Origin: Clostridium sp.
GTDB taxonomy: Bacteria > Bacteroidota > Bacteroidia > Bacteroidales > Bacteroidaceae
Direction of reading: 5' to 3'
Assembly: GCA_023663705.1 (NCBI GenBank)
Contig: JAMPGY010000001.1
Span: forward strand, 295,448 to 333,589
Length of the DNA stretch: 38,142 bases
The position numbers and the translations under genes were made by a program. This document shows positions 1 to 38,142 of this stretch, one piece after another; position 1 is the first letter of the stretch; each line of letters opens with the position of its first letter. The notes under the pieces are model-generated. The model was not told the DNA's origin and did no database searches. It was given only the letters and a program-made list of their open reading frames with translations.

Positions 1-224
1 CCGACACAGCCATCCACACAGGAAAAAGGCCGCCTGAACTTGTTAGACAGCCTCATGCTATTTCCTGCAAGCCGGCAAACTCAGGTAATATCATGGGGAA
101 AGCGTGAATTTAGGATAAACACTTTGCTATCTTTCCCGAAAAAATTATCTTTGCAGGGTATATACACTTAATTAACCTGGGCGGGAATGCCGCCGTATGA
201 AAAACAAAACCTAACCATCCTGTC
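1..224. other. 5' intergenic edge of window
   Basis: No convincing coding sequence. The right half holds the promoter of the CotH operon (listed separately). The left 110 bases could belong to the end or downstream region of a gene outside the window, but no open frame there supports this. Confidence 0.5.
123..153 (+). promoter_or_regulatory. Bacteroides-type promoter of the CotH operon
   Basis: TTTG at 123-126, a 19-base spacer, then TATCTTTG at 146-153 match the -33/-7 consensus of the primary Bacteroidetes sigma factor. Transcription would start near 158, leaving a leader of about 65 bases before the ATG at 225. It is one of the two best promoter matches in the window. Confidence 0.75.
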
Positions 225-3200
225 ATGAAAAGAGCTATACGCTTCAGCTTATTGGCCGCCTACCTGGCGCTTCCCGGAGCACTGCAGGCTGCGGAAAGCG
301 AAGGCGACACCCTATGCGTGCGACTGAAATCCGGAACCGTGGATGTGTTCACATCCGAGATACTGACGAGTTTCAAACAAACCCCGGACAGCCTATGCCT
401 GACCCTGATTACCGACACCGTGATACGGTATCACTTGGACAACATCGAAGGAATTGACACCGAACCGGGCGAACTGCCTGTTTTCAAAAGCTACAAGTTC
501 AACAACAAATACAATCATCAGCTGCCCACGGACGTTTTTGGCGAAATCACTCCCGACCGGGTGAGCGCCAGTGTAGGCGCCATTGGCAAATGGCTCACGG
601 CCTCATTCTCGCTGAATGATGCACGCGGCACGGCCTACGTAGACGGGCAGGAGCAAGTGAGCAAGGAGTCGCGCCTGCACTTCGATAACCCCGTCGTGTA
701 CACGCTGGCTCTGCCGGGCATGCGCACGCTCACGCATAAAAAGGTGAAGGATGAGGTGTGGAGCAATCCGGACGAAAACATCGTCCTCACTCCCCTTAAG
801 CTGACGGCAGACATGCTCTCCACCAACGCTCCGTCCAACTACGATGAAGGGCTGGACAAAATGATAGACGGAGATAACTCCACCTATTTCCACTCCACAT
901 GGGGTACCGGAGACTATGAGAAACTTCCCCTGGACGAATGCCCTTACGTGCAGATTCACCTCAACAAAAGAATAAAGAAATGGGTGATGGATTATATCAC
1001 CCGACCGGATGCCGCAGACCGCTGCCCCTCCAGTTTCCTCCTGCAGGCCAGCAATGACGGTGTGAACTGGACGGACATCCGCACTCTGACCGAAGAAGAC
1101 GGACTGCCCACATCCGGTTACTCGCAAACGTATCAGTCACCGGTCATCAGCATGGATACGGAATACGAATTCCTTCGTCTGACCATGCTGACAGCCACCT
1201 ACAAGAATTACCTCTGCCTGTCGGAACTTTCCATCTCGGAAGTGACGTGGGAAGGAGACAGCGATGTGCCCGTGCTGATTTCACCGGCCGAATACGAATA
1301 CTGCTGGATGCCTTTCGGACGCGAAGTGACCGTGGACGTGGATTGGCTCACAGACCATGCCACCAACGTGCCACGTATTGACATCAATATCGAAAACAAC
1401 CTGGTTCCCTACGACAAAGTGACTTATCTGAACGCCCATATCACGATAGACGGCGGAGGCGTATTTGCCGACTTTGAGGACGACGTGCGCATCAAAGGAC
1501 GTGGCAACACCAGCTGGGCGGGAGCCTACGGCAAAAGCCCCTATCGGCTGAAGTTCGCTTCTGCCGTGAAACCCTTCGGGCTGACCAAGGGAAAAAACTG
1601 GGTGCTGCTGGCCAACAATCAAAGCACCTCCATGATGACCAACGCACTAGCCATGAAGATAGCCAAAATGGCCGGTACGGCCGGAGCAAACGACATCATA
1701 CCCGTTGAGTTATATCTGAACGGCAAATACCGGGGTAGTTACAACTTCACGCAACACGTGGGACTGAGCAACAACAGCATTGACTTGGACGATGAGACGA
1801 ACTCCGTATTCATCGAACTGGACTCTTACTATGACGAAGACTATAAATTCCGCGATTCGTCGTACAACCTGTACGTGAACATAAAAGACCCCGACATCGC
1901 CGAACTGGAAAACGGTACCGAACGCTTCAAGCTGATACAGTCGGACTTCAACCGCTTCACCGCAGCCGTAAAGAACGGCTCGGACTATGCGGAACTCATC
2001 GACACGGAGATGCTGGCCCGCTTCCTTTTTGTCAACGAACTGGTGCTCAACCTCGAACTAAGCCATCCCAAAAGCACCTTCCTCTACAAAGAGGACCTGC
2101 TGGCACTACACAGCCGTTATGTGTTCGGCCCCGTCTGGGACTTCGACTGGGCTTTCGGCTATGAAGAAGATGGCGAATACTGCACTTCCACCCCCAATGT
2201 GGACTACTACAGCGAACTGTTCGGCTACGGCAAACCGTTCTTCAATGCCCTGCGCTTCAACAGCGAAGAAATGCGACGGACCAGCTATGCCGTATGGAAG
2301 AACTTCGTGGAAAAGCACATAGACGAACTTTCGGACTACATCAACGAATACTATGCCTATGCGCGTCCCTCGTTCGAGAACAATGCCACGGTGTGGAGCG
2401 ACGGTTCCAAATACGCCACCATCGCAGAAAACATGCGCTCCTGGCTGGTCAACCGCGCCCATTACGTGTACGACAACATAGAGACGTTCGACCTGACCAC
2501 CCCCATGCCCATCACCGTGGGCGACGTGAACAAGGACGGTGCCATCACCATGGCCGATGTGGTGTGCGTGCTCAACTACCTGCTGGGGCAAGACAACGAG
2601 AGCTTCAACTTTGAACAGGCCGATGCCGACCCCGACGGCGAAATCACGGTAAACGACATGGTGCATATCATAGCCCTGGTGATGAACCAGCCGACCGACC
2701 AGTTGCGCCATCTGCAACTGCCGCTGGCCGAGGTAACACTGCAACCCGGCAATTTCGACATCGCTCCCGGACAATCCTCCGTACTTCCGATCACGCTCCG
2801 GATTAACGAGGGCAGCTATAGCGCCATGCAGGCCGACCTCACGCTACCGGAAGGTATGACACTGGACGAGGTGACGCTGACAGACGCCCCTCAAGCGCAA
2901 ATACAGACGGCGGAATTGCAGGAAGGCCACTACCGCCTCACACTCCACACCGCAGACGGACAGGCATTGCCCACAGGCGAGACCGCACTGCGGCTTACCG
3001 TCACAGCCACCCGTATGATTCCGCAGGCCGAGCGTGTGGTCAGCATCAGCAATTCCCTGATGGCCGACACCAGCGGTGAGGACAACCGGATTGCCCCCCG
3101 TTCCACCACATTCAACCTGAGCACAGAGACAGGAATCGATGAAACCGCTTCGTCTGCCTCCTACAGCATACGGGGCGGTGAAGCCCTCTCTGTGGAAAGC

Positions 3201-3338
3201 ACCGGCGCCGGACAAATCCGCATCTATCTGACGGACGGACGGCTGTTGCGCACGTGCGACATCGAAGCCGGATTCAACCGCATCGAACTGCCGCGCGGCA
3301 TCTATATCGTAAACAACGAAAAGATTATCATTAAATAA
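225..3338 (+). CDS. Secreted CotH-kinase family protein with discoidin, dockerin and cohesin-like domains
   Basis: A 1037-residue exported protein with a signal peptide (residues 1 to about 22, ending ALQA). A short beta motif (about 27-78) precedes an F5/8-type-C/discoidin-like region (about 190-345). The CotH domain runs about 380-740, with GRGNTSW at 425-431 and PVWDFDWAFG near 636-645. Residues 766-821 form a dockerin with two calcium-loop repeats, GDVNKDGAITMADV and DADPDGEITVNDM. A cohesin-like beta domain follows (about 836-960, signature YSAMQADLTLPEGM), then a sorting-like tail ending LPRGIYIVNNEKIIIK. CotH domains have a protein-kinase-like fold. The substrate here is unknown; a surface glycan- or protein-associated role is inference. 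It is the first gene of an operon, with the next gene starting 10 bases downstream. Confidence 0.85.
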   Translation: MKRAIRFSLLAAYLALPGALQAAESEGDTLCVRLKSGTVDVFTSEILTSFKQTPDSLCLTLITDTVIRYHLDNIEGIDTEPGELPVFKSYKFNNKYNHQLPTDVFGEITPDRVSASVGAIGKWLTASFSLNDARGTAYVDGQEQVSKESRLHFDNPVVYTLALPGMRTLTHKKVKDEVWSNPDENIVLTPLKLTADMLSTNAPSNYDEGLDKMIDGDNSTYFHSTWGTGDYEKLPLDECPYVQIHLNKRIKKWVMDYITRPDAADRCPSSFLLQASNDGVNWTDIRTLTEEDGLPTSGYSQTYQSPVISMDTEYEFLRLTMLTATYKNYLCLSELSISEVTWEGDSDVPVLISPAEYEYCWMPFGREVTVDVDWLTDHATNVPRIDINIENNLVPYDKVTYLNAHITIDGGGVFADFEDDVRIKGRGNTSWAGAYGKSPYRLKFASAVKPFGLTKGKNWVLLANNQSTSMMTNALAMKIAKMAGTAGANDIIPVELYLNGKYRGSYNFTQHVGLSNNSIDLDDETNSVFIELDSYYDEDYKFRDSSYNLYVNIKDPDIAELENGTERFKLIQSDFNRFTAAVKNGSDYAELIDTEMLARFLFVNELVLNLELSHPKSTFLYKEDLLALHSRYVFGPVWDFDWAFGYEEDGEYCTSTPNVDYYSELFGYGKPFFNALRFNSEEMRRTSYAVWKNFVEKHIDELSDYINEYYAYARPSFENNATVWSDGSKYATIAENMRSWLVNRAHYVYDNIETFDLTTPMPITVGDVNKDGAITMADVVCVLNYLLGQDNESFNFEQADADPDGEITVNDMVHIIALVMNQPTDQLRHLQLPLAEVTLQPGNFDIAPGQSSVLPITLRINEGSYSAMQADLTLPEGMTLDEVTLTDAPQAQIQTAELQEGHYRLTLHTADGQALPTGETALRLTVTATRMIPQAERVVSISNSLMADTSGEDNRIAPRSTTFNLSTETGIDETASSASYSIRGGEALSVESTGAGQIRIYLTDGRLLRTCDIEAGFNRIELPRGIYIVNNEKIIIK

Positions 3339-3348
3339 CCCTGAATTT

Positions 3349-4356
3349 ATGCAACGATTGATATATAACCTGCTCGCGCTATTCATCCTGCTGCCGACAT
3401 ACGTGAGCGCCAACGACATTCTTACGGCAACCGTGACAGAGGTTCAGCCACGCAGCGAATGGTTTATCACCATGGTGATGGACGCCAGTGCCGAAGACAA
3501 CTACACGGCCTTTCAAATGGACGTGACACTGCCCGACGGATTCAGCTATGCCGACGGCACCATCAGCCCCGGAACGTCCATCCCCACGCATGCCATCGCC
3601 GCGTCTCCCCATCCCGATGGTTTCCTGCGTATAGTGGCCTACTCCGCCACCAACCAACCCGTCGGAACGGGCAAGCAAGTGCTTTTCTCCCTCCGGTTGA
3701 AAGCCGATGCCGCCACTGTTGCGGCCGGCACGTATTCCATCCGGTTTGACAACATACTCTTCTCCATGCGCTCCGGAAAGGCCGAACAACTGGAATACCT
3801 CACCGCCCGGCTCACCTGTTCGCAACCCAAACAGAAGTTCCACCTTATATATATGGTGGAGGATGAAGTGTACAGCGATGTGGAACTGGAAGAGGGCGCT
3901 CCAATCACACATCCCGAAGCCCCCGTGCGCGAAGGACATACCTTTGAGGGCTGGGAAGGGCTTCCTGCCACTATGCCCGCATCGGACGTCACCGTGACCG
4001 CACGTTTCTCGGTGAACAGCTACACGGTCACGTATTACCTGGACAATAAAGTGTATACCACACAAAGCGTGCCCTTCGGAAGCCCTGTCGTGCCTCCCGC
4101 AGTGGAAGCCCCGAAAGGCTACGTCTTCGACGGATGGATGGATGTGCCGGAAACCATGCCGGCCAAAGATGTCAGCATACACGGCAATCTGAGCCGCATC
4201 AACAGCATAACAACCGCCGGTGCCGCCACGCCCCGCGTTGATGTATACACACTGCAAGGCGTACTTATCCGCCGCAACGCACATTATGACAGCCTCAGAA
4301 AGGAACTGCCAGCCGGCATCTACATCGTGAACGGACGTACCGTCTACATCCGATAA
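3349..4356 (+). CDS. Secreted cohesin-like protein with two InlB/Listeria-Bacteroides repeats
   Basis: A 335-residue exported protein with a signal peptide (1 to about 21, ending YVSA). Residues about 25-160 form a cohesin-like beta domain with the signature YTAFQMDVTLPDGF, clearly related to the domain near the end of the preceding CotH protein. Two Flg_new/InlB-B-type repeats follow (about 164-222 and 224-281), each with a xGYxFxGW-like core (GHTFEGWEGLPATMP and GYVFDGWMDVPETMP). The C-terminus is a sorting-like tail ending LPAGIYIVNGRTVYIR. It starts 10 bases after the CotH gene and is followed by a strong terminator, so the two form a bicistronic unit. Function is unknown; a binding or adhesion role on the cell surface is inferred from the domains. 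Confidence 0.8.
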   Translation: MQRLIYNLLALFILLPTYVSANDILTATVTEVQPRSEWFITMVMDASAEDNYTAFQMDVTLPDGFSYADGTISPGTSIPTHAIAASPHPDGFLRIVAYSATNQPVGTGKQVLFSLRLKADAATVAAGTYSIRFDNILFSMRSGKAEQLEYLTARLTCSQPKQKFHLIYMVEDEVYSDVELEEGAPITHPEAPVREGHTFEGWEGLPATMPASDVTVTARFSVNSYTVTYYLDNKVYTTQSVPFGSPVVPPAVEAPKGYVFDGWMDVPETMPAKDVSIHGNLSRINSITTAGAATPRVDVYTLQGVLIRRNAHYDSLRKELPAGIYIVNGRTVYIR

Positions 4357-4378
4357 CACACGTTTCCATACAGAAAGA

Positions 4379-4416
4379 CGCAATTGTTGTCATGGCAACG
4401 ATTGCGGCTTTTTTCT
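4379..4416 (+). terminator. Rho-independent terminator of the CotH operon
   Basis: An 11-bp stem (4379-4389 with 4396-4406, one G-T pair) has a 6-base loop and is followed by GCTTTTTTC. It closes the two-gene unit. It also shows that an in-frame ATG at 4392 cannot be the start of the next gene. Confidence 0.85.
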
Positions 4417-4447
4417 TATATTATTTCACCATTTCACTAATATTTGT

Positions 4448-4455
4448 TACATTTG
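4448..4455 (+). promoter_or_regulatory. Putative -7 element upstream of the YD-like secreted protein
   Basis: TACATTTG fits TAnnTTTG. A near-match to the -33 element (TTTC) lies 20 bases upstream. It sits just after the terminator and about 57 bases before the ATG at 4512. Confidence 0.45.
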
Positions 4456-4511
4456 CACATATAAACAAATATAAACCGAGACAAACGTCTCACCATAACA
4501 ACAAAAAGCGT

Positions 4512-5891
4512 ATGAAGAATTTTACCCTATTGATGGCACTGACCTGCCTGTCGGGCACCGCAACAGCCCAGTCACAATTCAAGCAACTGCTCCAGAAGCA
4601 ACATAGCAAGCACGTTGCCGACTTTACCAAAGAAGCCGGACAGCGGGTGGCTCAGCTCAAGGAAGAGAAGAACGCCATCTATAAGCCTTTGATTACCGAG
4701 GAATGGTACAACGAAGAAGGCGATTGGCTGCACGTAAGCGACTACTATTACACTTACGACACAAAGGGCAACACAAAGACGGAAATATCCGACGAAGACG
4801 GTGCCCAACTGCAGACAACCTATGAATACAACGAAAACAACCTGTGGACAAGCAAGACGGAATCGGAGGGTGAGGACAATGAATTTACCCTGACCAACAA
4901 GGTGACCCGCGACTACGATGGCGTGGTGAAGTCGTTGGTTGTGAAGTCGCAGGAATTTCAATGGGACGAAAAGGATTGGACACTCATCTCGCAGGGACGC
5001 ACATGGACACGTGATGTGGCAAGAGATGCGAAAGGCAATATCACCGGCGTTCTGGTGAAAACCCTGTTTGGCGACGAATACAGCGACAACCGCAAGACTA
5101 CCATCACCTACAACAGCGACGGTTTAGCCGACAGCTGGAAATTTGAGGAACTCAACTACGACGGTGAGGTCTACAGCCTGCAGGAGGTGTATACGCTGAC
5201 CGACATGGAATGGTATACGACGGACGGACAGATTACCAGCGAGGATATCACCGATTTCTTCACCGGCAACAACCGGCTGAAAAAGGCACTCGTGAACGAA
5301 CCCGACTACGGAGTGACCGGCCGCATCACAGCCAGTTATAAGGAGAATGGAGACTACACCTACAAACTGGAATATTTTGATGAAGAGCAAAACGTTATAG
5401 AATATGACCAATTCACCCATACGGTTACAGATGGAAACGGCAGCTATAAGGAAACATCACAATATTATGTTTGTGTAGACGAAGAATCCGGCGAACCTTT
5501 GGACGAAGCCGAGATGATGGAAAATACCTCCATGATTGTCACATTCGACGAGCACGGTGAACTGCTCAGTGAATTGGGCTACGAAGGTGAAGAACTCATC
5601 GGCGGTGCCAAATACGACCTGACTTACGAGGACGGCAAGCTGACAGAAACCATCCTCAACGACTATTCCTACGATGATGAAGACTACATTCCCTTCGTTA
5701 AGCTGGTATACAAGAACTATACGGATGTGACCACGGCCATCAACACCGTGAAGAGCAATGCGGCAAACGGAAGCAATCAAGCTGTCTACAACCTGCAGGG
5801 CGTGAAGGTGGCCGATACGACAACCTCTCTGCCTACCGGATTGTATATCGTGAAGAAAGACGGCAAGACAATCAAAATGATGAAGAAGTAA
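4512..5891 (+). CDS. Secreted acidic YD-like protein with sorting-like C-terminal tail, function unknown
   Basis: A 459-residue protein with a signal peptide (MKNFTLLMALTCLSGTATAQ). The ATG at 4512 is chosen because the upstream in-frame ATG lies inside a terminator and because it gives a standard signal peptide. The body is acidic and rich in Tyr-Asp-Gly strands such as YDTKGNTKTE, YNSDGLADSW and YEDGKLTETI. These resemble the YD/RHS-type beta repeats found in secreted Bacteroidetes proteins, but there is no toxin tip or RHS core signature. The end reads VYNLQGVKVADTTTSLPTGLYIVKKDGK plus basic residues, a type A sorting-like tail. I do not recognise a specific family. It probably has its own promoter and is followed by a long hairpin. 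Confidence 0.75.
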   Translation: MKNFTLLMALTCLSGTATAQSQFKQLLQKQHSKHVADFTKEAGQRVAQLKEEKNAIYKPLITEEWYNEEGDWLHVSDYYYTYDTKGNTKTEISDEDGAQLQTTYEYNENNLWTSKTESEGEDNEFTLTNKVTRDYDGVVKSLVVKSQEFQWDEKDWTLISQGRTWTRDVARDAKGNITGVLVKTLFGDEYSDNRKTTITYNSDGLADSWKFEELNYDGEVYSLQEVYTLTDMEWYTTDGQITSEDITDFFTGNNRLKKALVNEPDYGVTGRITASYKENGDYTYKLEYFDEEQNVIEYDQFTHTVTDGNGSYKETSQYYVCVDEESGEPLDEAEMMENTSMIVTFDEHGELLSELGYEGEELIGGAKYDLTYEDGKLTETILNDYSYDDEDYIPFVKLVYKNYTDVTTAINTVKSNAANGSNQAVYNLQGVKVADTTTSLPTGLYIVKKDGKTIKMMKK

Positions 5892-5916
5892 CCACACGCT
5901 GTTAACACAATACTGA

Positions 5917-5958
5917 ACGGGGGACACACGAATGCAGCAGCATTCCTGTGTCCCCCGT
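5917..5958. terminator. Long hairpin after the YD-like gene
   Basis: A nearly perfect inverted repeat: a 12-bp outer stem (5917-5928 with 5947-5958), a single C-C mismatch, a 6-bp inner stem (5930-5935 with 5940-5945) and an AGCA loop. There is no T-run on either side, so it may be a U-tail-less terminator, an mRNA 3' stabiliser or a processing site. Confidence 0.55.
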
Positions 5959-5977
5959 CCTATAAACGTCCGAACAC

Positions 5978-7045
5978 ATGACAAATCATCATTTTCTTCT
6001 CCGAATGATTTGGGGACTTATCCTGCCCCTCTGTTTTTCCGTCATCAGTATGGCACAAAACATGAGGCAAGAAGCGGATTCCTTTTTGGAATCATTGCCC
6101 GCAGGATTGCAAAACAAACAGGCGGAAGCCGTCAGACAGGCCACAGCAGGAAATACCGCCGCACTGGAAGCCATACGCAATTCCCGAAACACCCCGGCCA
6201 TGCTATCCGAATCTGTAGACACCCTGAACCTCGGAAGTTCCTACCGCCTCTACCTACCGAAAAACGAAACCGACAGCGTGCTCCCCCTGCTGATTTATCT
6301 GCATGGCGGAGGATGGTGTTTCGGCAGCATCAACAGCTGTGCAAACTTCTGTTCCGCACTTGCCGAACGCGCCGGCATGGCCGTACTCGCCGTAGAGTAC
6401 CCCCTGGCTCCGGAACACCCCTACCCTGCCGCTCTAAATGCCTGCACACAGGCCATGGTGTTTGCCCGCAAGCATGCCGCAGCATACGGAATAAACCCGC
6501 AGCAAATATCCATCGGCGGCGACAGTTCCGGAGGAAATCTGGCGCTGAGCACAACGTTCAATCTACTGATGGCCAGTTCTTTCCCCGGACTGAGTGAAAA
6601 GGAGAAAGAGGAAATACCGATGCCCTGCGCACTCGTACTGTTCTACCCCGTCACCAAAGTATGGACCGACGGTTCGCTGTCGTGGCGCAGATATGCGGAA
6701 GGATTCGGCTTGGACACCGATTTGATGGAGGCTTTCAACGAGGCCTACATTCCTGCACACAGTCCGCTTCTCCCCTTGGTATCTCCTGCCATGGCTTCCG
6801 ACAGTCTGCTGATGCAGCTTCCACCCACGCTTATCGTCAATGCCGAACGGGACATTCTGTCGGCTCAAGGAGAAGAACTGGCCGGCAGACTGGCGCGCCT
6901 CGGTGTGCCCATGCGGCATGCCACCCTGCCCGGCACGGTGCATCTCTTCATCACAGTCGGGGGACAGCCTGCGGCCTTTCAGACGGCAGTAGACCTTGCC
7001 ACCGTTTTTCTTCGACAGGACATTTACTACACCAACCGTCCGTAG
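5978..7045 (+). CDS. Exported alpha/beta hydrolase, HSL-type esterase/lipase
   Basis: A 355-residue protein with an N-terminal signal sequence (ends SVISMAQ, about residue 27). The oxyanion motif HGGGW is at 109-113, and the nucleophile elbow GDSSGG at 181-186 has Ser183 as nucleophile. Asp292 (in AERDIL) and His322 (in GTVHLF) complete a plausible triad. This is the hormone-sensitive-lipase class of carboxylesterases, which hydrolyse short-chain or acetyl esters. The actual substrate cannot be read from the sequence; de-acetylation of glycans is one possibility. It starts 86 bases after the previous gene, beyond the hairpin. Its last 19 bases overlap the antisense glycosyltransferase remnant. 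Confidence 0.85.
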   Translation: MTNHHFLLRMIWGLILPLCFSVISMAQNMRQEADSFLESLPAGLQNKQAEAVRQATAGNTAALEAIRNSRNTPAMLSESVDTLNLGSSYRLYLPKNETDSVLPLLIYLHGGGWCFGSINSCANFCSALAERAGMAVLAVEYPLAPEHPYPAALNACTQAMVFARKHAAAYGINPQQISIGGDSSGGNLALSTTFNLLMASSFPGLSEKEKEEIPMPCALVLFYPVTKVWTDGSLSWRRYAEGFGLDTDLMEAFNEAYIPAHSPLLPLVSPAMASDSLLMQLPPTLIVNAERDILSAQGEELAGRLARLGVPMRHATLPGTVHLFITVGGQPAAFQTAVDLATVFLRQDIYYTNRP

Positions 7046-7480
7046 CAACGGAGTATCTCGTTGTAGAAGTTTCCAGCATTCCGCACCGTTGCCTTGTCCA
7101 CCCGGTAATTCATCTTGTGGAAGGCGCAACGGGCGGTAAGGGTCTCCATCCACCGTCCGTCGTACCGGTGGCCGAGCCGGCTTCCCAATTGCAGCGTCAG
7201 ATAGTTGTTGCCGCGAGGCATAGCTGCAATCTCACGGGGAAACCGATCTGCCGCATGGAGAAGAAGAAGTGAAAGATATAGTAATCCAGAACGCAGTCGA
7301 AATCCCGCCAATAGGCATAGAGCATGTCGCGGAGCACCAGCAGAAGACGGTTGTTGGTGCATGAAGTGATAAACCAGTTGGAATACCCTGCCACGCGGCC
7401 GTCCGACCGTATATACTGAAACAAGAACAAATCGCAGGACAATACTTTAGACGTCCGCCAAACTGCCGGAAGCGTTTCCA
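7027..7480 (-). pseudogene. Frameshifted remnant of a capsular-polysaccharide synthesis glycosyltransferase
   Basis: Two overlapping minus-strand frames together give the C-terminal part of a Caps_synth-type glycosyltransferase. The first frame (from about 7480) reads LFLFQYIRSDGRVAGYSNWF, continues through RDMLYAYWRDFDCVLDYYIF to FFFSM, then shifts near 7250-7255. The second frame continues DRFPREIAAMPRGNNYLTLQ and on to NAGNFYNEILRCYG. The N-terminal two thirds of the family are missing, and a stop lies just upstream of the preserved part. No start codon or promoter is evident. It appears to be a decaying fragment left between the hydrolase and the nqr operon. The family assignment is from memory of the motif pattern. 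Confidence 0.6.
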
Positions 7481-7521
7481 CGCCTTACCCAATTCCATCA
7501 TACCATTGTATATTTTTAGAA

Positions 7522-7560
7522 GTAAAAAGGAGATGTCCTGCTATCCAAGACATCTCCTTC
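7522..7560 (-). terminator. Rho-independent terminator of the nqr operon
   Basis: A perfect 11-bp stem (AAGGAGATGTC at 7527-7537 with its complement at 7549-7559). Read on the minus strand, it is followed by TTTTTAC. It lies about 50 bases downstream of the nqrF stop. Confidence 0.85.
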
Positions 7561-7612
7561 CGCATATTGTTTAGAACAATGTGTTCACTGGACAGGGCAA
7601 AGCCCTCGCTTA

Positions 7613-8881
7613 CTATCCGCCGAAGTTGTCGTACATGATAGACGACTCTTCCACGCCAAGGTCGGTGAGCATAGCCACAACAGCCTTCGACATCGGACCG
7701 GGTCCGCACATGTAGTATTCGATGTCCTCAGGCGCATCGTGATCCTTCAGGTAAGTGTTCAGCATCACCTGATGAACAAATCCGGCCGTATACTTCACGC
7801 CGGCTGCGTCTGCAGCGGGATCCGGACGGTCGAGTGCCAAGTGGAAGTGGAAGTTGGGGAATTCCTTCTCCAGTCCCATGAAGTCCTCCAGATAGAACAC
7901 CTCGTTGAGCGCGCGCGCACCGTAGAAATAGTGCATTTCGCGGTCGGTGGTGTGGAGCGTCTTGGTCATGTGCATAATCTGTGCACGAAGCGGAGCCATA
8001 CCGGCACCACCACCTACCCAAATCATCTCCTTCTTGGAGTCGAAGTGCGGATGGAAGTCTCCGTAAGGACCGCTCATGATAACCTTGTCGCCGGGCTTCA
8101 GCGTGAAGATGTAGGAAGAAGCGATACCCGGGTTCACCTCCATGAATCCGCTGCGGTCGGCCTTGAACGGCGGAGTAGCGATACGCACGGTGAGCATGAA
8201 CACGTCGCCCTCGGCCGGATAGTTGGCCATGGAATAGGCACGCACGGTAGGTTCGGGATTGACACACTTCAAGGGGAACAAACCGAACTTCTCCCATGCG
8301 GGCAGATATTCGTCGCCAATCAGGCTCTTGTCAATATCCTTGTCGTAGTCCATCGAGAATGCAGGAATCTTGATCTGAGCGTAAGAACCGGGCAAGAAGT
8401 CCATGTGGGCACCGGCCGGGAGCTGCACCTTGAACTCCTTGATGAACGTAGCCACGTTCTTGTTGGAGATAACGGTACACTCATACTCCTTGACGCCCAT
8501 AACGGATTCGTCAACCTTGATGCCCAAGTCGCCCTTCACCTTCACCTGGCAACCCAGACGCCAGTTCTCCTTAATCTGCTTGCGGGTGAAGTGTCCCTTC
8601 TCCGAGTCGAGGATTTCACCGCCGCCTTCTACCACCTGACACTTGCACTGTCCGCAGGAGCCCTTACCGCCACAGGCGGACGAGAGGTAGATGCCCTGCT
8701 CGGAGAGCGTAGACAGCAGGCTGGAGCCCTGTGCCACGGAGATGGTCTTGTCTCCGTTGATTGTCAAATTTACATTTCCGCTCGGCGACAGGAATTTCTT
8801 TGCCACCAGCAGGATGATTACCAGCAGAAGTATTATAGCGAGGAATACTCCAATGCTCGCAAAAATAAAATTCATATCCAT
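7613..8881 (-). CDS. nqrF: Na+-translocating NADH:quinone reductase subunit F
   Basis: A 422-residue electron-entry subunit of the Na+-NQR pump. It oxidises NADH in the cytoplasm and passes electrons through FAD to a 2Fe-2S centre. An N-terminal membrane anchor (about 6-27) is followed by a ferredoxin domain with cluster ligands Cys70, Cys76, Cys79 and Cys111 (CGGKGSCGQC...C). The FAD-binding motif RAYS is at 214-217, the NAD-binding GGGAGMAPLR at 290-299, and CGPGPM lies near the end. It terminates in FGG as usual for the family. An AAGGAA ribosome-binding site precedes the ATG. It is the last gene of the operon, 19 bases after nqrE. Confidence 0.98.
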   Translation of the reverse strand: MDMNFIFASIGVFLAIILLLVIILLVAKKFLSPSGNVNLTINGDKTISVAQGSSLLSTLSEQGIYLSSACGGKGSCGQCKCQVVEGGGEILDSEKGHFTRKQIKENWRLGCQVKVKGDLGIKVDESVMGVKEYECTVISNKNVATFIKEFKVQLPAGAHMDFLPGSYAQIKIPAFSMDYDKDIDKSLIGDEYLPAWEKFGLFPLKCVNPEPTVRAYSMANYPAEGDVFMLTVRIATPPFKADRSGFMEVNPGIASSYIFTLKPGDKVIMSGPYGDFHPHFDSKKEMIWVGGGAGMAPLRAQIMHMTKTLHTTDREMHYFYGARALNEVFYLEDFMGLEKEFPNFHFHLALDRPDPAADAAGVKYTAGFVHQVMLNTYLKDHDAPEDIEYYMCGPGPMSKAVVAMLTDLGVEESSIMYDNFGG

Positions 8882-8900
8882 TGTCTATATTCCTTTCTTC

Positions 8901-9527
8901 TTAAATGTTCAAACCGGAGAAACACATAAATGCCATGGCCATCAGTCCCACTGTGATGAAGGTGATGCCCAGTCCCTGCAACGGCTTGGGCACATCGGTG
9001 TAGGCCATCTTCTCGCGGATAGCCGCAAGAGACACGATGGCCAGCAGCCAGCCGATACCCGAACCCAGCGCATAGGCCAGAGAATCCCAGATGTCGCCGA
9101 TGGCCTGCGAGCTTGTGGCGGGATCCATCTGAATGCGCTGCTGCATGAACAGCGAGGCACCCATGATGGCGCAGTTAACGGCAATCAGCGGCAGGAAGAT
9201 ACCCAACGCGGCATAGAGGGAGGGAGAGAAACGCTCCACCACCATCTCCACCAACTGCACGATGCCGGCGATGACGGCAATGAACAGGATGAAGGCCAGA
9301 TAGGTGAGGTCGATGCCGAAAATACCATCGGCAGCGAGCACCTTGGTCTGCAACAGATAGTCGACGGGCACGGTGACGAGCAACACGAAGGTTACCGCCA
9401 CGCCCAGTCCGAGCGCTGTCTTCACGTTCTTGGATACAGCCAGATATGAACACATACCCAAGAAGAAAGCGAATATCATATTGTCCACAAAGATAGAGCG
9501 GACAAACAAACTTAATAAATGTTCCAT
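8901..9527 (-). CDS. nqrE: Na+-translocating NADH:quinone reductase subunit E
   Basis: A 208-residue polytopic membrane subunit with six predicted helices, paralogous to NqrD. Cys26 (in GMCSYLA) and Cys119 (in AVNCAIMG) match the conserved cysteines that, with those of NqrD, hold the intramembrane iron-sulfur centre. [19 protein letters not shown] is typical of the family. It lies 29 bases downstream of nqrD. Confidence 0.98.
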
Positions 9528-9556
9528 AGTCTTTCGTTATTACGTATGTGTGGATG

Positions 9557-10189
9557 TTACTTCTTTTGTTTTCTGTCGTTGTATGCACGCTGTGCCCAGA
9601 TGAAGCAACCCAGCAGAATCAAGGCCATGGCGGGCATGGTCATCATACCGTTGTTCATATAGCCCATCTCGTACACACAGTCGGGCACAATCTGCATGCC
9701 GGCCAGCGAACCGCTGCCCAGCAACTCACGCACTGCACCCACAACCACCAGCACGAAGGCATAGCCGAGGCCGTTGCCGATACCGTCCAGGAAGCTCTCC
9801 CACGGGCCGTTCATCATGGCGAATGCCTCCAGACGTCCCATCAGGATACAGTTGGTGATAATCAAGCCCACATACACCGACAGCTGAACGCTCACGTCGT
9901 AGGCGAATGCCTTGAGCACCATGCTGACCACCGTTACCAGCGCGGCCACCACCACAAGCTGGATGATGATGCGAATACGGTTGGGGATGGTCTTACGAAT
10001 CAAAGAAATAATCAAGTTGGAGAAAGCAGTGATCACCGTCACAGACAATCCCATCACGATGGCCGGCATCAGCTGTGAGGTTACAGCCAAAGCTGAACAG
10101 ATACCCAATACCTGAACGGCCACGGGGTTATTGAGATTCAACGGTGAGGAAAGAACTTCTCTATTCTCTTTTGAAAACAATTTACTCAT
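9557..10189 (-). CDS. nqrD: Na+-translocating NADH:quinone reductase subunit D
   Basis: A 210-residue membrane subunit. Cys31 (GICSALAVT) and Cys114 (ITNCILMGRLEAFAM) are the conserved intramembrane cluster cysteines. The motif GPWESFLDGIGNGLGYAFVL is diagnostic. AGGATAAAGAC precedes the ATG. It begins 17 bases after nqrC. Confidence 0.98.
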   Translation of the reverse strand: MSKLFSKENREVLSSPLNLNNPVAVQVLGICSALAVTSQLMPAIVMGLSVTVITAFSNLIISLIRKTIPNRIRIIIQLVVVAALVTVVSMVLKAFAYDVSVQLSVYVGLIITNCILMGRLEAFAMMNGPWESFLDGIGNGLGYAFVLVVVGAVRELLGSGSLAGMQIVPDCVYEMGYMNNGMMTMPAMALILLGCFIWAQRAYNDRKQKK

Positions 10190-10206
10190 GTCTTTATCCT
10201 CCTTGT

Positions 10207-11061
10207 TTATTCGTTAGTCGTTAAAAAAGTGAGATAGTTGCTCAAACAGTCTTTCAACATGTTCTTCACACCATTGCTGGTGAGCGTCGCACCGGTAACA
10301 GCATCACATCTGTTTTCAGCGGCAACATTATCGTCCTTCTGCGAGGGCTTCATCACAGTGAGAGCCACTTCCGTACCCTTTGCGTTCAGTACCTTCTTGT
10401 TCTCAAACTGCTTCTGGAAGGCTGTCTCCTTGATGAGGGCACCCAATCCTGCGGTCTCACTCTCGTGAGAGAAGTACACACCATATACGGTGTTCTTGTC
10501 GGCATTAAGAGCTACATAGCCCCAAATGCCGCCCCACAAACCCTTACCGGTCATAGGGAGTACATATTTTACCTCACCGTTCACATTGCATACATACAGG
10601 GGAAGATTGTCATTGTTGATTTCCTTATTTTCGACACGGAAACCGTCTTGATCCTTTGATTCACCTTCCTTTACCACCACACCGGCGTTGGTAATGATCT
10701 CATCGGCTGTCACCACTTCCATATACTTGGCCTCAACGTCGGAGTTAGCAAGGTCACGAATGTTCAGGGCAGCCAAAATCTGACTCTTCTTATCAATTTC
10801 CACATTAGCCTGCGAACGAGCCTCTAAAGCCTTAGACACAAATGCCAGCAGAAAAGCCACGATGATTACCACCAAAATAGCATAGATAATCGTGTAGATA
10901 TTGCTGTTCGTATCGATACCCTTCTTCTTCGGCTGCACTGCTGCTTCTTTCATTTCTTCAAATTCCGAAGAGGGAACCTGACATTGCGGACATTTGGCAG
11001 GTGCGGCATCACCTTCATGAATGTAGCCGCATACTTTACATTTAAATTTCTTTGTAGCCAT
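10207..11061 (-). CDS. nqrC: Na+-NQR subunit C with an N-terminal rubredoxin-like domain
   Basis: A 284-residue protein. The ATG at 11061 is chosen because AAGGA lies just upstream and it starts 10 bases after the nqrB stop; an upstream extension would run into nqrB. Residues 1-36 are a rubredoxin-like (rubrerythrin-type) iron domain with ligands Cys8, Cys11, Cys24 and Cys27 (CKVCGYIHEGD...CPQCQVP). A Lys-rich linker (38-48) leads to one transmembrane helix (about 55-76) and then the normal periplasmic NqrC domain. The covalent-FMN motif is present as TGATLTSNG, with Thr259 the expected attachment residue. NqrC carries electrons from NqrB-side cofactors within the sodium pump. The N-terminal domain is not part of standard NqrC as I know it. 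Confidence 0.95.
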   Translation of the reverse strand: MATKKFKCKVCGYIHEGDAAPAKCPQCQVPSSEFEEMKEAAVQPKKKGIDTNSNIYTIIYAILVVIIVAFLLAFVSKALEARSQANVEIDKKSQILAALNIRDLANSDVEAKYMEVVTADEIITNAGVVVKEGESKDQDGFRVENKEINNDNLPLYVCNVNGEVKYVLPMTGKGLWGGIWGYVALNADKNTVYGVYFSHESETAGLGALIKETAFQKQFENKKVLNAKGTEVALTVMKPSQKDDNVAAENRCDAVTGATLTSNGVKNMLKDCLSNYLTFLTTNE

Positions 11062-11071
11062 ATTCCTTGTT

Positions 11072-12238
11072 TTATTTGATTGCACGTTTAGCACGCTTGC
11101 TGATGTTGCTTTGGTATACGCTGTAGTCGATAAGAGAAGCGAATACATTCATCAACAGAATAGCAAGCATCATTCCTTCAGGATAACCAGGGTTGAGCAC
11201 ACGGATGATAACCGCCATGGCACCGATAAGGAAACCATATACGAACTTACCCTTCTCCGTACGGGCCGAGGTGACAGGATCGGTAGCCATGAAGACGGCA
11301 CCGAAACAGAAACCGCCCAGCACCAAGTGCTGATACCAAGGCAAAGCTGCCACAGCATTGCCTTCCGGGCCGAACTGGTTGAACAGGATACCCATCAAAG
11401 CACCGCCGACAAATACACTGACCATAGTCTTCCAACTGGCCACACCGCTCCACAGGAGGATGAGCGCACCCAAAGCAATAGCAATAACACTGGTCTCACC
11501 GATAGAACCGGGAATAAGCCCCACAATCTGATCCCACAGTGAACTGCTGATATCAGTACCTGTGGCAGCCTGCCCCAAAGGAGTGGCAGCCGTGAAACCA
11601 TCGGCCAAGGTGTTGCCCAGACCGAAGATACTATCCTTAGCCACCCAGCAGGATTCACCGCTCATAGCCGTGGGGTAGGCAAAGAACAGGAATGCACGGG
11701 TTACCAAAGCCACATTGAAGATGTTCATACCCGTTCCACCAAACACTTCCTTGGCAAATATCACGGCGAAAGCACAAGCCAAAGCCAGTATCCACAACGG
11801 ACATTCCACCGGCACAATCAGAGGAACGAGCATACCTGTCACCAGATAGCCTTCATGAATTTCCTCTCCTTTCCACTGAGCCACGACAAATTCGATACCC
11901 AGACCCACCAAATAGGAAACAATGATCTTAGGCAGTACAGCCAGAAAACCGAAACCGAACATTTCAAGGAATGTTCCGTCCATACCGGCCTCCTTATAGT
12001 TTTGATAACCTACGTTGTACATACCGAACAACAACGCAGGTATCAACGCGATTACCACAAACGACATGATGCGCTTACTGTCGATGGCGTCATGCACATG
12101 TACTCCCGATTTCGACGTGGTGTTGGGCACGAACAAGAACGTCTCGAAGCCGTCGAACACCGAACGGAAAGCGTGAAGTTTGCCTCCCTCCTCGAAGTTC
12201 GGCTTTATCTTATCGATATAATTTCTTAACGCGTTCAT
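11072..12238 (-). CDS. nqrB: Na+-translocating NADH:quinone reductase subunit B
   Basis: A 388-residue polytopic membrane subunit, the main Na+-translocating and quinone-site subunit. It binds riboflavin and a covalent FMN. The expected FMN attachment site is Thr219 in DGFTAATPLGQ, which corresponds to the DGFxGATxL motif. HEGYLVTGMLVPLIVP and the FGGTGMNIFNVALVTRAF stretch are typical. It is followed after 10 bases by nqrC and preceded 32 bases upstream by nqrA. FMN attachment needs ApbE, which is not encoded in this window. Confidence 0.98.
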   Translation of the reverse strand: MNALRNYIDKIKPNFEEGGKLHAFRSVFDGFETFLFVPNTTSKSGVHVHDAIDSKRIMSFVVIALIPALLFGMYNVGYQNYKEAGMDGTFLEMFGFGFLAVLPKIIVSYLVGLGIEFVVAQWKGEEIHEGYLVTGMLVPLIVPVECPLWILALACAFAVIFAKEVFGGTGMNIFNVALVTRAFLFFAYPTAMSGESCWVAKDSIFGLGNTLADGFTAATPLGQAATGTDISSSLWDQIVGLIPGSIGETSVIAIALGALILLWSGVASWKTMVSVFVGGALMGILFNQFGPEGNAVAALPWYQHLVLGGFCFGAVFMATDPVTSARTEKGKFVYGFLIGAMAVIIRVLNPGYPEGMMLAILLMNVFASLIDYSVYQSNISKRAKRAIK

Positions 12239-12270
12239 TATTTTATATTCTTTTTATTTCTATATTTCTA

Positions 12271-13623
12271 TTAAGCCATTTCCTTACGGAGCATGTCCAA
12301 GCCTTCGCGCACGATACGCTGAACTTCCAATTTGGAAGAATCGACAAACTCACACAGGGCAAAGTCCTCTGGAGCCACCTCATAGATGCCCAAGGCTTCC
12401 ATGCGGTCAATGTCTCCCGTGATGATGGCCTTTACCAATGCCTCGGGGAAGATGTCCATCGGGAACACACTGTCGTATTCACCGGACATTATCATGTGGC
12501 GTTCGCCGCCCTTAATGCGGGCATCAAGAACATATTCCTTCTTCTTGCCAAACATCCAGCTCATATAAGAACGGCTGGTGGAGAACTGATCGCAACGGGG
12601 CATGATCCACCCCAGCATCTCATGTACATCGTCTCCTTCGGGAATCACGTTCACTTCCGTGGCATGGGCTGCCAAGAAACCATCGTCCGTAGTCTTCACA
12701 CCTGTCATTACGTTGCCGTTGATGATGCGCACGTTCTTTCCCTCGCAAACGTTTCCTTCCAGCAAAGTGTTGAGTTGCTGCCCCACCGTCATTTCGCAAT
12801 AAGCGGGCTTCTTTACTTCCGAACCAGCCAAAGCTATTGTACGTGTAAAGTTTACCTTGCCGGTGTTGAAAAGGCGTCCTATAAAGATAACCTCCTCGGC
12901 ACCGATGGTCCATACGATCTCACCTTTGTTCACGGGACATACGTGATTGATATGCACACCCACGTTACCGGCCGGAGCCGGGCCGTCGTAAACGGTCACT
13001 GTCACGCCCGTCGCATTTTTCAGCGCGGAAGAAGTCTGCTTAGCACTGACACCCAAATGAGTAGGAGCCAACTTGGCCAGCACGTCCAGTCCGGTCTGAA
13101 AATCCTTTTCCTGTCCGTTGAGTACATACTCAAAATCAGCCGTCAAAGGCATTGAATTGAAGGCTGACACGAAGATGGCCTTGGGCGTATCCTCAGGAGA
13201 AGCTGTCACGTCATAAGGACGCTGCTTGAAGAAAGCGAACAGACCGGACTCCAACAGAAGTTCCTTCACAGCCTCGCCGTTCATCTCCCTCACATTCTTG
13301 ACCTGAAAATCCACATACTGTTGCTGTGCGTCGGCTTCCACCTGAACGCTCAGCACCTTACGACGCTCGCCACGCTCCACCAAGGTAACCTTACCGCTGA
13401 CTGGAGACACGAACTTTACCGAAGGATGGTTTTTGTCAATAAACAAAGCATCCCCGGCCTTGACGCAGTCATCTTCCTTGACCACCACTTTGGGCTTAAC
13501 ACCGGGAAAATCATCCGGAACAAGTGCATACTTGCCGGAAGCTTTTACCGCAAATTTGTCCAAAGAAGCTTTTCCTTTCAGATTTACATCAAGGCCTTTA
13601 CGTAACTTGATTACATTTGCCAT
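12271..13623 (-). CDS. nqrA: Na+-translocating NADH:quinone reductase subunit A
   Basis: A 450-residue hydrophilic subunit, the usual length. It begins MANVIKLRKGLDVNLKGKA, and the barrel-sandwich segments resemble those of RnfC (HPSVKFVSPVSGKVTLVERG). NqrA sits on the cytoplasmic face and contributes to ubiquinone or menaquinone binding. It is the first gene of a complete nqrABCDEF operon. Its promoter lies in the 94-base region shared with the divergent tamB-like gene. Confidence 0.98.
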   Translation of the reverse strand: MANVIKLRKGLDVNLKGKASLDKFAVKASGKYALVPDDFPGVKPKVVVKEDDCVKAGDALFIDKNHPSVKFVSPVSGKVTLVERGERRKVLSVQVEADAQQQYVDFQVKNVREMNGEAVKELLLESGLFAFFKQRPYDVTASPEDTPKAIFVSAFNSMPLTADFEYVLNGQEKDFQTGLDVLAKLAPTHLGVSAKQTSSALKNATGVTVTVYDGPAPAGNVGVHINHVCPVNKGEIVWTIGAEEVIFIGRLFNTGKVNFTRTIALAGSEVKKPAYCEMTVGQQLNTLLEGNVCEGKNVRIINGNVMTGVKTTDDGFLAAHATEVNVIPEGDDVHEMLGWIMPRCDQFSTSRSYMSWMFGKKKEYVLDARIKGGERHMIMSGEYDSVFPMDIFPEALVKAIITGDIDRMEALGIYEVAPEDFALCEFVDSSKLEVQRIVREGLDMLRKEMA

Positions 13624-13660
13624 ATATTTTGATAATAAAACGAATTTTTAAAAATCAGGG

Positions 13661-13668
13661 CAAAATTA
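13661..13668 (-). promoter_or_regulatory. Putative -7 element of the nqr operon
   Basis: On the minus strand this reads TAATTTTG, fitting TAnnTTTG, 38 bases upstream of the nqrA ATG. The expected -33 position reads TTCC, a weak match. The site lies in the divergent nqrA/tamB intergenic region. Confidence 0.5.
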
Positions 13669-13717
13669 CATAAAAATACAGAGAACGGGAAGAAAAATTA
13701 AAAGGAAAATCTTAATT

Positions 13718-16700
13718 TTGTTGCACATAAACAGTGCGCCCATCAAGAAAGTAAAGAAAATAGCACGATGGCTGGTTGGACTGCCTTTGGGCATCTATCT
13801 GGCAGTTGTTGCCCTGCTGAATATTCCGGCAGTGCAACGTTCTTTATCTATAGCCGTTTCATCGGCCTTGGAAGACGCTCTTGACACGGAAGTACGCATC
13901 GGACGCATCGGGCCGGGACTGTTCAACCGTCTGGTAGTGGACGATTTGGTGCTCTGTGACCACGAAGGGAACGATTTGTTCAAGGCATCCCGCCTGTCGG
14001 CCACATTTCAAATATTGCCTCTGTTCCGTGGGAAGATGGTGGTTGACAACATCCGACTGTTCAGTTTCTCACTATGCCTTTTACAGGAACAAGCCAACGA
14101 GCCACCTAACTATCAGTTTTTAACAGACCTATTGTCTTCCGACAAGCCAAGCGACAGTTTCGTTGACTTGCGTATCAACTCTATCCTGTTGCGAAGGGGA
14201 CAATTGAGCCACGAATTGCGATACGCACCTCACGACAGCACTCGTTTCTCACCAGCACATCTTTTTATCACCAATCTCAACGCCGATCTCTCGATCAAAG
14301 CTCTTCGGTCTGACAGTGTGGACATTGCCATTAAGAAGCTTGGTTTTGAAGAAAATTCCGGTCTGCAGATCAAGAAGTTGAGCGGCCGTCTGACAGCAAA
14401 CCGCCGCCAGGCGCTACTGAGCGGATTCGCACTGCAACTGCCCCACTCTACGCTGAAAATCGACACATTGCAATGCAACTATAAGACAGACGAATCTCCC
14501 TCCCCTTTTGCCATCCGCAAGGAGACCATAAAGTATTTCGGGCGCATCGCACCGTCCATCCTTTCTCCCACTGATTTTCGCTGCTTTGCCCCCATACTCG
14601 ACCGCCTGAATACCTCTATCCATCTATCCGCATCTCTGCAAGGTACAAGCCAGGAACTCAACGTAAAGCATCTCAACCTGCGCACTGCTGACAATGACCT
14701 GAACATTCTGCTGACCACCCATATCGAACGTGGCACAACAGCGCAGCAGGGCTGGGATGCCGACGCACAAGTGTATGACTGCACCGTTCAATCCTCTTTT
14801 ATCCGCCAGGTGCTCACAGCTGTCGCTCCGGATCCCGGCGATCTGACAACACTATGTGACCGATTGAAATTCCTGAGCTACCACGGCACAGCATCGCATC
14901 GGTATGGCGAGAGTACGGTAGACGGCACGCTGCAATGCGGGGCCGGACAACTTGTATTATCCGCTTTGCTGAACAAAAGAAATGGATTCGACGCCCACCT
15001 GCAGACCCGACAGTTTGATGTAGGTTCCTTGCTGACAGAAAATGCACCGCTGGGCTTGCTGTCGTTAAACATCCAAGCCAACGGTCAACTGCAACCGGAA
15101 GATTTTCAACTTCGAGAAGCCCGGATCAAAGGAACAGTGGAACAGATGGAACTATTGCAATACGACTACCGAAACGTGAATGTAGAAGCACATTATGCCG
15201 ACCGGCAATGGCAAACTGCAGCCGATTGGGATGATCTGAACGGACGTTTATCGGCAGCGCTATCGCTCAACACTCGTCCACAACTGCCGGTTCTCACCGT
15301 AGACGCCCAGGTATATGGTTTTTCGCCTCACAATCTCAAACTTACTTCACGATATGACCACACACGGTTTGACGGCCGAATGAAAGCGTCTCTGCAAGGC
15401 GACAACATGGAAAACCTTGCCGGAAATATCACGCTGACCGACTTCCGCATCCAAAGTCCGGAAGACAGCTATAACGTCAGTCACATCAACCTGCAGAGCC
15501 GAGCGGACGGCCGCACACATAAGGTAACACTCGAAAGCGACTTTGCGTCGGCCACGCTGGAAGGAACGTTTGACTTCGGCCACCTTGGCGAGGAAGGCAA
15601 ACGCCACATCCACCCTTATCTCCCCTCACTCATCAGTCTGTCTCCCACTCTTCCCCGCTTCACCCACTCCACGGAGGATATGCGGTTTGCGGCCGAGATC
15701 CGGGATTGCCGACCGCTCCAAAAACTATTCGACATCCCGCTTAACATAGAACAACCCGCTCATCTGAGCGGATGCATGGAGAACCTTACCGGAGAACTTC
15801 GTATAGACGGCATATTTCCCGCACTGAGTTATGGCGATGAGCATCTACAGAACATCCGCCTGAGTTGCTCCACCACTCCCGATAGCCTGTTCGCATTACT
15901 TTCGGCCGACCGCATCATGCAGGGAAACCCAGTGAGTATCGGTCTGCAGGCCACGGCCACCAATGATCACCTATTATCCGTCCTCTCGTGGAACAACAAC
16001 AAGGACAACGTGTACCGTGGTCGAGTAGCCACCGACACACGTTTTTTCAAAGACGAGGCCGGCCGACAAGCACTGAGTGTGCAGTTCGCCCCCACAAACC
16101 TAATTATCAACGACTCATTATGGCACATACATGCATCATCCATCGAACTGCATAATCAAACGATTGAAGTGAACCGTTTTTTGGTCAATCAGGGAGACCG
16201 CCAACTGAGCATCAACGGACGCATCTCGCAAGAAACGGAAGACACACTGACTGTGAAACTCAAAGACATCAACCTGCAATACGTGTTTGACATTATCAAT
16301 TTCCACTCGGTGGAGTTCGGCGGCCACGCCACAGGCAACGTATATGCCAACGGACTCATGGAATCGCCCCAAATGGACGCCCGGCTCAACGTACGCCAGT
16401 TCACCTTCAATGAAGGAAACATGGGCGACATGGACGTGCACGGATGGTGGAACAAGAACGAGAAATCTATCTTTTTGGATGCACGAATGAGAGATCTTCC
16501 GAACTCCAGCGAAACACACGTAGAGGGTTCCGTTACTCCAGGACAGGGACCGGGAACAGGACTGGATCTACACATCAACACACAGCGTATCAATCTATAC
16601 TTCCTTAACGAATACACCAGTGGAATCTTCACCAACCTGCAGGGAAGAGCCACAGGATGGGCACGGGTATTCGGTCCGTTCAAGGAGATTGACTTGGAAG

Positions 16701-18199
16701 GGGATCTGGTGATCGAAGAGGCAGACATGACAGTGAATACACTCAATACCCACTACCGACTGGAAAACGATACGGTGAACCTCACGCCGGGTATCATTGC
16801 CCTCCGCAATGCCAAGGTGTTCGACCACATGGGTGGACGCGGACGATCAGACCATAATGCAACGGTGAACGGTGTACTTCGCCACAATCATTTTTCCAAT
16901 CTCACCTACGACATCAACGTACAGGCCAACAATGTGCTGGGATACGACCACAAGGAGTTTGGCGATGAGGTGTTTTGCGGCACGGCCTATGCCACTGGAC
17001 TGGTTCGCCTGAACGGGAAACCCGGCGAATTGAACGTGGATATACAAGCACGACCGGAAAGAGGCACGCAGTTTGTCTACAACTCATCTACACCCGAAAC
17101 ACTCACCGACAAGGAGTTTATCCGCTTCGTCTCTCCCACCGACAGTACCCGTTCCACCTACACCGACAACTCTGTCACAGCTACATCTGTCACAGCACAA
17201 CCCACAGATATAGAGTCAGACATGCACATCAATTTCAACTTAGACATCACCCCCGAGGCCACCGTAAAGATTCTGATGGATGCACGGGCCGGCGATTACA
17301 TCGCCCTGAACGGCTATAGCAATTTGCGCGCCACCTATTACAACAAAGGCAAGTTCCAAATGTACGGTACCTTCCGGGTCGACCACGGCGTATACAAACT
17401 ATCTCTGCAGGACGTCATCCGCAAGGATTTCCAGTTCAAACCCGGCGGCACACTTACTTTCGGAGGTGAACCGTATCAAGCCGACCTTAACCTGCAGGCT
17501 GTCTACACCGTACCCTCCGTATCACTCAACGACTTGAGTTCCGGATCCACATTCAGCCAAAACAATGTGCGCGTGAACTGCATCATGAATTTAGGTGGAA
17601 AAGCACAAAGTCCACAGGTGAGCTTCGACTTCGACCTACCCAACGTAAACGAGGATGAAAAACAAATGGTGCGTAGCCTCATCAGCACCGATGAGGAGAA
17701 GAATATGCAGATTATCTACCTGCTGGGCATAGGCCGATTCTACACCTACGACTACAACAACCCCGATCAGAGCCAGTCGTCCGTAGCCATGAAGTCGCTC
17801 CTCTCCACCACCCTGAGCGGACAACTCAACCAGATGCTGTCAAGCATCGTAGGCAGCAGCAATTGGAATATCGGAACGAACCTGAGCACGGGGGATACCG
17901 GATGGAGCGACATGGACGTGGAGGGATTGCTATCCGGCCGCCTGCTCAACAACCGCCTGCTCATCAACGGCAACTTCGGCTATCGCGAAAACACCACCAA
18001 TAACTCCAACTTCATTGGTGACTTCGACTTGCAATGGCTTCTTACCCGCAATGGAAACGTAAGCCTCAAGGCCTACAGCGAAACCAACGAACGCTACTTC
18101 ACCAAATCTACCCTCACCACCCAAGGCATAGGACTGATGCTGAAAAAAGACTTCATTTCGTGGAAAGATCTCTTCCGTCGCAAGAACAGGAAACCGTAA
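13718..18199 (+). CDS. tamB: TamB/DUF490-type translocation and assembly protein
   Basis: A 1493-residue AsmA/TamB-like protein with one N-terminal membrane anchor (about 17-37) and a very long beta-repeat body spanning the periplasm. The C-terminal DUF490 region (about 1050-1490) includes MDARAGDYIALNGYSNLRAT, FRVDHGVYKLSLQDV and SLISTDEEKNMQIIYLLGIG. Members act in outer-membrane protein assembly and in lipid transport between membranes. There is no ATG near the start. The frame opens with TTG at 13718 (another at 13721), 9 bases after AAGGAAAA, and no in-frame ATG occurs for about 100 codons, so TTG initiation is the best reading. It is divergent from nqrA. Confidence 0.85.
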   Translation: MLHINSAPIKKVKKIARWLVGLPLGIYLAVVALLNIPAVQRSLSIAVSSALEDALDTEVRIGRIGPGLFNRLVVDDLVLCDHEGNDLFKASRLSATFQILPLFRGKMVVDNIRLFSFSLCLLQEQANEPPNYQFLTDLLSSDKPSDSFVDLRINSILLRRGQLSHELRYAPHDSTRFSPAHLFITNLNADLSIKALRSDSVDIAIKKLGFEENSGLQIKKLSGRLTANRRQALLSGFALQLPHSTLKIDTLQCNYKTDESPSPFAIRKETIKYFGRIAPSILSPTDFRCFAPILDRLNTSIHLSASLQGTSQELNVKHLNLRTADNDLNILLTTHIERGTTAQQGWDADAQVYDCTVQSSFIRQVLTAVAPDPGDLTTLCDRLKFLSYHGTASHRYGESTVDGTLQCGAGQLVLSALLNKRNGFDAHLQTRQFDVGSLLTENAPLGLLSLNIQANGQLQPEDFQLREARIKGTVEQMELLQYDYRNVNVEAHYADRQWQTAADWDDLNGRLSAALSLNTRPQLPVLTVDAQVYGFSPHNLKLTSRYDHTRFDGRMKASLQGDNMENLAGNITLTDFRIQSPEDSYNVSHINLQSRADGRTHKVTLESDFASATLEGTFDFGHLGEEGKRHIHPYLPSLISLSPTLPRFTHSTEDMRFAAEIRDCRPLQKLFDIPLNIEQPAHLSGCMENLTGELRIDGIFPALSYGDEHLQNIRLSCSTTPDSLFALLSADRIMQGNPVSIGLQATATNDHLLSVLSWNNNKDNVYRGRVATDTRFFKDEAGRQALSVQFAPTNLIINDSLWHIHASSIELHNQTIEVNRFLVNQGDRQLSINGRISQETEDTLTVKLKDINLQYVFDIINFHSVEFGGHATGNVYANGLMESPQMDARLNVRQFTFNEGNMGDMDVHGWWNKNEKSIFLDARMRDLPNSSETHVEGSVTPGQGPGTGLDLHINTQRINLYFLNEYTSGIFTNLQGRATGWARVFGPFKEIDLEGDLVIEEADMTVNTLNTHYRLENDTVNLTPGIIALRNAKVFDHMGGRGRSDHNATVNGVLRHNHFSNLTYDINVQANNVLGYDHKEFGDEVFCGTAYATGLVRLNGKPGELNVDIQARPERGTQFVYNSSTPETLTDKEFIRFVSPTDSTRSTYTDNSVTATSVTAQPTDIESDMHINFNLDITPEATVKILMDARAGDYIALNGYSNLRATYYNKGKFQMYGTFRVDHGVYKLSLQDVIRKDFQFKPGGTLTFGGEPYQADLNLQAVYTVPSVSLNDLSSGSTFSQNNVRVNCIMNLGGKAQSPQVSFDFDLPNVNEDEKQMVRSLISTDEEKNMQIIYLLGIGRFYTYDYNNPDQSQSSVAMKSLLSTTLSGQLNQMLSSIVGSSNWNIGTNLSTGDTGWSDMDVEGLLSGRLLNNRLLINGNFGYRENTTNNSNFIGDFDLQWLLTRNGNVSLKAYSETNERYFTKSTLTTQGIGLMLKKDFISWKDLFRRKNRKP

Positions 18200-18354
18200 C
18201 AAAGTATCGTTCGGTCATTAGAAGTTCCCATGAAGTGACAGGAAATGTTCGATAGACCTATCCAATGACAAGCCATAAATATGGCCAATCCAGTTCCATC
18301 AACTAATAGGCGCAAGATTGTAAGATGAGCAAAGACTGACGGATATCGATTTTA

Positions 18355-18408
18355 ACAAAAAACCGCACCCCCGACGACTGACTGACCGATTCGGAGGGTG
18401 CGGTTTGA
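18355..18408 (-). terminator. Terminator between convergent tamB and the protease gene
   Basis: A perfect 11-bp stem (AAACCGCACCC at 18360-18370 with 18396-18406). On the minus strand a run of six T follows, so it terminates the protease transcript. On the plus strand the tail is not T-rich. The rest of the region from 18200 to 18437 shows nothing recognisable. Confidence 0.8.
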
Positions 18409-18437
18409 TGATTGTCAATAGATTAATTCGGGTGTGC

Positions 18438-20666
18438 CTACTTTACAAATTTCTTTGTCTCGGTGCAGTTGATGGTACGCACTGTCAGCAGATAGACACC
18501 CGATGGACAAGAGGAAAAATCTATTTTCTCCTCTTGAGCACACGAAACGGACGTGAGATGACGGGCAAAAACCTCCTTGCCGTCCAATGTGGTGAGACGG
18601 AAGTCAGCATACGGTTCATCACTATTGAAAAGCACCTTCCAACTGGCTGGTTCCTTACACAATGTGATCGGAGCAAGCGTCTGACGAGTATCGTTGATAC
18701 CGTTTCCATTGCCAGCCGAAGCACGGCGTAGACACTCTTTCAGACCCTCGTAAGCATCAATCTTGCCATACCCCCATCGAAGATCCCACTTATCACGGAT
18801 ATTCCCCGTAAACTCATCGTTAATGGCCGTCTGGGCAATGATCTCCGTGGCTTCTTCAGCATTCAGCTGAGGATAGGCCTGCATCCAGCAGGCCAAAATG
18901 CCTGTCACCTGAGGCGTAGACATGGACGTGCCCGACATCATGGCGTAATAGTAGGACTTGCTATTGGATGTCTGACGATACATTATGGTTTCGTCAGACG
19001 CAGAAAACCCACTCTCGTATTTACTTATGGATGAGGTAACAAAGGAACCCGGAGCAGCCACAAGAGGCATCGGCAGCCACTCTCCCACCACCGGACCACT
19101 GTTGGAGTAATAAGCCAGATCACCAGGAGTGAAATAAGACGCCTGCACGGTTTGTCCGGAATAGTTCTTGAATGTGTTACAGTTGTCAAACGCGGCAATC
19201 TGCAAAGAGTGTTTAGCCTCGGGGTTGATGTTATAGAGATTGTCTCCTGAAGTGTAACCGGTGATTGAAGATGCATCGGCCAGGAATTCACCGTAACCGG
19301 GATTGGCTACCCAACCGTGAACCGTAGCTCCCTGCTCGAGACCGACAGACACCACCAATACCTCGGAGTTGATGTTCATGAAAGCACTGCAACTCTCTAC
19401 CTCCACATAAATGTCCGGACGTCCGGTGTAGGAGGCTTCATAGGCTCCATAACTAAAATAGCGTCTCAAGTTATTGCTGGAAATGGTCTTAGTCTTTCCG
19501 GTGTTGATATTATACACACTGAAAGAGATCTGCATCGAACGACCGGCAGGATTCTCCGCCATGAAATACAGCACAGCCTCGTTGTCCTGACAATCCACCA
19601 TCACCTTCATGCAATCTGTGTCGGACGTGAGTTTCTTGCTGGCATGAAGATAATAGTCACCTTCGTTTCCGGCAGCCTGGCAAAAGATGAGGCCCTTGCC
19701 CAGCATTTTATCCATGAGCACGTTGTTTTCTCCCTCTCCGCTGTGGGTGCCCACCTGCGAACCTACACTAAAATTGATAACGGCCGGCTTGCCCACCGAG
19801 TCGGCATAGGCCTTGATATAGTTAACGTCCTGCAACAGTTCGTTGTCACCAAAGGTAGAGGGTATAAATACGAGATCCGCCTCGGGTGCATTGCCACGAA
19901 AACGGGTGGAATAGGCCGATCCGGCTGCGATGCCACTCACGTGAGTGGCGTGAGACTCACCTGTATTGTCATGAGTCTGGGCCTGTATATCGGAAGCTTG
20001 AGTGAGCAGATTTTTGTTACTATAGCGGTTCCACAGACGTTTGACACGAGTTTCTTTTCCGCCCGACAGACAGAAAGCCGGATGATTGAATTCAAAACCC
20101 TGATCGATAACGGCTACAATCACATCCTTTCCCGTGAATGGTGTCTCCAATCCCTCACCGGTATACACTTTATCCATATGGGTATAAGCCAACGACTTCA
20201 TCATGCGGGGCTTGAACATGCGCGAGCCCTTAATGCGCTTGATGTCGGATCGTGCCTCAAGTATGCCGATGTATTCTGCCGTGATTGTCACGGCCACCTT
20301 TCCTTCATCCAAAGCCACCGCATATAGTCCATAATCCGACAGATAGGCAATCAGTTCATCTGCGTTCTCACATTCCACCAGCACCGTATAAGCTTCGTCA
20401 TTTCCGGCGGAACGCGTCAGGGCGGATTGAGCCGCTCTTTTCTTGAAACTACGGAAGAGTACGTCAGTCCGAGTGCTGTCGGGCAGAATCGTTATCACAC
20501 TGTCGGGTTCCATAAGCCCCATGCTGTCTGACGGAGACGTCAGACTGTCATTGACAGCAATGCGCAATACCTTACGGGGCTTGCGCATCATCTGTTGAGC
20601 CATCGCATCGGTTGCCATCAATGCAAGTAAACCGAATGCAATGTTTTTCCAATAAGTAATCTTCAT
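18438..20666 (-). CDS. Secreted subtilisin-like (S8) serine protease, copy 1
   Basis: A 742-residue exported S8 peptidase. The signal peptide ends near residue 23 (DAMA-QQ). A propeptide-like region (about 90-150) precedes the catalytic domain, with Asp188 (VIVAVIDQG), His239 (SHATHVSG, Ala replacing the usual Gly of HGTH), oxyanion Asn334 (AAGNEGD) and Ser581 (SGTSMSTPQVTG). An insertion of roughly 170 residues separates the Asn and Ser motifs, probably a beta domain as in other large Bacteroidetes S8 enzymes. The C-terminus has a sorting-like tail (CPSGVYLLTVRTINCTETKK). It is paralogous to the next gene upstream, 40 bases away, and probably co-transcribed with it. Confidence 0.9.
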   Translation of the reverse strand: MKITYWKNIAFGLLALMATDAMAQQMMRKPRKVLRIAVNDSLTSPSDSMGLMEPDSVITILPDSTRTDVLFRSFKKRAAQSALTRSAGNDEAYTVLVECENADELIAYLSDYGLYAVALDEGKVAVTITAEYIGILEARSDIKRIKGSRMFKPRMMKSLAYTHMDKVYTGEGLETPFTGKDVIVAVIDQGFEFNHPAFCLSGGKETRVKRLWNRYSNKNLLTQASDIQAQTHDNTGESHATHVSGIAAGSAYSTRFRGNAPEADLVFIPSTFGDNELLQDVNYIKAYADSVGKPAVINFSVGSQVGTHSGEGENNVLMDKMLGKGLIFCQAAGNEGDYYLHASKKLTSDTDCMKVMVDCQDNEAVLYFMAENPAGRSMQISFSVYNINTGKTKTISSNNLRRYFSYGAYEASYTGRPDIYVEVESCSAFMNINSEVLVVSVGLEQGATVHGWVANPGYGEFLADASSITGYTSGDNLYNINPEAKHSLQIAAFDNCNTFKNYSGQTVQASYFTPGDLAYYSNSGPVVGEWLPMPLVAAPGSFVTSSISKYESGFSASDETIMYRQTSNSKSYYYAMMSGTSMSTPQVTGILACWMQAYPQLNAEEATEIIAQTAINDEFTGNIRDKWDLRWGYGKIDAYEGLKECLRRASAGNGNGINDTRQTLAPITLCKEPASWKVLFNSDEPYADFRLTTLDGKEVFARHLTSVSCAQEEKIDFSSCPSGVYLLTVRTINCTETKKFVK

Positions 20667-20706
20667 TATACTATTTACAAAATTCTATTATAAGATTTAT
20701 AGTTTT

Positions 20707-22845
20707 TCAACGTATCATTTTGCGAGTCTGTGCCATCTTAGCCGTCTTGACAGAAAGAAGATACAAGCCGGGCGCCAAATCTGCGAGGCCAACCTTTACT
20801 TCGTCTCCACAAGATAGTTCCGTATGTCGTTCAGCCTTCACCAACTGCCCATCGGCAGAAACGACTTGTATTTCCATATACGGTTCATTACTGTTCATCA
20901 ACACCTTCCAACAATCACGTTCTTTAAGAAACGTCACAGGCTGTTCGGTCTGATGGGTATCATTCAATCCCGTCCATCCCGAAAGGCGCAAACATTCCTT
21001 CAATCCTTCGTAGGCATCAATCTTACCGTATCCCCAGCGAGGATGCCACTCGTTGCGGGCATCTCCGGTAAATTCGTCGTTTTGCGCCGTGCGGGCAATG
21101 ATGTCAGTGGCCTGCTCGGGTGTCAACTGCGGATAGGCCTGCATCCAGCAGGCCACGATTCCGGCCACTGCGGGACATGCCATGGAAGTACCCATCTGCA
21201 TGCCGTAGTAGAAAGGCTCCTCATCACGAGTGATCTTCATTGACAGATCAAGCAACGTTTCCTCATTGAAAGCCTTCTGCTGCTTGGAATAGGCGGCTAT
21301 GACCAGACCACCGGGAGCACACACCAAGGGCATGGGCAACCAATCACCGGCTGTTGGGCCGGTGTTGCTGAAATAAGAGATATCTCCGGGTTTCAAAATA
21401 CTGGCCGTACGATCCTTCCCACTCAGCATCGTATACTTGTTCTTGTTGTTGTACGAACCGACAAGCAGCACACGACGACCGAAAGGATTAGCCCCATAAC
21501 GTGCATCACCTATCGTCACACCTTCAGGCAACACTGCGGCATCGCTGACCAGTTCACCTCGTTCCATGCCCGTGATATTGGTATGGTATTCCATGTCGGG
21601 CACCAGATTCAGCCACGAAACCAACAGGAATTCGTCTTCCGTCAGTTTGAGCGAAGCCGGTGTGGAACACGATAGTTCGGCGTAAGCCTTGCCCGAACCA
21701 CTCTCTATCTGCGAAGCCAAACGCAACAATTTCAACTGATCGGCCGTAGGGACATGAATGCATTTATCCACCTTATTATATATATAGCAGGAAACTGCCA
21801 ATTTCTCTGCGGTAGGGGAACTGCTGTAAGCACAAAGTGAGAAATCCTTGGCCGGCAGTTTCACCAGCACGGCCAAACTGTCCCCCTCACCCGCAACCGT
21901 CTTGGAGGCATGCTGTGTCAGGTTTCCGTTGTTACCGATGGCCTGCACGGCAATCATTCCCTCACCCAGCAGTTCGTCCATCCCTTTGTAGATGATGTTC
22001 AATCCGTCATGGGTCTGAGCCTGCGATCCGAAACTCATGTTCACCACACAGGGCTTTCCTTCCCGAGCGGCATATTCCTTCAGATATTTCACCTCGGAGA
22101 GCACCGTGTTCAGATTGAGCGATGATGACACCATGACTATGTCCGCATCGGGTGCCATGCCCACAAAAGGAGTGCCGTCCACGTGGGTTCCGGCCGCAAT
22201 GGAAGCCACGTGGGTAGCGTGCATCATGTCACTGCCGTCATTACCGGCGGCCTTTATCTCCGCCTCGTCCGTCACATGATCCTTGCCCAAAGCATGATTC
22301 CAGGCCTCCGCTATGCGCAAGCATCCGTCTCCGGTGGAAAAAGCAGGATGGGCATACTCAAATCCGCGATCCACAACGGCCACAATCACGCCCTTTCCGG
22401 TGAAAGGAGTCTCCAACTTGCCCGTTGTATCCTCATGCATCAACGCGGCACGCGTAGTCCGCACGGCCTCATCCAGATAAAGCTCAGCCGTATGAGCACC
22501 TATCAGTTCCGCCACCTCATCCATAGCAGCCACCCACTCCACCTGCCGGGAAGCGAGTTGAGCCACCACCAGACCGGAAGTTACCGGAGTAGCCTCCACC
22601 CCGGCCTTCGTCAACCGATCGGCTAATGCCTGCGCATCCGTACAAACTACAGACACAGGTAGAAGCCGCACATCCGCCGGAACGGCACGAAGTCCGCCGG
22701 CAGACATATTTTCCATAAGTTCCAATTGCTGCAACAGCAACGGATTGGACTTTTTCGCCACCAAAGAGTCGGTTCTCACACCGGCATACAAAGTACCTAC
22801 CGACAACAGGCAGGCACCCAGCAACAATCTATATCGATTCTTCAT
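20707..22845 (-). CDS. Secreted subtilisin-like (S8) serine protease, copy 2
   Basis: A 712-residue exported S8 peptidase from the ATG at 22845, which gives a clean signal peptide (MKNRYRLLLGACLLSVGTLYA). An in-frame GTG at 22863 is an alternative start. The catalytic triad is Asp159 (VVDRGFE), His209 (MHATHVAS) and Ser554 (MGTSMACPAVAG), with oxyanion Asn near 305 (IGNNGN). It shares long conserved blocks with copy 1, including WGYGKIDAYEGLKECLR. The tail ends LAPGLYLLSVKTAKMAQTRK. It lies 52 bases downstream of proS on the same strand, so read-through from the proS promoter is possible. Confidence 0.9.
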   Translation of the reverse strand: MKNRYRLLLGACLLSVGTLYAGVRTDSLVAKKSNPLLLQQLELMENMSAGGLRAVPADVRLLPVSVVCTDAQALADRLTKAGVEATPVTSGLVVAQLASRQVEWVAAMDEVAELIGAHTAELYLDEAVRTTRAALMHEDTTGKLETPFTGKGVIVAVVDRGFEYAHPAFSTGDGCLRIAEAWNHALGKDHVTDEAEIKAAGNDGSDMMHATHVASIAAGTHVDGTPFVGMAPDADIVMVSSSLNLNTVLSEVKYLKEYAAREGKPCVVNMSFGSQAQTHDGLNIIYKGMDELLGEGMIAVQAIGNNGNLTQHASKTVAGEGDSLAVLVKLPAKDFSLCAYSSSPTAEKLAVSCYIYNKVDKCIHVPTADQLKLLRLASQIESGSGKAYAELSCSTPASLKLTEDEFLLVSWLNLVPDMEYHTNITGMERGELVSDAAVLPEGVTIGDARYGANPFGRRVLLVGSYNNKNKYTMLSGKDRTASILKPGDISYFSNTGPTAGDWLPMPLVCAPGGLVIAAYSKQQKAFNEETLLDLSMKITRDEEPFYYGMQMGTSMACPAVAGIVACWMQAYPQLTPEQATDIIARTAQNDEFTGDARNEWHPRWGYGKIDAYEGLKECLRLSGWTGLNDTHQTEQPVTFLKERDCWKVLMNSNEPYMEIQVVSADGQLVKAERHTELSCGDEVKVGLADLAPGLYLLSVKTAKMAQTRKMIR

Positions 22846-22897
22846 CTGAATTCGCTTTTTCACATTATCCGGCGCAGAACCTCTCTCCTCCGGGATA

Positions 22898-24379
22898 TTA
22901 ATAGGAACGTGCGATGAGCACTCTGTACTTAGCCGGTTTTCCGCTCACCATATCCACGCCCGGAGTCTGCTCCACATCAAAGGGTACGCAACGTATGGTC
23001 GCCTGAGTCTCTTCCTTGATGCGAGCTTCCGTCTCGACCGTACCGTCCCAATGGCAAAGGAAGAAACCACCATCTTTCACACGGGTCTTGAACTCCTCAT
23101 AGTCGTTGCATTCATAAATATGTTCATCACGGTAGGCTTTTGCTTTGCGATAGATATTCTCCTGAATCTCGTCGAGCAACGTTTTCACATATTCCTCAAT
23201 ACCCTCGCAGGAGCGGGTTTCCTTCTCCAGCGTATCACGGCGCATCACTTCCACAGTATTGTTTTCCAGGTCGCGAGCACCGATGACGAGACGCACGGGC
23301 ACACCCTTCAGTTCATAGTCGGCAAATTTGAATCCGGGACGTTTGTTGTCTGCATTGTCATACTTCACGGAGATGCCCATGTCACGCAGACGATTGACGA
23401 TGCCAGCCACATGCTCGTCGATGGCGTGCAACTGATCCTCGCTCTTATAAATAGGTACAATAACAACCTGAATGGGGGCGAGCTTCGGCGGAAGCACCAA
23501 GCCATTATCGTCGGAATGTGTCATGATGAGCGCTCCCATCAAACGGGTAGAAACACCCCATGAGGTGGCCCAGGCATATTCCAACTTGTTGTTTTTATCA
23601 ATAAACTGCACATTGAAAGCCTTTCCGAAATTCTGCCCCAGGAAGTGGGACGTTCCGCTCTGTAACGCTTTCCCGTCCTGCATCATGGCCTCAATGGTGT
23701 AGGTGTCCAATGCACCGGCGAAACGCTCGGTCTCACTCTTCACACCCTGCACCACAGGGACAGCCATATATTTCTCGGCGAAATCAGCATACACCTTCAG
23801 CATCATTCGTGCGCGCTCCTCGGCTTCTTCCTTTGTAGCATGAGCCGTGTGGCCTTCCTGCCACAGGAACTCGGCCGTGCGCAGGAACAGACGCGTACGC
23901 ATCTCCCAGCGCATCACATTGCACCACTGGTTACACAGCAGAGGCAGGTCGCGATAACTTTGGATCCAGTTGCGGTATGTGTTCCATATTATAGTCTCGG
24001 ACGTGGGGCGGATGATTAGTTCTTCCTCCAATTTGGCGGCGGGATCCACCACAACTCCGTTTTTCTCTTCATTGGTTTTCAAACGGTAATGTGTCACCAC
24101 GGCACATTCCTTGGCAAAGCCCTCGACATGCTCGGCCTCCTTGCTCAAGAACGACTTGGGGATGAGCAACGGGAAGTAGGCATTCTGCACCCCTGTCTCC
24201 TTGAACTTATCATCCAGGGCACGCTGCATCTTTTCCCAAATGGAATATCCATAGGGCTTAATGACCATACATCCACGCACATCCGACTGTTCGGCCAGAT
24301 CTGCCTTCACCACCAATTCATTGTACCATTGTGAATAATTCTCACTGCGCTTAGTAAGATTTTTTAGTTCTTTAGCCAT
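22898..24379 (-). CDS. proS: Prolyl-tRNA synthetase, archaeal/eukaryotic-like type
   Basis: A 493-residue class II aminoacyl-tRNA synthetase that charges tRNA-Pro. It begins [20 protein letters not shown], as in other Bacteroidetes. The ATG at 24379 is preferred over one two codons upstream because this N-terminus is conserved. Class II motifs include IRPTSET and [20 protein letters not shown]. There is no YbaK-type editing insertion, and the protein ends in Tyr (RVLIARSY), both marks of the short archaeal/eukaryotic-type ProRS. Confidence 0.97.
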
Positions 24380-24401
24380 ACACATTATTAATTAATGGCT
24401 G

Positions 24402-24409
24402 CAAAAATA
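24402..24409 (-). promoter_or_regulatory. Putative -7 element of proS
   Basis: On the minus strand this reads TATTTTTG, fitting TAnnTTTG, 23 bases upstream of the proS ATG. No good -33 TTTG lies at the usual distance. Confidence 0.45.
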
Positions 24410-24453
24410 ACAAAAAAGTTCGACAGAGCAGCTCTGCATCAACGAAAAATGTC

Positions 24454-24461
24454 TATCTTTG
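24454..24461 (+). promoter_or_regulatory. Putative -7 element of the OmpA-family lipoprotein gene
   Basis: TATCTTTG fits TAnnTTTG, with the gene starting 39 bases downstream. The -33 position lacks TTTG but overlaps a small inverted repeat, CAGAGC-A-GCTCTG, at 24424-24436. Confidence 0.5.
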
Positions 24462-24499
24462 TAAGTGGTTTAACTAATCAAACTTAATACGTATAGAAT

Positions 24500-25213
24500 A
24501 TGAAAGGAATGAAATTAATGGCCGGCATCCTCAGTGCCTCCATGTTGCTGGCAAGTTGTAATATGAACAACACGGGTAAAGGTTCTCTCATTGGAGCCGG
24601 TGGTGGTGCTGCCCTCGGTTCACTCATCGGCGGATTGGCCGGCAAAGGCAAGGGTGCAGCCATCGGCGCTGCTGTTGGTGTGGCCGTTGGTACAACAGCC
24701 GGTGCACTGATCGGTAAGAAAATGGACAAAGCTAAGGCTGCTGCCGCTCAGGTGGAAAATGCACAGGTAGAGTCTGTAACCGATGCCAATGGTCTGGCTG
24801 CCGTAAAGGTTACCTTTGATTCCGGTATCCTGTTCTCGACCAGTAGCGCTGTGTTGAGTGCAGCTGCTAAAACGTCACTCAACAAGTTTGTATCGGGAGT
24901 ACTGATCCAGAACCCCGACATGGATGTTGCCGTCTATGGCTACACGGATAATACCGGCTGGAAAAACAGCACGGCAGAGCAGAGCGCACAAAAGAATGTA
25001 CAGTTGTCCAACCAACGTGCACAGGCTGTAAGCAGTTACATGACTTCTGTAGGTGCCGCGCCCACTCAGATCAAATCGGTGGAAGGATTGGGCGAAGCCA
25101 ATCCCGTAGCGGATAACAGCACAAAGGCCGGTCAGGCACAGAACCGCCGCGTAGAGGTGTACTTGTATGCCAGCCAGAAAATGATCGAGGAAGCTCAGGC
25201 TCAAGCCAACTGA
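24500..25213 (+). CDS. OmpA-family lipoprotein with glycine zipper
   Basis: A 237-residue protein. A lipobox (LLASC, Cys20) marks it as a lipoprotein. Residues about 26-75 are a glycine-zipper segment ([20 protein letters not shown], then [20 protein letters not shown]), which usually inserts in or across a membrane. The C-terminal OmpA domain (about 95-235) carries [23 protein letters not shown] and [10 protein letters not shown], the peptidoglycan (diaminopimelate)-binding fold. The likely role is anchoring the outer membrane to peptidoglycan. It is followed 43 bases later by a transglycosylase. Confidence 0.92.
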
Positions 25214-25256
25214 TGTTGCACACAGACAGATACAGTTCGGACATTTGATATTGAGT

Positions 25257-25982
25257 ATGCTGTCGGTTGTGAAACTGATACAGAAAATATTGCAACGGAT
25301 TGTGCTCTTCTTTTTGGGGAGCACAATCCTTGCTGTTTTAGCCTACCGCTTTATGCCCGTAGCCGTCACTCCACTCATGGTGATACGTTGTTTCCAGCAA
25401 GTGGGACGCGGAGAGAAGATACGCATGAAACACCATTGGGTGAGCCTGCAAGAAATGTCCCCCTATCTGCCTGTCGCCGTCATGGCCTCTGAAGACCAGC
25501 GTTTTCTGAATCACCACGGGTTTGACTTCACCGAAATTCACAACGCACTGGAGGAACGACAGAGCGGCAAACGTTTCCGTGGTGGAAGCACCATCAGTCA
25601 GCAAACAGCCAAAAACGTGTTTCTGTGGCCAACCTCTTCTTGGATCCGCAAAGGTTTGGAAGTATATTTCACCGGATTGATTGAACTTTGCTGGAGCAAA
25701 GAACGCATCATGGAGGTGTATCTCAATTCCATCGAAATGGGAGACGGCATCTACGGTGCCGAGGCGATAGCACAGCAGCACTTCGGACGAACGGCCAGCC
25801 GTCTGACACGCGCCAATTGCGCACTGATTGCTGCAACTCTACCCAATCCACTGAAATACAGTTCCAAGTCCCCCTCAAAATACATGCTTCACCGACAGAC
25901 GGCCATAATGAAACAAATGAAACACATCAATTTGTTTCCCATCGACATATCCGGAAAAGAAGCGACTAAAGCAAACGAATGA
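25257..25982 (+). CDS. mtgA: Monofunctional peptidoglycan glycosyltransferase (GT51)
   Basis: A 241-residue enzyme that polymerises lipid II into glycan strands on the outer face of the inner membrane. The ATG at 25257 is preferred to TTG codons 12 bases upstream. One N-terminal transmembrane helix (about 13-32) is followed by the GT51 domain: catalytic Glu79 in ASEDQRF, the RGGSTISQQ motif at 108-116, [13 protein letters not shown] near 131-143 with the second conserved Glu at 135, and ERIMEVYLN. There is no transpeptidase domain. Its last 17 bases overlap the end of the convergent DUF1460 gene. Confidence 0.93.
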
Positions 25983-26835
25983 CGCGCACTCCCAACTGCG
26001 AAGGATGCTTCTGCATATATTCGTAGAGCGGAACCGGTTCCACCACCACTTTTTTATGAATACTCGAGGCATGCAGCATATAGAGTCTACTGCCTTTCCA
26101 GATCGCCAGGCCCAAGTGGGATGTGTCCAGTCCGTCCTTGCGGGTGACGATAGCCAAGATGTCTCCATCCTTTATGCACGCCAATTCCTTCGGGCTCTCT
26201 TTGAGCAGATAGGCCGGAATGTAGCGTACCGTCTGCCCATTGACACGCTCCTCGTTCCGACGGATACAGGCTACAGATTCCGCATTGCCTTTCAACAAAG
26301 GATAACGTTCCGGATGTTTGCTCATATAATACAGGTTCAACTGTTGTACACCCACGAATGGCCGATAATCCATCAAGGAATCTCCCTTCACCTCACCGAC
26401 AATTCCCAAACGCTCGTTGCTGGCTATCCACTCACTGAAGTAATGATTGCGCGAGGCATAGCCGTCGCGTTCCCCGTCCATGTAGCGAATACGCTCCAGC
26501 CACCTGCAAAAAACGGAAAAAGACGGGTGAGAGTCACGGGCTGCCAGTGCGAGAGCCACCGCATTCTCCACCAATGTAGTGCAATCCATCTGACGCAAAT
26601 TGATCACAAGACGCTCCCTGCCGTCAGTCTCCAACGTGGCAGCCACATAGGGCAACCCTTTCAGCCGGAAAGCAAAGTCAATCGGACGGACAGCCCGCCC
26701 TCCATTTCCCCTCACATCCCGCAACAGATTTTCTACCTGCAAAGAGTCGTAACGTTGATAAATCAGCGATTGTGCCCATACAGTTGAAACTGTCGGCAAC
26801 CACATAGACAACCAAACGAACTTACATAACCTCAT
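25966..26835 (-). CDS. DUF1460 N-acetylmuramoyl-L-alanine amidase-like protein
   Basis: A 289-residue exported protein with a signal sequence ending VSTVWAQ (about 22). It has an NlpC/P60-related fold with probable nucleophile Cys85 in MDCTTLVEN and catalytic His240 in [10 protein letters not shown]. The family is known structurally as an amidase-like peptidoglycan hydrolase. It may cleave stem peptides or muropeptides in the periplasm. It converges on mtgA with a 17-base overlap and is divergent from the DUF5103 gene. Confidence 0.88.
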
Positions 26836-26860
26836 CGTTTTCAGAATTGAAATAATGACA

Positions 26861-26868
26861 CAAATATA
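26861..26868 (-). promoter_or_regulatory. Promoter of the DUF1460 gene
   Basis: On the minus strand this reads TATATTTG, with TTCG (one mismatch to TTTG) 20 bases upstream. The gene begins 26 bases downstream. Confidence 0.6.
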
Positions 26869-26901
26869 CGGATTATAATCGTCGGTTACGAATATTTGTT
26901 T

Positions 26902-26909
26902 TACTTTTG
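26902..26909 (+). promoter_or_regulatory. Putative -7 element abutting the DUF5103 start codon
   Basis: TACTTTTG fits TAnnTTTG and ends five bases before the ATG at 26914, so transcription would begin at or next to the start codon. No good -33 match is present. Confidence 0.4.
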
Positions 26910-26913
26910 CATT

Positions 26914-28173
26914 ATGAGATTACCATTTATCATGCTATTGTGCTTGGCGGCAAGTCTACCGCTATGCGCACAAGACACCCACATATCCGACCCGCAGATC
27001 CACACGCTGCAGGTAGTGGCCAACGGCAATGAGCTGCATCCCGCCATCATCAGACTCGGGCACAACAACCGTGTGGAGATCCGTTTCGATGTGCTCTCCC
27101 ACGAATACCACCGCTACATCTACAAGGTAGAACATTGTAACGCCGACTGGACACCGTCCACCGAATTGCTCGAATCGGACTACATCGAAGGATTCAACGG
27201 CCAACCGATTGAGGACTACGAAAAGAGTTTCAACACCACACTGCTCTACACCCACTACTCCATCACCCTCCCCAACCGGGATCTATCGTTCAAACTGTCG
27301 GGCAACTACCGTGTTCGAGTATATGGAGATGAGGAGGAGGACGACCCCGACACTCCTGTCCTGACGGCTTGTTTTTCTGTTGTGGAGGAAAGCATAAGCC
27401 TCGGAGCCTCCGTGAGCAGCAACACTGACATCGATTTCAATAAGAGTCATCAACAGGTCTCGTTTGCCGTGAACTACCAAACCCTCAACGTTACAGATCC
27501 TCACCGCGAACTGAAAACCGTGGTGATGCAGAACCGGCGCACCGACAACAAGGTGGTAAATCCCAAGCCGGACATACAAACCACACGCTCCATTGAGTTC
27601 AATCACTGTCGCCAACTGATTTTTCCCGCAGGAAATGAATATCACAAGTTCGAGATCCTGGACATGCACACCCCAAACATGGGAGTAGACCGCTTGGATT
27701 GGTTCGACCCGTACTATCATGCCACACTCTACGAGAACCGCACCACCCTCAACTATAGTTTCGAGCACGATCAGAACGGAGCTTATCTGATCCGCAATGC
27801 GGATAATACAGACAACGCCACCACCAGCGAATATCTATTCGTGCACTTCAGGTTGAAGAGTAAACCACTGTATGGCGGCGAGGTGTATCTGAGTGGCGGA
27901 TGGACCTACAACCGTTTCTTGCCCGAATACCGCATGACGTACAACACGCAGGAGGGAGTCTACGAGGGAACAGCACTGCTCAAACAGGGTTACTACAACT
28001 ACTGCTATCTGTTCAAGCCAGACGGAGAAGCCCCCGCCACAACCGGCCCCACCGACGGCAACTTCTACGAAACGGAAAACGAATATATAATCTTAGTTTA
28101 CTATCGTCCCGTGGGAGCAAGATACGACAAGTTGGTGGGGTATCGACAGTTGATATTCAAACCGGGAAACTGA
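26914..28173 (+). CDS. T9SS plug-family protein (DUF5103)
   Basis: A 419-residue exported protein with signal peptide MRLPFIMLLCLAASLPLCAQ. The ATG at 26914 gives this signal; an upstream TTG would not. The conserved blocks of DUF5103 are present: the N-terminal domain with YIYKVEHCNADWTPS and LLESDYIEGFN, the central HYSITLPN and SGNYRVRVY, and a C-terminal carbohydrate-binding-like domain (YGGEVYLSGGWTYN, LKQGYYNYCYLF). The founding member plugs the SprA translocon in Flavobacterium johnsoniae. Homologues also occur in Bacteroidales, where the role is less clear. Confidence 0.88.
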   Translation: MRLPFIMLLCLAASLPLCAQDTHISDPQIHTLQVVANGNELHPAIIRLGHNNRVEIRFDVLSHEYHRYIYKVEHCNADWTPSTELLESDYIEGFNGQPIEDYEKSFNTTLLYTHYSITLPNRDLSFKLSGNYRVRVYGDEEEDDPDTPVLTACFSVVEESISLGASVSSNTDIDFNKSHQQVSFAVNYQTLNVTDPHRELKTVVMQNRRTDNKVVNPKPDIQTTRSIEFNHCRQLIFPAGNEYHKFEILDMHTPNMGVDRLDWFDPYYHATLYENRTTLNYSFEHDQNGAYLIRNADNTDNATTSEYLFVHFRLKSKPLYGGEVYLSGGWTYNRFLPEYRMTYNTQEGVYEGTALLKQGYYNYCYLFKPDGEAPATTGPTDGNFYETENEYIILVYYRPVGARYDKLVGYRQLIFKPGN

Positions 28174-28234
28174 CCGTTTTTTCGGAACAAAAAAGAAAAA
28201 GCCTGTGCATTGCATAAAAATGAACGAAAAGCCT

Positions 28235-28242
28235 TACCTTTG
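28235..28242 (+). promoter_or_regulatory. Putative -7 element of the 2-hydroxyacid dehydrogenase gene
   Basis: TACCTTTG fits TAnnTTTG, 30 bases before the ATG at 28273. The -33 region has only a partial match (TTGC). Confidence 0.5.
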
Positions 28243-28272
28243 CCGCACAAAATTACCTAACGTTAGCAACGC

Positions 28273-29232
28273 ATGAACATTGTAGTACTGGACGGACACA
28301 CCCTCAACCCCGGAGATCTCTCCTGGGACGGCCTTAAGGCATTGGGCACACTAACCGTCTACCCCCGCACAGCCACCGAAACCGACATTCTGGATCGCGC
28401 TTCGGATGCTGATATTCTACTCACCAATAAAACAGTCATCAACCGCTCCACTATCAACCGGCTTCCCCGACTGAAATATATCGGTGTCTTGGCCACTGGA
28501 TATAATGTTGTGGACATACAAGCCGCCTGCGAACGGGGGATCTGCGTGTGTAACATTCCGGCCTATAGTACGGAATCCGTGGCACAGATGACGTTTGCCC
28601 ATCTGCTGACCATCACCAACCGGGTGGAACATTACACCCACGAAAACCGACAGGGCCTATGGAACCGATGCTCCGACTTCTCTTATACAGATACGCCACT
28701 GATGGAACTTGCCGGTAAAAGAATGGGACTTGTAGGACTCGGACATATCGGAATGCGAGTGGCACAGATTGCCCGCGCCTTTGGCATGGATGTGTGTGCC
28801 GAAACCTCCAAAAGCCGCGGGCAACTCCCCGACTACATCACTCCAACAGACCGGCGAAACCTGTTTGCCGGGTGTGACATCGTGAGCCTGCACTGTCCAT
28901 TGACAGAACACACAGACCGGATGGTGAACAAAGCCTTGCTGAGCAATGCCAAACACGGTTTGATTCTGATTAACACAAGTCGCGGACAGCTGATCAATGA
29001 GGCGGATGTTGCCCAGGCACTCCTTTCGGGACGCTTGGCGGCATACGGTTGTGATGTACTTTCTTCCGAACCGCCTTCGATCGAAAACCCGTTGCTAAAA
29101 GCCCCTAATACCTTCGTCACACCCCACATCGCATGGGCTACCCGCGAAGCGCGAACACGCCTGATGGACATCTGCATAAACAATATAAAAGCATTCCTTA
29201 ATAAGAAACCGAAAAACACAATCCGATCATGA
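28273..29232 (+). CDS. D-2-hydroxyacid dehydrogenase (glycerate dehydrogenase-like)
   Basis: A 319-residue cytoplasmic NAD(P)-dependent enzyme interconverting 2-hydroxy and 2-oxo acids. The Rossmann motif GLGHIG is at 155-160. The catalytic set is Arg237 (NTSRGQL), Glu266 (LSSEPP) and His285 (TPHIAWAT). GVLATGYNVVDIQAA resembles glycerate/hydroxypyruvate reductases of the HprA type, so glycerate/hydroxypyruvate is the likely substrate, but D-lactate or another oxo acid is possible. It overlaps the next gene by ATGA, indicating translational coupling. Confidence 0.9.
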   Translation: MNIVVLDGHTLNPGDLSWDGLKALGTLTVYPRTATETDILDRASDADILLTNKTVINRSTINRLPRLKYIGVLATGYNVVDIQAACERGICVCNIPAYSTESVAQMTFAHLLTITNRVEHYTHENRQGLWNRCSDFSYTDTPLMELAGKRMGLVGLGHIGMRVAQIARAFGMDVCAETSKSRGQLPDYITPTDRRNLFAGCDIVSLHCPLTEHTDRMVNKALLSNAKHGLILINTSRGQLINEADVAQALLSGRLAAYGCDVLSSEPPSIENPLLKAPNTFVTPHIAWATREARTRLMDICINNIKAFLNKKPKNTIRS

Positions 29233-29936
29233 TTATTGACGAAATTATCAACATTTTGGAACTGATGGGATCAACCTTTCGCATCCCCATCTCTTTTGTA
29301 ATCATTGAGTTCATAGCCACATTTGCCTCGGCCATATCCGGCATACGACTGGCTTCTGCCAAACATTTTGATTGGTTTGGCGCCTACATCGTGGGCACAG
29401 CCACAGCCATCGGAGGCGGAACCCTGCGTGATGTGATGCTGGGTATCCCCCCTTTCTGGATGACCAACCCTATCTACATCGTGTGCTGCGCAATGGCCCT
29501 GTTCTTCGTCATCTGGTTCGGCAAATATCTGATACGGCAGAACAACACTTTGTTCATATTCGATGCCATCGCCCTTGCTTTGTTCAACATCATCGGTATC
29601 GAAAAGACACTGAACATGGGCTATCCCTACTGGACCGCCATCATTATGGGTACAGTAACCGGAGCCGCCGGTGGAGTCATACGCGATGTATTTATCAATG
29701 TGGAACCCCTCGTATTCCGGAAAGACATCTATGCCATGGCCTGCGTATTCGGTGGTATCGTATATATGATATGCGACAGGATCGGCCTTTCGGATGAAGT
29801 AAATGCCATTCTGTCTTTCTTTGCCGTAATTGCCATACGCGTTATCGCCGTGAAGTATCACTGGGGATTACCGGTGTTGAAAGGTGATCCTGAAGAAAAC
29901 GCTTCCTCTACTGAGGAGGGCAGAAGAAGGGAATGA
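29229..29936 (+). CDS. TRIC/UPF0126 family membrane protein
   Basis: A 235-residue inner-membrane protein with two repeats of three helices plus a seventh helix. The duplicated signature is visible as GTATAIGGGTLRDVMLGIPP and GTVTGAAGGVIRDVFINVEP. Bacterial members are homologues of trimeric intracellular cation channels; some relatives have been linked to amino-acid transport. It is coupled by a 4-base overlap to the dehydrogenase and followed by a strong terminator. The hydrophilic tail is rich in Glu, Ser and Arg. Confidence 0.9.
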   Translation: MIIDEIINILELMGSTFRIPISFVIIEFIATFASAISGIRLASAKHFDWFGAYIVGTATAIGGGTLRDVMLGIPPFWMTNPIYIVCCAMALFFVIWFGKYLIRQNNTLFIFDAIALALFNIIGIEKTLNMGYPYWTAIIMGTVTGAAGGVIRDVFINVEPLVFRKDIYAMACVFGGIVYMICDRIGLSDEVNAILSFFAVIAIRVIAVKYHWGLPVLKGDPEENASSTEEGRRRE

Positions 29937-29948
29937 TCCCCGAAGAGG

Positions 29949-30305
29949 CTACCCCGCAAGCAATTCTTCCCGTTGTTTGCGGGGTAATTTTTTTACAATC
30001 TCGTCATAGGCATGTTCAATCAGACTGCGGATCAAACTGTCTGGAAGTTCATCACTGCCTATCGGCAATTGGTTCCAATATTTCTTGTTCCAATGAAAGG
30101 CACCGGTTATGCAGTCATAGCGGTCGCGCAATTCCACCGCATAATCGGCATCGCATTTGAGTGTGAGCATATCCGGATGGTTAAGATTCACACAAGCAAA
30201 AATCTTGTTTTTCAAACGAAACACCAAATGCACCTCGTCAAATGGAAAATCTTCCGTCACGAAAGGTTTGGCCAGACAATAAGTCCTCACCGACTCTATA
30301 TCCAT
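29949..30305 (-). CDS. MmcQ/YjbR family protein
   Basis: A 118-residue protein of the MmcQ/YjbR (CyaY-like fold) family. Typical blocks are VRTYCLAKPFVTEDFPFDE, VNLNHPDMLTLKCD, HWNKKYWNQLPI and LIEHAYDEIVKKLPR. Members are annotated as DNA-binding-like, but no activity is established. It is the last gene of the minus-strand operon, 16 bases after the PqqD gene, and its 3' end contains the terminator of the convergent unit. Confidence 0.9.
   Translation of the reverse strand: MDIESVRTYCLAKPFVTEDFPFDEVHLVFRLKNKIFACVNLNHPDMLTLKCDADYAVELRDRYDCITGAFHWNKKYWNQLPIGSDELPDSLIRSLIEHAYDEIVKKLPRKQREELLAG
29950..29994 (+). terminator. Terminator of the dehydrogenase-TRIC unit, inside the 3' end of the MmcQ gene
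   Basis: A 14-bp stem with one G-T pair (29950-29963 with 29973-29986) is followed by seven T at 29988-29994. The stem also encodes the last codons of the convergent minus-strand gene, which stops at 29949. Confidence 0.88.
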
Positions 30306-30321
30306 TCTCTGTCAACGATTA

Positions 30322-30588
30322 TTAGTCCACAAGTCCGTTTTTCACCCACTGGGCAAGCAGTTTGTCCACGTCGGCTACAGCCGTAGCCCTGTCCACTTCA
30401 TAGGTTTCTATCAGGGCGTCCACCATATCCTGCGCCGTAAACTCACGATCAATCGCCTTGTTCCACAAATAAGCTGCCGTCTCGTTAAGACTGATAATCT
30501 TGCTGAAGTCGATATTCTCGCGTCCGTGAGCCATGACTACTTGCTCGCCACACACATCGCGCAATTCAAAACCTTGTTTTATCTTCAT
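30322..30588 (-). CDS. PqqD-family (RiPP recognition element-like) protein
   Basis: An 88-residue protein from the ATG at 30588; an in-frame ATG four codons upstream (30600) is also possible. It has the PqqD pattern: a beta region (FELRDVCGEQVVMAHG), FSKIISLNETAAYLWNKAID, then a helical part (FTAQDMVDALIETYEVDRAT, AVADVDKLLAQWVKNGLVD). PqqD domains bind leader peptides and present them to modifying enzymes. No radical-SAM enzyme or obvious precursor peptide lies beside it. It is followed by MmcQ/YjbR and preceded by the S24/S26 peptidase, so a partnership with that peptidase and the kinase-like gene is inferred. Confidence 0.9.
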   Translation of the reverse strand: MKIKQGFELRDVCGEQVVMAHGRENIDFSKIISLNETAAYLWNKAIDREFTAQDMVDALIETYEVDRATAVADVDKLLAQWVKNGLVD

Positions 30589-30602
30589 AGGTATAATCAT
30601 TA

Positions 30603-31139
30603 TTATTCGTTCAATATTCTGTACACAAACAGGAGCCCCCGACGCACAGGCTTCAACCGACGCCAAATCCGAATGCGACGGCACAGACGGGCGTCATCCG
30701 CCGACATCTGATGCGAGGGATAGAGATACGTGATAACCTTTCCGGCCACATCATCCACCCTGCAACGCTCCACTCCCTTCAGATTGCCATCACCCATCAA
30801 AGTAAGTCTATTGCCTTCACGGCGGATAATGCGGTGAAGTACAAAACGCCCGGGAGCTATCTCCGCCAGTACAGCATCACCCGGTTGAGGATCCGGTTCG
30901 GCCTGTAACACCACCTTGTCCCGGCAATGTTCCAAAAAAGGACGCATACTGTAGCCTTTCACCACAATTGTGGCTGTGTGCCCCTCTTGCAGGGCACGGC
31001 GCACCTCCGTCAGAAACTTATCGTTGGGCATTTTCCTTACCGCATGCCGAGGGACTTCTCCCCTCCGATGCTTCCACAGACGCAGGGGAGCCAGCAGAAC
31101 GCGTAAAACCGACTTGACAATCTGCTTCAACATGCTCAT
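30603..31139 (-). CDS. S24/S26 family (signal peptidase-like) protein
   Basis: A 178-residue protein with the S24/S26 core. Ser64 lies in VKGYSMRPFLE (GxSMxP box), His102 in FVLHRIIR, and GDGN is at 116-119. The His in the second box, rather than Lys, resembles the Ser-His dyad of archaeal/ER-type signal peptidases such as SipW. An amphipathic N-terminus (KQIVKSVLRVLLAPLRLW) could associate with the membrane, but no clear transmembrane helix is present. It overlaps the upstream P-loop gene by four bases (ATGA). It may process a substrate handled by the neighbouring PqqD protein; this is inference. Confidence 0.85.
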   Translation of the reverse strand: MSMLKQIVKSVLRVLLAPLRLWKHRRGEVPRHAVRKMPNDKFLTEVRRALQEGHTATIVVKGYSMRPFLEHCRDKVVLQAEPDPQPGDAVLAEIAPGRFVLHRIIRREGNRLTLMGDGNLKGVERCRVDDVAGKVITYLYPSHQMSADDARLCRRIRIWRRLKPVRRGLLFVYRILNE

Positions 31140-32020
31140 CTTTCAGTTGTCAGTGTGCTGTGGCTCAACCGGGCCGCATCTCCATCAGGCAAGCATCCCA
31201 GCACATAGAAAGGCACCCGTCCCACAACGGCCGCGACTGTGTCACACACTCCGTTGTACACCTGCTTGTCCCACTTCATGGTGGAAGCGGAAGGTAGCAG
31301 CGACACGAAAGCTTGCAAACCAACCTTACGGGTGATGATATTTTCCGGCCGCTGTTCCAACAGCACGATCCCCCCGCAGGGAGCTTCCACATTGCGATAG
31401 CACGGTGTCTTTCCGCTCCAAGGCGAACCGTAAACAACCACCTGCCCTTCATCTGTGAGACGAAGTACGGGATTGTCGTCATTCATCAGATCCGAGCCGG
31501 GAATATGCTGACGCCACAGACGGGTGTGCGTACTCTTTCCCGTTCCGCTCTTGCCCAGAAACATATATCCCTTGCCTCCGTTGCGGATCACTGACGAGTG
31601 CATCAGGAGAGTGTGTCGGGTGGCACCGGCAAAAGCATACGCAATCATCAGACTGTTATTGAGTGCATAGTTGCGTTGCACCCACGAGTTCTGCATCAGA
31701 CACACACGACATGAAGAAAAATCGGCAGAAGTCTGAAAGCGCGCGCATAACACACCGTGAACATCGCTTATATCAAAGCGATAACCACCGTCGGGACGCA
31801 GATACACACCGTGATTGCATCCGCCACAGTCGAATTGTCCGATCTCGTCTGTCTCTTCTTCAGGCAACATGGAACCGTCTACCGTGAGGTGAAAAAGCAA
31901 GTCACCTTGCTCTTCCGTACGGAAGGGGGCACACGAAGGAATCAGACGCTCGTCGTCACATTCGTCAACAAAGGACACCCGAAACAGATGCCCTCCCACT
32001 TTGTAGGTCATCGTCTTCAT
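31136..32020 (-). CDS. HPr-kinase-like P-loop protein
   Basis: A 294-residue protein with an N-terminal variable part (1 to about 135) containing a CxxC pair (Cys65, Cys68 in FDCGGCNHG), then an HPrK/phosphorylase C-terminal-like domain. That domain shows LLMHSSVI (His141), the P-loop GKSGTGKST at 156-164, acidic NDDNPVLRL (181-187) and GSPWSGKTPCYRN (199-210). HPr kinase relatives phosphorylate serine in HPr, and in some RiPP clusters a homologue phosphorylates lasso peptides. Here the substrate is unknown. It overlaps both neighbours by four bases, indicating strict co-translation with the exported protein and the peptidase. Confidence 0.82.
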   Translation of the reverse strand: MKTMTYKVGGHLFRVSFVDECDDERLIPSCAPFRTEEQGDLLFHLTVDGSMLPEEETDEIGQFDCGGCNHGVYLRPDGGYRFDISDVHGVLCARFQTSADFSSCRVCLMQNSWVQRNYALNNSLMIAYAFAGATRHTLLMHSSVIRNGGKGYMFLGKSGTGKSTHTRLWRQHIPGSDLMNDDNPVLRLTDEGQVVVYGSPWSGKTPCYRNVEAPCGGIVLLEQRPENIITRKVGLQAFVSLLPSASTMKWDKQVYNGVCDTVAAVVGRVPFYVLGCLPDGDAARLSHSTLTTER

Positions 32021-32457
32021 TTGGCTTCACCCTCTTTTATCAACTGACCGGTATAGTACATCTCGGTCTGGAAACGGAATTTATCTGTCCCCACGGGCTG
32101 CACCACCACCTCTTTGTTTTTAGCATATTTCTTTTTCACCGACAAGAAAGTCTTTTCCAATTTCTTGCGGCTGCGGTTGTAGAAAACGGTGCTGGTCTGG
32201 TTTGTCTGCCCGCATTGCTCCTCCAAATAGAGTTGCAACTGTGCACTATAGAGCGTGCGCTCTGCTATATACCCGGTTTTGGGCTGAAAATAGACCGTAT
32301 CCAATTCCTGTAGATCTGTGATATACACAATTGAATCTGTAAACGACATGGACACGCCAAACATATAAGCCTTTCCGGGCTTGGCTTTTTGGTCGGCACG
32401 AACCTGTGCCACACAACAAGCCACCGCAAGCAAAAAGATAAGTTTTATCTTACTCAT
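32017..32457 (-). CDS. Small exported protein, function unknown
   Basis: A 146-residue protein with a signal peptide (MSKIKLIFLLAVACCVAQVRA, cleavage near 21). The mature part is basic at its C-terminal half (RSRKKLEKTFLSVKKKYAKN) and contains a single Cys (EEQCGQ). I do not recognise a named family. It is the first gene of the operon, with a near-consensus promoter 23-54 bases upstream, and its stop overlaps the start of the HPrK-like gene by four bases. It could be the substrate or an envelope partner of the downstream modification genes; that is only suggested by position. Confidence 0.75.
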   Translation of the reverse strand: MSKIKLIFLLAVACCVAQVRADQKAKPGKAYMFGVSMSFTDSIVYITDLQELDTVYFQPKTGYIAERTLYSAQLQLYLEEQCGQTNQTSTVFYNRSRKKLEKTFLSVKKKYAKNKEVVVQPVGTDKFRFQTEMYYTGQLIKEGEAK

Positions 32458-32479
32458 GATAATTCCTTAATATATCGTA

Positions 32480-32511
32480 CAAATATACGTAAATATCCGA
32501 CATCACACAAA
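32480..32511 (-). promoter_or_regulatory. Strong Bacteroides-type promoter of the HPrK/S26/PqqD operon
   Basis: On the minus strand TTTG (32511-32508), a 20-base spacer and TATATTTG (32487-32480) match the consensus exactly. Transcription would start near 32474, about 17 bases before the ATG. Confidence 0.8.
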
Positions 32512-32592
32512 TAGGGAAAGACTTATTAAACACCCCAGGTCTTTTTCCCTTACAAAACAACCACGTCCCCCTGTAGCTTACCCGGTAATACG

Positions 32593-32632
32593 CAGACAGG
32601 ACGGAACGTCTTTCAACGTTCCGTCCTGTCTG
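32593..32632. repeat. Perfect 17-bp inverted repeat downstream of rpoD
   Basis: CAGACAGGACGGAACGT at 32593-32609 is exactly complementary to 32616-32632, with a six-base loop. There is no T-run on either strand. It lies between the rpoD terminator and the promoter of the next operon. Confidence 0.85.
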
Positions 32633-32649
32633 GGAACATACGTAAGGCA

Positions 32650-32680
32650 GAAAAAAACGCTTTGCCAAGCGCCGCCTTTT
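32650..32680 (-). terminator. Terminator of rpoD
   Basis: On the minus strand CGCTT-GGCA-AAGCG (32672-32659) is followed by seven T (32657-32651), starting about 13 bases after the rpoD stop. The stem is short (5 bp, extendable with imperfect pairs), so strength is moderate. Confidence 0.65.
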
Positions 32681-32684
32681 TTCC

Positions 32685-33545
32685 TTATCCTAAATAGGAC
32701 TTCAACAACTTGCTTTTGGTGTTCTGCCGCAAACGACGGATAGCCTTTTCCTTAATCTGACGCACACGCTCACGAGTCAGATTAAACTTGTCGCCTATCT
32801 CCTCCAACGTCATCTCCTGATGGTTGATACCGAAGAACATCTGTATGATTTCCTTCTCACGCTCACTCAGGGTGGACAACGCGCGGTCTATCTCGCGTGC
32901 AAGAGACTCATTTACCAAAGAACGGTCGGCCATGGGAGAATCGTCATTGACCAGCACGTCAAGCAAACTGTTGTCCTCACCCTCCACAAAGGGAGCATCC
33001 ACCGAGATGTGACGGCCACTGACCTTCAACGTATCCGAAATTTTATCCACGGGAATCTCCAGCTCATCAGCCAGTTCTTCCGGACTGGGACGTCGTTCAT
33101 TCTCCTGTTCAAACTTGCTGAATGCCTTGCTGATCTTGTTGAGTGAACCCACCTGATTGAGCGGCAGGCGAACGATACGGCTCTGCTCGGCCAATGCCTG
33201 CAGAATGGACTGGCGAATCCACCACACGGCATAACTGATAAACTTAAAACCTCTGGTCTCATCAAACTTCTCTGCGGCTTTTATCAATCCCAAGTTGCCT
33301 TCGTTGATCAAGTCAGGCAGACTCAGTCCCTGATTCTGATACTGCTTGGCCACGGACACGACAAAACGCAAGTTGGCGCGGGTCAGTTTCTCCAGAGCCA
33401 CGCGGTCTCCCTTGCGTATGCGCTGAGCCAATTCCACCTCTTCTTCCACAGTAATCAAGTCTTCACGACCGATCTCCTGCAAGTACTTGTCCAACGAAGC
33501 GCTTTCGCGGTTTGTGATACTTTTGGTAATCTTTAGCTGTCTCAT
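32685..33545 (-). CDS. rpoD: Primary RNA polymerase sigma factor (RpoD/SigA)
   Basis: A 286-residue housekeeping sigma-70 factor of the short Bacteroidetes type without region 1.1. Region 2 shows [38 protein letters not shown] and [19 protein letters not shown]. Region 3 follows ([14 protein letters not shown]). Region 4 has [15 protein letters not shown] and the helix-turn-helix [20 protein letters not shown]. This factor recognises the TTTG/TAnnTTTG promoters seen across the window. It probably has its own promoter at 33569-33576. Confidence 0.98.
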
Positions 33546-33568
33546 TCCTTATTAACCATTTTAGGGGG

Positions 33569-33576
33569 CAAATTTA
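33569..33576 (-). promoter_or_regulatory. Putative -7 element of rpoD
   Basis: On the minus strand this reads TAAATTTG, 23 bases upstream of the rpoD ATG. No convincing -33 element. Confidence 0.45.
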
Positions 33577-33630
33577 CAACATTTTATTGGTTCGTCCGGT
33601 ATATTTTTGGGAAAAATCCGTCCGATTCAT

Positions 33631-35664
33631 TTAAATACAATGCAGATGAACCTCCATTACCGCCTTGTATTCCTTGCCATCCGTATGTCTGTAGACGATG
33701 GCCTGACGAACCACATATTCCTGTCCGGACACCAGCCGGCCGGGATATTGTCCCACATAGCAACCGTATTTATCCGGATAGAATTCCGCAAAAATACGGG
33801 CGTTGCCATCGTAACCGCACACATTGCCTGTGGCTGTGAACCAATGTCCGAAACAAGTGGCGGAACTGGTGGAGGTGGTTGTATTGTCGGTCATACCACC
33901 CCCGGAACTAATGCCTGCAAAACGTATGGAATTGTCCGTGCCCACCCGAACCGACTTCATCTGCTGCGTGCTCAACCCCAGCGCCTCACTCACCGCATCC
34001 ATGTCGTACTGCACACGCACGGAAGAGTAGCTATCCGCACTACGCTTCAGATTGGCATGCAGAACCACCACCGTATCGCGACGCTCATAGTCCTCCGGAT
34101 ACACTCCGTAGGTTCGGAACATTCCCGAGGGCGAGGACTGATCGAATTTCACCCGATAGGGCCACTGCTCATCATTGTCCGTGTTATCGTCCCAAGCATG
34201 GCGCCAGTATTCAGTCGGGGCACCCATCACAACAAACCACAGATGGGTGCAATCGTCCGGCACAACAATGGACGCCTCGCCCTCCCGGTCACTCTGCATA
34301 TCACCATACACACGGGTCTCCCCTCGAGTGTAGGCCACAAAACCATAACGCCATCCAGCCTTGTCCACGTTCACCCGGCGGTACCCATCGGCACCGGCAA
34401 CTCCCTTGAAAACAGCTTTCACCTCCGTCCCCGCGGCAGGCACTTTCAGGGGTATCATGTTGTAACCGTAGTTTTCGGGACAATAATCGGCGTCCACCTC
34501 CCACCATCCTTCAGCATCGGCCGCTTCGTGCATCCGGGCGGCAAAGTCGCCGATGTGACTCTTGCCGTATTCACGCAAACCGTCCAAGTCCCAAGTGGCC
34601 AGGCGGGCACTGCATTCATACATTTCGTCACCAAAAGTTTTCACGTCCACTCCCGTCATCCTCATATAGGCTTCCACAGGATCCTCGGGACGCTCCGCCT
34701 CACGCCACATGCGGCCAATGAAGTCCTGCCCGTGCTTCATACACCACCAGTCCTGCACAAACATATTCTGATAGCGCAGCGTCTCATGCATCAGATTCAG
34801 ATGATACTGTCCTTTATAGGCCGCATAGAAATCCTGCTCGAACTTCAGGTGCGGATATGCCTTGTAGGCCTGCCAGTTGGCACAACCTTCCCACCATCCG
34901 TTTCCGCCGGAACAGTCGGGACCGAAACCATAGTCGAAACCGTGAGGTTCGCCCAAGTCACACTTCACCAGATATTGGAACGTGTGACCGATTTCGTGAG
35001 CTACGGTCTGCCCGTCACGCGAACTGACAGCTCCGGGACTTACGTTGAACGCCCCGGTTTTGAAGTCGTATCCCGAACCGTTAGCCACCCAATCGGTCTG
35101 ATAATAGACGTACATCTGTATCTTATATTTATCTGTGGTTGATTCGCCTTCTTTCAGAAACCCCAGTTCTTCGGCATACAATTTGAAATAGCGCTCGCCA
35201 TTCTCAAGCAATTTTGTCGGATTGAAGGCATAGCTACCGGCCTTGGTTGGATCGGCGCCAAAACCTTTTTCCCAAAACACGATGTAGTGCTCCGACTCCA
35301 TGCTCCGCGCAAAGCTCCAACGGCTGTTGTCGTCCGTGTAGTCGTTTCCGGCCCAGTTACTGGCCTTATACACGATGCGCCCGGGATTTTCAAATTGATA
35401 TACTCCGTCCTTACCGTACACCTTCATATCCCCTTTCACGCCGTCATCCGTGGTTTTATACATTACCATGTAGTTCTTACGGAACTCTAAAGAATCATAT
35501 CCGGAAAGATCTATCTCCACATTTTCTTTCGAACGGTCGTCATATCTGAACCAAAGCGTATTGTATTTTTCCTGTGCTTTTACCTGCGGAAGGATGGTAG
35601 CCATCGCCAACAGAGCACATGCCATTCTTTTCATTTTCCTTACTGATTGTTTTGTCGTTTTCAT
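33631..35664 (-). CDS. Secreted DUF6055/DUF4859 metalloprotease-like protein
   Basis: A 677-residue exported protein with a signal sequence ending LPQVKAQ (about 31; an internal Met11 could also start it). An N-terminal beta segment (about 34-100) precedes a DUF6055-type domain with a zinc-protease motif HEIGH at 223-227 and a downstream WWEGCANWQ in which Glu259 is a candidate third ligand, a gluzincin-like layout. The C-terminal part (about 540-677) resembles DUF4859, with CGYDGNARIFAEFYPDKYG and VGQYPGRLVSGQEYVVRQAI. Activity is not established; host-glycoprotein or cell-surface protein degradation is a guess. It lies 19 bases downstream of the small protein gene at 35684 and is probably co-transcribed with it. 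Confidence 0.8.
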   Translation of the reverse strand: MKTTKQSVRKMKRMACALLAMATILPQVKAQEKYNTLWFRYDDRSKENVEIDLSGYDSLEFRKNYMVMYKTTDDGVKGDMKVYGKDGVYQFENPGRIVYKASNWAGNDYTDDNSRWSFARSMESEHYIVFWEKGFGADPTKAGSYAFNPTKLLENGERYFKLYAEELGFLKEGESTTDKYKIQMYVYYQTDWVANGSGYDFKTGAFNVSPGAVSSRDGQTVAHEIGHTFQYLVKCDLGEPHGFDYGFGPDCSGGNGWWEGCANWQAYKAYPHLKFEQDFYAAYKGQYHLNLMHETLRYQNMFVQDWWCMKHGQDFIGRMWREAERPEDPVEAYMRMTGVDVKTFGDEMYECSARLATWDLDGLREYGKSHIGDFAARMHEAADAEGWWEVDADYCPENYGYNMIPLKVPAAGTEVKAVFKGVAGADGYRRVNVDKAGWRYGFVAYTRGETRVYGDMQSDREGEASIVVPDDCTHLWFVVMGAPTEYWRHAWDDNTDNDEQWPYRVKFDQSSPSGMFRTYGVYPEDYERRDTVVVLHANLKRSADSYSSVRVQYDMDAVSEALGLSTQQMKSVRVGTDNSIRFAGISSGGGMTDNTTTSTSSATCFGHWFTATGNVCGYDGNARIFAEFYPDKYGCYVGQYPGRLVSGQEYVVRQAIVYRHTDGKEYKAVMEVHLHCI

Positions 35665-35683
35665 GATTGAGCCTCATCGCCGG

Positions 35684-36142
35684 CTACTTCTTATTCACTT
35701 TGAAAGAGGAACCACCCACCTTCACCACATATACGCCGCGCACCAACGCCGACAGATCCACCGATGTGCAATCGCCCGAGCATGTCACCACGGCTCCGGC
35801 CTTCCTGCCGTCGGACGTATATACCGCAACTTCTCCCGACTGCCTGACGAGAAGCACCGAACCGTTAAACGAGGGGCACGTACCTCCGGCAACCGTCTGT
35901 CCGATTCCGGTGGGGGCATCCGTCATGGAGATATAGAAATTCCGAATGTCGGAAAACTCATACACATCTGCGTTCACCTGCATGTGCCCGTCCACGAAAG
36001 TCATAACGGGATTCACACTTCCGCCCAGCCGATAATACACCTGCTGCCCGTCGTTCAACGTAAAGACAAGACTCCGGGCAGGGAGCTTGCCGACGGACAC
36101 CATGCTACATGCCGCCAACATCATCCATAAATTTTTCTTCAT
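35684..36142 (-). CDS. Small exported protein with sorting-like C-terminal tail
   Basis: A 152-residue protein. The N-terminus MKKNLWMMLAACSMVSVG contains a lipobox-like LAAC (Cys12), though the hydrophobic stretch is short, so either a lipoprotein or a secretory signal is possible. A beta motif follows (LVFTLNDGQQVYYRLGGSVN to YEFSDIRNFYIS), similar in pattern to the N-terminal motif of the CotH protein at 225. The C-terminal tail (GEVAVYTSDGRKAG ... LVRGVYVVKVGGSSFKVNKK) resembles T9SS type A sorting domains. It is essentially an export module with little else, upstream of and co-oriented with the DUF6055/DUF4859 gene. Confidence 0.75.
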   Translation of the reverse strand: MKKNLWMMLAACSMVSVGKLPARSLVFTLNDGQQVYYRLGGSVNPVMTFVDGHMQVNADVYEFSDIRNFYISMTDAPTGIGQTVAGGTCPSFNGSVLLVRQSGEVAVYTSDGRKAGAVVTCSGDCTSVDLSALVRGVYVVKVGGSSFKVNKK

Positions 36143-36219
36143 ACATCAGTCTTTTACTGTCGTGCATCCACGCAGAAGCCGTCCTTTGCTTTCTACGCCA
36201 TGCCGGTTTGTGTTTTGGG

Positions 36220-36227
36220 CAAAAGTA
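36220..36227 (-). promoter_or_regulatory. Putative -7 element upstream of the 35684-36142 gene
   Basis: On the minus strand this reads TACTTTTG, about 78 bases upstream of the ATG. A TTTG lies only 15 bases further up, shorter than the usual spacer. Confidence 0.4.
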
Positions 36228-36278
36228 CACATTAAAGTTTTTCAAAACCCCGTCCGAACCTTAAATTTGGTTAAATAC

Positions 36279-36316
36279 AAAAAACTCCCGGATGCAACGT
36301 CTGCTGCATCCGGGAG
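36279..36316 (-). terminator. Terminator of the degP/htrA gene
   Basis: A perfect 12-bp stem (CTCCCGGATGCA at 36285-36296 with 36305-36316) and an 8-base loop. On the minus strand six T follow (complement of 36279-36284). It lies 26 bases after the gene's stop. Confidence 0.9.
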
Positions 36317-36342
36317 CCAATTAGTTCTGTTTCTTTAATTTA

Positions 36343-37848
36343 TTACTTTCTCTTACCCTTGCCCTGCTCGTTCTCCGAGAGTTCGATTACCAAGCTACGC
36401 TTACTTCCACTGGGCGTAACGGCACGGATCCACAGTGTTCGGTCGGACGATTGATTGGCCACTCTCACGGCGTCCTCAAAGTCTTCTACGCTGCGCATAG
36501 GACGATCGTTCACCTGCAGAATAATCATGCCCTTGAAGGCTCCGGCCTCCTGCATTTTTCCATTCTTCAATGCACTTACAACCAATCCGTAGGGCAAAGC
36601 AAGCTGACTCTTCAGATTGTCGGAGACGGGCGTGAGCACGGCACCGAACAGATCAAGATCCACACTCTCGATAATCTTGGTGTTCCCCTCGGCATTGCGC
36701 AGGGTGACAGTCTTGGTCACCTTCTTCTTGTCGCGCATGTAGGTGATCTTTATCTTATCGCCGGGACGATGCTTGGCCAGTTCCTCCTGCAATTCGGACA
36801 TCTTGGAAATCTGTCTGTCGTCGATTCCCACGATCACATCGCCCTTCTTCAATCCGATCTCAGCAGCTGCCATGTTCTCCTCCACTTCAATGATGTAGAC
36901 TCCGGAATTCACCTCCATGTCCACTTCGTTGCCCTTGCGGCGCTCAGCCTCCACATAAGCTTCCAGGTCGCTACCGGCAACGCCCAGCGTGGCCCGTTGT
37001 ACGATGCCGTATTCCTTCAGGTCGGCCACCACCTTGTTCATGATTGTGGTGGGAATGGCGAATCCGTAACCGGAATAAGAACCGGTCTGAGAGTAAAGCA
37101 TAGCATTAATGCCCACCAATTCGCCACGCTCGTTCACCAATGCACCGCCGGAGTTTCCGGCATTGATGGCGGCATCGGTCTGAATGAAACTCTCCACACT
37201 GTTGGCTCCCAGCGAACGCGCCTTAGCACTGACAATGCCGGCCGTCACCGTAGATGTCAGGTTGAAGGGATTTCCCACAGCCAGCACCCACTGTCCCAAT
37301 TTCAAGTCGTCGGAGTTTCCGATGGGCACCGTAGGCAGATCCTTACCTTCTATCTTGATGAGGGCAAGATCTGTTTTTTCATCCGTTCCGATCAGACGGG
37401 CCTTGAACTCGCGATGATCGTTGAGTTTCACATCCAGCACGTCAGCCCCTGCCACCACGTGGTTGTTGGTGACTATGTAACCGTCCGACGAGATGATGAC
37501 ACCCGATCCTGAAGCTTCGCGCTTCGGGGTCTGTATCTGACGCTGCTGCGCCCCACCTCCGAATCCGAAAAAGTCGCCGAACATTTCGGCAAAGGGATCA
37601 CGCACCACCTCGGTGCGTGTCTTGCTGTTGGTGGTGACCTTGATATACACCACGGCATTTACGGTCGACTCGGCCGCATAGGTGAGATCCACCATGCCCG
37701 AGGGAGCCACGACCTGCACGGCGGGGGCTGCGGGTTCTGCCTGCCGGTTCTGTGCATCGGCCGTACATCCGACCTCCATACTCATACAGAAAGCCCCGAC
37801 AGTGAGCAGAGCTCCCAATCCCGCGATTTTTTTAGTTGATCTATTCAT
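36343..37848 (-). CDS. degP: DegP/HtrA-type periplasmic serine protease
   Basis: A 501-residue periplasmic protease/chaperone of the S1C family. The N-terminal signal region (1 to about 32) has Cys28 in EVGCTAD and may be a lipobox-like variant. The trypsin-like domain has catalytic His130 (VTNNHVV), Asp160 (KTDLALI) and Ser233 (NAGNSGGAL). A Phe/Gly-rich loop (PFAEMFGDFFGFGGGAQQ) is the usual LA loop. Two PDZ domains follow (about 290-380, with KKGDVIVGIDDRQI, and about 410-490). It degrades or refolds misfolded envelope proteins. It is monocistronic, with its own promoter and terminator. Confidence 0.96.
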   Translation of the reverse strand: MNRSTKKIAGLGALLTVGAFCMSMEVGCTADAQNRQAEPAAPAVQVVAPSGMVDLTYAAESTVNAVVYIKVTTNSKTRTEVVRDPFAEMFGDFFGFGGGAQQRQIQTPKREASGSGVIISSDGYIVTNNHVVAGADVLDVKLNDHREFKARLIGTDEKTDLALIKIEGKDLPTVPIGNSDDLKLGQWVLAVGNPFNLTSTVTAGIVSAKARSLGANSVESFIQTDAAINAGNSGGALVNERGELVGINAMLYSQTGSYSGYGFAIPTTIMNKVVADLKEYGIVQRATLGVAGSDLEAYVEAERRKGNEVDMEVNSGVYIIEVEENMAAAEIGLKKGDVIVGIDDRQISKMSELQEELAKHRPGDKIKITYMRDKKKVTKTVTLRNAEGNTKIIESVDLDLFGAVLTPVSDNLKSQLALPYGLVVSALKNGKMQEAGAFKGMIILQVNDRPMRSVEDFEDAVRVANQSSDRTLWIRAVTPSGSKRSLVIELSENEQGKGKRK

Positions 37849-38142
37849 AGCTTAAAAATGGTTTGATGTTAATCTTCTGCTTTCTTTTTAACCTTAGTTG
37901 CCCAAAAGTACATACATTCTTTCATACTTTGTCTCGTCCCAACTTCCTTTTTTTCTTCTTTTAACCATGCCCTAAGCCCACTTAACAGTGCTTAAACCAG
38001 CAGGGGGAAATTTTCACATTCGTTCGGAATTGCCAAATGAAAGCAGCCCGCAAAATGCACATTACGAACGAAGGGTGAGGATAAAAACGGCACAAGCCGA
38101 AAAGTCGGTGCATATGTTAAAAAGCAGATAGTAGAAGAGTTA
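37849..38142. other. Intergenic right edge
   Basis: This contains a candidate degP -7 element on the minus strand (TACTTTTG, complement of 37903-37910), 55 bases upstream of its ATG. No -33 match and no convincing coding sequence appear in the remaining bases up to the window edge. Confidence 0.5.

Follow-up and report, generated by a model that had tools for sequence, protein, structure and literature searches.

The window (the whole stretch of DNA analysed, 38,142 nucleotides) holds an intact nqrABCDEF operon on the minus strand, with the six subunit genes in order from position 13623 down to 7613. These are nqrA (12271..13623, TIGR01936), nqrB (11072..12238, TIGR01937), nqrC (10207..11061, TIGR01938), nqrD (9557..10189, TIGR01939), nqrE (8901..9527, TIGR01940) and nqrF (7613..8881, TIGR01941), whose product presumably supplies electrons to the domain described below. 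The third gene, nqrC, encodes 284 amino acids with a rubredoxin-like domain at the N-terminus. The preliminary description had placed it at 10207..11061, in a single frame with a good ribosome-binding site; the coordinates and the Shine-Dalgarno-like signal stand, and the strand, which had not been stated, is the minus strand. The plus strand of 10207-11061 is broken by stops, and the minus strand is translated into the 284 residues. The sequence directly 5' of the nqrC ATG is CAAGGAAT, and the Shine-Dalgarno-like AAGGA (11064..11068, minus strand) lies in the 10 nt that separate nqrB from nqrC. An upstream ATG at 11148, in the same open frame, would yield 313 amino acids; it is not the likely start, because most of the added stretch lies within nqrB. 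A start reading MA... behind an A/G-rich Shine-Dalgarno sequence is common to all nine congeners examined. Elsewhere in the window, a plus-strand gene (225-3338) encodes a protein of 1037 aa whose domains are F5/8 type C, CotH kinase and dockerin type I, and a minus-strand gene (33631-35664) encodes a 677-aa protein with two domains of unknown function, DUF6055 and DUF4859.

The rubredoxin-like domain of NqrC occupies residues 6-35 (10957..11046, minus strand) and is of the short-spaced kind, with C8, C11, C24 and C27 arranged as CxxC-12-CxxC. It matches Pfam RUBY_RBDX (PF21349) with an E-value of 3.3e-14 and 52.5 bits (gathering cut-off 26.5). On the same strand follow a Glu/Lys-rich linker (residues 36-50, 10912..10956) that varies in relatives, a transmembrane helix assigned by eye to about residues 56-76 (10834..10896; NqrC models start at residues 50-53) and an FMN_bind domain (residues 174-274, 10240..10542, Pfam E 2.5e-18). 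The FMN attachment motif TGATLTS (10276..10296, minus strand) is present and marks the predicted site of attachment; G257, T259 and T261 of this region are invariant in 39 rows. In 93 of the 94 fused rows, repeats of one genome included, the stretch between F34 and the YxxxY of the helix measures 13-27 residues (median 21). Pfam gave no Rubrerythrin or Ferritin domain match in this protein, and its zinc-ribbon matches were weak and below cut-off. The identity as NqrC rests on TIGR01938 (192.5 bits, cut-off 144); the match begins at residue 52 of 284, so the protein does not start at the transmembrane helix, which makes it a variant and is no ground to leave the NqrC family. The earlier outline of a rubredoxin-type domain in frame before a Lys-rich linker, a transmembrane helix and FMN_bind is borne out. 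The FMN domain of NqrC is described as periplasmic in the available text of PMC10643135 and PMC12174285, and the rubredoxin-like domain should therefore be cytoplasmic, in support of the cytoplasmic N-terminus that had been predicted. The structure 3lwx aligns only from residue 72 of the Parabacteroides distasonis NqrC and for this reason offers no view of the rubredoxin-like domain. In one other locus (L020), the C-terminus of nqrC carries a Cys-/Glu-rich tail beyond the FMN domain (EGGCEEGADECCDENSND in the alignment).

A search for this architecture over the Bacteroidales, proposed in the preliminary description, found the fusion spread over the order. The family sample comprised 201 genomes, 51 of which had weaker or no matches and were left unclassified; among the 150 classified genomes NqrC was fused in 56 and plain in 94. 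Fused rows were called by the four-cysteine pattern, and the presence of four cysteines in every one of them is true by construction; a Met-initiated extension of about 30 residues or more without four cysteines occurred in none of the 150 classified rows. At least six rows of the order sample (295 genomes) begin at the domain, namely the window's own, G427, G241, G486, G304 and G218. The phylum sample of 395 genomes, 104 with any match and only six of these belonging to the Bacteroidales, contained the join of domain and NqrC only in G000 and G304, both Bacteroidales, and no fusion was seen in it outside this order. A scan of named records, in which CKVCGY[VI]H was one of two patterns, returned 63 fused and 17 plain NqrC among the best 80 loci, a set that gives neither a frequency nor absence elsewhere. 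Among these best 80 loci, MAGs of Paraprevotella are the closest named relatives, at 63-71% identity, and on this basis the window is assigned to that genus. Named records with the fusion include Segatella paludivivens, Parabacteroides chinchillae, P. bouchesdurhonensis and P. distasonis An897, and fused MAGs occur also in the Paludibacteraceae, Salinivirgaceae and Marinilabiliaceae; plain NqrC is found in, among others, Bacteroides pyogenes, Alloprevotella rava and Prevotellamassilia timonensis. That a single genome gained the domain privately was rejected, as the fusion recurs across the family and order samples. Since many relatives are without it, the domain is an accessory of NqrC. Seven of the 56 fused genomes (G047, G068, G131, G159; G110, G038, G124), from two genera of the sample, have CGQ or CGK in place of CGY and have lost the His, with the four cysteines kept (CGQ/CGK...CPICGA; loci L256, L257, L265, L276, L279, L298 and L312). 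Such divergent domains can mean zinc or an altered redox site.

Among ten congeneric genes (45 pairs) the median pN/pS was 0.066 for the domain, 0.194 for the transmembrane and FMN parts and 0.287 for the linker; the rubredoxin-like domain is the most constrained part of NqrC in this set. This value, together with the same N-terminus in other families of the order, excludes a chance fusion, and by these comparisons of genes the fusion is real and not an artefact. Its history was followed on a pump tree of NqrB, the NqrC core and NqrD, with the domain left out. There were 146 loci with NqrB and NqrC; rows more than 97% identical to a kept row or shorter than 400 residues were dropped, and the tree has 116 rows (69 fused, 47 plain). 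The window's row and the Paraprevotella rows form a starred set of ten. A single set of 94 (support 83, not starred) contains all 69 fused rows, and the rows outside it, all plain, comprise the class- and phylum-level rows and most rows from other families of the Bacteroidales. The fused/plain label changes 11 times on this tree (8 changes are forced by starred branches) compared with 36.7 times when shuffled, and 13 times on the family tree. The 89 NqrC domains show two changes on a free tree of the 31 domain columns; forcing them into a single clade gave a likelihood 2.4 higher (AU p 0.534), so that a single origin of the domain is not rejected. Distances between domains and between pumps are correlated (Mantel r 0.35), with none of 2000 permutations as high. 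The pattern fits one old gain and about ten losses of the domain, and transfer may stand in for some of the losses. Four fused rows from the Salinivirgaceae, the Marinilabiliaceae and family f19 (L079, L084, L100, L122) are nested within the Bacteroidaceae on the pump tree, which points to horizontal transfer of the nqr operon. The N-termini of plain Prevotella NqrC, such as MANETKKGLNTNSN (L113), appear to resemble the fused N-terminus minus the domain.

The nearest kin found for the NqrC domain, by identity and by profile, is the N-terminal rubredoxin of reverse rubrerythrin. Against 23 reverse and 22 classical rubrerythrin sequences, 88 of the 89 unique NqrC domains were nearer by identity to the reverse type and one was a tie; all 89 scored higher with the reverse than with the classical profile, and hhalign gave E 2.4e-26 for the reverse and 2e-17 for the classical rubrerythrin. 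In the 31-column domain tree the rubredoxins of reverse rubrerythrin form one group (support 85), as do those of classical rubrerythrin (starred). Descent from the C-terminal rubredoxin of classical rubrerythrin was rejected by the identity and profile scores. The potential of NqrF is roughly -0.2 to -0.3 V. Two residues beside the iron, Asn and His, occur in 20 and 21 of the 22 classical rubrerythrins, respectively, and both are absent from all 89 NqrC domains; the available text of PMC6033852 ascribes the high potential of classical rubrerythrin to them (citing Luo 2010) and gives near -110 mV for a short rubredoxin without them. For two reverse rubrerythrins +10 and -10 mV are reported in the available text of PMC7482061. 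From these published potentials and the lack of Asn and His, that of the NqrC domain is probably near or below 0 mV, and NqrF could, judged by potentials, reduce it. The tail of the NqrC domain has a mean charge of -2.2 and that of reverse rubrerythrin is slightly basic (+0.7); such opposite charges would suit docking of the two.

The genome of the window encodes one reverse rubrerythrin (C26), two classical rubrerythrins (C42, C2) and one soluble rubredoxin (C41). Reverse rubrerythrin, scored as present at a best E under 1e-40, was found in 52 of the 56 fused genomes and in 66 of the 94 plain ones (Fisher p 0.0009). Phylogenetically independent pairs went the same way in 2.5 and the other way in 0.1 of 9 cases (median p 0.5), and on this count no link between fusion and reverse rubrerythrin is shown. 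Three fused genomes (G050, G088, G119) had no detected reverse rubrerythrin or soluble rubredoxin, with classical rubrerythrin present, and in a fourth (G068, 84% complete) none of the three was detected. The domain as a substitute for soluble rubredoxin was rejected: the latter is missing from 10 of 56 fused and 11 of 94 plain genomes, and from 12 more of unclassified NqrC type. Stand-alone rubredoxin-like ORFs beside nqr, outside NqrC, numbered two in 230 loci, both in a fused locus of the Paludibacteraceae (L075). There, 1.5-2.6 kb past nqrF and on the other strand, lie a reverse rubrerythrin, a free-standing short rubredoxin of 38 aa and a Fur-family gene; the same domain thus exists there as a small protein of its own, next to reverse rubrerythrin, an arrangement seen in this one locus of 230. 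The same region (L075:9600-12194) also holds an RNase H and an ORF with weak similarity to alternative oxidase (19.4 bits, below the cut-off of 22.7). A Fur-like ORF, looked for with a simple pattern, occurred close to reverse rubrerythrin in 19 of the 35 loci, among them 10 of the 12 Paraprevotella loci, and not in the window's genome. The guess in the preliminary description that rubrerythrins are partners of the domain gains weight from its kinship with the reverse rubrerythrin rubredoxin; the genome association is not significant after phylogeny.

Our tentative reading, put at somewhat below an even chance, is that the domain serves as a tethered cytoplasmic one-electron carrier from NqrF to rubrerythrin-type peroxide and O2 reductases. 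A short-spaced rubredoxin like the N-terminal one of reverse rubrerythrin would have been recruited long ago. Its Fe(Cys)4 centre would have a potential closer to 0 mV than to +200 mV, the flexible linker would let it collect single electrons from the [2Fe-2S]/FAD side of NqrF, and it would hand them to soluble rubrerythrin-type reductases, so that NQR might double as an NADH:rubredoxin reductase once oxidants appear. For the carrier speak the domain and NqrC scores, the strong constraint on the domain, its kinship, the missing Asn and His, the linker length, the opposite tail charges, the L075 neighbourhood and the frequency of reverse rubrerythrin in fused genomes. Against it count the loss of significance of that last association after phylogeny, the four fused genomes in which reverse rubrerythrin was not detected, the seven genomes without CGY and His, and the rarity of the L075 arrangement. 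The fuller picture of a branched pump, in which electrons from NADH have two ways out, one through NqrD/E to menaquinone, coupled to ion pumping, and one through the rubredoxin to rubrerythrins, is possible and somewhat more doubtful. The main rival of the carrier is a structural or sensing Cys4 knuckle, holding zinc or labile iron, with a role in assembling or stabilising the pump or in shutting it down in response to oxidants. The seven genomes that keep four cysteines without CGY and His speak for it, as do the weak sub-cut-off zinc-ribbon matches. NqrC would also be a natural place for control: the available text of PMC10643135 describes it as a mobile switch subunit, its helix tilting as NqrD/E change redox state. 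Against it stand the rubredoxin features, which are mostly kept (Tyr in 64 and His in 63 of 66 unique NqrC domains), and the kinship with an electron-transfer rubredoxin; we consider it doubtful, if a serious candidate.

It is improbable that the domain donates electrons to NqrD/E of the pump itself. The linker would permit the reach of the flexibly tethered one-electron domain that, according to the available text of PMC10643135, approaches the NqrD/E cluster from the cytoplasm in the known pump, but a carrier of about 0 mV would be ill suited to feed the low-potential chain toward menaquinone, and the operon in the window contains no donor gene. A docking module that binds partners such as fumarate reductase, with the metal only as structural glue, is less probable again. 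Excerpts of PMC8516057 describe a supercomplex of NQR and fumarate reductase in Prevotella bryantii, which would favour such a role; however, NqrC of P. bryantii is short (210 aa; available text of PMC6560451), so that this supercomplex forms without need of the domain. Translation from the internal Met37, which had been named as a route to refutation since the domain would then not be made, is scarcely credible and was rejected. The residue exists in the window's gene, the only one of the ten congeneric genes to have it, but it is missing from the nine congeners examined, a Shine-Dalgarno sequence lies at the first ATG, and the low pN/pS of the domain argues for its translation.

Full-text searches of openly licensed papers gave none with a title or abstract on a fusion of NqrC and rubredoxin, in agreement with the preliminary description, which knew of none; a description may exist elsewhere. 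PMC5924567 was the one paper found to contain both NqrC and rubredoxin, and its available text mentions them in separate places. Among PMC6560451, PMC10739449, PMC8516057, PMC8238504, PMC12174285 and PMC4014512, rubredoxin and rubrerythrin were each looked for in four and did not occur. NqrC with a rubredoxin-like domain is thus, as far as the genomes indicate, a real and conserved variant for which no description was found. The structures and models of NQR in the available text of PMC10643135, PMC10739449 and PMC12174285 count six cofactors. NQR is an NADH:quinone pump of abundant gut anaerobes, and its electron map would have to be redrawn if a whole clade had an extra one-electron centre on the cytoplasmic side. 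The physiological electron donors of the Clostridioides difficile rubrerythrins are stated to be unknown in the available text of PMC7482061, and the carrier would suggest, in a form open to experiment, where rubrerythrins get their electrons. If true, a branched pump would supply the missing donor for peroxide and O2 defence in gut anaerobes, tied to respiratory control. Even with zinc, a conserved extra domain on a mobile switch subunit bears on the control of the pump.

Compared with known NqrC (TIGR01938; Vibrio cholerae 7xk3 and 8a1t, fragment 3lwx), the transmembrane helix, FMN_bind, TGATLTS and place in the operon are all alike; known NqrC starts at the transmembrane helix, whereas the window's NqrC has 50 residues with the Cys4 domain ahead of it. 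The rubredoxin of reverse rubrerythrin aligns gap-free over the 31 columns of the domain, at 60% mean identity, and has the same low-potential residues, but the NqrC domain differs in having no ferritin-like di-iron domain, in its acidic tail and in being anchored to the membrane on NqrC. The C-terminal rubredoxin of classical rubrerythrin (PF21349) is alike in Cys spacing and general fold family, at 43% mean identity. In the class F flavodiiron protein of C. difficile, a short rubredoxin is the internal relay of an NADH-driven enzyme (available text of PMC6033852); unlike NQR, that enzyme is a soluble O2 reductase with no ion pump.
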